Source: Liolophura sinensis (lineage: Eukaryota > Mollusca > Polyplacophora > Chitonida > Chitonidae). Taken from it: 64,000 nt of DNA. Under the pieces are notes generated by a model that did no database searches, was not told the DNA's origin, and was given only the letters and a program-made list of their open reading frames with translations. Positions 1 through 64,000 of the stretch are shown one piece after another. Positions within the stretch are counted from its first letter, which is position 1; each line of letters begins with the position of its first letter. The DNA lies in assembly GCF_032854445.1 (NCBI RefSeq), contig NC_088300.1, positions 11,625,191-11,689,190 of the forward strand. Direction: 5' to 3'. The translations under genes and the position numbers were made by a program.

Positions 1-133
1 GTCATGGGTTTCCCCCGGGCACTGCCCGGCTACCTATAGCTCCCACCATAATGCTGGCCGCCGGCGTATAAGTCAAAATATTCTTGAGTACGGCGTAAAA
101 CGCCAATCAAATTAACGAACAAATAAATAAATA
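1..133 (+). repeat. tRNA-headed SINE, 3' part
   Basis: Central and 3' part of the window's main SINE family, cut by the left window edge. It carries the conserved core (GGGTTTCCCCCGGGC, then CCACCATAATGCTGGC) and the 3' end ATTCTTGAGTACGGCGTAAAA followed by an AAAT-rich tail. It is nearly identical over this part to the full-length copy at 63022-63277. Confidence 0.85.
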
Positions 134-3100
134 TTTGCATCGCCACGTTGTATATATGAACACGTTGTATATATGAATACATTGTAATCAAAGCGCAACA
201 GTGATGCATAATTTTGACAAACAAAAAATTATATCTCGTCATGGTTCACAGTTTCTATTCTGATTTTAAAAAAATCTGGATCATTCCTTGTGTTTTCCGG
301 CATCAATGAGAAGTATTGATTTGCATTATTTTGTACTAATTTATTAATTATATGGCTTCTGCGTGGTTTGTGGTGAAATTTGTTTGGGAACTGGTCTTTC
401 GGTCGTTTACCTGGAACATTCAATATGGATAACAAATGCAACACGAATTTCTATTAAAACGCTCAGATCCCAAATGTCCAAAACAGTAAATCGAAATCTT
501 TTCTGAATTTAACACTGGACAACATTACATCGCGATTATCTGGAATGCTGATCCTGGCAAGAAGTATTTTGGCGAAACAATAGCATTATCTGAGCATTGT
601 TTTATTAATGCATATACGTGACAGATGTGCAGTTCAGTATGATATCTAATGAATCCCTTCATTCAAAACATTTAGGACAATTGTGCTACGTAATGTCCAC
701 CCATATTTCAGCTTTGTTAATATGGCATATCACACCTACATACACGATTATCAGTTCAACATGGACACATGTGCCGTTGAGTGTATGTTAAAATCAGTTA
801 ACCCCTTTTAACATTTTTAATTATTTAAGACAATGGAGTTGTCAAGAAAACCAAAATATTAATTACTTTCAACAGAAAAAAGTACATTGAATTTTCCCAC
901 CCAACTGCAACGTAGGCCTATAGGGTAGTATGCGCTCCTAATTTCACTGACTTGTGTATTTATTCTCAGAAACGAACAATATACGTAAAGCTGATGACAC
1001 TTTCTCCCAGACAACAACAGCTGGGCTCTATTTATGAGTTTCAAACTGTCTACTTTGATGTTTCATGGCGTTTTCATAACAATTTTTACAGGCCTGTCTT
1101 TTTTACAGGTCCCAAATGCTTTAATGCTTCTGAACTATTCCCTGATAGTCCATGTTCGAACATGTACTCGTTTCTATATGGCTTTTTCTTTGACGGCCTG
1201 AGTCGTGATTTAGAAGCGCTGCCTCATATTCGACCACTTTCGCCTTTTAGGTACACTGAACTGGGAAATCATTTACTGCACAGGTCTCCCGTTTGTTCTT
1301 ATTCAGCATACATTTATTTGTATTTTTCAGAGTTGTTTTCGAGAACAAGTATATTTTTTCAGCATCCCGCGTAATACTTATTGTTTTATCAGTCTTGATT
1401 TCGGTAGTATCTGGGTACATCCAGCCCATTTGTCCCCTGATCATACAGTACATTATATTTATCTGTGATCCGTCTACTTATTTCTTATCTGCGGGGTGCT
1501 GCGTGCCAAACCATCCACCTACAATATCGTTTCATGACATATGGTACATGCCTCCTGCATTTGAGACATTGTTTCTTCATAGAAAAGGATTAATTATCGC
1601 AAGAGAGTATGTCACGTTTTTTCTTTGTCTTACTTTTTTTTTTCTTTTGTGTGTAGGGGGCGAGGGGACTTTTTTCCATTAAAAATGGAGTGCAAATATC
1701 ATTCTTCGTTGTGAATCCGTGGTAAATTAAATCTTTCTAGTTTAGCCACTGGGATGTAAACTGATTAGACACCTTTTGCACACCCCAATGTCACTGGGTA
1801 CACCTCATGGGGTAAATATACATGCAGTTTTATCACCAGAGTCACAAAAATTTCATGCCCTGCAATTTCAAACGAAACATGACGGCCGCCATTCGAGTTT
1901 GCCTCGGGTTGCACGGATTGACCCGATCGATGCCGAAGACTGCCGAAGGTAGCTACTGCACATGTGTGGGGTTATTCGGTGAAGCGCTCGTGATGTAGTA
2001 CCTGTCTGAAAGCTGATAGTTGACAGACGGCACATGACGGAAACTTCGCATTATTTGCATGTTTTAACAAGGAACTGGAGGTAATAAAGGTTTGATTGGC
2101 TGGACCCGGGCAGTGAATTATGGGAAGATGGATACGACCTTTGACCCTGCCGCAGTGCGTGCGCGCGTGTGTTGCCAGACGATGGTAGGTATTGGAGACG
2201 AGCATCAATCATCCCCTGGCACTCACTTAACACAGGGTAAACAGACATATCCTACAGAGCCCATGCCAGGGGCAAGATCATCTGCTAAAACAATCTCTAC
2301 TCCTTAACAAACTATCTAATTTTCCTACAGATTGTCACTTATAGCAGAGGTGCCATTGTAATTTCATATTTCATTCATTCTTGAGTGGGCAACATAACAC
2401 CGAATAGTTCTTAATCCGTAGGACTGTCACGAAAACACGCAAGGCGTTTTGATTCGGACATTTACTTTTCCTTTTTTTTTTTCACTTTTCTTTTCAAATC
2501 CATTTGTCAATTCGTTGGTAGAAAAACGGACCTTGGAATCTAGGCGTCAAAGCAGACATTCGTATACCAGTCGTCAACCAAAAGACGTTCCAGGGCAATA
2601 ATCGGAAGGCAAATTTCCTAAACAACGCTCAACACAAATCAAAAAAGATGTACAAAGTATGAAAGGAATTTAGGATTGATTCATACAAAGCGAAGCACTC
2701 AACAGTTTTCAGTGAAGACTGAAGGTCACAAGGAATGTTCGAGGCGAAAGAATTACAACAGTATCAAAATTGTGTACCATGCTAGTGAATAAGTTATCCT
2801 TATCCAGGCATCTCGTTTGCGCTTTATCTGCAATTGTTCATATATCCAAAGGGGCGATCTTATTCCATACGATAGACATACAACCTTAGGAACCTCTATA
2901 TTAAACCACATAATATTTGTATAAATCAACTGGTTGCTAAGTGCGGTAAAACAATGTAAACATTGGCTAATCACCAAATTTCGTCAAACAGTTTGCAAAT
3001 ACGTAGGCTGACTACATAATTATGACCATCAAAGTAATCTTATAGTGCATTTTTACATCGTTATTTTATCGGATGTTTGTCGTACTACGAGACATTCAAA

Positions 3101-6100
3101 GTTGTTTGCATTTCCCCTATTTCCGAATAGAAAGTATAAGGGGTATTTTAAAGGCACTCTGCTGTCAGCAGTGGTCAAGGCGTTCGGTGACCGGACAGCT
3201 GGGCAGTGATTTATAACCCTGAGATATCTGAGTGGACATCTGGATGGACAATCACAATTTGAAGACAACTTCATTCACGAGGAAACCTGCGACAAGAGAA
3301 CGCACAGAACTAGAAATATCCAAAACATGGTAGCGTGGTGTTGCTTTGTGTTCTTTTAATTTAAAACACTTCACTTTTGCAGACAAAAATTTGAAACACT
3401 GTTTACTTTTGCTCAAATCACATTGACAGCCACAGAGCCACAGTGAGAACCAAGCGAAGTTTTACTCCAGTGGTAGTGAATTTTGCCGTTCAAAATTAGC
3501 TTGCATTTTAGCTTAGCATGTTGTTCAAAGTTGAATTGATAACAAATTCGCAAACTGCGTAATATTGTGTCGTATACACCCAGTCGCCTAGAACATACCT
3601 TGCGTCTTTCCAACATATACTCTCTTAGTTCTTTGGTTGTTTGTGTTATACGTCTTTTTGGGAATTGGAGCGTCCTTATTTTGGGCCGGCTGGTATACAA
3701 ATGTCTTTTTCGATGCATACAGTCATATATTTCTCCATGTTTTGGACGGAAAAGTAGTGATGTCTTTGTTTACGTCAAAATATATCAAAGGTGATGATAA
3801 TTTTACGTTGTCATTAATAGATAAAGTAACAAAATTTCTGTTTACATCATCTGTAAACTTGAACTCAGAAATATGGAATTCAGAACAGAATCAACCAAAT
3901 AAATCAACAGAAACCCCATGGAGGACGACCGTTAGATTGTGTAAATATGAATTCTTGTGGTCTTGAACAGTCTTTGGTCAAATACTGTTCAGGAAATCAA
4001 AACCGTGTAAGCACTGTGAAGATTCCAAGGCTTAAAGTTTCAAAATTGAAACAAAACATAGTGATAGAACAATGGGTAAGGTTTGTAGTTTGTCAGCGTT
4101 ATATGACCAAATAGAGATCCGATTCCTTTAGGTACAGAAATAATATTTGTCACCGTTAAGAGTTCAAATAACATGATAAAGATATTCGCCATTTCTATGC
4201 AATAACTAACGTATGGTCAGGTTATTTATTTCCTGGGCGTTTCCAATCTTCAATGAACATGTCACTGCTTACGCGTGCATGTGAAAAAGGTTGGACGTAC
4301 GAACCTTGGAGTTATTTGTGCCAGGGGAGGAAGTGGTTTATCTCGCGTATATGTTGTTCAGAGTCAGCCTACCCACCTCTGTACTACCTCATGGTAAGAA
4401 TAGACGTGCGGAGGGTAGAGGGCAGTTAGACTGGGTGCCAACTCCCGCGGGTCTGAAGGCAGGCAGGCAGTCTGGCTGCCCCAGGTCTTCCTGCATCGCG
4501 GCCACTCCTCAACCTGATACCAGAAAACGCCAGATCTTCGTCACTCGGACACTAACAATTTTTTTTCCTGGCGCTACAGCCGTGTGCAATGATTATGTGA
4601 TTTCTCCATATGTGTTTATAAGTGGCTCACGTAAATAGAATGAATGGGGTCAAGGATGGGATATGCATTAGTTCACCAAATCAACTTCCGATGCCGTTCA
4701 GCGTTGTGTCAAATGAGCTCCAAGACTACAACAGTCTGATTGTAACTGTCTTTTTCATATTTATACATGTACACGGAGTGGCTCATTAACGCTTGGAATT
4801 TTTATTAAATATGTTCTTAGACTATTGACGTTGGAAGAATTTGAATTGAATGGAATCATTTTACGACTAAAAGTTTTAGCTGTACTAAATGTTATGTATT
4901 AAGGCACTGTAATTGAAGTATTGAGTTCACTGAAGTATATAATAGCTAAACAAGATTCCCCGGTGATACAGATCGAACAGAAGTTCGAACCAAAGGACTA
5001 TATCAGAACTATTCTTGTTAAAAAAAAAACCAAAGTAATCAATATCATTGAAAGAACTTGAATTGAATGAAACCATTTTACGATTAAAAGTTGTAGTTGT
5101 TATAAATATTATGTACTAGGGCACTGTAAGGATGAAGTTGAAATAGAGCACATAATGGATGGTCAAGATGTAGGGGTGATACAGATCAACAGAAGATACG
5201 ATCAAACAACATCAGAGCTATACTTGTAAAAAAAGGAAGTAATCAAGTTTTTTCAGTTGGTAGAGAATATACATGTATTCCTTAAATGATTGATAAACAC
5301 ATCCTGGCAACTTCACTTGTCTCGTAAACCCAGATTTACCATATTACACGCCAGTCTTCTGTTTGGTAGTTTTGGCTGTAGAAAGGCTTCCTCGTGTTCC
5401 ACACAGTCAAGGCTCATTGGAAACCACGCAGCGCGGATGTTCCTAAGCCGTAAGACAGACAGCCCTAAGTAAGAGAATACCATTGGTACGACCTACGTGT
5501 TGGTTTGATCACGCAGGCTTTGTTGGCAAAAAGACACTGGAAGAAGCACATGTTTTGTAGAATATATACAGCAAAAGATCAGTTCAATCGGCAATAAACT
5601 GGACCCTGGCCACTGGCTATGAAGTTGTATTACAAGCAATTATGCAATGAAAATCAATAATATCACTTTGCTAAAACAAGATGAGGTGGCTCTAAACTAA
5701 ACTTTGAACTAAAACAAGATCGTGAATGCTGATTCCTTATATATTTTGTGTTATGAAAGCTATTTTCAGTAGGTTCAATGTGGTTGCCTTGGAAGTATAA
5801 TATATGTAGTCTCCTATATATGGGATAGTTATCTCCGCCAATAGAAATTGCAAAAGGTCGATTTCATGAGCATTTTGTTTTTCACTGTCTTGTACTAGTA
5901 TTAATCAAAGTAACATTATACCCACAATACTGTTTGATATAAAATATATATTTCTGAATATGAAGTTATTTTCTTCTTGTGTTTTGGTTATTTCAGCTTT
6001 TAATGAGAAAATTAAATTATCATTTCATTTGATTTAGTTGAAAGTAAACGCAGCCACGACGAAAGAGCAGTTGCGAATTTTTCTATGCAACGAATAAAGA

Positions 6101-8330
6101 AACGTATGCTCAGGAATTTGTTTCAACTTGGAAAGCTTGTCTGTACTGGACACTTAGAGAAGCATTTATTTATTTTTTTATCTTCAAAGACGCTTTGACT
6201 TCAGTATTCACCTACGATGATCTTGATAATGCCATGAATTTCGCTAATTCTCTCTTAGACGTCTCTGTAAGGTTTCATGTGACATAGGTAACGGAGTACA
6301 CTGACGCACCTTCGGCCTCGTCAGCTCTGGAATCTTCCAACAGAAAATATTGCCAACTTACATAATCAGCTTATGGAGTTAAGCTTGAAGACGAAAGGCA
6401 TAGTAAAGAAAGAATCCACAACAAGATATGTCCTGTTCGGGAATTTAAGCAGTGAATTCCAGCGCAATTACCAGATCAGATCTTCTAACGACCGCACACG
6501 TGAGTTCACGTGCAGTTCTGGAAAAACACGAGATCTGTACGTTATTCCATCTTGGCCCCAAAGGTCGCTTTTCAACGTGGGAGGTAAAATCCGTGAGTAC
6601 ACTCCGCATATTGGAACATTGTGCAATCATCTGTGTTTCATTTACAAAATTTGGTGTATGACCTCACGTAAAAATAGAGTCCATATTTTATCGCCCAGAA
6701 GTGGTCGTACAGATGTTGTTCTTTGCGATATACTAGAAATGTCAAGCATTCAGCTGGGAAAAGTCGAGTATCACTTTGCATACGGCAAAGTGAATACGAC
6801 CGGGTGGCGCATGAATATCGAGACATCATTAACTTTAAGATGAGGGGTTTTCTAACCTTCTCTTGGTGCTTCTGAATGAAAGTTGCAGTTGGTGGAATAC
6901 AAAAAATGGATATCGAAATTAGTTAATCGAAGTTGTTGATGCCTTCTTAAATATATTGGTTACTGTCGTTCCATGATGAAAAGACGAATGCCTACATTAT
7001 AGGACGTAGGAATCAAACTGAGCGATATCACTCAGCAATACTGGTAGATGATCTTAGGACACACTAGAAGCTTAGAAAAAACATAATACTAATAGGTTGT
7101 AAAAGAAAAAATACCGACGCCAGCCAACTGAAAACTTTGAACGGAGTCGAACTCTCGGCTGGTTCAGTTCTTAGTTTAGTAAACCCTGGGTGAAGTCTCG
7201 ACTGTTCTGACAGTTTCTTGTACAGGATTTTATTGTACCCAGTCAATAAAATTGATTAAAGTTGAGCAACTGATTAAAATATTTGCGTGAAGAAGGGTAA
7301 TATCTGATGATCGTGCTTGAAATAAGCTTACCGTTTAATTCACGGGTTTGTAAAGATTCGCACTGGTACAGCAACATAGCCTATTTTTAGACTTGTGAGA
7401 TGTCAATTAATTGCGAACATCAGATTCAATTTTTTTCTAGCTTTTCTATTTTGTAATGTTTCAGCATTCAGTCTGAATATCGCCAACGCCACGTTTGAAC
7501 ATTCACATGAACATTAGAAAATCAGAGCTAAGTATCTGGAATCAATGCAACGTCTGTGTACGAGAGGAACATCAGGTAATGCACATTCACAGTGTACTGA
7601 CACCATACAGGCCAGATAGATGTATATGTATGTACCGGTATTTGACTATTTGAGATTGCCATTAATTCTAGCCGGAAGCACTAGTCACACCTCATTTAAA
7701 GCTAAAAGGATGCCTAAGATGGTTGCCCATATGAAAACTGAACTCAAAATGCAAATGGATTCATTTTTTTCATTGCATCTATAGCGTTTTGTAGTTAAAT
7801 TCTTAGGAAATTATTTCTGCTTTTGGTAAAAATGCCTTTCAGGATACAACGTCAATATTTTGATTATAGGTTATTCATCCTCATAGTTCAAACGAAAATA
7901 ACCTCCTTCGCATAAACATTTAATTGTTATTTTAGGCCGGCAATACGCCATTTTATGAGTTCTTTAGTTGTTCGTGATACCATATACACAATAACTGGAG
8001 ATGTGGCATGATTCTTACATTCTTTTAATTCAAGAGAAGCTCTGTTTATGTTAGCAGAAGTAAACGATCCAAAAGAACAGCTGATGGGACTATTTTCGGG
8101 TACATTGCCAAACGTTGCAGCTCAGTTCCGAATGAGTAGATAAGTCAGCTTCATTATCGGGATACTGTTAACAGATAAAAGCTTATAGATCTTTTAAGCT
8201 TGTTTAACAACCTGGTTTGATGCCAAAACACCCGTTTAACTTTGTATAAAAACAAAGTGAATGGTGCCATGACCTGGTATTGTTCAGTCAGCAGGCCCTG
8301 TTAAGTTCTTGTACGTTTTTCTTTCTCTCT
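134..8330. other. intergenic, no gene seen
   Basis: About 8 kb of AT-rich sequence without a convincing coding exon on either strand. Open frames are short, have no recognisable motif and are not flanked by consistent splice signals. Visible structure is limited to a short tandem duplication of CACGTTGTATATATGAA near 144-175 and the duplicated block at 4831-5245. Confidence 0.6.
4831..5245. repeat. diverged tandem duplication, two copies of about 215 bp
   Basis: Two head-to-tail copies, starting near 4831 and 5048. Both contain GAATTGAATG, then ATTTTACGA and TAAAAGTT, then GGCACTGTAA, then GTGATACAGATC, then a short poly-A and AAGTAATCAA. Substitutions and small indels separate the copies, so the duplication is not recent. 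No coding potential was seen. Confidence 0.75.
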
Positions 8331-8800
8331 CCTTCTTTCTTTTCTTGTATTCTCTCCGCCGTTTTCATGGCGGATAGAGACCAATGATACATGTGACAGG
8401 TTGTACCACCAAGACGTGCCTTATCTTAGGCACGGGACCAAGGAACGCCGAGTTTCATTATCGACTGACAAGAACGGCGTGATGAAGGGGGCGAGTAGCC
8501 CTCTCTACCGGTCCTACCCACAGAAGTGGTCAGTTAAGTTATAAGCCGTCAAAGCATCATCAACAGCCGCAGGCTAAGAATAAGGGACTGTTTTATTATT
8601 CTGGAAGCTGCGCGGAATGTGGGCATTGGGAAGATGTGAGTCCAGCGGCCAGTTAGCCATGCGCAGGAAACACCTGACCAGGCTCGGCCAACACCCCCAC
8701 GGTGAGAAAGTTACCCATCTAGGGTACTCATTAGCTCAAGGTCCGCTTAACAAATTGAGGCAGGTGGTGTAACACGGTATCGACGTGTTCACAGTGTCTT
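8331..8800. other. less AT-rich island, function unknown
   Basis: Roughly 470 bp that are visibly less AT-rich than the flanks, with small inverted repeats (for example GTGCCT-TATCTT-AGGCAC near 8416). It has no open frame of note. It lies 3' of Pax1/9 on the same side as the 9640-10060 island, so it could be a regulatory element or a relic of an old insertion. Nothing in the sequence decides between these. Confidence 0.3.
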
Positions 8801-9224
8801 TATCCCAGGGAATAGCTTCTGACAAGTTGGACGTCCCTATTTGCTACCTACTTGTACTTCCATGTACAATAATAATCTTGGAACATTACGAGAAATTCTA
8901 AAATTTGTAAATTGTAAATTTCCAAAATTTGTATCCAGCGAATTGCAGTTCACGGTATATTTAAAGAAAATTTTTTTAAAATCTGCCATTTTTAAGTGAT
9001 ATAATTTTTGGCTTTAAAAATGTGTACAATTATGATCGCTGCTATAAAAATTGTCCATTAAACTCTTTATCATCAAAACAAGTGTGATATAAGAATATTA
9101 CATATGTTTATGGACAATGCGAAAACTGTTAAGGTAACGCATGTTTAAGCCAGTTTCAAGGGCAAAAACGTATTATGAAATTCGATTAAGGAAAAAAGGT
9201 TATTTAGGTGTCAACGATTGTAAA

Positions 9225-9362
9225 GCTTTCCTTTCTGTGATTCTCGTCTGAGTCATTGGTTATTTGCTATGCTTTCCTTTCTGTTATACTCGTCTTAGTC
9301 ATTGGTTATTTTCTAAGCTTTCCATTCTGTGATTCTCTTGTTAGTAATCGGTTATTTTCTGC
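9225..9362. repeat. 46-bp tandem repeat, three copies
   Basis: Three successive copies beginning at about 9225, 9271 and 9317. Each has GCTTTCC(T/A)TTCTGT, then CTCGTCT or a variant, then TAGTCATTGGTTATTT or a variant. A short local minisatellite in intergenic DNA. Confidence 0.75.
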
Positions 9363-9639
9363 GACAAAGATAAAGACAAGTTAATCATCCTTGCGAGGCT
9401 AATAATAAACATCCAGGACTCCTGCTGCAGAGTTTTTATCGCTCAGGACATATTAATAAATTGAAGATGCAAACAAGAGGTAGGGCGGTGCGGCCTTATT
9501 AAACAACTTCTCTGGTAACGAAGTTATGAATCTAATGCGCTTATCGTAATTAACTTTACCAATTTGCCTCAAAATTGTGTAGGTCGCCTTATACTTGTCT
9601 TTGATATATTTCCTTATAATCATCTTTGTGAAACGTGAT

Positions 9640-10060
9640 CTAAGATCAGACTGGCTGATGTGGCGGAATGCTGACGTCTATGTCGGGGAAGAAGATGGGA
9701 CTCCCTTGGTTGAGACGGAGGGTTGTGATTAAGCAGGCGCTATAGAGGTGCCACTTCTCCCTCCGTAACTAGACATAACCCGGTCCAGGCCAGTTCTCCG
9801 CTCAAGGCGACAGTAATTCGCGCACATAGATCATTTGCTCTTTGATTTGATTTCGTCGTAAAACACTTGGCGTGCCAGATGTGAACCCCGAAGCCCACGC
9901 CTGCAGCGAATCAGTTCTCGGCTCTTTACTGGGTGAACCGCCGATCACATGACTTCGTGACACATCTTGTGTTATATCATTCCACTGACCGGAAGTCTTT
10001 ACCTCCGCCATGTCATTCAAACTTCTCTGAACAGATAGCAATAAATGCACCATAATTGGA
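9640..10060. other. less AT-rich island 3' of Pax1/9
   Basis: About 400 bp of higher-complexity, less AT-rich sequence between AT-rich flanks. The minus strand is open for 83 codons (9802-10053), but I recognise no domain and see no paired splice signals. It could be a conserved non-coding element of the Pax1/9 locus or an unrecognised exon. Comparison with a related genome would decide. Confidence 0.3.
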
Positions 10061-11220
10061 AGGAATTCCCCGCAGCTAGAATTATCAGGTTAGAATCGAC
10101 TATGTCTTGTAACACATGGGCTACACACTGTATCAAGCATCAAATGTTGTCAAAGTCCTCTAACAAAGACCTCATCTGTATGTAAATGAAACGGCAATTC
10201 ATAGTTTTAAACCCATATACCTCTTTATGCAAATTACCAGACCAAATTAGAAAATATACATATATGTCTCTCCAACTTTTAAATGATGTCCTATTGCGTT
10301 ACCCTATCATTTATAAAGTGTAATGTAGCATAATCTTACCTGTTGTCTGTAAAACTTACAAATGCAGACTAAACAAAATTTGCTAAAATATTATAAGTAA
10401 GTAGAGTAAATACTGTCACATTAACATTCATGCTCATTGAGGACATACATACTTAAAATTAACAGTTTTTAAACTATTTGATACCATACGTATTTTCCAT
10501 AATTGATTTTATCGTAAGTATGTATGCCTATACTTTGGCTTGTCAAGACGAGGGCATGTCGGAGTACAAAACAGATGACGTACAGCTGATTTAATTGGTG
10601 TTAGTGTTTGCAATCACGTTGCTACATGATATATTGCATGTAAAATGATAACATATGTAACTGAACAAGCAGTCGGGTGGAGTTAACCATAGTTTCTGCC
10701 AACGTCAATTTGTGTAAACATACGCACTAAGACTCCCTTGTAACTGCGTACCCGGTCGTACATTTTCAGTGCATTTCCATAGGGATTTTAAATATTTCAA
10801 TACAACAGACGTAATGACCTCCAGGTATTTTGTTTCTTCATTCATTCATGGCTATTATACTATACTCCTAGTTAAAGAATCAAGTTTATAAATATTAACC
10901 ATCATAAGTTACCAGGTCCATCCGAAATTGTACAGTACTATCCTCACAGTCCAGGCGGAAAAAATATTCTTACTCGCTGTGAAACTGATAGCTTTATGAC
11001 CAAACCACACTCAACAATGCTGAACACAGTGGGGAACACGAATCTTCTATGCAAACTGCTTGGGTTCTCTACTTCGACTACCCAGGCCATAAATAAACAT
11101 GAAGGCCTATCACACTCATAATAGACGTTATCTTACTTGTCACTGGCAATTTAACAATATATGTGTGCCATACGAGTACAGTGCGAATTTCCTATTTACA
11201 TACCGTAATTGGAAATATCT

Positions 11221-11362
11221 TGCAGCAACCTGCGGATGGTCGTGGGTTTCCCCCAGGTTTTGCCCGGTTTCATCCCACCATAATGCTGGCAGCCGTCGTA
11301 TAAGTGAAATATTCCTGAGTACGGCGTAAAACACCAATCAAATAAATAAATAAATAAATCAT
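11221..11362 (+). repeat. tRNA-headed SINE, 5'-truncated
   Basis: Core and 3' end of the main SINE family: TGCGGATGGTCGTGGGTTTC, CCACCATAATGCTGGC, TATAAGTGAAATATTC, then the GTACGGCGTAAAACACCAAT end and an (AAAT)n tail. The tRNA-derived head is missing. Confidence 0.9.
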
Positions 11363-11439
11363 ATTTACATACATGTTTTTGACATGTGCGAAATAAGACG
11401 GTCACATTATACTTCATCTTTCCTCACGAATATTTAATT

Positions 11440-11575
11440 GTTGATTGTTGTTTAACGCCGTAGAAGGATTTTTCACTTGGGATGGCGGCCTGCATATTAT
11501 GGGTGGAGGAGTGCTCGGAGTAAACCACCAACCTTTGGCAAGTTCTACTCGCGAACTTTTTTTCCACATGGCCTC
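11440..11575. repeat. relic of a second SINE-like family
   Basis: Contains GTTTAACGCCGT, TATGGGTGGAGGA, then GGAGTAAACCACCAACCTTT and GGCAAGTT. The same motif series recurs, decayed, near 18618-18722, 33415-33500, 45808-45890 and (reverse) 54835-54965. This marks a dispersed element distinct from the main family. Confidence 0.6.
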
Positions 11576-12439
11576 CAGTGGACTTCATGTAAGGCATGTA
11601 AGGAGATAGCGCCATCGACTTATTATTGTTGCCAAAACCCTGCAACGGAAGGGTCAGTACTGACACTCGGGTATTATACCTGTTCAAAGGCGTTCAAAGA
11701 CTATGAATGAGAAAACACATGTCCATTCATCACAATTCACATGCGTAGACATGAATACATTTATGCCTTAGTAGTTAATTATGATGCGTTACTGTGAGTG
11801 AAATACTTTTTTTCCACTAAAAAAAAGTCGACGCGAGACCGTGGAAATCATGTGAAACAGTACGATTATATGGCATTGATTATACCAGCGTCACTATTTT
11901 ACAAGGGCGTTTAGCAAATGTATCGTTGTTCATGAAAGAACAAACAAGTCCACAAAGCCATAGGAATCGCGGTAAGCTTTCCTCATTTATCTTCGTGTTA
12001 CAACACAACAATAATTATCAACGATGCATGTACTTTATCTCCGACTTGACCTCGATATTTTTCCCACATTTTCCCAATCGACCGTTTAAGCGGGAAGCAC
12101 CGGTTATAGGAGACTGTACTTCACCAGGCCTTATCTACATGTGTAAATCGGCCATTGATGTGAAAGTTTTACGGGCCCTTACAGCGACGAAAACAAAAGG
12201 GTTAGTCGGGTTAACGAGTTAGGGCTTCAGTCGGGGGGCAGGGATGACGGCATGGCGGTGATTTGTAATCTGGGAAGTGAAACTAAAGTCGATGGAAGTA
12301 CGGTGACCCGCCAAAGAGGGTGGCTGAGTTCACTGTTCGTCGTGAAATCATCACGGTTGATATATAAGCTACCTCCATCTTCATTACAGTTATTGGTCCG
12401 TATATACGATTACATACAAATACAGAATTGTCCCCCTTT

Positions 12440-12713
12440 GATTTTTTTTTTTTTTTTTTTTTTTTTGATTGGTGTTTTACGCCGTACTCAAGAATATTTC
12501 ACTTATACGACGGCGGCCAGCATTATGGTGGGTGGAAACCGGGCAGAGCCCGGGGGAAACCCACGACCATCCGCAGGTTGCTGACAGACCTTCTCACGTA
12601 CGGCCGCCCAGCATGAGCTGGACTTGAACTCACAGCGACCGCATTGGTGAGAGACTCCTGGGTCATTACGCTGCGCTAGCGCTTTAACCGACTGAGCCAC
12701 GGAGGCCCCCTGT
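12440..12713 (-). repeat. full-length tRNA-headed SINE
   Basis: Complete minus-strand copy. Read on the minus strand it starts with the tRNA-like head (GGCCTCCGTGGCTCAGTCGG, then a B-box-like GTGAGTTCAAGTCC), passes through the conserved core, and ends with the GTACGGCGTAAAACACCAAT motif and a poly-A tail of about 25 bases (the T run at 12441-12466). Confidence 0.92.
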
Positions 12714-13909
12714 GTCCCCCTTTGACATGCTATGTTTACCTATTATCAAACCCAGTCATTTTCTGGTGTTTCTTTAATTGATGTGTTCTCGTATTTTATA
12801 TGCTAAGGGTTCATTCCCGTTTACAGAACAAAGATGGCTGAAGACCCTTTGACTAACACCACAAAAAATCATTTCATCAGAGAGTTAAAGGACTGCACGG
12901 GCTTTCATCATCGCCTATAGTCAGGGACTTACTGACTTAATTATTCACTCAGAACGCTGTAGTTAATGTGTCAGACATAATGCTGATTTAAAGATAATTA
13001 AAAATTCCGTTCAGTATGAATCGAAAAAAAGCTGCTCTTCTTTTATTAACACCTAACGCCATTTAATCTATTTGTCTATCCGTCTTAGATGTTATATATA
13101 CTTCCTACGCATAAAACGCATGTAAACACAAGAATCCGATGTTCAGCGAGGAAACTGGTTAAAGGTAAGAAACAACGTCCTACATCTTCCGTGTACCTGT
13201 TAACCGGCTAGCATTTAAATTGAATGGCGTTACTCTCCAAAGTAACGATGCTGAACATCAGTGTACATACCTGTATATGTAACAGAAAACTTTAGACACA
13301 CACACACACCTATATTGCTTATACTAAAGGTACAGTTATATAGCATGCGTCACCTAGCGGTCTGATATTGAACGGCGTGCATAAACACTCAGTTATGCAC
13401 TTATCTACCTCTGCCACAAAACAGTTGAAGAGGGTAAGACTGAAAAAAAAGATCTCATGTGCAGTGGGCTTAGTCAGTGATAAGCTGTCGTGAAGAAATA
13501 ACGGCACATTTGGGTGTCTTGACACTGTAAAGGTTAATTTATCAAACCCGACTGCATACCCATTCGAACATTTAACTCTCTGGCATATAGTTGGGCTATG
13601 TGTTGCTTTCCTCAATTCAACCACAAACTACGTAAATCACACGTGATTGTATCTGTACGGATAATAATGTTGTACTGGTGTATCAAACTCTTAGCTACAT
13701 GGGTGAAAAGACGTAAAAATGACTGTCATCAAAACACTAAGGTACAAAAATAACTTTTTGACAACCAGCTATATCATTACGATTCGGTTTTAAAGATGAC
13801 CAGTGTTTGAAATTACTTTCATCACCTACAAAGCAAACTCTAATTGAAATCTAGTTACGCATCCTTGCATATAAATATATATATTAAATCCACATTTTTG
13901 TACAAAAGT

Positions 13910-13911
<2 letters not shown>

Positions 13912-13993
<82 letters not shown>
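13912..13993. repeat. (AT)41 microsatellite
   Basis: About 82 bp of uninterrupted AT dinucleotide just upstream of a plus-strand SINE. Apparent Ile-Tyr reading frames on both strands come only from this tract. Confidence 0.97.
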
Positions 13994-13995
<2 letters not shown>

Positions 13996-14003
13996 ATATA
14001 AGA

Positions 14004-14164
14004 TATCTCCAGCTGGCTTCCTCTTCGGACTTATGCGGAAAGGTCTGCCTGCAACTTGGGTATAGCCTGGTTTCGTCCCACCGAATGCTGGTCGCCGTCG
14101 TATAAGTAAAATATTCTTGGGATTCGGCGTAAAACACCAATCAAATAAATAAATAAATAAATAA
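14004..14164 (+). repeat. tRNA-headed SINE, 5'-truncated and diverged
   Basis: Starts within the core (CTGGCTTCCTCTTC, GGAAAGGTCTGCC), then GAATGCTGG, GTCGTATAAGTAAAATATTC and the 3' end with CGGCGTAAAACACCAAT plus an (AAAT)n tail. It directly follows the (AT)n tract. Confidence 0.88.
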
Positions 14165-15411
14165 TTAGATACATAAATAGACAAAAATCAAATGCAGCAA
14201 ATAAATGTGAGAAAATAATAATTTATTTATTTAACGGCATATAATTCACATTCATTTAACACCATAAATTTCAATGAGTTATATCCTTAATTCGTAATTT
14301 TATCGGCATAACACATACATATAATTACGGGTTTGCACGGTTCTGATATAGTCCCTCCAATTTCTGTGAAGTCTCATGTTATCAAGCATGCAAGAAAATC
14401 ATTCTTTTTCCACTGACAACATTTTCTATATTGTTATTAATGTATTTTGCATCTATCTTCATTTTACTGGAAAAACTTGGAACATGAATGCCATAATAAA
14501 TACTTTTGTCAGCTCAGTAAGATTAATTTATGTCGTCAGAAAGACTCTTTCGTTTAAACATTTTTTTCACATAAATAAAAAAATTTGCTTGTGATTTAAC
14601 AAAATATAAAAGTAACAAACAAGTACTGTGAGCAGTTTAGCGAAAAAGAAGCGACAAAAGTTCAGACCAGTAAGATGGTTTGCATAAGGGATGCGACATA
14701 TGGCATATCGTAATAAGTTAGGGCGTCCAGGCACTGGTGGCGTTTTTCAGCATACAGGCAAAACTAGCATTAAGTCACATAAATCACCTTGGAAATGTAA
14801 CCAAAATCATTCCTTTAAAAACACTGCTTGTATTTAGCTGTGTAAATTTTATGCCACGTTTATATAAGAAGATCGACATTGGGGAAGGGAAAACGTGCTG
14901 TCTTCACTGTTAGGAAAAGCTGGATATGAACGTTATATCTGTGTCTGCATGCCGCTCTGTAGACTGGGGCAGTCTACTGCACTCACCCGTTCATCATCAC
15001 TGGATCAGGTTTGGAAATATAGAAAAATAGTGAGAGAAATCACTGGGATTCCTGATATGAAAAATTATGCGAGATATCTCTGCGCATACACAACAACTTG
15101 TAACGCAACCAGAATTAGCAGCATAAGCTTTCGCCATGCATGCATGAATAGGTTCTGCTATCCAGAAAGTCATCAGACAATTTTTCTAAAAGTTGTCTCA
15201 ATTTTGGTGCGAATTTTCGATGTCATTTAATAAATGTTAACGTCTGTGTTCCCTTTGCAGGTTATACTCCTTCTTCCAAAGAAGTACAATAGGCCCACTT
15301 CAACTTTCAACATTACAAATTCCACAACAGGCAATCATCTTCAGTCTGTCAATTGATCCCAATGAAATGATGATGTGATGTAACGAATTTAACACACGTA
15401 TAAAGCAGATT

Positions 15412-18400
15412 TCAACTCTGTAAATACATGGGTGTAGGCAGAGAAGGTCGAATGTTGTACCCATTGTAAGTTTGACCCATTTGGGCGCTGAGGTTCTCTT
15501 GGGGCATCCCGGGTGGGCATGACTGGGAACTCGGCTGAGGGAAGGGGTGCAAGGCAAGAATGTCCGAAACGGAATGAGAGGAGGGCCAGCCCCGGGGCAT
15601 GTATGCAGAGGCCATGCTGTTGAGGGCTGGGGACTTGTAGCTGGGGTAAGCCACTGAACACGGCTGACAGGTGGACAGTGGGGGAGGGGTGGGCACGGTG
15701 GGCACTCCGCTTGGGCACGGGTAACAGTTGAAGGGGTTGTATGGCGCCGTCACCGGTCCCGCCTGGGTACACTTGCCGGTTACGTCAAACGTCACGGGCT
15801 GTATATTCTGTTGGTTTCCTCCAAGTTTATTCCTCAGAATTCTGCTAATAGAACTAACTGACGGAACGTTGTATTTGTCGCAGATAGAGTCCGATAACAG
15901 TTTGTCCCGTATTTCCCAAGCGAATATCCCCGGGTCTCTTTCCTTGTATAATTTGATGTGTTTAACAACGTTTGGTGTGGTCACTCGAGGTTTACTGCCC
16001 CCTATAGCACCTGGCAGTATACTGCCTGTCTCGTTGTATCGCGCCAGTATTTTGCTCACGCAACCATGCGACACTCGTAACTGTCGGCTGATGTCGCATG
16101 GCCGGACCCCCAGCTGAGCTAACTCCACGATTCTCAGCCTGATTGCGTTGGGTAAAGGTCTGCCATTGACGAATACACCTCCTAACTGGTTCACCTCCCC
16201 GAACGACTGATCTAAAATAGAAAAAATATTACAGGTTATATACGGATTTGTTCATTTTATTCGTGTTTTACGCCATACTCACAAATTTCACTTGCGCGGT
16301 AACATCCACCATTATGATGAAAACAAACCGGACAAAATTTGTGGAAACCCACAGCCATCCGCTGGTAGCTGCTTGACATTCTCATGCACGTAGGACCGAG
16401 AGCCTCAATATTTATTTTTATTTTCATTGGTGTTTTATGTCGAACTCAAGAATATTTCACTTATACGACGGTGGCCAGCATTATGGTGAGAGGAAACCGA
16501 GCAAAGCGCAGGGGAAACACACGTCTATCGGCAGGTTGTTGCAGACATTCCCACGTACGGCCGTCAGTATTATATGTTAATTGTGTTAAAATATAACGAT
16601 AAATGTAACCATTGTTTAATTTTACAGATAGACCTTAATCTCTCCATATAAATTATCCTGAGCTCAACATTACCTACGCGCCAAATACACAACAACCTGG
16701 ATTTGAACACACGACCTCACTGGTAATAAAATTGTCTCAAAAGAATGACTTCGCAGAAACACATAACTCGGCAAGGATATGTGTACACAGTTTGAGACCA
16801 CTTGTTAAATGTGGACACTAGCTTGATCCCTTGTCTAGTTCCGTGACGAGGCTATTTCTAGTGTTGAAAAATTACTGTAACCATCTTTTGAGCCTATAGA
16901 TGTACTAAAATTCAATACTGCTAATAAAAAATCTAATCTCATTAATTTATGCATCATGTAAACGAATAAAAAGTTTTTCTATTCAAAGCATGTAATTACT
17001 GTTATACAAAGTAAATTAAGCAGCGATTTACTGATAGGAAATGTATAAACTCATGCATGTTAAAACATGTAAGGGTCAGACCAAGATGATAGAGTTCTGA
17101 ATCACGTACATCTGATACAATTTGAGTTGGTTGGATGACAGTAATTCAACCAGTAATTTATCCACTATACGTTTTCTGTCACTTATATAATATGTACATT
17201 TGTTTGCACTTATCGCAATTTAACCTAAACTCGATCACAATCTTAAACGTAAAAGAATTAATTGAAGGAGGAGTGGAGTAGAGATCTTCCAACCACCCAG
17301 ACTTATAGCCTGTCAGAAGGCCACTGATCACTTTAACATAACCTATACGCCTGTCCCCCTGCATCAGTTACACGCAGTGTTTCACCATCGGTCTGTTTGA
17401 GCATGTACGTATTGTAAGCATTCATCAGTCTATGGCCCAATGTGTCTGGCGGCCTGGAATATCCCTCTAGGGGGATACAGCCCGCAGAACAGTCAAGGTC
17501 CATGGCTCGCTATACTATACGCTGTATCGGATACGTTATCGCATAAAAAGTATTTAATGATTTCTGCAGGTGCGCACCACCATTAAGGCATATATTCAGT
17601 TCACGGGCACACTTAAGAGAGATTTTCAAGGGCACCAAAACAGTTTTATCCCATTCGTTTTTATTTAACTGGCACGGTGATTTTTTTCTGTCTAAAAGGT
17701 TTATAACTTGCAGAGAAGAAACTCCTCGAAGAGTAAACTAATACATAAAAGACGATCATACAATTTGCAGTTGTGAAACTTTACTCTGAAACAGCCCTTG
17801 GGCGGAAAATTACCACAAGGTTTAATACAAAACGATATTTAGATAATTGGTTATTTGATTTGCATGATGAAAATTTCTGTTTATTTTGTAACGCTGTGCA
17901 AAAATTATTTTTAACACAGCCAGGTCCCCTGTTTTCAGTTCATAGAATCTGTCATTAGGCCGTTATTTCTGCTTATTCTCTTCTCATGTATGTCTGAAAT
18001 TTCATCTGTAAGAATGAATGAACGAATAATTATGACTTTACTTCGTCAACTGATGTTAAAAGGAAAGTATAAAGTTAACTAAGTTTAGCATCAACAATTT
18101 TAATTAAAATCCAGTGGTGTAGTGTATACAAATCGAGAGCAAATGTACAGGATATGTTTAGATTTAAACATGTTGGCATATACAATGCACGGGGCAATCA
18201 GCATGTATTATTCGTGATGTTAATTTTACTAAAAAGTAGACAAACAACTTTTTTTCTTAATATTGCCAGGCAAACTACTTTAGTAAACCCTGTTGATTTA
18301 AGTCTTAATTTTCCCCTTCAGTTTGGATTGATCAAAAGCAGAAAACGGATGTTCCATAGAAGCGTTCGGCGAGGTTTTTCTGCACAAATGAACAATAACA

Positions 18401-21400
18401 TTCAGTTTGTATAGTCCCAATTTTTGACGAGCTCTATCTCAGTTTAGATACCCTGCCTACCTAGATTTGTTTAAGACATTACCGTTGTTTGTTGACCACT
18501 AGATTCATCTAGATCACCATGAAGACCTCGTGAAGCATTTCGAACAGAGCTTATATGACGTAATACATACATTTTATCTGTTGTGTTCACGTGGGGTTGC
18601 TGCATATAACCAAATAAACTGTTGTTTATCGCCCGGCTAAAGAATGTTTTACTAACATGACAGAGGTCAGGTTTACGGGTGCACGGAATCGCAATGGCTG
18701 GAGTAAACCACTAACCTCAGATATAGGTATAACTGGAAATCCTCACATTGAGGAAAGGTATTTTTGACTTTGACTGATATCGAAAGAAAGATGATCTCTT
18801 CTATATACATGGACTATCTATGAACCACCTACAATCTTTGTGATCGAACTTCGACACTGTTGTTTAGACCTGTTCTTAAGTTAATGATTGATAAAGAGTT
18901 TTCCCCAATATTAATTCTGTGAGGTATGCAGAATTCTTAAACAACAACACAGGTGAAATATGCCGAAAAAAAACCCCTGTCGCTAAAGAAATAATTTGGT
19001 AAATGATTAGAAACTAGCATGTAATATTTAGATTTATTCTTAGAAGCTTACTTCGAAGTCAGAATTTTGCAAATGTTTGGGAGCTTGTAAAGGAGAAACC
19101 TGTATGGGCATTGACTGTATGCTGGTCAGCACATCTGAAGATTTCCTTTAGGCGACCACATGTGAACATTAATGACATTGGAAGAGTGGTAAGGATGATG
19201 TTCACAGAGTCGTTTATAGCCCTGAGATGTGTAATGAGCTGAGAAGTCTGTCAGGCGTGTCCGCTGATGGGACAGGTCCGTCGCTCAGAAGTAACTTAGG
19301 CCCGCTTTGGTCAGTCCGCAGTTCGTTACGGTCTGCCACATACTGTAACAGCATCTTCCAGGCGCCAAAGGCACCTTACCAGAAACACCGTGTTACTTAA
19401 TTAACAAAGAGTTCATTTGTTTCACACCAACGCTTTTATAAGTTTGTTGTCCATATAGGCCCGATGTGAGGCCTCCCAGGCCTTACATGCTTTAAATCTT
19501 TAGAAACCAATAATAAGGTCAGGCAACTTGTCAGGAAGCTTCCTACATTATCTGGTATGGTAAGGCGGAGAATCAGCCCCAGACAGGTACGATAACAAAG
19601 CGTAAATTTCAAAATCCCAGCACAATTCTGTAAATTTCTAAATCAGAAGTATAAATCTTGGTCGAAGCAGCCATGAAAGTTATATGGTCATAGAAGAAAT
19701 GGTTGCTTAATAATAACCCTTCAAAAACGCACTCTCGATCACAAACGTCAATTTTTCGTTAAACGAGGATGTTTTTAACTTACAATTTAAAGATCAACGT
19801 TAATCAGAATTTTTTTTTTGCTGAAACTTTCACGTTTGTATTTCTACATGCTGTTAAAGTTTCGTTTTGGTTGACGTATGTCTTCATATGTAAAACATAA
19901 ACTTTATAATATGATCAGTTTTGTCATATTTTGGCAAGTCTAAAATCCGTATTTCTGCAAAAGTCTTTCAGGCATCCATCATAGTACAGTGGGATAAAGA
20001 GGTGGCTGTTGAAAACAGGATACACCTCTTTGGAAACATACCTTAGTGTGAGTTAAGATAAAGGTCGTCTTGCAATAAATAAATGTTACCATGAATAAGA
20101 ATGGTCAAGCTATAGTATTACCCAACATTTAACAACTATAGCGAAATCATAAGGGAATCCTGGTTCAGAGCACGTGGCCCTCTAGCTATTACAGACATTA
20201 ATGTTATGAGCAAGTATAAGGCTTAAAGTTACATTTGTTACATAGTTATTTCATTGATTGGTGCATAACTGCGTGCTCAAGAATTTTTCCTAAAGTTACA
20301 TTTGTACTGTGGCGATTTTCAAAATTCTACGTTGTCCAATGCAAAAAAAGATATTTCAGAGTGACTGGAACCGGCCACAATTTTGCAATTTTATGACCTA
20401 TACATCGTTTGTTTAGAGCTTTACAAATGGCATGCTTGCCATATAACAGGAAGAGAAAAGTAAAACAGAACCGAAAAAAATGTAGCCTTACGAGTGTGTC
20501 TGTAGCTGTCACTCACAGATGTAGTCAATTCCGCTACTTGAAGTGCGCAGTTTCTCGCACAGGGACCGATTCCCGGCCTTATCATACCAGGTCCTTTGTC
20601 ATGTACGACATATCAGTATATTTTATTGAATAACCAAGAACAGTGGGTAATTAGAAATGATTCACCCTAATACAGCAATAGTGAAAATATCGACAGTTTA
20701 AGTATTTCCTTTTCAAATTGTGAGCTTATGCTCGGAAATGGTCAGTATAAGGCCCTGTTTAATCAACTGTAGACAAAGTTACTGGAAACAGCCATTACTT
20801 TTCGATCGTTATTTGTATTGTTTTAGAGGCAACATACAACATAGTTTAGCAACATAACTTAAGACTGGAGAATAAGACAACACAGGTTTGCATATACCAA
20901 TGTCTACTGATTTTTTCTTGACAAAATTTTGTTCAAAGTTAGGTTAGTTAACTGTAGATGGCGGTTAAGCTGTCTGTCAATGATGAATAAACTGCTTTAT
21001 GAGTATTTATTGTATAAAATGGATTATGGTAAAGAATTATTGTTAAAACAAACTGATGGCCGGTGAATACACATGTATTGTCATTTGTACTTGTCAGTAT
21101 AAACCCCTTGGCTACTGGCGGATACGTATTGATGTATAGCCAAGCAGGAAATAGTGAGTAAATTCTAGGTACATAGTTTATGGTTGCCTTCATTTTGCTG
21201 GGACTGGACAAACTGGAGACGCCGATTAACTATTCAGAACTGTGCGTACAAAAAGGTACGTGTAGTTGTACACAAAAATTATCCGTCCAATTTATCTCAG
21301 AAAAAAATTATAACTTAGACGTCTTTAACATCTGCATGTACCATTTTTTTTTAAAATCACCCTTATACAGCATATATGTTCATTGGTATTTGATGTTTTG

Positions 21401-22270
21401 CATCCGATTCGAACAGATGTATTGGACAGAACTTAAGGTGCGATTCTTCTTTGGCGTAAACCATGCCGTATTCCTGTATAGTTTCGTACATCTATGTACC
21501 CAAACGTGTTGCGAGTGGGTACACAATATTTAGCACCCATGTGTTTAAGGAATTTTGTTCGTATGTCAAGTTTGTTTACGTCTATACCGCACATCCCAAC
21601 TGCTGTTTTCTGTGCAGTCCGTCATCTGGGAAACCTATTGCGTGTAAAATGTACGAGTGGCGTTGGACTATCAATATAAAGAGTATACACGAGCTTGCTA
21701 TACCTCGCGCGTCTGGCCTGCTAACTACTGGCGGCTGTTCAATCTCTTCAACACCTCGAATTCAACATCAGATCCTATTTTCACATAATCTTAGCACGAT
21801 TATAGCTACAGGCTTAAAAATGTAACAAATATGGTTTTGTAATTTTCTCGATTCTGTACCATTTGTTGATTGTATCATGATAAGAGATCACGTCGGATTC
21901 AGCAGTTTTATGTCTTCTGCCCTTCCGGAAGTATTTCCTGCCGAGGTCTGGAACGTTTGTTTATTTTGCTGAAAAACAGCTTTATCGACAAACATTTATA
22001 AATTTTGTGCCTACTTAAAATTGTCATACTAATGGAGCAGCTGAGGAAATCCTAGACGGTCCTGATTATTTGCCAGAAGTTTGGATAAGTCGAAGCGTAT
22101 TGAAAGTTTTAGCTAAGACGCCACTTGTCCAACATTGTGCTCTCCGCACATCTCTAATAAGCAAAATAAATACAAGAACTTGAAAACATGAGAGCATGAT
22201 GGGTAAAAAAAAAGGAAAACAAAAAGAACCTACCCATGCTCCCTTGCATCATCGGTAAATTCTCGGCCAT
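15412..22270 (-). CDS. Pax1/9: Paired-box transcription factor Pax1/9
   Basis: DNA-binding transcription factor of the Pax1/9 (Pox meso) class. Exon 1 (22270-22234) starts [12 protein letters not shown] and ends at an ATGG|GTAGGT donor. Exon 2 (16211-15412) follows a TATTTTAG acceptor. The junction codon gives ...[15 protein letters not shown], and the total is 278 residues. The paired domain is at about 17-144, with both helix-turn-helix subdomains intact, including [33 protein letters not shown] and [14 protein letters not shown] Pax octapeptide, HSVSDILA, lies at about 225-232, and there is no homeodomain, both typical of this class. The tail between is rich in Pro, Ser, Cys and Tyr. The 6-kb intron carries SINEs close to the exon 2 acceptor. 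The protein is short for the family because the frame runs from the paired domain to the stop in one exon. Alternative 3' exons cannot be excluded. Family assignment is firm; exon 1 rests on splice phase and the GEVNQLGG junction. Confidence 0.96.
16256..16396 (-). repeat. decayed SINE in Pax1/9 intron
   Basis: Minus-strand copy with many substitutions: TCGTGTTTTACGCCATACTC, CACCATTATGATGA, then GGAAACCCACAGCCATCCGC. It lies about 45 bp from the exon 2 splice acceptor of Pax1/9 and is followed by a second copy in the same orientation. Confidence 0.75.
16418..16566 (-). repeat. SINE in Pax1/9 intron
   Basis: Minus-strand copy: ATTGGTGTTTTATGTCGAAC, TCAAGAATATTTCACTTATA, CCAGCATTATGGTGAGAGGA, GGGGAAACACACG, CCCACGTACGGCCG. 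It is better preserved than its neighbour at 16256-16396. The two sit as a tandem pair in the same orientation. Confidence 0.88.
16567..22233. other. Pax1/9 intron 1, remainder
   Basis: AT-rich intronic sequence with no exon recognised. A relic of the second SINE-like family is near 18618-18722 and a SINE fragment at 20249-20289. The stretch at about 19080-19400 is less AT-rich and higher in complexity than its surroundings, so it is a candidate intronic regulatory element. This cannot be shown from one genome. Confidence 0.45.
20249..20289 (-). repeat. SINE 3'-end fragment
   Basis: TTGATTGGTGCATAACTGCG followed by TGCTCAAGAATTTTTCC is a decayed, inverted copy of the SINE terminus (ATTGGTGTTTTACGCCGTAC then TCAAGAATATTTC). 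Confidence 0.55.
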
Positions 22271-22640
22271 GGAGATGTTTGGAGATTTTTATCGTGTTGA
22301 GTTGGTCATGGTATCCGACTTCTTCCTGTAACTCCTTGATCCACGGAGGATTGAGACTAAACTGTTCTCTGGCGAACCCCTCCTGACACCCCAAGGCCTC
22401 ATTTACTGCCCTTGTTCGACACAGAGCTGACTCCCGCCATATGTCATTCTCTATAGTACGTGACTTTCACTGTTTTCCCGGTCGAAGATCCGATATCGTT
22501 GTGGAACATACATTCTCGTTAATTAGAGTTCGGGTAACTTGATTGGTCGAACTGTCGGGGTCTGAGCCATGATGCCTACTCCCAAAACGAGGCCATGAAT
22601 GAAAGGCCACTTGCTTCTCCGTTTTTCTAGTTACGGAGAA
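22271..22640 (-). promoter_or_regulatory. probable Pax1/9 5' UTR and promoter region
   Basis: About 370 bp immediately upstream (minus sense) of the Pax1/9 start codon. It is less AT-rich than the flanks. On the minus strand it holds a homeodomain-type CTAATTAACG site near 22516-22525 and a short upstream ORF beginning ATGGCTCAGACC. A hairpin lies near 22617-22643 (TTCTCCGT, then ACGGAGAA). No TATA box was seen. Promoter assignment is from position only. Confidence 0.4.
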
Positions 22641-24483
22641 GAAACTTTATTTCCTTGTTTAAATATCTGAGAAATTCTGATAAATGATACATGTGAATAA
22701 AAATGTTTTCAGCTAAGATCATTTAAAACCGTTTTTCCTTTCGCTCGTTGCAATGATGTTAGCGACTTGTACATGCATAATGTGAACCACTTAGACAACT
22801 TCAGATAAAATTGGCTAGTCTCGATTCTTGTACCAGCAGATGAATCAAATGACGTGTATAGTAAACGAGAAACTTTATACATGCGACGTAACAAGAACAT
22901 TATAAGTAGAGATCTACAATAAAAATACGACCTACACGCATACACCAATAAATAGATCAGGGGCGAAAATTGACTACCATCATGATCTGTACTGATTGTG
23001 ACGAGTGAATAGTAATACTGGGACATGATGAGTTTATCCTAGTGTACCATAGTTGTCTTATATTACAAATGCTGCCATTAAATTTGAAATTAAATTTAAC
23101 ATATAGTCGAATTATAAATCTCTGCTCAGTCCACATAGCTGTTATAGATACATGGTCGGGAGACGGTGATTTCCTTGTCTTTTATTTATTATCAAAAACC
23201 GATGTACAAGAATGCATTTATTCTTTTTTATTTGGGGGGTCACATATAACAGCTATATTGTGTTGGGTCCTGTGTATTTTGGTAGCAGTATGTGAAACAT
23301 TTAGTTCAATCCGTGTTGCTTCTAAGCCCTCATTTACCTAAGTAAGTCAACTTTAAAACTGATCGTCATAACCACTGAATAGCTTTTCAATCCACACGAT
23401 CACAAGAAATACATAATCAAATATGTATATAAAATTTAAAATATAGCATGTACACGTCCATAATTTATACTTTACGTTAAACTCAAACATGAAACTGTGG
23501 TCTTTTTTGCGCTAAATTTCCAATTCACTGTAGCAGTTTATTTGTTTTTGTTATCGGCCATTCTGATCATCGCCCACAGCTAAAAAGGTCCAATAGGCTC
23601 TTGTGTTTATTTTCCGAATAACGGACTTTTTATTTCACTTTTATGTACACTGGCAACGATGTTTGTCTTAAGCTGTCCTCAGTTCCGCCTGGAATTTAAC
23701 TTCAAGACCAATATAATCAGCAAGTGACGCGAATTTACGACTTTCCTTACGACAGATTGCTGAATTATATTGGCGTTTTATGGCTAACAAAGAAGGCACG
23801 AAGCAAAGGGGCGTAAGCAGGAAGCTAAAGTGAGCTTGGCGGAATGACAGGTACATCCGAGATTTTCAATAAGAAGTCCATACGTATCTCGAGCTGTAAA
23901 AGATTTTAATTCTCGGACGCGGTGAATGTCTCTAAATAGATGCTAAATCTAAATGCTGATAGAGCTATTGCGTGAAATAATGGGCCGTTATAGCACGATA
24001 TAAGTACTGACGAAGAATCTGTCCCGAAGTAAGGAATGATAGTTTTGATGCTTTTATATACCTACATCACACATATAGCATGAAGTATTCAACCTTGAAT
24101 GCAGTTTGTAAGAGCTTGATGACAGAGAAATACTGAAAGCTAACATACATGGTTGAGCTGGGTGTGCGGGGATGTGCGGGGGTGTCATGTTACCAAATTC
24201 GGCAATATCATCATAAACAGTCAGGAGGATTCCTCGACTATGTGCATGCTTACGTGTCCATCTGGTAAAATATCTGCAGACTCACCTGCATTTTCCTGTA
24301 AAAATAAATACCTTCTACAAACGTAGTGAGTTCGAAACCGTTTCACGCAGGATGGTGTGAGCTGTGAGCTTTGTGTAACTGGGACATCATTAGATTATTT
24401 GCCTTGGCACATGTAGTGGGCTTCTTCAAATCGCCCATCAATTTCCTCATGCACGACCGAAATCAGACTAAGGTCATATTTTT

Positions 24484-24694
24484 ATGTATTTGATTGGAGT
24501 TCAAATTGCCGTACTCAAGAATAACCTGCAACCTGCAGGGGAAACCCACGACCATCCGCAGGTTGCTGAAAGGCGTTTTCATGTACAGTCGGAGAAGACG
24601 CCAGCATGAGCTGGACGAACTCATAGCAATCGCATTGGTAAGAGGCTCCTGGGTCATTGCGTCGCGCTGGCGTACTAAGGCACCGAGCGGTCAA
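24484..24694 (-). repeat. tRNA-headed SINE with internal deletion
   Basis: Minus-strand copy keeping the head (GACTCCTGG-like block, GAGCTGGACGAACTCATAGC) and part of the core (GGGGAAACCCACGACCATCC). Most of the segment between the core and the GTACTCAAGAATA terminus is deleted. Confidence 0.8.
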
Positions 24695-25619
24695 ATCGCC
24701 AGTTGCTTACTCAATGGTATGATGGGCAATTAATATTCCTTATGGCATATTAACGTCTGAATTACTGTAAGTTCGTGATAGTCAAGCAAAGGAAATTAAA
24801 AATTTGTTGCAAATTTCTCACAATCTTCTAATATGCAACCTATATGTTTTGGTGTAAATGTGACAAAAATAACTGACTCAGTCAAGTTCATTTAAGAGCA
24901 GTAGCAGCGGGAGCTGTAAGAAATACATTCAAGCACTGTCAAGACCTCTAATCCTGAATGAAATGAACGATTATGGCGTAATGCAATTTCGGCAAGCGCT
25001 CTGAACAATTTCACAGAAGTCAGATCTTAAGTATCCACTCCCGATGGCGGACTTGCTTACACGGGTCGATGGTCCTATATGGCGTTGGATGACACTTCGA
25101 CCTCCTGCATATTAGCACTATATCTTACAGATCGCGCTAATTTTAAATCATCAGCAACTCCACGGAATGTCAGACATAAATTTATTTTAATTCTTTTTAG
25201 AATTATCCCTATATCACATTCCACTGAGTTATATGGAAAAGATTTACTTTCATCGCAACCGGAAGCACTGGCGAATTTAACCGCCAATATAAAAACCATA
25301 AAATTGTCCAATCGCAGACGCGATAATTAATGTCAAATGATTTAATGTCAAAGGTCCTGTGATATACTGACAGAATATCAGAATAAACGCGCAATAATGT
25401 ATCAGTGGTTTTCAACGTTGAAATCGTAGTGTGCGCGCATGCATTGTTACACGTTAGTACATGTATATGTGCATTTACCAGTTTTGTGCTGATACTTATA
25501 TATAATTAGCTTGATAAATTGCGCGTGTTTTGTATTAATCAGTCCATAAACCATTTTTTTGTTTGTTTAAATCATATGAATGCACACGAGAGTAGTCCAC
25601 ATCACCCCGCGATGCACGT

Positions 25620-25925
25620 AGCAGTCTCATTAGATGGTTAACTAGCCCACTTGCCGCGACCATGTAGCAGACCTGTGGCCGATGAGGTCGCGTGTTCGAA
25701 TCCACCTCACCGCTGTTTCATCTGTGACTTAAAGATAAAAGGTTTGTTAGATACCCTGACCAAGGTCGGTGGTTTCCTCCAACCATAAACCTGGCCACTG
25801 TCATATAAGGTAAAACTGTTGAGCTTTTTTTTTTGGCTCCCTGCGTGTTTTTTTCCCTTGCCTCTTCTCAATTTCCTCCACTCAATAAGCTGTTTTAACC
25901 TCAGTCAAATAAATTATTAAACATA
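25620..25925 (+). repeat. second tRNA-derived SINE family, copy
   Basis: Has a Pol III B-box-like GTGTTCGAATCCACCTC near 25690, then TGACCAAGGTCGGTGGTTTC and CTCCAACCATAAACCTGGCC, GTCATATAAGGTAAAACTG, and an AT-rich end CAAATAAATTATTAAAC. The upstream part does not fold as a full tRNA cloverleaf by eye, so this is a SINE head rather than a tRNA gene. Confidence 0.6.
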
Positions 25926-26622
25926 ATATCAGCTTAATTCAAACGGGCGATACCGAGCATTCTACATTTCTTTAAATTAATTTCTGAGTATGTGCATTTA
26001 TAATTCCCATTCATGCCTTTCATCCACTTTATGAAATGTACTAGGTTTCGATTATATACATGATATAGGCTTATTGATTCATTAAATACTAATACGACCA
26101 TATTGTTAATTTTAGTGTTTTGTCATAGATGTCAACAAGTACACATTGCTGTCGGTGCACGTTATCTAGCAGTCGAGTAGCTTTAAAATTGTCATAAGCA
26201 TGCAGCAAACAGGGCATGCAACAAAACAACATGTTTAGAAATCACTGGTCTTTCTTAAATCAGCTCAGCCAGTCTGTGTATTGATTCGTTTTAATAGATA
26301 CGACTAACTGATATTATTCAACATGGGCATAATCCCGCACAAGAACAGCCACACCTTTGAAGCTTAATTATCCAACCATGTGTTCACGTAAGTACCAATG
26401 TGTAATTATCTCTTTTGGGGCACGACTTGGGTGCAGCGATTTGTGTCAGTTGGAAACACGACGTTTTGGGATTATCGCCAATGTTTGATGGAAAATACCA
26501 ATAGGTCAATTTGAGATTATCTAAATCCAAATGTATCCGCTTGAGGATTACCTAGGCCTGTACGTATTTAGCCCAGTACATACATGTGTGGGGCTTATGT
26601 AAACCCTCTAAATCAGACGGAG

Positions 26623-26629
26623 TATAAAA
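26623..26629 (+). promoter_or_regulatory. TATA box of the 26.6-kb gene
   Basis: TATAAAA within AGTATAAAAGGCGTG, about 236 bp upstream of the candidate start codon at 26859. A transcript beginning some 30 bp downstream would start near 26655. Position and context fit a canonical core promoter; it is not experimentally shown. Confidence 0.6.
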
Positions 26630-26858
26630 GGCGTGTGCTGTCGATTAGAAGACAAACCGCTATACCTCATACCATAAACCAACAAGGACACATATTACTC
26701 CAGTCCGCATAGTTCAATTATAAGAAAGAACATCAAGTGGTTTGAGTGGTTTAAGCAGTGCGCATACCGATCTACGGGGTGCCCAATGGAATCCGAAAGT
26801 CCTCTTCTTAACTTTCGCAGAAAAAAGAGTTTCAGTCAATCCTCTGGATTCCCAAACT

Positions 26859-29101
26859 ATGCTGTCCGACTTTTGGAGAAACGGGGACACACTGGATTCC
26901 ATAAGCGTCTGCTCGACGACATCCTGCAGTAGTGGCTACCTTAGTGACACAAGCACTTCTTTTGATGACGCAGAAGACTGGGAAACCGAGATGCACTCGA
27001 AAGTCGCCAAGGCTGTCCGCGATCTGGAAATCAAGTCATGGCGACGGCGGGTGGCCAATAAAAAACGAATGGAAAGACGCGGATCTTTGAAAAGGACCAT
27101 CTCTACCCTTCAATAGTTATTACTGAGTATACAGAAGAGGAGGCGAAGGAAGCAGACCCTGAGCAATGGATAGAATGGGGAGAGCTAGGCCTTCTCCAGA
27201 ATGGACTTGAAGTTAAGACCAACAGTCAAACAATCAGATCGGTGTCCGGTACAGACTGCAAACACGTTGAGAATACATCTTTCCAAAGCGCCCCAAGTAC
27301 AGAGTCAAATGAAGAATTTCACAGTTTAAAGAACAAGGGAAAAGGTATAATTACACACCAATCTAGAACACACGTGGAAGAAAATACAGAAATATTGTCC
27401 TTGAGCCTAAGCAATATCGTGATCTTGAAACGGATCAGGGAAGGAGTAAATCAAAGTTACCAGCAAAAGAGTACGATGACTTCGTACAGGCAAACAGTAA
27501 TGGCCAATCTGAGCGTGACTGTAGCAAACAAATGTGTTCAGGTTTGGCGCCGTTGAACTGGCTGAGTCCACGTACAGAAAGACAGGCACACAACAACAAC
27601 CATTCCGCTGCAGATGACTTAGACAACATATTTGATGAGTTGAGACATTTCCCCGACGGCGACAAGGACTTCGATTGTGACAGAATACAGAGAACGAGTA
27701 CACCTGAGTGCAAGCGACAGAGCCCATACCAAGAGGAAACACTCGCGTCCGACCTCGCGGCCGCTTTCGAGGAACTCTTGCAGATAGATAAAAAGTATCA
27801 CCGTAAAGAGCATTCAAAACGCTATGTAAGCTCTTCCTCACCAGAAGATAAAGTTGAAGGAAATGTTAAAGCCTCAGTCCAAAGATTTGAAGACATTTTG
27901 GCCAAAACAGTTTCGCAAAGTCACAGATGGCGTGGAGAGTAAGTGATGAACGCTGCTAGTTTGATTAGTTTTACTTATTTCAATGATAGGGGTATTTCTC
28001 GGTCCGAGATATGAAAATTTGTAAATTAACAATTTTGTAAATTATGTTATTTTAATTTCGGTTACTTGACACTGGTGCCATCATGTGATATGCTCTTCAA
28101 GTATTTCACGAAGTTTGATACAGGTATCTAAGTCAAGATAACATATGAGCCTATTGTCATGGCAACGTTCATAATTACAATATTTCATGTTTGCTTTTTA
28201 GGGGTTATCAGAGGTCTGAAGTAAGACTAACCGCGGAAACAGGTCACCTTGTATGGAAGAAACCAAGAGGCACTCTGGAGCTGGTCATCGGGGAGGGAGA
28301 CAAAACCAAGGCCTTCAGGTAAGCAAACAGTTCCAGATATACCATTCATCTGTGTCCCTACGGTTGGTTTATAGTTATTCTTTGTTTTGATGTTTATAGC
28401 CGGATTATGTGTAAAATAATCTACCGCTCTCCCATGCAGCTATCTGTCTTAAAGCCGCAGATGAACTTTTCAAATGACAATGGCGTTGAACATTATACGT
28501 TGCACATTGAACAATTAACGTCTCACTGATTGAAGTGCTTCAATACCTGTCTGCATAAAGTTTTAAATAATTCCCGTCAGGTCCCATAATTTCAAGCTCC
28601 TCATTCGCTGGCTTAATGCCGGTGAGGGTCCTAGCTGTGAAGTGCATGATTAAACATGATTAAATAGAGGACAATATGCTTTAAGCCTAAGGCGTATAAG
28701 TTTCATGGCGTGAAATGCGCATGTCAAGTAGGTGCACAGGCAATGATATTGTAGCCATCTAGCTAAGACACTTGTCTTCCCTATGTAATAACGACGGCCG
28801 TGCCAGAAGAATGCTGGTATGAATTAACATGAACTTTGAATTTTTCAACAGATGTTACCTTGACCCACAGAATTCAGGTGTGAAACTCAGTCACCTTAAC
28901 AATGATGGGCTACTGGAAATGGTACTGGATGGCACAGAAAGTCCCAGATGTTCCCGCAGTGAGCGCCGAGTCACCAATCAAATAGGGCTGAAGGAAAACT
29001 ACTTCCGGTTTGAGTCGTATGAAGGACACGTGAGACTACTGTTGGACCCACTTCTGGACTCAAAATGGGACTTCTTCAAAATGAATTATGTCATACTGTG
29101 A
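26859..29101 (+). CDS. uncharacterised protein, first exon broken over three frames
   Basis: I do not recognise the family. Three coding-like segments follow each other on the plus strand. Segment A (26859-27116) runs from MLSDFWRNGDTLDS to RRGSLKRTISTLQ. Segment B (from 27062) contains VITEYTEEEAKEADPEQWIE. Segment C (27367-27938) contains NIVLEPKQYRDLETDQG and ends RWRG. From segment C the gene is regular: donor GGAGA|GTAAGT at 27938, exon 28202-28318 (GYQRSEVRLTAETGHLVWKK), donor CAG|GTAAGC, acceptor CAACAG, and last exon 28852-29101 (CYLDPQNSGVKLSHLNNDGL to FFKMNYVIL), all in phase. Each early transition needs the same shift, one missing base or two extra. Small assembly indels in A-runs, unrecognised micro-introns, frameshifting or decay are all possible. 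The first ATG after the TATA box (26785) opens a 48-codon upstream ORF overlapping segment A. The middle is hydrophilic and acidic; the C-terminal 120 residues look like a compact beta-rich domain. Confidence 0.6.
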
Positions 29102-31211
29102 TTTTTTCTGTTTAATTTGAAATCTCAAAGATTTATTATCACTACAATGATGTGTGTATATTGACGTATCATTTTAAGGAGGAGGCATTCAACTCAATCT
29201 AGTTGGTTTTTGGTGGTACCACAACAGGTAATAGATCGATTGCAAAATGACACCATCATTGGTGTGCGCTATGCATTGTGGGATTCTACACGGGTTTGAT
29301 TACAATACCAGAGTGCTTTATCCAAAATATGCTTTATACAAGTCATTTTGTATATCAAACCAGAGTTTCAACCAGAGTAAATTCGCAGTAGAGACATCCC
29401 GCAAAAAGTCGAAAATTTCGTATAAGCTTGTGTTCGTTGGGAGGATAGTGCCATGCTAAATGATAGGACGTAAACAATTTAAATGACCAACGAGCAGACA
29501 TTGACTATTTTCACTTAAAAATGTAATTACCGGACCAAATTTGTTCCATTGGTCCCGGAGTATTGCAGGCACCTGTTCTCGTTTTGACACCTACTTTTTG
29601 AAGTTTTGCACATTACGCCAAGGGTGAATTTATAACAGTCGTTACTCAAGTTTTCTTTGCTTGAGACTTCAATTCAAAACAACTACTATTCGCTATCCAG
29701 ATTGGAACGGTTTTGGCAAACAAAGTGAAAGGAAACATGAAAATGTACTGTAAAACGAAGAGTATGGTTTTAAGAATATGCCAAAAATATTCCTTAATAA
29801 TCCCTCTATTTTATGACGGAAATTTAGTCAACATCCTAAACCCGTCTTACGAAATGAAAACCAAGCGTTTCATGTATCCTTTAACGAAGTTAACCACTTG
29901 TTCTGTGTCATATGAAATTGGAGTTATTAAGTTAGATCACATGAAATCCTGCTATACACTGCAAGTTCATAGGCGTCAATATGGTACAGGTTATAATTAC
30001 ATGGACCAAACAAAATTCTTAAGTCAGTTTTCGTAACTTTTCTGTCACGTCACAACGACTTAGTGTAAGTTACAGTAAGTGTTTTTGAATAGGACTCCTG
30101 GATGGCGTAGATTTATAATCAATGTTTGAGCGAAGCAGTCATTTTTAGGTGTTATGAAGGCGCCAGGCTTATCCCTGAATGTCTTTGTAGCTCGTTAAAT
30201 CCATAATTAAAACAGGTCAACCCATGATCTACCGCAACACAGCTCACTCAACGGGCTATGGCAGAATCCATACCTTTTTTATCATATTGTGATAATTTCA
30301 CCCCTTTAGATAACATCAGACATTAATATCTAGTTTTGTCAGTCTTGACTCCATAACTGTCTACATCAATGTTTTTATTAGCGAAGAATAAAATTAAAGG
30401 ATTCCATATCAATCCATAAGAAACATTTGTAATGGTGCAATAGGAACATCGTTTATAAAACTTTTAAATGGGTCATTTGTAAAAGAACATGTTTGTACCT
30501 GTAAATACGCAATATCATACAAGAACAATGTTACATATGCTAATTTTCCACTTGATCTCTATCGCCATTGGGAAACAAAACAGAAACAAAATTAAGACCA
30601 TGACATTGTCATATATTTGTTTTATATTTTATTATTATTTACCATGACCATTCTAATAACCTTAACCATTCACCAACTTGACAGCCTTGCCTTGGCATGA
30701 AACATCCACCAAGATTAGGTCATGAAATCCCCCATTAGTTATCATCAAATTTCATTAGTTACATTTATTAAACCATTTAGTTCACCACAATTGTATTAAA
30801 GAACTAGTAGCCCCAAGTTGGATATCTGATCCTGGATATGTTTGTATTAGGAGATCCTGTTGACAACATTTTCATGATTTTACAATAAACTTCTGAAACC
30901 ACTGTCAAGCCTTCCTTTAATCATTTATCCGCAATACAAATGCAAATCAGAATAAATAGTTTATAAACATTACCTTATCAATATTTATTACTTTTTCTCC
31001 TTTTTTATGAATATGTACATGTATTCACATTTTGCCCACATTGTAAATAAGTCATTCAAGCTGACAACCCTCTGCAGTTTCATTCAAAAAACTCAAATCA
31101 TACTGCAGATGCACAAAATGTGTCAAAATGTTCTCTTATACAAACGCTTGGAGAACTACGTATAGGTTTGTTTTTTACTATGCAATAGTTGAATTCTCCC
31201 AAGGAATTGTT
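29102..31211. other. convergent intergenic region, nothing recognised
   Basis: About 2.1 kb of AT-rich sequence between the 3' ends of the 26.6-kb gene (plus) and ARMT1 (minus). It should contain both 3' UTRs. No RNA gene, repeat family or coding exon was recognised. Open frames at 29247-29459 and 29713-30036 have no family-like features. Confidence 0.5.
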
Positions 31212-34200
31212 CTAAGCTTCTCTTAAACCACTGTAGCATATAACAGACCAGTTTCCATTGGTCATCCATTTTGGGTCCTGACTTTCAACCTCTTTGGCCT
31301 GTTCAGGCTTTAGGCCAACCACAACGTCTGCCTTCAATGCCCTTAATGAGCACAAGGGGGCAGGGTGGAAACCCCTGAGTGCTGTGTCAAAAGGGGTCGC
31401 CGGATCCCAGTTAAGATCGCCAACCAATTTACGATAGTTCAAGTCTCCCTTCAGAAGAATTGCGTCGGCCTGTGCCAGATCCTTGTACAAATCAGCTGAT
31501 CTCATCCTCATTTCTGAGTAATCAAATGGCAGACACCAGAAATCATGAACTTTATACACCCAGGTTTTGTCTGTCAGGTACTTCCTCCATTTGCGACCAA
31601 ACTCGGACATGGTTGCATTGTTGCTGGCGTGGAACTGTTCCACAGTCCACTCCCAGTCATCTGTTGTTACATCGGAGACAAACCATGGCATTGTCTTGCC
31701 ATGGAAGTGAACCGTGTTCACCAGACCCATGGCAATGAGGACCTCAGCCAGACAGAGGTCAGTAACAAGTTCAAACCCAGCATTGTCCAGCACAATGTCC
31801 AGTCTTACTTTCCCTGGATTAGCTTTCTGTGCAGTGGTCAGTTTCTCCCAAAGTTTCTCTGTATCGTCACGTAAGATGTGGGGTTTTAGCATTGCCAGCT
31901 GCTGTATTGGGCTGGTCTTCTGAAAGTTCTCTGACCCAGCCGAGATGGACAGGTCACATTTATTTCCCCAAAGACACACCTGTGGATGTTGTGCAATTTA
32001 AAAAAATGAACTGGTTATCAATTTATTTATTTATCTGATTTGGATTTTACACCGTATCAAGAATAATTTCACTCATACAATGATATCAGGTTTATCTTAT
32101 GTAGGTTGTTATGAAGGTACACTTCAGAATTTTATAAAAATTGCATTTGAAAACACACCTTACAGGCATAAAATATATTATGTTCAAAAATACAAGGCAA
32201 GACTTCACGTTCTCCCTGTTTCTGTGAGACGTGTTCATTTTTGGTGTAGACATCTTTAAAATATGGACATATTTAATTTGAATACAGCCATTAACCAACT
32301 TTGAACATTTACATTGCTCTTTAGCTTTTCTTATTTTTTCTTGTTTGCACTTCCTTGGACAAATGCACTAACATACTCTAACCCAAGACACCGACACACT
32401 CAGTTGCAAAACATAGCATGGTGGTTCAGACCCATGAAAAGCCTGAATACAGAAGATATCAATGATTTTCATGGATCTCCAACTACATGTATACTAGAGA
32501 TTCTTTTGAGATGTGTCACATTTAGCCATTTTCTTACGGCCTGGACATCAAAGTCACTGTGAGAGAGATACAATGTTAAGCTTAATGTGAAAATATCATT
32601 AAAGTAAATTAGGTATGACAGTGTGACTTTGAAATATTTCTGCAAACTATTTTAGCAAATGTAAGAATAAAACGGCCGTCAAGTACCTCTAAATACTGCT
32701 GGAAGACTTCCCTGTTTTTCTCTGCCCACTGTAGTGTTGGTATCACCTCCTTTAGGTGTTCGACCAGCGTTATAATACTGGCTTGGGACGATACAAACCC
32801 ATGACGCTTCTGATCACAAAAAACATCCAATGTCTTCAATAGTTTACTGCAACAATGTAACAACGCAAAGTAACACCACTGGAATAATGGTCAAGTCTGT
32901 AATTTAACTGTATTTTCATACTGCTATCTTTCAACAACAGTAACAATGTTCAGAGTAACAAACTGGCTGTTCTTTTTGCCATGTACCTGTGCAAGCAGAC
33001 AAATGTTCATAGGTACATGTACAAATGTCAAGAGGCCTTCTTTCACTCAATAAAAGCGTCACACTAAATTTACTGTAATACGAGTAAAAGATGCCACATT
33101 GTACAAATGTGTCACAAATTGTACATTTCACGGAATGACTGCCCCTCAAATCTCCATCTTCAAAGCCGTCACTTGAAGGCTGACTAAAGGGAGACAACTG
33201 ACTCATAACACATCGGTGAAATTGGAAGTTAAAGTTATGATGCTCCTGCCCGTTTTCAACAAAAATTTAACTGTCTCTCAAAACTGCATAATGATCCTCC
33301 TAAACCCCTCACAAAAAGGACCATGGGGTCATTTTGGCTCCCACTTTTGCAAGCCCTTAATAGCTATATTTAACTGTTGTTTACTCGCCCTGTATGCAGA
33401 ATTTTTCATTGCTCACTGTCAGTTTTATGGGTGGAGGAAATGAAATGCCACAGCATAAACCACCTTTGGCAAGTTACTGACAAATTTTCCTACAGTGATG
33501 TACAGATGTGCACACTGTATCGGCGGATAACACATTGTCTTTAATCGATGTCAGACTGAACAAATAGTCACATGAGGAAAGATCTTGTGAGATCATATCA
33601 AGATGCTTTATAATGCGATGATGGTTCAAGTATTGTAGCCGATTCCCCCATGTCATACCTGACTTTACACAAAATTTGAAGTTTCATCACAATACTTGAT
33701 TTTAGCTACTGGATATGGAAACTTTGATATATTTGTTTTTAGAGAACACTGATGAGGTGGTCAAAATTTTATTATCCATGGCAGGAGGAGTGGCTGTGTA
33801 GAATTGTCGCCTGATGTGTACCTCAAGTGTACAGCCTCTTTGATCCTCCTGTACATGTAGCACTCCACATACAGCCAGGCTGACTTAAACCAGCACGGAG
33901 CCTCCCTATGTTTCGCTGTCTCCTCATCCAGGTACTGGTTCCATATTGCCGTGTCAGAGCCGTCATCTTCCAGAGCTATCACATGCTTATTGGTCTGCAC
34001 TTCATTCTTTAGTTTGGACATCCGACCAGCAATTGCCTTCAAGTCTTCAACACCTTCCTATAAAAAGTCAAATACATGTCTGAAAATATTGCATGAAATT
34101 CAGATTCTACACCTCTCAGCTTGATGGGCTATGGTAGATTCATATGACAATGCTTCTTCATTTAATTCAGAGCTATGCTGTACATGCATACATAGTGAAA

Positions 34201-34554
34201 TAACAAACTGCAATGTGTACCTGTGAAATTGTTATCGGTACAGAGGAGCATGGGATGGAGCTTTGGATGGGGACAAGGTGATGGTGTTTGTGACAGCACC
34301 CTTTTTTCTAGTGCAAGGTAAACAAAGTGTAATAAGCCTGACTGTTCTTAAAAAAAGTGCCTCATCACCCATTTGATTTACACATTTGAATCCATGCAGA
34401 GCATTTCAAAGTTTTTGACCTGCTAAATTTTTGTAACCACAAATTTACCTCTCCATACTCTTCCATCACTTTGTCCTTCTTCCTGTGGACATTGTCTGCA
34501 ACTGTAGTGATGATCACAGGCAACCTCTCACGGATTGTGACATTGGCAAACTGT
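31212..34554 (-). CDS. ARMT1: ARMT1, DUF89-family damage-control phosphatase, first exon missing
   Basis: Metal-dependent phosphatase of the DUF89 family (human C6orf211/ARMT1), which hydrolyses sugar phosphates such as fructose-1-phosphate. It was also reported to carboxyl-methylate proteins, which is disputed. Four exons are resolved: 34554-34449 (FANVTIRERLPVIITT), 34057-33822 (IWNQYLDEE, WLYVECYMYRRIKEAV), 32846-32687 (SQASIITLVEHL) and 31979-31212. The last carries the active-site block: LWGNKCDLS, VLDNAGFELVTDL (metal-binding Asp and Asn), FHGKTMPWFVSD, KGDLNYRKLVGD and GFHPAPLCSLRALKADVVVG. Phases agree at every junction and give about 422 residues. The 34554 exon starts in phase 2 with residue FANVT, so a short first exon with the start codon (roughly 10-20 residues by comparison with the family) lies further right and was not found. 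The gene is in divergent orientation to NAA80. Confidence 0.95.
32022..32090 (-). repeat. SINE 3'-end fragment in ARMT1 intron
   Basis: TTTATTTATTTATCTGATTT, then GGATTTTACACCGTATCAAG and AATAATTTCACTCATACAAT match the decayed inverted terminus of the main SINE. It lies about 40 bp beyond the splice acceptor of the ARMT1 last exon. Confidence 0.65.
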
Positions 34555-35479
34555 CTGCAAACACATAATAATAATTTTTTTTGATAATAATAATTTCAAA
34601 AATTTACATTTTTACACAGTGATAATTAAGCATGATTTTTTAAAATAGAAAATAATCCATACTGAGATGATTTTCCAAGCTTTGAACTGTTTGTAGAGTT
34701 TAAGATGGAAGACCTTGTACGTGGCAAAACTCAACCAACCTGTCAACAACAAACTGTGAATGTGCATGTATCACCCTCACTGCCATACATTTTATGCAAA
34801 TGTAAAGCCAAATAGACAACGCATTGCTCCCTGTCAGCCAGTTCTCATGTAGGGGCAAAGGGGTTCTAAACTTGTGTTATCATCTGATGCCACATCTGTC
34901 ATTTCCTAAGTCAGGGATTTATGTCTTTACTCAAGGTGGCACCAAATTTATGGCGGTGTAAAGGACAATGTCCTCGACAGATGCAGTTATTGCAGCTGCT
35001 GTTGACAGGTAAATAAGTATATGTGGTTTTTCCTCATGCATGAGCTATTATGGGTTATGATACTGTATCCTGTTCTATTTTAGTTTCGAACACTCACGTT
35101 CTTGTAGATTTCTAAACTTTTACACCCAACAGAAAGTGAAGGCCCAACATATAATTAATTTTTTTTTTTCTTTAGATGGTGAGGGAGCTAAAATCTTATT
35201 CCGAATCTATCATGCCTAGGTTAAATATGCTCCCTTTACACCTCCAGTAGTCTCCTCACTTGACTAAAGAGATGATTTGCCCAGAGCTGATGATTTGTCC
35301 AGAGCAGCTACAACGTATGTCACATAAAAACTATGAGTATTAATCTGCGGTAACAGTTTGAACCAAAATGATATGTTCAATAAAGTGTCAGATCTGATAA
35401 ACATGCCCATGCATGTCCACCCTCTACATAATCACCTTAACTAACAAGTCTTGCTGGCATATATCTGTAGTTAGTAACA

Positions 35480-36081
35480 TTAAAGGATACATGAAATGCT
35501 TTGGTGTTATTTCTTAATGTGCAGATTATGACATGTAATAGCATTTAACACTACAAACAAATTTTTCAAATTTCACTTTGGAGGGTAAAAATGGCTTCAA
35601 AGTACAGTTTTCTTTAGGCCCCATCGGTCAGTCCTGAAATTAAGTAGCTTGCAGCGGTGACATCAACAATGATCCCTCTTTAAAAAGAACTGTGTGAGGG
35701 ACAGAAAAAAAAATGGGTCTGGTCGCATGAGGGTGGGGGTTTGGGAAACAGACTCAATGGGGGTGGATGGACGGGCACAGCGGGCGACACCCTGGCCTGA
35801 AGAAGCCATGCAGTATCTGTGTACATCTCACCTTGCCCATGGTTCATTGGGCTCGGGGCACTTAGGGGTGTTCATCGAGTTCCGAGCAAGATCAGGGATG
35901 ATGTAATTTCCAAAAAAATCTGATCTTCGAGGGAAAATATGCATAATATAGGGAGGTCATTAACAGGTATAAAATACCCCCAAAATGAAATTTTTTGAAT
36001 AAAAAATCCGGGGCACAATTTTCTTTATTTGGCACAGAAACATAATCTTTGTTTTCAAGTTTCTTTTCAGGTATCCTTTAA
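35480..36081. mobile_element. MITE-like element with terminal inverted repeats
   Basis: Starts TTAAAGGATACATGAAA and ends TTTCAGGTATCCTTTAA, which are inverted relative to each other with one mismatch. It is about 600 bp long with no transposase, so a non-autonomous DNA transposon is likely. A related terminus (TGCATCCTTTAAAG) occurs near 39518. The open frame at 35694-35906 lies inside the element. Confidence 0.65.
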
Positions 36082-36390
36082 GAATATAAAAATATGTATT
36101 TGTAATAAATAATGTTTACATCTTGTTACTTCCAAATATAAAAATACTCCACTGACTATAAATAAAAATGCAAAACAAAATGAAAAGTGTGATACTGCTC
36201 TTAACTGAGTACAAGAGTAACTGTATTTAAGTTAACCTGAATATTCCGAGAAGTTACTCTGCGAACTTGCAGCAGATATTGTGATTGGCCTGAAAGCATG
36301 CTGCAGTTCCAGACAGAAGTTGCTTCATTTAACATGATTAAGAGTTTCAGTGTGTAGGGTGTGTGTGACATAAGCAGGTCGTGTGCACAA

Positions 36391-36509
36391 AATGGCAGGT
36401 ACAAGTGAAAGCGTGAATGGAGAAGAGATGTTGAAGACTTTGTTCATCAAAATATTGTTCAACATGAACTTTACCAGGCAAGAAACTGTCGACGAGGAGA
36501 GAATGACTG
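36391..36509 (+). other. possible 5' exon upstream of NAA80
   Basis: An open segment starting AAAATGGCAGGTACAAG (good start context), reading MAGTSESVNGEEMLKTLFIK and on through MNFTRQETVDEERMT, and ending at a strong donor ACT|GTAAGT. If spliced to the NAA80 acceptor at 38773 it would not be in frame with NAA80; its frame would overlap the NAA80 start and stop soon after. It may be a 5' UTR exon with an upstream ORF, a separate small gene or chance. Confidence 0.3.
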
Positions 36510-37570
36510 TAAGTGCTTGTATGTAGGTGAAACAAGAAGATAAGGTGGGTAATTTAGCGTTAGCAATGTTCTTTGGAAATGTCAAATGGAGCGAGTTCTG
36601 ACCAGAACTACAGCATGTCGTCAGTCTTATAACAATATCTGCTATAAGTTCTAGTCAGAAAATTCGGACTATATTTTAGTCTGGTTCCTTACTTAAAATG
36701 AACTCTTTTGTGGTAGAAATACAGAAGTCTGTGTTAAAAAAAGAGCATGACAATCTTCACAAAACAAGAAAAAAACACAACGCGCAAAATGTGAGGTTAC
36801 TTCAAGTACCAGTACATTGGCAACAATCAGTGACAGCGGTGGATGCAGGTATTCCTTTTACTTGAAGAAATCGAGCCAAACATATGCTTCTTCGTCCAAT
36901 AGGAGGCATTTGAAAGCTTTCCGCGCTGTAAGTCTCTAAACTTAACTACATATTTGTAACCATCGCCTCATCAGGCATTATCAAAGACTCAATTTTCGTG
37001 TGCCGGCAATCTTGACAACAATGGAGTAACATATTTATGCATAGTAAGGGTGTATATACAGCGGCCTGAATATTAGAAAACCCAAGAAACTTGTTAAAAT
37101 TTGGTAAATAACACTAGCTTACTCAGGATATTTCGCTGACAAAGGTTCTGGGAGGATTGCCTTCGGCATGCTGGGTGATACTATAGGCACAGAAAACTAA
37201 ATACTTGAGATATCCAAAAGGTCTTGCTAACAGTTATACGTGGTTAGTGCCGTTTTGATAGTTGTATGATTGAGATTTTCCAGTCAGGTTGTTGTGGCGA
37301 GAAATTGTCAAAACGTGCGCCTGGCGTGAATGTTCTAAAATATATTTATGCTCCTGTTCTCAGTTTTGAAAAAAATGTTTGGAAATTGTGCTGCGGACAT
37401 AACTAGAATCACCTTCTTGGATGGCTGGTGTTTGAATGTTTTGAGCTGATACTGGTAAAAATGCAAAGCGCTGCAGTTTGCCGGTAATGTCCATCTAGAC
37501 TACTTAATTTAGGCCGACTCCCGTTTTCGTATATGAGAGAGCAACTTTCAGTACAGTGTATGCATATTTT

Positions 37571-37630
37571 TCATTTGGTTTTTGGAGACAAAACTACATT
37601 GGTTGAATTGACCAGTTTCGGATTTACAAA
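37571..37630. repeat. dispersed repeat fragment (GGAGACAAAA family)
   Basis: TTTTTGGAGACAAAACTACATTGGTTGAATTGACCAGTTTC. The same sequence recurs at 52425-52480 (same orientation) and inverted at 39845-39930 and 46105-46200, with GAGCAACATTC-type flanks. Likely part of a MITE family. Confidence 0.6.
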
Positions 37631-37829
37631 TAGCATAACTTGATCAGTCAGCAAAGAATAATTTCAGAATATGGTGGCAAACATTCAAAAAGGTTGAAGA
37701 ATCACAGTAGTCCGAGCACAATGACTGGGGGTCCGGCGACATGCCACAGCTAGGTTTAGCAGCCATGCAATAATATAGCGTATCCAAATATTTTTCAACC
37801 AACAGTCTGTGTACTTGGACTACATGCAT

Positions 37830-37939
37830 CTAGTCCATCTAGATGGACTCAGTGTGCTATTTTAAAATTTCTGACTCATTATAACACTGATTCATTGACT
37901 GTCAGAATTATAAAATAGCGCACCATATAGATGGACTAG
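37830..37939. repeat. inverted repeat forming a 110-nt hairpin
   Basis: The left arm starts CTAGTCCATCTAGATGG and continues TGCTATTTTAAAATTTCTGAC. The right arm is GTCAGAATTATAAAATAGCG then CACCATATAGATGGACTAG. The arms are about 40 nt and separated by about 25 nt. Either a very short MITE or a hairpin RNA precursor. Confidence 0.75.
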
Positions 37940-38006
37940 GTAAGCTGTATGTCAGTTTTCACTATTTCAGTGAACTTGAATTGTGTGAATGATTACTGCA
38001 GTACCA

Positions 38007-38041
38007 TACCGCACGTTTGTTCAAGTTGAACAAGTGCGGTA
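38007..38041. repeat. short near-perfect palindrome
   Basis: TACCGCACGTTTGTTCAA followed by GTTGAACAAGTGCGGTA: 35 nt that pair with almost no loop. It lies about 730 bp upstream of the NAA80 coding exon 1 acceptor. Confidence 0.8.
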
Positions 38042-38339
38042 CCGGTTAGCCAAGAAATCAGCTGTGAACTTTTAACATTGGGTAAGGTTTTTAGTTCAGA
38101 TCAGCGATCTCCACGTATTAGTAAATATAAACCATCCTGTGACAGTGTTTTCAAGCTATATATGTAGGTATGGCTAATCATTCATACGTACAGTGTTTTG
38201 TATTTTTAGAACGGTACGTTTTGTATTTTTAGCAAGGTACGTAATAGATGTATGTATGTATGTATATATTCGTTGATTTTTACCTCGTACTTGACACTTT
38301 TTTAGTCATATTAGGATGAGGAGTCATTAGGTGTTTGTA

Positions 38340-38575
38340 TATACATGTACAGTGTGTCATCGTGAGTCCATGCCGAAGACACCAGACGTGACACCCCACC
38401 CAGTCACATTACATTCACACCAGGCCAGCCAGTCTGGTTTCCTTGCCCTAATTAACCTCTCAGAACTGAGCGAGGCAGCAAGATAAAGAAGTACCATTTT
38501 GGTATTACCCAATTTTTATCCCAGGTCTACTGACTTTGGGCAAACGCTCTAACCATTAGGCCATGGAAGCAGAAG
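38340..38575 (-). repeat. tRNA-like SINE, third type, reverse orientation
   Basis: On the minus strand the unit begins GCTTCCATGGCCTAATGGTT AGAGCGTTTGCCC (A-box-like), then AGTAGACCTGGGA, and ends in a block with GTGACTGGGTGGGGTGTCAC and GTCTGGTGTCTTCGGCATGG. The layout is that of a tRNA-derived SINE; the cloverleaf is not preserved well enough for a tRNA gene. Confidence 0.5.
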
Positions 38576-38798
38576 AAATAGATTAATCAATGCCTTAATT
38601 TCCAGATGTACTGGCAAATATGCTAGTGAAGATTGGTGTTAAGTTTGGATCAGAATTAAATTAAGCCATGACCAATCACCAAATGTATCTCATGAAAATG
38701 AGTGGTATACAGTGGTATGAGTAGGCTTACATTCAGATGTTTTTCTTTAAGTTGTACTGTATGTAATTTGCAGGTAGACATTACTGGTGGTGTTTTAA

Positions 38799-41700
38799 AT
38801 GGAGCTTATACCTCTTCATAAACACCAGAACTACCTGGATGCCTGTGCTGAAGTTCTGAATGAAGAATGGCCAAGAAGCAAAAATGCTAGGTGTGTTGTT
38901 AAAATTTTAAATCCTTATAAACCGTATAGATAAAATCTTTGATAACTTTGTGAATTTGTTGAAATGTTGAAAATTAACTAAAAAAAATTTGCAGGAAACA
39001 CCAATCAAATAAATAAATTAATTGATAGCCGTTATAGGAAAATAAATCTTTATGCTGTTTGTCCTTCAACACAGGCTTCACAGCTTGGAGAAGTCATGTG
39101 ATCACCTACCTACCTGTCTGATACTTTTAGATGACAACAAGAAGGTGATTGGGCACAGTCGCCTCAGCCAGATGAGAGGTCGTGAAGGGGCATGTTTGGT
39201 GGAGTCAGGTAGACATTCACTTCTACTGTTAACTGCTCTGTCTCATTTTGTTATTGTGCAATTCAAAATATCAAGCAGTTTGTGCTATTCAGTAAATAGG
39301 AAATATCAGCAAGCTAATGTGATAGTGTAAACAATGCAGATTTTGAAAAAGAGCAACAAGCTGGGCAATTGACTGATCACTCCCAGTGATGGACATACCC
39401 AGAACATGTGAGTTTTGTTATTCAGCATTATGACAACACGGTGACGTTCATTTGTGCTGTGTCACTTTAGAATATATCCTAAACTACATATCAAGAAAAG
39501 GAAACCATGCATTTCATGCATCCTTTAAAGTTGGGTTTGCCTGTAACAAGGTCAATATCAGTGGTTTACATTAGTTTCCTCCCACTTTAAACTTGATTGC
39601 TGTCATCTAAGTGAAAATTCTTATGCACTTTTTTAAACATTAATCAGGTAAATAGATAAATTGTTATATACTCACTTTTGATTAAGATACTGGTAATAAT
39701 ACTGCTATTGTAAACATTTTCTTGTACAGGGATGAGTGTTACATATACTTCAACCTTGTCACATGTTTGCAAGGTGTTCAGTCAAGCATATTGTGAAGGT
39801 ATTATTCTGTGTAGAATGATAAAATTATACTTTTTGTGAAGCCCTGAAATTGGCCAACTCAACCAATGTGGTTTTATCTCCAAAATCAAATTGAAGAAAT
39901 GTGCAAAATTTGTACTGAAAGTTGCTCTTCATGTGCGAAATGGACGAGGAATTAGGGTAGCTTCAATCTTTAATTCCTTTAGTTGTTGTGCGGAAAACTG
40001 TTCGTGGTCAAGGTCATGGAAGAAGCATCATGGAGAAGACAGAGGAATACGCCAAAAGGTTTGTCCATTTTTATCACGAGTTGTGACAATAAGCCCAATT
40101 AACTTTAGGATGGGCATCCTGCACACCTGGAGAATTAACCTGTCATTCGTCAGTATGGCAATCAAATAAAAGAAATTATTACTGAATGCCATAGCCTTTT
40201 TTGTAGAATGTCTTGAATATGCACGTACCAGTATTTGGAAAGGTTTTTGGCCCGTTATAAACTATGATCCATGACAATCACTGGGGACTTTTCCTCCAAA
40301 GTGTTTGGCCTCTCTGCAGATGACAGCTAGTGTCTAGACCTGTGCAGCCACATGTTCACATCCATCATTTCATCTTGCCATAAAGGTGATTCCATCCACC
40401 ATAAAGGTGTGATTTCATCCACCATAAAGGTGATTTCATCCAGCCATAAAGGTGATTTCATCCAGCCATAAAGGTGATTTCATCCACCATAAAGGTGATT
40501 TCATCCAGCCATAAAGGTGATTTCATCCAGCCATAAAGGTGATTTCATTCGCCATAAAGGTGATTTCATCCACCATAAAGGTGATTTCATCCAGCCATAA
40601 AGGTGATTTCATCCACCATAAGGGTGATTTTGTCCAGCCATAAAGGTGATTTCGTCCAGCCATAAAGGTGATTTCATCACCATAAAGGTGATTTCGTCCA
40701 GCCATAAAGGTGATTTCGTCCATTCATAAAGGTGATTTCATCCAACCATAAAGGTGATTTCATCCACCATAAAGGTGATTTCATCCAACCATAAAGGTGA
40801 TTTCATCCAGCCATAAAGGTGATTTCATCCAACCATAAAGGTGATTTCATCCAGCCATAAAGGTGATTTCATCCAGCCATAAAGGTGATTTCATCCAGCC
40901 ATAAAGGTGATTTCATCCAACCATAAAGGTGATTTCATCCAACCATAAAGGTTATAGACACCATGTAAGTACATTATTCTTGAACAAATTTCATATGTAA
41001 CATACTTGATGATGTTTCTGAATCTTTTCAAAGGAGAACAATTTGCATGAAGTAGTTGCTCGTAGTGTGTACTGTTGGTTGCTTATTGGGAGCAAGTTAA
41101 CTCTTGATCCATTTTTTAAAAATTTCCACAGGAAAGGTTTCCAAACAATGTACCTGACAACACATGATAAACAGGGATTTTACCAGAGACTGGGATATGA
41201 ATTCTGTGAACCGGTGGTCAGCTTTGGAGGTGACTTTGCCAACTTGCCAGAGAGCTTTGTGAGTTATGGATATTTACACACTCACCAAAAGCCACAATCA
41301 CTTGTTGTAATCGATCACTGGTCGTACCTTGTTCAACATGTTCATGACATTTCAGTGGAATACTTGTGTCAAGAACAGGTCATATATTAAGTTGATTTGT
41401 AAAATATTTTATATGTTGTAGAAAAGGAACAATGTGGGAAGTACAGAATAAAAATATGACATGACTCAAATCAAGAAACTCTTATTGCATACATTATGTA
41501 ATGTTTATACATGTATCTTCCTAAAATCTTATTTCACTGTATGATGACTGTTCTTGTGCAGGCAAAGATATATAGGCTTGAGTGAACTGGATACTGTATT
41601 TTAGCTAAAGTTTAGCATTTTTTAAGTGATGCATTTTGTTTGACCCCTATTGATTCCTCCACACTTCTATTCTTCTAAAGAGTGTTTTGTAAAGTTTGGT

Positions 41701-42477
41701 GACTTCCTGATCAGAAAATTTTAAGTGTTGGCATCAGAAGTATTACATCCTTGAGAGGCATTTAGAAGTTGAGTTGGATAACATAACGAGATATATGGAT
41801 AACAACTTCTGTTTATTTGGAAGCGATGTTTTGGTATAGATAATAAAACCATTATCAAGCATAATGAACAACCAGAGCAACTCTGCTTATGTAAGCACAT
41901 AAAGTGATTAGTGTCAACACTTATTTATGTGCTTATATTAGTAGAGTTGCTATGGTAGTTCATTACACTTGGTAACAGTATTACTATCTATACCGAAACG
42001 TAGCATCCAAATAAACGGAAGCTTTTATCCATATATCTCGTTATGTTATCAAAAGTATTATTTAACCTGTTTCTGAAAGCACAGTTTTACACACCAAACT
42101 TTAGGTTAAATATTGTAGTCTGGTTTATTGTCAAAACCCTTATTTTTGTTTTGCAGTCAAAGGCATTGGCTGGTTTATCAGGATCTACGAAGCAAGAGTT
42201 GGGAAAAACTAAGCGAAAAGACAACACAGAAAGTGAATTCCACAGTATATCACAACATGTAGCACCTCAGCTACCCCCACAACCTCCACCTTCAACTGTC
42301 TTAGAACAACCTGCACCTTTAACACCGGCTGCTCCACCACCACCTTTAGCACCACTTGCAATACCACCACCCCCACCTGTGGCTACTTTGCCACCCAAAG
42401 AACCTGCATCACTAGTCAAATCATCCATTGTGCGATGGGATCCAGCAAAAGTTTCTTGGTTGAAAAAAGAGCTGTGA
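38799..42477 (+). CDS. NAA80: NAA80, actin N-terminal acetyltransferase
   Basis: GNAT-fold N-alpha-acetyltransferase that acetylates the processed acidic N-terminus of actin (human NAT6/FUS2). Five coding exons: 38799-38890 (MELIPLHKHQNYLDACAEVL NEEWPRSKNA), 39075-39208 (LHSLEKSCDHLPTCLILLDD, IGHSRLSQM), 39983-40058 (VVVRKTVRGQGHGRSIMEKT), 41132-41258 (KGFQTMYLTTHDKQGFYQRL GYEFCEPV) and 42157-42477. All phases match and the total is 249 residues. RGQGHG is the acetyl-CoA-binding R/Q-x-x-G-x-G/A loop at about residue 83-88. The last exon is nearly all proline-rich (about residues 180-225, PPQPPP, PPPPLAP, PPPPPVATLPP), the region that binds profilin in the vertebrate protein. A TAG lies in frame within the same exon upstream of the chosen ATG. 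The preceding acceptor TTTGCAG (to 38773) implies an untranslated upstream exon. Intron 3 carries a minisatellite, intron 4 a fold-back element. Confidence 0.95.
39845..39930. repeat. dispersed repeat fragment (GGAGACAAAA family), inverted
   Basis: GCCCTGAAATTGGCCAACTC AACCAATGTGGTTTTATCTCC AAAATCAAATT, the reverse complement of the block at 37571-37630. It is in NAA80 intron 2. Confidence 0.6.
40378..40951. repeat. 21/22-bp minisatellite in NAA80 intron 3
   Basis: About 26 copies of a unit reading GTGATTTCATCCAGCCATAAAG, in 21- and 22-bp length variants (CCAGCC, CCAACC, CCACC, plus a GTCC subset in the middle). The minus strand reads as a short open repeat, but only because of the array. 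There are no spacers, so it is not CRISPR. Confidence 0.95.
41774..42053. mobile_element. fold-back MITE in NAA80 intron 4
   Basis: Long inverted repeat. The left arm starts TTGGATAACATAACGAGATA TATGGATAA, then TTCTGTTTATTTGGAAGC. The right arm ends with CCAAATAAACGGAAG, then TTATCCATATATCTCGTTAT GTTATCAA. The arms are about 125 bp each around a short centre and contain a nested inverted repeat (GAGCAACTCTGCTTATGTAAGC / GTGCTTATATTAGTAGAGTTGC). No coding capacity. Confidence 0.85.
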
Positions 42478-43850
42478 TATGTTTTAATCTAAACATCACT
42501 GAAAGTGAGTGCCTGAGAGTGTCTTTCAGTGTTTGGTGGAATAGATACCTATTTGTACCATGAACTGATGTTGTTGATTAAAATTTGAACACATGTATGA
42601 TGGTTCATTGGGAAAGATTTTTTTTGCATTGTAATTCTATTGATCTGATTTTTCATTCTTTTTCAAGACATGAAGTTAAGGCAATGAAGAACCTTTACCT
42701 TACTTTCTCAATAATTTCAGATGCATTTTCAGAAAATATATACCATGATGTCTCGCGGCGGTTGTTGTCTTAAGTTGTACAATCTTAGAGGATTTCCGCT
42801 AGTTGATCAGTGACAGCTGTTTATGCCTCTGTCACACCTCAATGCCTCTGTCACACCTCAATGAGCCTCACCAGCTTGGCAAGACAGGGAGAGATGAGAC
42901 AGGCTGCCAGGTTTTTAAACCTTCACTTTTTGTGAAATAACTAATAATTTTTAAAACCAGATATGGAGTCATACTCTACATTATTCGTAACTTTTGAGCA
43001 CACCTTTAGAGTGTTTAAATATGTAGATAAATATGTACGAGAATTTGGCAATTCTTTTCTTTACTTTAGACATGTATCAGGACACAGAACATATATGTTT
43101 AGGTCTTGCATCTGGAAATGACTCCAGAGCCTCCCATGTCCCAGGCATGCAGGTGCCAGATGAAATCTACATGGTTTGTATTCTCGTCCGGGAACTGGGA
43201 AATCTGGCCTTTCATCTTTTCAGTTGGATCTAACCACTTTGCGAACACTGTTTATGTACTTTGTGTCAAAATAAGCAATGCCTTTCACAACGATACGTAC
43301 TCTTCAGAGATCGATAATCTTTCATGGTCGTCTGGTATGTAACCAGTCAGCTTTGAATTAAGGCATTTGAAAGTGTTACAGCCCAGTTTATCTAATTTAA
43401 TGACATATATACCTTTTATATATATCTCATATATATCTTTTTCTGGAAATACTCGCTTAATATGTTACAGACAATCTTTTTTAAGGTAATCTAAAAGTTG
43501 TGGTCCACTGCTCCTCACCCTCCTCATCGTGCCTATTGGTTAACGGAAGCCACACCTAGTACCACTCAGCCCAATCCATCCCCAGTAAGTTGAGTGACCA
43601 AGTGTTCACTGGCTTAGTGTCAGTTGTACAGTGACTGTGCAGGGTATCATACTTGGTATCTTTGGCATGGAATTCCAGTGAGGCAGCACTAGCTATAAAA
43701 CCGTTTCCAAACGCCACACTGCATACAGTGGAATGGTTATACATAACAAGTAGTGTTCTATTTTATGATGGTGCCTCGTGCTGTGTGCACAGTGGCATGC
43801 AATGGAAATTGACCTTAATGCTTAAATCGTTGCCCTCAAAGTTGCAAGAC

Positions 43851-44081
43851 CTGGCCCGGGATCACAAAGCAATCTTAGACTAAAGTCAAAATTTCAGTCA
43901 CTAAAATTGATCTATTCCTTTCCCTTATTTCAGCTGAAATTTGTTTTACAGTAACTTACCTAGGTATTAAATTGTCAGGCAATATTTTGACCTTGTTATG
44001 TAAGAAAAAAAAGAACAACTTTAATATGATCGGAAATTTTGACCTAAGTCTAAGATCGTTTTGTGATCCCATGGCCTGGGA
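43851..44081. mobile_element. MITE-like element with about 47-bp inverted ends
   Basis: Left end CCCGGGATCACAAAGCAATC TTAGACTAAAGTCAAAATTTC. Right end GAAATTTTGACCTAAGTCTA AGATCGTTTTGTGATCCCAT GGCCTGGG, its inverted counterpart with a few mismatches. Total about 230 bp, non-coding. Confidence 0.8.
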
Positions 44082-44407
44082 TAAGGGTCATACCAAGGAC
44101 TCGTCTTTCCAAAGACTTCCAAAGGGAAGCTAGTACATGTGTGCCAGACTGATAGTAACTGCAGAACACTCAACAAGAATCATCTCTGAATACATAAGGA
44201 CTGTGTCTCACCTTTTGTTTACAACCATGTCTCACTCCGTACAGAAGCGTTTCAGGGGGTACAAACAAATTGGTAGATAAGAACTTATCTCAACTGGTAT
44301 AGAACAACTTATCTGATCAGAGGAGAAAAGTTTAGCTCACCAGGTACATAAGAACTTTCATGTAGGCAGGCACTAACTCACCAGGTACATCTACATAAGA
44401 ACTTATG

Positions 44408-44531
44408 TGTAACTCATCGGTCGATGTGAGTTCAAGACCAGCTTATGCTGGCTTCCTCTCCGGCCGTACGTGGGAAAGGTCTGCCAGCAGCCTGCGGATG
44501 GTCGTGGGTTTCCCCCGGGCTGCCCGGTATC
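44408..44531 (+). repeat. SINE copy lacking its 3' end
   Basis: Begins near the B-box (GTGAGTTCAAGACCAGCTTA TGCTGGCTTCCTCTCCGGCC), includes GGAAAGGTCTGCCAGCAGCC and GGTCGTGGGTTTCCCCCGGG, and stops at CTGCCCGGTATCA. The usual CACCATAATGCTGG and GTACGGCGTAAAA parts are absent. Confidence 0.85.
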
Positions 44532-45284
44532 ATACCAAAGGCTTAAAAAGAAAAATGGTACAAGCTTGGCACTCAGCACTGAAAGGTTAAAGCAAGGGTG
44601 TCAGGCCTTCGGCATGATACTTCAGTGGTGGCAGCAGTTTATCTCGCTGACAGCAAGTACATAACCACTGTCTTGCCAGGTACATAAGACCTGTGTCTGA
44701 AGAGGCACAAAAATGCTGTGTCTCAGCTCGAACAACAGAATACCATGCCGGCTTGCATGAGAATATGGTAAATTTTCCAGTCGTACATTTTACTTCACAA
44801 TGTTGTTAAATCTAGTTATGAAAGACCAGCAGATGATAAGTATCGGGAACATAAACAATGCTGGTCAATAAAATGGGATAAATCCACTTTTAATAATTTA
44901 ATAAATATGTGTCATACAGTATCTTCCATTAAATAAACCAGAGGTACATGCATATATATACTACAAATATGTTTATAAGGTATGTGCCTTGTTATACTGC
45001 TGATCTGACCTTTCAGTCCCTCTCATACATGTGTGGAAAACTATATACCTCTGGGTAATCTATATCATGAGTATGATAACTGCATAATGATCAAAAATAT
45101 GTTAACCTTTTAGATCTACAAGTACATGTACCCGTCACATGCTGTACTGCTAAACTGCAGTAATAGTATAGTTTTACATACAATATTGTATTTCTAACAG
45201 ATGATTTGAATATGATATCTTCTCCTTAAACATCTTTAAAACCAATAAAAATATATGTTGAAATCACTATTAAATGTACATGTA

Positions 45285-47009
45285 TTATCCACGCCCTCCA
45301 ATAGCAGCAGAGTCGGATAACTTTCTGACCAGGTTTTCCAGCTTAAACAAGTGTTCATCTTGAACGCCTGGTGCGATTTGCCTCATGGCATTTGCAAGTT
45401 CAAATAAATATTCAGAGTTATGTCCACTTGGTCCAGCTGAGTGAAATATCTGATAAGCAACTTCCTCTTCAGGAGCATCGCCGAGGTAGAATGGGTTGTC
45501 TTCAGTTCCCACATAAATCATTAGTTTAAATGAATTCTCAGTTTTGTCTTTAGGATGGAATGTCACAAGAGTCTGTTTATAACCACCCTTTTCTCGAAAG
45601 TCTAAATGAGATGTCACTTCCTCTTCAACTTCTGGTGCAATTTCATAGGCAACTCCCCATACTGTGCTCTAAAAAAAAAATGAAAAATAACAACAGCAAT
45701 CATTAACTTACGAATTACTGAGCTGAAGATGTTTGGGGCTAGGTTAATCAATCAGAAGCAACTTCGCACAAAGTGCAGTGATGATCACCATTCTCAAAAA
45801 TCTTTCACTTTTATAATGGCAGTCACTTTTGTGGAGGAAACGGATGTCAATGAAGTAAACCATCAATCTTAAGGCCTTTAAGTGCTTCTGAAAGTGCATT
45901 TTTACATAAAAACATTAGGTGAAACATGGTAGCTTATATAGGCCTAATAACTAAGTACATGCTTACAATCAGTGACATGATTCATACATTTTTTTTTTAA
46001 ATTAACAGTCTGCAATTCATCAACCTTTTGAAATGTCTACAAGATGTTTATTGATGTGTATTCTGACAAAAGTATGGTGCTGACTAAAAAAAAAAATTGT
46101 TGTGGAGCTCTGAAATTGTCCACCCTAATATTGACAATTTTGTCTCCAAAATCTAATTATATGGGTGAACAACTGGCACTGAATGTTGCTCTTTAAGAGA
46201 AGTACAATATATCAGAGTTAATGTGGTATTTGCTATCTAAATGTTTACTTACCTCAGTACTTTTGGATTCTACCAAAGTAACAACCCGGCCAGGCTACAA
46301 GTGGAAGAAAAACATTTGTTGAGCACAAAATTAGGTGGCTTACATTAATAGCGATATTGAACCATTAACTACAGGTAGAAAAAAGTCCTTAGTAAAACAA
46401 TTACGAATCTTTCATTAATTGTGTGCATAACTATCACTCAGGATGTAGTACATCAACAAATCATAATTACACCAATAACTCATTAACTGTTTGGAGTATT
46501 ATTTTTATTAAAATGGCTGGAGACCATACGCATGCAGCAGAAATGTAGACTACATCCAATGCTCAGTATAAAGTCTCGGGTAAAAGCTAGCATGGTGTAA
46601 ACCTTCAAAAATTTTTGATTCAGCTGAATTCGGAAATTAGGTTTAAATTACCCTCACAATAAGAAAGTCTCCGAATTTTATCAAGTGACAGAAGTAAGAC
46701 ATTTACTCGACGAACACAAGCCTTATACTTTTGAGGGAAGATGAACACGTTTCAAATTCATCTTATCCTTATGGGAGTGATGTCGATAAATTGAACGGCT
46801 GCATGCCTATATAGTAATCCGTAAATAGAACGGCGTTCAACGCCGAAAGGTGGTGAAAGCCGTCAACCACTTACCCGACCGGGAACACCTCTGTGGTCTT
46901 CGCTGCCTTGCCAAAACCTTCTTTCAAATCCATTTATATATCCAACCAACTTTCTAACGTAAGGGAAATCAACTTTCCATATTAATGAACCATAGCCGAA
47001 AATCCACAT
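45285..47009 (-). CDS. CHAC2: CHAC2, glutathione-specific gamma-glutamylcyclotransferase
   Basis: Cytosolic enzyme of the ChaC family that cleaves reduced glutathione to 5-oxoproline and Cys-Gly, the slow constitutive paralogue type. Three exons: 47009-46875 ([17 protein letters not shown] to [14 protein letters not shown]), 46294-46253 ([14 protein letters not shown]) and 45668-45285 ([20 protein letters not shown] to the stop). All junctions are in phase 0 and give 186 residues, close to the family's usual 180-odd. The substrate-binding YGSL motif is at residues 6-9, and the catalytic glutamate is expected within [44 protein letters not shown] and [11 protein letters not shown] match the CHAC2 C-terminal half. 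It is head-to-head with UNC79, about 1.06 kb between start codons. Confidence 0.97.
46105..46200. repeat. dispersed repeat fragment (GGAGACAAAA family), inverted
   Basis: GAGCTCTGAAATTGTCCACC CTAATATTGACAATTTTGTC TCCAAAATCTAATT, then GAATGTTGCTCTTTAAG, in CHAC2 intron 2. It matches the copies at 37571, 39845 and 52425. Confidence 0.6.
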
Positions 47010-48073
47010 GCTTGTGACAGACGTCTTGGTTTAACTGTCAACCTTGTTCCAAAGGAACAACATCTAGCTGCATCTCCCACACTACTAGTCTCGCACATTA
47101 CAGCAATCACGCGAACTAATCGTCCAGTTAACTCTTCTTTCGGAGACGCAACCCACATAAACGTACAACAACAACATGCGATATTTGTAAGCAATGTCGT
47201 TTAGCTATGACCACAGTGACTAAAATCCTTTTCACATCTAGCTTAATACTAATTATTTACTGTAATTCAGAGGTTTCCCTTTTGCTAACAAAAAGAAAAC
47301 AACAGAACCGCCTGGCTGTTTTCTATCCACTACGCGACTTAATACAGCTTTATTGTTTGCGAGACTAGTGTAAATGTCATGGGAACAAGGTAGATTATCA
47401 CTAAAAGATCGCAATAATATTTCGAAAATGGAAGCTGTGGGCATACCTTTATGTTGTAGATTGATCTTTTTTGTACACCTAAAATAATGTATATTTATGT
47501 TAATACAATTAAGTATATTTTGCATCATATCAAGGTCTTTTTTTCTGAAGCTCATACAGTTTCTTCAAATTCAAGTCGTCTATCGCACAAGTTTTACTTT
47601 TTAGTAAAACCTTGTTTTCGGTGAAACTAATAGAGCTGTAAATGTGGGTAGAAAGAATCATAAGAAATGTTAAGAGTTTCGCATGATAACTGTGTCAGAT
47701 TGGCTATGTTATAATTCCTGTACGAATAATAAAAACACAGCATAAACTTAGAACCTAAAAAGTTTATTGTCGAATGTTTTGTTTTGTTTTTTTTTTCTTA
47801 CATATCAGCTGTCTCCCCTTCTGTCATCACAGATGAGATAGACCAGTCCTTCGTTATGATGCTGCACAGAAGATGAAGAAGTCTGGTTAAATTATGAATG
47901 AAAGAAATTGCGAAAATGTGTATAGGTTAAGGCTGCAAGATGCAAGTGCATTGCAGTCTACTTTCTAGTGAAGATCTAGTGCCTACGTGTTAGGGAAACA
48001 ACCTGTAATGGTTTGAGAATTATCTTGGCGTAGTTTGATTTGATTCCAGCATCAGCAGCCATTCATTGACAAA
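47010..48073. promoter_or_regulatory. shared CHAC2/UNC79 5' region
   Basis: About 1.06 kb between the start codons of the divergent CHAC2 (minus) and UNC79 (plus) genes, with no coding exon between. It must hold both 5' UTRs and promoters unless an untranslated exon lies elsewhere. No TATA box is obvious next to either gene. A shared or overlapping promoter region is inferred from the arrangement. Confidence 0.5.
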
Positions 48074-48664
48074 ATGGCGACAAGAGCGGCAACATGTGGG
48101 TATTTCAGTGTTACAAGTAATTTGTGTGGCTGTTGAAACCTATGGCATTCAACGCAAATTTTGCAGAAAAGTAGGAAATTCTAGTTTGTGCAAATGGTAA
48201 AATAATATGCTGAGAATTCTAGTCTTTTGATATGTTAAGAAAAAGCAAACACTTGTTTCTCTCACATTTATTTATTTATTTGATTGGTGTTTTACGCCGT
48301 ACTCAAGAATATTTCACTTATACGACGGCAGTCAGCATTATGGTAGGTGGAAACTGGGCAGACCCTGGGGAAACCCACGACCATCCGCAGGTAGCTGAGT
48401 TTCTCTCACATACACGTATTCCTTACTTGCATTTTATCTTGTCATACTGTACATCTCCATTTAGTTCTTCAGCTCAAACATTGAACTGCTATAATTATAC
48501 CAGTAAGCTGTCAGTGTAACGTTTGACAGTATAATCCCATTGTAGAGATATACTGGTACAAAAAAAAAAAAAATCATATGACGATTAACATAATGCGTGT
48601 GCAGCATTCACAATGAGCTAATTAAAAATGTTGTTACTCCATATCGTTTTTATTTTTTATTTTT

Positions 48665-48695
<31 letters not shown>

Positions 48696-51600
48696 GTTTT
48701 TGTTTTGATTCCTGCAGTCAGGTTTAATATTTTTATGGTATTGACTGAAAGTGAAATCTCCGAACACAGCGTTAAGGTATTCTGCCTCAATGAATGACTA
48801 CATATGTCACCTGTGTCAAAATACAATGTATGCAGCCAGATTATTTTATATTGTTAAAAAAAAAAAAAGAAATGGGAACTGTTATCTGCAACTGTAGCTG
48901 TGGGGTTACTCTCATTTAGCAATGCAGTTGAGAGAGTTACGGAGGGAAACAGCCGCAGGTGTGTCGTTTTGATGGTAAGTAAGAAACATTTCCCGCTGTT
49001 CACACACGTATTAAAACTTCCCTAGCATAAATCGATGTCAACTGTGGACTCCTGTTGTGAGACTCACCGAACCAAAAGGGTCCATGGCAATCACGTTTGT
49101 TCATGAAATATTAATCATGTAACTAACACTTGTAAACAGATCAAGATGGTGGCCACAGTAGTGTACACACTGAAAATGGCCTTTCTTGTCAATCTGTATT
49201 ATTGCCGTGGACTATGTTTGGTTAGGCCAACTTAAGAACAGGCTGGTTAATTTGTAGGAACATTTTGTTGGGAAGTTGTAATGTGGGTGTGAATAGCAGT
49301 AAATGTTCTTAACCACCAATCCAACAAATTTGTGACTGCTTCCCTGAGTAACTCTCGCAACAGCATGGTGAGTTACACCACTCCGTAACTACGGCAGTGA
49401 GTTACACCACTCCGTAACTACGGCAGTGAGTTACACCACTCCGTAACTACGGCAGTGAGTTACACCACTCCGTAACTACGGCAGTGAGTTACACCACTCC
49501 GTAACTACGGCAGTTGGGAAGTTCATGTAACTGTTCAATGCTTAACGTCCATTCAAGAAAGAATCAGCTTTTCACAGTGAATATCTGAGTGGGGAGTCAA
49601 CATCAAACAGTGGCATTAAAATGGACTTTATAACTCCCCCATTATATGTTGCATTGCATTCTAACTAAAACAAATGAATGGCTAATCACCCCCAACAAAG
49701 CTCATCATGTGTTTGCTATTTCTAATCCTCACAGTCACATCCAAGATCCGGAACTTGAAGGACTACCATTACCGTATCATCAACAACCTGTCTCCTCAGC
49801 CAACAGGTGTGGATATTGCCAACACCCTCAAATACTTCTCACAGACTCTTCTCAGGTGAGAACTGACCCGAGTCATCATTGACTGAGTATTGTTATTGGT
49901 TACTAGACTCGATCTGCAACCAGCAGTAGAAATTCCAAGCTCGCAAATAAGCAGCCTGACAAGGAAATTTTGTCATCTGGCATAAATCATATCAAGTATA
50001 AATTAAGTGGTGCCTGACAAACTTGACAATGTAAATAACATAGGAAATCTTCAAACCAGAAGTAAACGAATTCCATTGGTCTCCAATAGCTTATTGGTTT
50101 TTCATGTAGTTGAAGTTGTCAGCTACTTAATATGGTGCAGTGCATGATGGGTGCGTCAAGGACAGGTTAGTTGTGGAGTAGGGTAACTCTCATCGAGCAA
50201 CGCAGTTCCCAGAGTTATGGAGAGAAAGAGCCCCCAAATGTGTCGGATTGACGGTAAGGAACATTTACAGCTGTTCGTACGAGCATTAAGTCTTCCCTAG
50301 CATAAATCAATGTCATCAGCATGTTCCTAAATCTTAACTAACCTAATCTTATGTTGGTCTAGCCAAAAGTAGTCTATGGCAATAACACAAATTGAAAAGA
50401 AGGACATGTTTAAGGTGTACCCTACTGCGTGCACAGTCTTGAAAACTCACTACATGCTATGGTATAGGCTTGAAAAATGTGATGATTTTTCTTGACGAGA
50501 CATGATTACCATGATCCCTTTTGGGACTGCAAGTCTCACAACACGTTAGTTTCTTAAAGAGGTGCCCATTAATGGTTGATGCCATGTCATGCTAGGGAAG
50601 ATTTAGAGCCCATGTGAACAGTGGTAAATGTTACTAATTGTTAATATGACAAATTTGGGGCTAGTATTCTCCGTAACTCACGCAACTGTATAGCTATATA
50701 ACTGTATAAGTTTTACCTCACTCCGCAATTAGTTCCAGGTAAGCATCATCCTGCAGGTAATATCGATATAGCTTTTGTGTGCAAAACTCTGTTTTAAACA
50801 GTTTGTGATACCAGCCCTATGAATTATATGAAAATTGCTGTTTTGTGTCATATATCAAGCTGCCTTGAGAAAAGAAAACTGACAAAAGAGTTAGTCATTC
50901 AGTTATTATTAGCATCTTGTAGTTTGATTTCATCAGGACAGAAGTGAGATGAGTGACAACTGAGATGTGTAGAGCTTTCATGTCACTAATCAGAACTGTT
51001 TGCTATAAGTGTGTTGAAGGATGTCCCAAACATCCCGGCTGAGAGTTTTGGCCCGCGACAGAGAGACAGTGTCAGATTGTCCATCTTCCCCAACCTGAAC
51101 TATTGTGGACTGTACAAGGCAGTGTTAGGAATTATCGATGTAGTTCCTCTTTTGCAGTTTGGACAACTGGGTTTGTATATTTTTTATTCATTAATAAGTT
51201 GTAGAGGATTTAATTAACCTGTTTTTGGTTTTTTTTTTTAAATGACAGCAAAATGAAGAATTAACTTAACTCTCTAAGCAGTAGCTTTAGGGTCAGTATA
51301 AATTCTATAAGTACATTGAATGAATGTGTATATATATATATGATAACAACTACTTGTCAGATAGACTGCATTTGAAAATGCGTATGATTTTTCCACAGAA
51401 TGGCAGGAGAAATGAAATATTATATTCATGAAACCAAACATTCCCTTGAACTAGCAGTTATATTTACATAACAGTGAAAAAATTGCCAATATTGTGGCAT
51501 CATGCCATGACCATTTCCAACTAATTTACTATGCATATTACAAATATTTTGATTATTGCGAAATATAAAGTGGTATAATTTCTGTTAAGAAGATACAAGC

Positions 51601-54600
51601 TGCTATATGTTATTGAAAAGTCGTGTATTTGCCTCAGGCACACCTTAGAAAATTTGAGAGTTTTTGAATATAATTAAGTGATCAGGAACCTCCAGTACAC
51701 CTTATAAGGGTAACAACCTTCATTAATATTTTTTTCAACTTTCAAAGTTTCTGAGGTACATCTTTTACGTGTTGATTTTGTTCAGAGTTGCAGAGGAGTG
51801 TATGAGGTACATTATCTCGTATTCAAAACTGCCCTAGGTTTCTTAGGTATATCTAAGGTATTGGCATATGTGTAGTGTGTACCTGAGGTACAGTACAGCT
51901 CAGATAACTTAGATGGAGTGTACACCTCATCTATACCTCACAATAAGGTGTACACCTCATGTCAGTAAGGGGAGTTTTATGTGATTAACAGTGAATCACA
52001 TATGGTTTTTCTCCAACTAATCACTTTTCTGTTCGAAATCCATACTGAAGGGTGATAAGTCACGGAAAAATCACATGAAACTATAGATGATTTACTGTAC
52101 ATGTGTTCAACTTCTGTAGCCTTTCTTGCCCGTTCTTGTATCAACTTTAATTGCAGATGTAAAATTTCCTGTACATTTCAGCGCTTGGAGAAGCAGTCCT
52201 CAATGTGCTGGGCTGTCTGGTACCTTTCCTGGAGTATGATCTGCTGGATTCTCTGCCTTACACAGTGGCTGCTACTCTGGCCATCTTCCCAAAGTCTCTG
52301 CACAAAGACACCATTGAACTACTCTGTAGTAACCTTCTTCCTATGACACTGGGTAAGTTTACAGAACACACAAATTCCTCAACCTTTTTGCATAAAAAAG
52401 AGCAACGTTCTGTGCATTTAAAGTACATTTTTAATTTGGAGACATAACAACATTGGTTGGATTGGCCAGTTTCAAGGCTTCATAAAAAGTATGATTTTAT
52501 TAGTAAACTGAGAAAAATGCCCTCAGAATATGCCTGAATAAACACCTTACAAACAGTACGAAAAAGCTGAATAATTACAGTAGATGCATTTATTTTCCAA
52601 TATTCTTACTTTTTCTACTAAAAAAAACCTTATTCACACATGAGTACTATTTTTTTTTTAAATAAAACATGACAATAGGGCTAATCCTGCATACACATCA
52701 TCAAATATTGTATTGCCTCAGCCTATTTCCTGATCATTGTGTAATAGTTTTAGTGAGTTTGACATTTACATCTTTTAGATGTATAGAGAGTTATTTCAGT
52801 GGTCAGTTTTGAAACATGTTTTGTACAAGCCACTTCCTTAATAATAGTGAGTGATGTAAAAAAAAAAAGAAATATTTCCCTGATCATTGACTGTGTTTAT
52901 CTGATATGGTTCAGTTATCCCCCAGTAAATAATGGCCTTACTATTGAGTAATTATTTGTTATGTGGCTCCATGCATTTTAACTGGTGTGTCTTACGGTAT
53001 GTACTGTAGGTTTTGACGGGTGTGCTGAGCCGTCCTACGCCAGCGAGTCTGCTGCAGCTATCATGACTTTGGTCTTCCAGCACACAGACAATGGAGGTAT
53101 TGTAACCAGGGCTATTTCTGTCAGCGTTACATATATAACAATAGTACTGGCCACCATTGTATAAGTGAAATATTCTTGAGTACGATTTAAAACACCAGTC
53201 CAATAAATAAACACATACATGTACATAACAATGGTGGATGATCTCTATTCATGCCCTGTCATTAAAACATGTTACCAAAATTGCATTAAGTAACAAAACT
53301 ATTGCAAATACTAGATTTTTCTGTTATAATTCTGAAAAGCCTTTTGCTTCAGACGTGTAATTTTGTGACTGGCCATCTGTAGTAGCTTATCTTTTTTCCT
53401 ATGCGTACACACAATATAAACACACATTTTAACATGCACAGGAAATATTTTGTAAACAAAATCTCTCTGGGGCCACTTTCTCTAAAGTTTCTGTAAACAT
53501 ATTTCCCCTGCAAAACACACCTGATCTTTGTTCAAATGCTCATGAACTTGTTTTGGAGAAAAATTCCACATGGATGTTTTTGTTAAAGTGACCTTGGTTT
53601 CTTCTGTAAATTTAACAGACAAATAAATGAAAAACCTTCATAGTAATTCATAAATTTTGTGGAGTTGAACCAGGTATATAATCATTGTTGGTAATATTTT
53701 GTGTCCTTCACTATTCTTTATGTTCACAGCCTTCCATACACAAATTGTGGAGACACTGATGAGCATGAAGAAATCTCTCTGTAAGGTAAGGTGTTGATAG
53801 TGGACCCTGGACACATCCAATTCCAAAATTGTCCAAGAAAGGATGACCACTTGAAACATTTTTTTTTAAATTAGTTTGTATTCATAGACATTAGGTTATG
53901 ATAGCAAATGAAATTTGAAACAGTATCTTTATTAAAGCTTATAATAATGTTACATTTAAAAAACATGGGCTGACCTAGATCATGGATAAACTGGTAGATA
54001 TGGTAGGTGGTGTTCTGGTAGGTGTTCCATTCTAAGGATGCAGTAGACCAGTTGTTTGACTTCATGAACTATGATTGGATAAAGCTTGGCACAGATTTTG
54101 ATAACATTACGAATGTGTTATTGTGTTTTCCTGTAGTGCTGAAAACGTCTAAAGATCAAAAGGAACTATTTTCTCACTACTCTGAAGTGATTGAATTACA
54201 GCTGATGTTGACTTCCAGATTCTTAAGATATTCTTAAGGTCAGTGACCTATAATTAAGTTGTATATGTTTTACACTGATGTTAAGAATTTTCAACTTATA
54301 CTATGTGCAGGACATATTAAGTGTGATTGCGTATGGCCCGCCAGCAGCCAAGGCTCCAGCCGTCCACCTGCTGTTTTACTACTGGCCGCAGCTGAACCCA
54401 CTGCTCTCTGACAGGAGAGGGCTACACTACAAATACCTGGGTGAGTTCTCTCCACTCACATGTATATGTCATGTTTAAAGAAAATGAAGTAAAAGTGAAA
54501 GCAAGTACACAAACTTCAGATTGGCTTAAGGTGTATGTTTTCATGTGGAAAATTAAGTATATATAGTGCCAGATTGTGTTAGCCTCTATGATGGTTATCA

Positions 54601-57600
54601 ACCTTGATAAAAAACATGTGGTCTTAGATGAACCTTATGTGCGAGTATAATGTGTTATTTGAAATTCACAGGAACTATGCTGAGGTCTAGGGGTTACGAG
54701 TGGGTGCCTTTCAGTAACGAAGTTTGTTTTAATCTTTCCTTAAGCAGGGAATTTGTAGATTTATCCAACTCTCATTTCTTTTGGGTCTTTTATAACAATA
54801 AGTGGGCTCCTATGGCCATTAGTTGAAGACCGCTTGTCTTCATGTGAAGAAGTTTGTCAGCGACTTGCCTGTGGTCTGTGGTTTACCCAGGCAATCAAGT
54901 TTCCTCCACCCATGAAACTAACTGCCACTGTATAAGTAATAAGGTCTTTAATAAGTCGATATTCAGAAGTGAAATAATTAATTAAATTTAAATTCATATT
55001 GTGTAGATTATATGTAGCTCCAGTTTAGATTTGATTTTAATTTTGAAGTTGTCGCTAAATGTTTGGTTCTGTAATCAGTTCAAGGAATCTGGTACTGACT
55101 CATATATTTGGACATAATTTTATTTAATACATGTCATGTGAAATTCATTGTAGATGCTGACCCTATTGAGTGATAGTATTTATTAACAACATTAGCTTGT
55201 ATTTAAAATTTAAAATAAGATTGTCAGAAAACACGTCTTTTCAGTAAGATGTCCTAAACTTACAGAAGATACATAATTTGCAGAACTCTGAACAGTTTTT
55301 GACTTTCATGTATGAAATTGCATCCAAAGCAAATCATAAATTATCACGTACATTTATGCAATATCTTTGGTACATTGTAATATTTTTCTTCTTGCATGTA
55401 ACATTTGATTTCTCCATTTCTTTATTTTTTTTTTACTTCACTGTTGTTACTTGTGTGCGGCTTGTTGGTCTGTGATAATAGGATTTACATTCCCTGGTAA
55501 GATAAAGATCACCAGCTATATATGTGTATGGGCACGTAGACTTAACCTCTATAGAGGAAGCACCTGTCGGTTTAAATATGTAGATGCATAGCTACTGTTG
55601 TTTTTCTATGACCTACGTTACATGTTATGTGTGGAGTGTAAGTTAGAAAGACATACCTGTTTAGTTGTTGTTGACACTCCGAATTCAAGCATTAGAAACA
55701 CCTGTCAGTTTTAGCTTGAAGATCTCTGGTTGCACTTGTGAATGTTTAAATGATAACAACAGTTTAAAACATGGGCGAAAATGGCTAATGGACCATCTAC
55801 ACATGTATTAGAGCATAAACTCAGCATCTAATGAAGATACATATATGTACAGATTTTAAAATTGTGGTCATATTTATCAAAATTATAGCGCTTATGTACA
55901 TATTGATTTTATGGTAGTCGTGGTTGGAGTGATGAAGACTTCATCTCTTTAATGGCTATTTGAACTTAAGATCTTTTACTAACACCTGGCTGGTCCTTTA
56001 ACAGAAAACATCACCAGACATAAACTCGTCTTCTAATATGATTTGTAGCGAAAGAAAAAGAGTGGAGCTGTGTCAGACTCCTGTTGTATTCAAGGTTTTC
56101 TCCAGATTGTAACATAAACACGTGTTGTCAGCAGTTGTTGCACAGTAATTTTAGTGCTGTGATAATCTCTATTGCTACCACTAGACATAATCCAGGTAGG
56201 CCTACACAATTTGAGTTTTGATATGATGATCATGATGATTTTGCAAACTTGGTACAATTAACACTTGTAGTACATTTAGTAGTTCAGAATTCAGATAACA
56301 AACTTCACATCTCTTTAACTGATTATACTCAAGCTGGATCTGGTACTAAATTGCTAAATCAGGAGATGAGGAAAGTGAAGAGGGGAAGGTCCTTACAGAT
56401 GTTCAGGGAGATAACTCTTTTTTTCCATTTCATGATGTATATGACTTTGTTTTCATAAAAGTACTCACATGGCATATCTGTATAGTTCTCTAGAGTAGAT
56501 GTGTTGCTAGTAAATGAAATACATAATGAGCATATGTAGGTAGAATTAGCACTGTGCAGTAATACATCAGTTTAATTCAACTCTGATATTTTGTACATTG
56601 ACTTCCTCATTACTGTGACCTATGTAGATGCAATGTATTGGCATTACCCAGGCTTTTTCCATGATATAGTACCTTCATGTACTTTTTCTACATGTAGGAC
56701 ATCAGTGACATCTTGATAGCCATTCAATACATTCAGTGTTTCTACAAAGCATACTAATAACAGTTAATAGCTGATAACAGTGAATATTATAAATTCTGTT
56801 TTTTTTTTTAGAATTGCAGCATACAACTGTGATTCTGTTTTTTTCAAATTTCAGCATACAACTGTGATTGAAATTTTCATGTTTTGGCTTCTTTGTTTTT
56901 TTTCTTTCTTTTTTTCATTTCCAAAATGTTTTGGGGTAAAAATTTTTCCCCACATTGGCTGTGTCCATACATGTTTTTTAGTTTTTTGTAATTACTGAAC
57001 CTTGCCTATATTGGTGAATGAAGGGATAAATTTGTCCCAGTTATGGACATTGCAGAGTTGGGTCATTCTTGGTGTAATCAGATTTTATTATGATTGCACT
57101 GTCTCGTCTAATGAATGAAAGTTACTACAATCTTTCTTAAATCTAAGGGTCTGTTCCATTCGCTCTCCCATGGCCACTGGAGGAGGTGGTTTCGTTCTAC
57201 TGGAGGAGACCAGCAACGCCACAGCGTCTGACTCCGTTGGAGTTGGTGGCGTGTATCATAGCGTCTTCACTCACCCAACTTGACGTGACTTTCAGAGATG
57301 TGTAACACTGTGACGTCACACTGTGTCCTCCAGTGGCCACTGAATCCGCCACCAGTGGGGGTCAGATCGAATCTGCCACCAGTGGGGGTCGGATCGAATC
57401 TGCCACCAGTGGGGGTCGGATCGAATCTGCCACCAGTGGGGGTCGGATCGAATCTGCCACCAGTGGGGGTCGGATCAACGAATGGAATGCACCCTAGAAT
57501 ACTTGGACATCTGGCAATATTTGGTTATTAGGCCATCAATAAAAATATCTTTCCCTGATAACCAAAACGCTTTAAAAATGCCCTATGCTGTAATTTGTAA

Positions 57601-60600
57601 AGGGTTTAAGGTGGAATTTTGTCTATCTGTTTTTCTCTCAGTGTTAATTTTTAAAATGAGTATCATTTCCATTAGCCAAATTAAGAAAAAAAGGAGATTC
57701 CTCACAGACATACACTAATTTTTTCCTGATATGGTTAAGTTCCACAAAACAAAGAATGTTTTAAGGATGGCCTAAAGGAATCTGTTGTGAATGTTTGATA
57801 TCTCTAGTATTTCTTAGATAATTCTCTTAATCTGCAATTTTTGCACTAAATTTAACGAAAATACGTTCCATTTAACACACCCAAATGTAAACATTTGTGT
57901 CAGGCTTTGTAGCTGTTGGTCTGAATGCACTATACTGTACATGTGTTTCTGGATTATATATAAATACTTAGATTAATACATAAAAATACTGAAAACACAG
58001 CTTTATGCGGTGCAAAGCAAAGCATGCTTCTGCTTTCTTGTAGTGTTACGTTTTCGTAGTGAGGCTAGCTCTAGATCAATGTAGTATTTATGTTATATGA
58101 CCTTTTGTTTTATTGAAGATGAGCAGATGTCTTTACCTAATGAAATGGTTAACAGATACATGTACTTACAAAGCCCTGTCCATTTTGATGACAAATTTCA
58201 GTTTACCCATATATTGTTGTCTCTGTAGTTTTATGTGGTCTTGGTAGCAATTTTGACCTACATGTATTTCATTTGACTTATTTGAAGTATAGTTAACATT
58301 TTCTAAACAACTGGTTTGTACCTGTGTGGAATGCATCTTAATGTAGCTGACGTATATGCGAACAAAATTAAACCACCTGTTTCATGATTGAATTGAACTT
58401 TGGAATGTTTGCACATTTTAATAACAAGCCATCAATCCGCTTTCAGCGTGGACCCCTGTGTTGTGCCAAAGAGAAAAGTGTTTGAATGCAAGGAACTGTC
58501 AAGCTGTAAAGGTAAAGTAATACAGTTAAATCAAATAATCTATTGCTGAATATGTAACATGACTATCATTATATTTGATACCTTTTGTTCTAACAAATCT
58601 GGTGAACATGAATGTTGTTTATTGGGTAAATAATGGGAAGGTCTGTCAACAACCTGTGAAGGCAAACAAAAAGACACATAAATCATGAAATACCCACTTC
58701 TATTTTCCTATCAAAACATAATCATGCAAATAAATGTGCTGTTAACAGAAAAACAAGCAGTAGTTAAATTCTAGAATTCCTTTTTAGTTTCATTATATCT
58801 GGCCAATACATTGTTTGCTAGATTGTGCTGTGGAAGCTAAACCTGTATGATCGAGTGCTTGTTTTGGAGCTGGTCACAATGACAGTTTATCTCTCTCTCT
58901 GTCTATGCTGGTAGATGTGCCTGAACCCTGCCCTAGCCATACAGTCTGGAGACAAACCTCCTCCCCTGTACATCTGTAGTGACTGTGTGGATGTCCTGAA
59001 GAGGGATCACGCTGAGTATATGGTGGACATCACACTGCCCATGTCACACATCTCACCTCTGTGTGAGAACAAGGTAAGCACATCAGTCCACATCACACTG
59101 CCCATGTCACACATCTCACCTCTCTGTGAGAACAAGGTGAGCACATCAGTCCACATCACACTGCCCATGTCACACATCTCACCTCTGTGTGAGAACAAGG
59201 TAAGCACATCAGTCCACATCACACTGCCCATGTCACACATCTCACCTCTGTGTGAGAACAAGGTGAGCACATCAGTCCACATCACACTGCCCATGTCACA
59301 CATCTCACCTCTCTGTGAGAACAAGGTGAGCACATCAGTCCACATCACACTGCCCATGTCACACATCTCACCTCTGTGTGAGAACAAGGTAAGCACATCA
59401 GTCCACATCACACTGCCCATGTCACACATCTCACCTCTCTGTGAGAACAAGGTAAGCACATCAGTCCACATCACACTGCCCATGTCACACATCTCACCTC
59501 TCTGTGAGAACAAGGTAAGCACATCAGTCCACATCACACTGCCCATGTCACACATCTCACCTCTCTGTGAGAACCAGGTAAGCACATCAGCCCACATCAC
59601 ACTGCCCATGTCGCACATCTCACCCCTCTGTGAGAACAAGCTGAGAACATCACAGTCCACACCACACAGCAAGTGTCACCCATTTCATCTCTCTGTGAGG
59701 ACAAGGTGAGCACATCAGTCCACATCACACTGCCCATGTCACACATCTCACCTCTCTGTGAGAACCAGGTAAGTACATCAGTCCACATCACACTGCCCAT
59801 GTCACACATCTCACTCCTCTATGAAAACAAGCTGAGCACATCACAGTTCACATCACACTGCTCATGTCTCACATCTCACCTGACTGAGAACAGGGTGAGT
59901 ACATCAAACTGCCCATGTCTCACATCTTACAAGTCTGCGAGAACAAGGTGAGCAGGCCAAGCTTTCCATGTCACTCATCTTACCTGTCTGTAAGAACAAG
60001 GTGAGCACATCACCCTTCCTATGTCTCATATGTAAGAGCACATCACCCTGCAAGTCTTACATCTCACCCCTCTTGTTGTAAAAACAAGGTGAGCACATCA
60101 CTCTGTCCATATCTCACATCTGACCCCTCTGTGAGAAGAAGGTGAGCATGCCAAACTTCCCATGTCACACATCTTACCTGTCTGTAAGAACAAGGTGAGC
60201 ACATCACCCTTCCTATGTCTCATATCTCATCCTTCTGTGAGAACAAGGTGATTACATCAAATGCCCATTTCAACCCCTGATACCTCTGTGAGAACAAGGT
60301 GAGGACATCACCCTGCCCATGTCTCACATCTCATCCTTCTGTGGGCATCAAATGCCCATGTCACACATCAGATACCTCTGTTAGAACATGGTGATCATGC
60401 CAGACTTCCAATGTCACACATCTCACCTGTCTGTAACAACAAGGTGAGCACATCACCCCACCCATGTCTCATACCTCATCCCCCTGTGAGAACAAGGTGA
60501 GCGCATCAAATGCCTATGTCACACCTCTGATACCTCTGAGAAAAAGATGAGTATATCACCCTGCACATGTGTCACATCTAACCTGTCTTTGAGAACAAGG

Positions 60601-63600
60601 TGAGCACATCAAACGCCCATGTCACATATCTGATTCTTCTGTGAGAACAAGGTGAGTACGTCAGTTGCCCACGTCACACCTCTGATACCTCTGAGAACAG
60701 GGTGAGTATATTACCCCCCCCCCCCATGTGTCACATCTCACCTGTCTTTGAGAACAAGGTGAGCGCATCAAATGCCCATGTCACATATCTGATACCTCTG
60801 TGAGAACAAGGTGAGTATGTCAAATGCCCCATGTCACACATCTGATACCTCTGTGAGAACAAGGTGAGTACATCAAATGTTCATGTCACACCTCTGATAC
60901 CTCTGTGAGAACAAGGTGAGTATATTACCCTGCCCATGTGTCACATCTCACCTGTCTTTGAGAACAAGGTGAGCACATTAAATGCCCATGTCACAAATCT
61001 GATACCTCTGTGAGAACAAGCACACCATTCTGCAGTACATTTCCTCACTTGACTATTACAGAACAGGATGGGTACACATAAATGCCTAAATATTGCAGCT
61101 ATATGCACATGTTGTTCAGGGCTGGACTACTCCTGTAAATGTATCTAACTTATAAAGCTGTGTGGGGACATCATGACATTGGACGATAAATATAACAGTT
61201 AGTCTGAATTATTGTCATCAGCAATAGCGGGGACCATAGAGATAGCAGAAGCTGGAAAAGAACTCCTATTAACTGTGGTCATCTTTGTGGTGGTATTAAG
61301 CTTTCCCAGTTTCTTTCCCTTCAGAAATATATTGTCTATCTTTAAAAATGTCTTGTTATGCAGACTTACAGGCATGTCAGCATGTGATGTCAATGTAAAT
61401 TGACCTAGGTAATAATACTTTCAGGTTTATGTAATGTGAATTTGATAATAGAGTGGTATTTATGGGTTTATGTTTGTTCTATCTAATCCTTTTGTGATCT
61501 TTTGTACAGAACTGCTCTGCCACGGATCACACGGCGGTCTGCACCTGCTTCTCAATTGAGTGTGCCAGTTACAATGGGAATCACCCTATCCGTTACTGCC
61601 GAATCTGTCACTTTTCTCGTCACTCCACCGATCATGGCATGACCCATATCTTTCATGACAGCATTCCTGACATCTGGGATTGCCCCTCTGACATGCAGCG
61701 GTACCTGCTGGATGCCATTGTTAGGTGACATTGAGTTTAAGAATGTGGAATTTTCAAAATGTTAATCTGTTACCATTTGGTAGTATCTGCATGTAGCTTA
61801 CCCAGATTATATACAATTGCTAAGACCTAATCTGAATTTCATATTTGTAAGTCAAATTCAGTAATCATTTTGTAAATGTCTCATTGACAGCTTGTTGAAG
61901 GAGGCTCAGCCTATAGAATCAAAGCGTATGGTGGAAATGGGTGAGGAACATCGTCAGCGGGTGATGGATGATGAGGACTTCTTTGAGGCGGAGGAGGCAG
62001 AGGAGAGGAAACTGCTGAGTCGATATGGGATCTGGCTCATGGTGGAGCTCTGCAACACCAGAGAGGACATCCCAATAGTAAGGGATAGAGTTATGCCCCT
62101 TGTCAAGAGACTGTGCTGGCTTTGTGCAAGAAAAGCAAAAATGTTAAAGTTGTATAAACAGTTGAATTTTTGAAAATGGAACTACACTTTGTAGTATATG
62201 TTTTCTCCATAGATACATTTGAAAAGTCCAATATTTCTTAATTATAATTTGCAAATTTATTCCTGGCCAAAAGTTGTACAGCAATGTGTAATATTTTAAA
62301 CCACAGTGTAGTCTTATTTGATTTGATTGGTACTTTACGCCGTACTCAAGAATATTTCACTTATACGACGGCGGCCAGCATCATGGTGGGAGGAAACCGG
62401 GCAGAGCCCAGGCGAAACCCACGACCATCCGCAGGTTGCAGGCAGACCTTCCCACTTACGGCCGGAACAGTATAGTCTTAGCTCTGTGAAGTAGTTTGTT
62501 CTCTTTGTGTTAACATCTAGTACTGTTGTAATGCATGCATTCCAACTTCATTAATATTACTGTGTCTTAACATTTGCTTTCAGGAAGTTCTTGGTCGTCT
62601 TTTGGGAATGTTATTCCAGTGGTTTGATTCCACAGCCTATTTGCCTGACGGTGAGTGTTATTTTAGAAGATACAAACAGAATAGATAGTATTGGTGATGG
62701 CCTAGGTTTCAGTCTTGAAATTTGTAATTGTATTTCAGGAAATCGTGACCTGCACATGGAATATCCTTTTGAATTTCCGTTGATAGAATATCTCGCCTTC
62801 TGTGTTGTGTTTGTGCCATGGTTAAATTCAAAGTTGGCTTACTCTGAAGTTTAAAGTACAAAAACTGGCCTAATTTGTAGAAAGGATCAAACAACAACCT
62901 GTGTATCTGTCCATAAATGCAAAATATGGTAACACTGCAGCCATTTTGTTTTTCTTCCATTCTGTTTTTGTGTATATATGTTTACATATATTTTAGTTCT
63001 GCTTGTGTCATTAATCAATTAGGGGCCTCCGCGGCTCAGTTGGTTAGCGTGCTAGCACAGCGCAATGACCCAGGAGTCTCTCACCAATGCAGTCGATGTG
63101 AGTTCAAGTCCAGCTCATGCTGGCTTCCTCTCCAGCCGTGCATAGGAAGGTCTGCCAGCAATCTGCGGATGGCCGTGGGTTTCCCCCGGGCTCTGCCCGG
63201 TTTCCACCCACCATAATGCTGGTGAAATATTCTTGAGTACGGCGTAAAACACCAATCAAATAAATAAATAAAATTAATCAATTTGTCTCCCTTTTATGCC
63301 AGTTGTCACAGCCTTTAGGGTCTTCTGTCGTATGCAAAAGGGGAAAGGGGGTGGACAAAGTTTATGTTTTCTTTCAACACAGTCAACAAATTACAGAATT
63401 ACAGCAGCATCCCAAGCATCGGCCTTATACAAACATATATGTCCATGACGATTTGTTAATGTCAAATACTTATTTTCTCTTTGTGTGTTTGCAGATAATG
63501 TAGGAAATGCATTGGAGAAGCTGAAACCTGAGGTATGGCCACAGAAGCTTAGTTTCTAACATGTTCTAGGTAGTGCATAACTGCAGTCCTTTGGATGTAA

Positions 63601-64000
63601 TACCACATGTACTTTATTTCTACATTTCCTTGTTTTTAACCATTCTTTCCAGTGGTATATAGAATACCAGTGCCTCTTCTGACACCTTTTTGTTCTAATA
63701 TAATGAAAAGTTATTTGCTTAATGTTATGAAAGGATGTTGCATTTGACTCTTTCTGATCCCATTGAAGGAGCTTTATGTATATGCTGTTTGAAGTATACA
63801 AACCTGTGTGTTAAATGCTGGTTGGGTGGAAAATAAAATTTTTAGTGTACAAATTGTCAAAGAGAAGCTCTACAATGCTTATTTGGAAAGGTCTACAATA
63901 CTATGACTTCAGTCTGACTGTTATATACTTGTTTCACAGAAGGAGCACAAAGTAAATGTTTTCAACTTGTTTCAGTACGTGTACAAGTGGCTGCAGAGAG
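48074..64000 (+). CDS. UNC79: UNC79, NALCN channel complex subunit, 5' part
   Basis: Large HEAT-like scaffold that, with UNC80, supports the NALCN sodium-leak channel and neuronal excitability. Fourteen exons: 48074-48095 (MATRAAT), 49735-49855 (TSKIRNLKDYHYRIINN, GVDIANTLKYFSQTLL), 51010-51170 (VLKDVPNIP), 52182-52352 (SLPYTVAATLAIFPKSLHKD), 53010-53096, 53730-53785, 54311-54440 (VIAYGPPAAKAPAVHLLFYY WPQ), 58447-58511 (AWTPVLCQREKC), 58915-59073 (GDKPPPLYICSDCVDVLKRD), 61510-61724 (NCSATD, C/H-rich RYCRICHFSRHS), 61891-62077, 62584-62650 (LFQWFDSTAYLPD), 63495-63532 (ALEKLKPE) and 63976-64000. All phases agree, giving about 501 residues of a protein usually over 2,500, so most of the gene lies past the right edge. 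Exon 1 ends ACAT|GTGGGT. This choice makes the N-terminus MATRAATFTSKIR, which fits the family. The vertebrate insert after QTLL is absent here. The exon 9 donor starts a tandem array. Confidence 0.96.
48266..48398 (-). repeat. SINE in UNC79 intron 1
   Basis: Inverted copy: TTTATTTATTTATTTGATTG, GTGTTTTACGCCGTACTCAA GAATATTTCACTTATACGAC, CAGCATTATGGTAGGTGGAA, GGGGAAACCCACGACCATCC GCAGGTAGCTGAG. The tRNA head is missing. Confidence 0.92.
48648..48708. repeat. (GTTTT)n simple repeat
   Basis: A run of TTTTA and then GTTTT pentanucleotides in UNC79 intron 1. Confidence 0.9.
48903..49515. mobile_element. palindromic MITE with internal 29-bp array, UNC79 intron 1
   Basis: The left arm (GGGTTACTCTCATTTAGCAA TGCAGTTGAGAGAGTTACGG AGGGAAAC, CATTTCCCGCTGTTCACA, ACTTCCCTAGC) is matched in inverse by the right arm (GGGAAGTTGTAATGTGGGTG, GCAGTAAATGTTCTT, CTTCCCTGAGTAACTCTCGC AACAGCATGGTGAGTTAC). 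The right terminus has expanded into about five perfect 29-bp repeats (49365-49515, unit CCGTAACTACGGCAGTGAG then TTACACCACT). No transposase. Confidence 0.75.
50174..50730. mobile_element. second copy of the palindromic MITE, UNC79 intron 2
   Basis: Same element as 48903-49515: GGGTAACTCTCATCGAGCAA CGCAGTTCCCAGAGTTATGG AGAGAAAGAG, CATTTACAGCTGTTCGTAC, CTTCCCTAGCATAAATCAAT G on the left. The inverse on the right is GGGAAGATTTAGAGCCCATG TGAACAGTGGTAAATG, ATTCTCCGTAACTCACGCAA. The 29-bp array of the first copy is absent. Confidence 0.75.
52425..52480. repeat. dispersed repeat fragment (GGAGACAAAA family)
   Basis: TTTTTAATTTGGAGACATAA CAACATTGGTTGGATTGGCC AGTTTCAAGGCTT in UNC79 intron 4, matching 37571-37630 in the same orientation, preceded by GAGCAACGTTCTGTGC. 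Confidence 0.6.
53140..53210 (+). repeat. SINE 3'-end fragment in UNC79 intron 5
   Basis: TACTGGCCACCATTGTATAA GTGAAATATTCTTGAGTACG ATTTAAAACACCAGTCCAAT AAATAAAC, the terminal 70 bp of the main SINE, about 45 bp after the exon 5 donor. Confidence 0.8.
57171..57339. repeat. block bounded by a perfect 14-bp inverted repeat
   Basis: TGGCCACTGGAGGA at 57171-57184 and its exact reverse complement TCCTCCAGTGGCCA at 57326-57339 bound about 170 bp of GC-richer sequence in UNC79 intron 7. Inside is a 12-bp palindrome TGTGACGTCACA (57309-57320) centred on a CRE-type TGACGTCA. Confidence 0.7.
57348..57477. repeat. 27-bp tandem repeat, five copies
   Basis: Copies start at 57348, 57375, 57402, 57429 and 57456. 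The unit reads GCCACCAGTGGGGGTCGGAT CGAATCT, near-perfect. It lies just right of the 14-bp inverted repeat and shares its CCAGTGG core. The frame is open on the plus strand (PPVGVGSNL repeating), but it is intronic and has no splice support. Confidence 0.95.
59029..61025 (+). repeat. 63-bp array made from UNC79 exon 9 end and its splice donor
   Basis: The last 45 bp of exon 9 (ITLPMSHISPLCENK) plus 18 bp of intron beginning with the donor (AAG|GTAAGC) repeat at a period of 63 bp. Copies at 59031, 59094, 59157 and so on to about 59640 are nearly identical, with only a GTAAGC/GTGAGC and a TGTGTGAG/TCTGTGAG alternation. Further copies to about 61025 are increasingly diverged and shortened but keep GAGAACAAGGTGAG. 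As 63 is 21 codons and the frame stays open to 59709, each extra copy used as exon would add 21 residues (ITLPMSHISPLCENK plus VSTSVH). Copies with CAAGCTGAG (near 59638 and 59829) have lost the donor GT. Confidence 0.95.
60712..60726. repeat. poly-C run inside the decayed array
   Basis: ACCCCCCCCCCCCATG interrupts one diverged copy of the 63-bp array. A short homopolymer, length uncertain because such runs are error-prone. Confidence 0.8.
62319..62468 (-). repeat. SINE in UNC79 intron 11
   Basis: Inverted copy with GATTGGTACTTTACGCCGTA CTCAAGAATATTTCACTTAT ACGACGGCGGCCAGCATCAT GG, GGGCAGAGCCCAGG, CCCACGACCATCCGCAGGTT GC, CCCACTTACGGCCGG. The tRNA head is absent. Confidence 0.93.
63022..63277 (+). 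repeat. full-length tRNA-headed SINE in UNC79 intron 12
   Basis: The most complete plus-strand copy. The head GGGGCCTCCGCGGCTCAGTT GGTTAGCGTGCTAGC gives the A-box and GTGAGTTCAAGTCCAGCTC the B-box. The core holds CTGGCTTCCTCTCCAGCCGT GCATAGGAAGGTCTGCC and GGGTTTCCCCCGGGCTCTGC CCGG. The 3' end is ATTCTTGAGTACGGCGTAAA ACACCAATCAAATAAATAAA. A small deletion follows CATAATGCTGG. It serves as the window's reference copy. Confidence 0.95.

What the first reader, a model, noticed from the sequence alone, without database searches (positions are those of the whole stretch)
59029..61025. Exon end plus splice donor amplified as an in-frame ladder of 5' splice sites in UNC79
The last 15 codons of exon 9 and the first 18 intronic bases, including a good donor, are repeated with a period of exactly 63 bp (21 codons). 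The frame stays open over the first ten or so copies to 59709, and the donor is phase 0. The spliceosome could therefore choose among several nearly identical donors, adding n x 21 residues (ITLPMSHISPLCENK-VSTSVH) between the GDKPPPLY region and the C/H-rich NCSATD exon of a channel scaffold. Alternating GTAAGC and GTGAGC would give graded donor strength, and some copies have lost the GT. Array length could vary between alleles. That the array exists is seen directly; its use in splicing is inference.
Basis: partly seen in the sequence, partly recalled or inferred. Interest (0 to 1): 0.75.

Follow-up and report, generated by a model that had tools for sequence, protein, structure and literature searches.

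The report
Repeated exon end and splice donor
In a chiton, the end of one UNC79 exon with its splice donor has been copied head-to-tail about 34 times into the intron, and the same has happened to many other exons of this genome; most of those other arrays would break the protein if their extra donors were used, so the cell probably ignores them, and the few in-frame ones, UNC79 among them, would let one measure how it does so.

Summary
The array is real: ten copies at exactly 63 bp (59029-59658), then decaying 50-92 bp copies to about 61020, in the UNC79 gene of the chiton Liolophura sinensis. The founder is the gene's own conserved exon end: mammalian UNC79 aligns without a gap across the junction at the first donor (59074). 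Nine intact donors in the 63-bp block are phase 0 and open-frame; donor strength is flat, not graded.

The proposed protein-length ladder is not supported as a purpose. A genome scan shows a class: 13 of 18 AAGGTRAG tandem arrays sampled on scaffold C1 start at an exon end whose own donor is rung one (10 with domain or structure matches, among them RPTOR, MTH1, adaptin, annexin, spectrin). In 10 of the 12 ladders with at least two scored donors, every extra donor shifts the frame or runs into a stop; only UNC79 and one other are open. Donors in intronic copies are not specially conserved.

This matches amphioxus 'mirages', minisatellites of exon-intron boundaries reported not to disturb splicing; human 6-16 is the precedent for ladder donors being used. 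Most likely a mirage spliced mainly at the first donor. New here: the phylum, the genome-wide spread, and two NMD-immune ladders.

The parts
58915..59073 (+). UNC79 exon (MCLNPALAIQSGDKPPPLYICSDCVDVLKRDHAEYMVDITLPMSHISPLCENK), preceded by AG; its last 45 bases are rung zero of the array
   Evidence: PF14776 E 4.6e-12; PDB UNC79 chains E 8e-31 for the joined exons, gap-free over the junction
59029..59658 (+). ten units of exactly 63 bp (45 exonic + 18 intronic); the first is the exon's own end
59074..59583 (+). nine intact phase-0 donors at 59074, 59137, 59200, 59263, 59326, 59389, 59452, 59515, 59578
59641..59646 (+). tenth copy, donor lost (CTGAGA)
59659..59894 (+). diverged 63-65-bp units; donors 59706 and 59769 out of frame, the one at 59832 lost
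59895..61020 (+). older units, mostly 50-53 bp, lacking a 10-bp ACATCA-flanked segment of the 63-bp unit, with higher-order repeats
61510..61724 (+). next UNC79 exon (NCSATDHTAVCTCF...), starting in phase 0

Best explanation
It is a mirage-type minisatellite: a short stretch spanning the exon-intron boundary was tandemly duplicated, and by slippage or unequal exchange the copies multiplied into the intron, youngest beside the exon, oldest and most decayed farther away. The first copy is still the real exon end. The spliceosome most likely uses mainly the first donor, at the ancestral junction, and removes the rest as intron; minor use of in-frame rungs 2-9 (+21n residues) is possible but is a by-product. 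It is one instance of a class common in this genome. Shown: array, founder exon, divergence gradient, class, frame effects. Inferred: duplication mechanism and donor choice.
For: Gap-free homology at the first junction. Divergence from the exon copy rises from 0-6% (rungs 1-9) to 17-34% distally, Spearman 0.72. 13 of 18 AAGGTRAG arrays in the first 50 Mb of C1 begin at coding exon ends, 10 with Pfam or PDB matches, against 1 of 9 reversed-word control arrays, itself a donor ladder on an astacin exon (Fisher p 0.004, or 0.04 with matched exons only). In 10 of 12 ladders with at least two scored donors no extra donor is usable. No extra conservation of the donor window. Amphioxus mirages are reported not to disturb splicing.
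Against: No RNA evidence. All rungs are strong donors, and human 6-16 shows, by the title of the original paper, that ladder donors can be used. In older UNC79 units the donor region is slightly better conserved than the rest (0.91 versus 0.79, one-sided p 0.04), though units were cut at the donor and the cross-array test finds nothing. The 13/18 exceeds an estimated 40% base rate (p 0.006) but 10/18 does not (p 0.13).
Confidence: 0.72

Rival explanations
1. In-frame donor ladder: several donors are used and UNC79 isoforms carry 0-8 extra 21-residue blocks, possibly tuning the channel complex.
For: Nine equal phase-0 donors, frame open to 59709; human 6-16 precedent; one further ladder is in frame (L083, 8 rungs).
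Against: Period divisible by 3 and no stop is expected in some ladders by chance (2 of 12, p 0.36 against one third); UNC79's own older units are mostly 50-53 bp; no sign of selection on rungs; the insert would fall next to a Cys-rich segment that is ungapped against mammals.
Confidence: 0.2
2. The extra donors act without being spliced, for example as U1-binding decoys that slow splicing or suppress premature polyadenylation.
For: Many strong U1-complementary sites in one intron.
Against: Donor window not conserved beyond other unit positions in exon ladders (median percentile 0.58 versus 0.77 in other arrays).
Confidence: 0.05
3. Assembly artefact.
For: Coverage is only 14x.
Against: HiFi reads average 8.3 kb against a 2-kb array; copies differ by distinct variants in an age gradient; a duplicated spectrin segment carries two ladders of equal copy number, 95% identical in register.
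Confidence: 0.02

Closest known systems
Amphioxus 'mirages' (Adh3, Canestro et al. 2002; globins BflGb6 and BflGb9, PMC3087553; PGBD5, PMC3902484)
   Same: Minisatellite-like tandem duplication of an exon-intron boundary with AG/GT signals in many copies; unit 10-72 bp at Adh3
   Different: Mollusc, not cephalochordate; here found on many genes by a genome scan, almost all on the donor side; the UNC79 units are in frame; splicing not tested
Human 6-16 (G1P3/IFI6) minisatellite (Turri, Cuin and Porter 1995)
   Same: Tandem array giving multiple splice donors at one exon
   Different: From memory the unit there is 12 bp and isoforms differ by 4 residues; here 63 bp and 21 residues, use unknown
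Intron gain by tandem genomic duplication (AG/GT proto-splice model; e.g. PMC4974935)
   Same: Local duplication of sequence holding splice signals
   Different: No new intron here; an old intron is filled with exon-end copies

Membership tests
Mirage (amphioxus) | Tandem repeat unit spans an exon-intron boundary | tested here: met
   45 exonic + 18 intronic bases; exon identity by homology
Mirage (amphioxus) | Minisatellite-like, many copies carrying splice signals | tested here: met
   about 34 units; nine intact in-frame donors and more distal ones
Mirage (amphioxus) | Regular splicing not disturbed | not testable with these tools
   no RNA data
Mirage (amphioxus) | Length polymorphism or somatic instability | not testable with these tools
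   one assembly; two duplicated spectrin ladders keep equal copy number
6-16-type functional donor ladder | Repeat donors in frame with the exon | tested here: met
   nine phase-0 donors, open to 59709
6-16-type functional donor ladder | Transcripts using different repeat donors | not testable with these tools
   no RNA data

The most novel reading that the evidence does not exclude
In this chiton the spliceosome routinely faces, on perhaps hundreds of exons, rows of near-identical strong donors and picks the first; in the in-frame ladders (UNC79 and L083), where NMD cannot hide errors, a measurable share of mRNAs uses later rungs and adds n x 21 (or n x 19) residues.
Probability: 0.25. Interest if true: 0.7.

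Novelty: new member of a known kind. Interest (0 to 1): 0.5.

Why it matters
How a spliceosome picks one donor among identical neighbours is usually studied with engineered duplicates. This genome offers many natural ones in conserved genes. Frame-breaking ladders (RPTOR, MTH1, adaptin) would hide wrong choices through NMD, while the in-frame ones would not, so comparing their transcripts would separate true donor choice from mRNA decay. It also takes mirages out of cephalochordates, suggesting a general route by which exon ends seed intron minisatellites.

Tried and rejected
Microexon or recursive splicing inside units: judged by eye only; the AG before AACAAG is GAG with a short pyrimidine run, so set aside. 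Other arrays in the window (40367-40952, 49368-49514) show no coding exon at their 5' edge by eye. CAGGTRAG arrays in the first 1.4 Mb of C1: 0 of 6 exon-anchored. Acceptor-like TTYYCAGG arrays: 1 clear case of 16 (an fn3 exon), perhaps a second; a polarity effect is possible, but the word is common in non-exonic minisatellites and only 500 bp were read per array. Reversed-word hit counts (1307 v 551; single word 45,588 v 45,085) are a poor control because words differ in minisatellite content. Which of 53 and 63 bp is ancestral could not be polarised. Related chiton genomes could not be searched. Structure prediction of the extended protein was not run: without an alignment it would say little.

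Full report
Identity. The window is G000:C6:11625191-11689190 of a 609-Mb, 632-contig assembly. Contig number, total length and the longest contig (C1, 96,433,062 bp) match the chiton assembly published as Liolophura japonica and later corrected to L. sinensis (PMC11068029, PMC12441733); the mitochondrial contig shows the tRNA order C-Y-W-Q-G-E of the M-C-Y-W-Q-G-E cluster known from molluscs, as recalled from memory (tRNA-Met itself was not called in the piece scanned). The assembly was made from HiFi reads averaging 8.3 kb, so a 2-kb array can be spanned by one read.

The array. TRF gives period 63, 13.9 copies at 59027-59906, then 52-53-bp families to 61020. The first ten copies are spaced exactly 63. 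There are about 34 units in all. Rungs 1-9 differ from the exon copy by 0-6%; distal units by 17-34% (Spearman 0.72). The 63-bp unit differs from the older units mainly by a 10-bp segment flanked by ACATCA; 63 keeps the frame, 53 does not.

The gene. Nine pieces of the UNC-79 family PF14776 lie in order along this stretch. The exon 58915-59073 joined to 61510-61724 aligns to mammalian UNC79 without a gap at the junction, so the donor at 59074 is the ancestral one and the exon end is the founder of the array. Use of rung n+1 would insert 21n residues between LCENK and NCSATD.

Donor quality. Nine phase-0 donors: AAGGTAAGC 11.04 bits, AAGGTGAGC 10.70, the ninth CAGGTAAGC 11.2; U1 pairing -9.5, -9.6 and -11.0 kcal/mol (textbook vertebrate matrix). 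The tenth has lost GT. Later donors are out of frame, one of them (59769, CAGGTAAGT, 12.7) the strongest of all. There is no useful gradation.

A class, not a single case. A genome pattern scan for three AAGGTRAG words 38-66 bp apart listed 18 arrays in the first 50.5 Mb of C1. Reading their flanks, 13 begin where a coding exon ends, the exon's own donor being the first or nearest rung: annexin, ankyrin, MTH1/NUDT1, RPTOR, a DUF3535 (BTAF1-like) exon, adaptin ear, two spectrin exons, a secretin-type and a rhodopsin-type receptor (Pfam or PDB matches; several Pfam scores lie under the curated cut-off, but RPTOR and MTH1 are at 5e-11 and 2e-20 in the PDB), plus three judged by open frame only (L043, L083, L086). 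In L084 and L086 the ladder starts some tens to hundreds of bases downstream of the exon's own donor. Control arrays found with the reversed word: 1 of 9 exon-anchored, and that one is itself a CAG|GTAAGA ladder on an astacin exon. Fisher p 0.004, or 0.04 counting only matched exons. A caveat: by a rough estimate up to about 40% of AAGGTRAG words may be true donors, against which 13/18 gives p 0.006 but 10/18 gives p 0.13. So exon ends are at least as prone to amplification as other sequence; a true hotspot is not proven. Scaling 13 per 50.5 Mb gives roughly 160 such ladders for this one donor word, a crude extrapolation.

Does the ladder serve the protein? For each ladder the extension and reading frame of later rungs were computed. 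Of 14 exons, 12 have at least two scored donors; in 10 of these no later rung is usable (frameshift, or a stop within 1-35 nt of the first donor). Only UNC79 (8 extra rungs) and L083 (57-bp unit, 8 extra rungs) are open. Two of twelve is what one would expect with no selection for frame. The donor window within units is not better conserved than other windows (median percentile 0.58 in exon ladders versus 0.77 in other arrays, p 0.30). In a duplicated spectrin segment both ladders hold 13.9 copies and are 95% identical in register, like the whole segment (94%), so that copy number has not moved since the duplication.

Comparison. Amphioxus mirages are tandem duplications of exon-intron boundaries, with units of 10-72 bp at Adh3, AG/GT signals in many copies, length and somatic instability, and apparently normal splicing by RT-PCR. 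[quoted passage not shown] that paper itself was not read. UNC79 meets the structural definition of a mirage; whether it behaves like amphioxus (first donor only) or like 6-16 (several used) is open, and the class-wide frame data favour the former.

Verdict. A real and well-described array, wrongly read as special to UNC79. New member of a known kind, in a new phylum, with a genome-wide setting that makes donor choice among identical sites testable.

Noticed in passing
G000:C1:38780500-38802500 (L041, L042): Two roughly 94% identical segments about 19 kb apart, each with a spectrin exon and a 13.9 x 50-bp donor ladder of equal copy number.
   Followed up: yes
G000:C1:17066000-17068600 (L083): Second in-frame ladder: 57-bp unit, eight usable extra donors after an unidentified exon of about 77 residues.
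   Followed up: partly
G000:C1:49208600-49210900 (L096): Astacin exon (PF01400, E 5.7e-16) followed by a CAG|GTAAGA ladder of about 62-bp units, found by a control pattern.
   Followed up: partly
G000:C1:12139374-12139970 (L112): Acceptor-like array running up to the start of an fn3 exon, a possible acceptor-side mirage.
   Followed up: partly
G000:C99 and C632: C99 holds seven COX1 matches at about 15.5-kb steps, apparently tandem mitochondrial genomes; C632 is a single 15,209-bp copy.
   Followed up: no
window 49368-49514: 29-bp repeat, 5.1 copies, 100% identical, unit starting GTGAGT; no exon seen beside it.
   Followed up: partly
window 40367-40952 and 57342-57476: 22-bp x 27 and 27-bp x 5 minisatellites; no exon seen at the 5' edge of the first, the second not examined.
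   Followed up: partly
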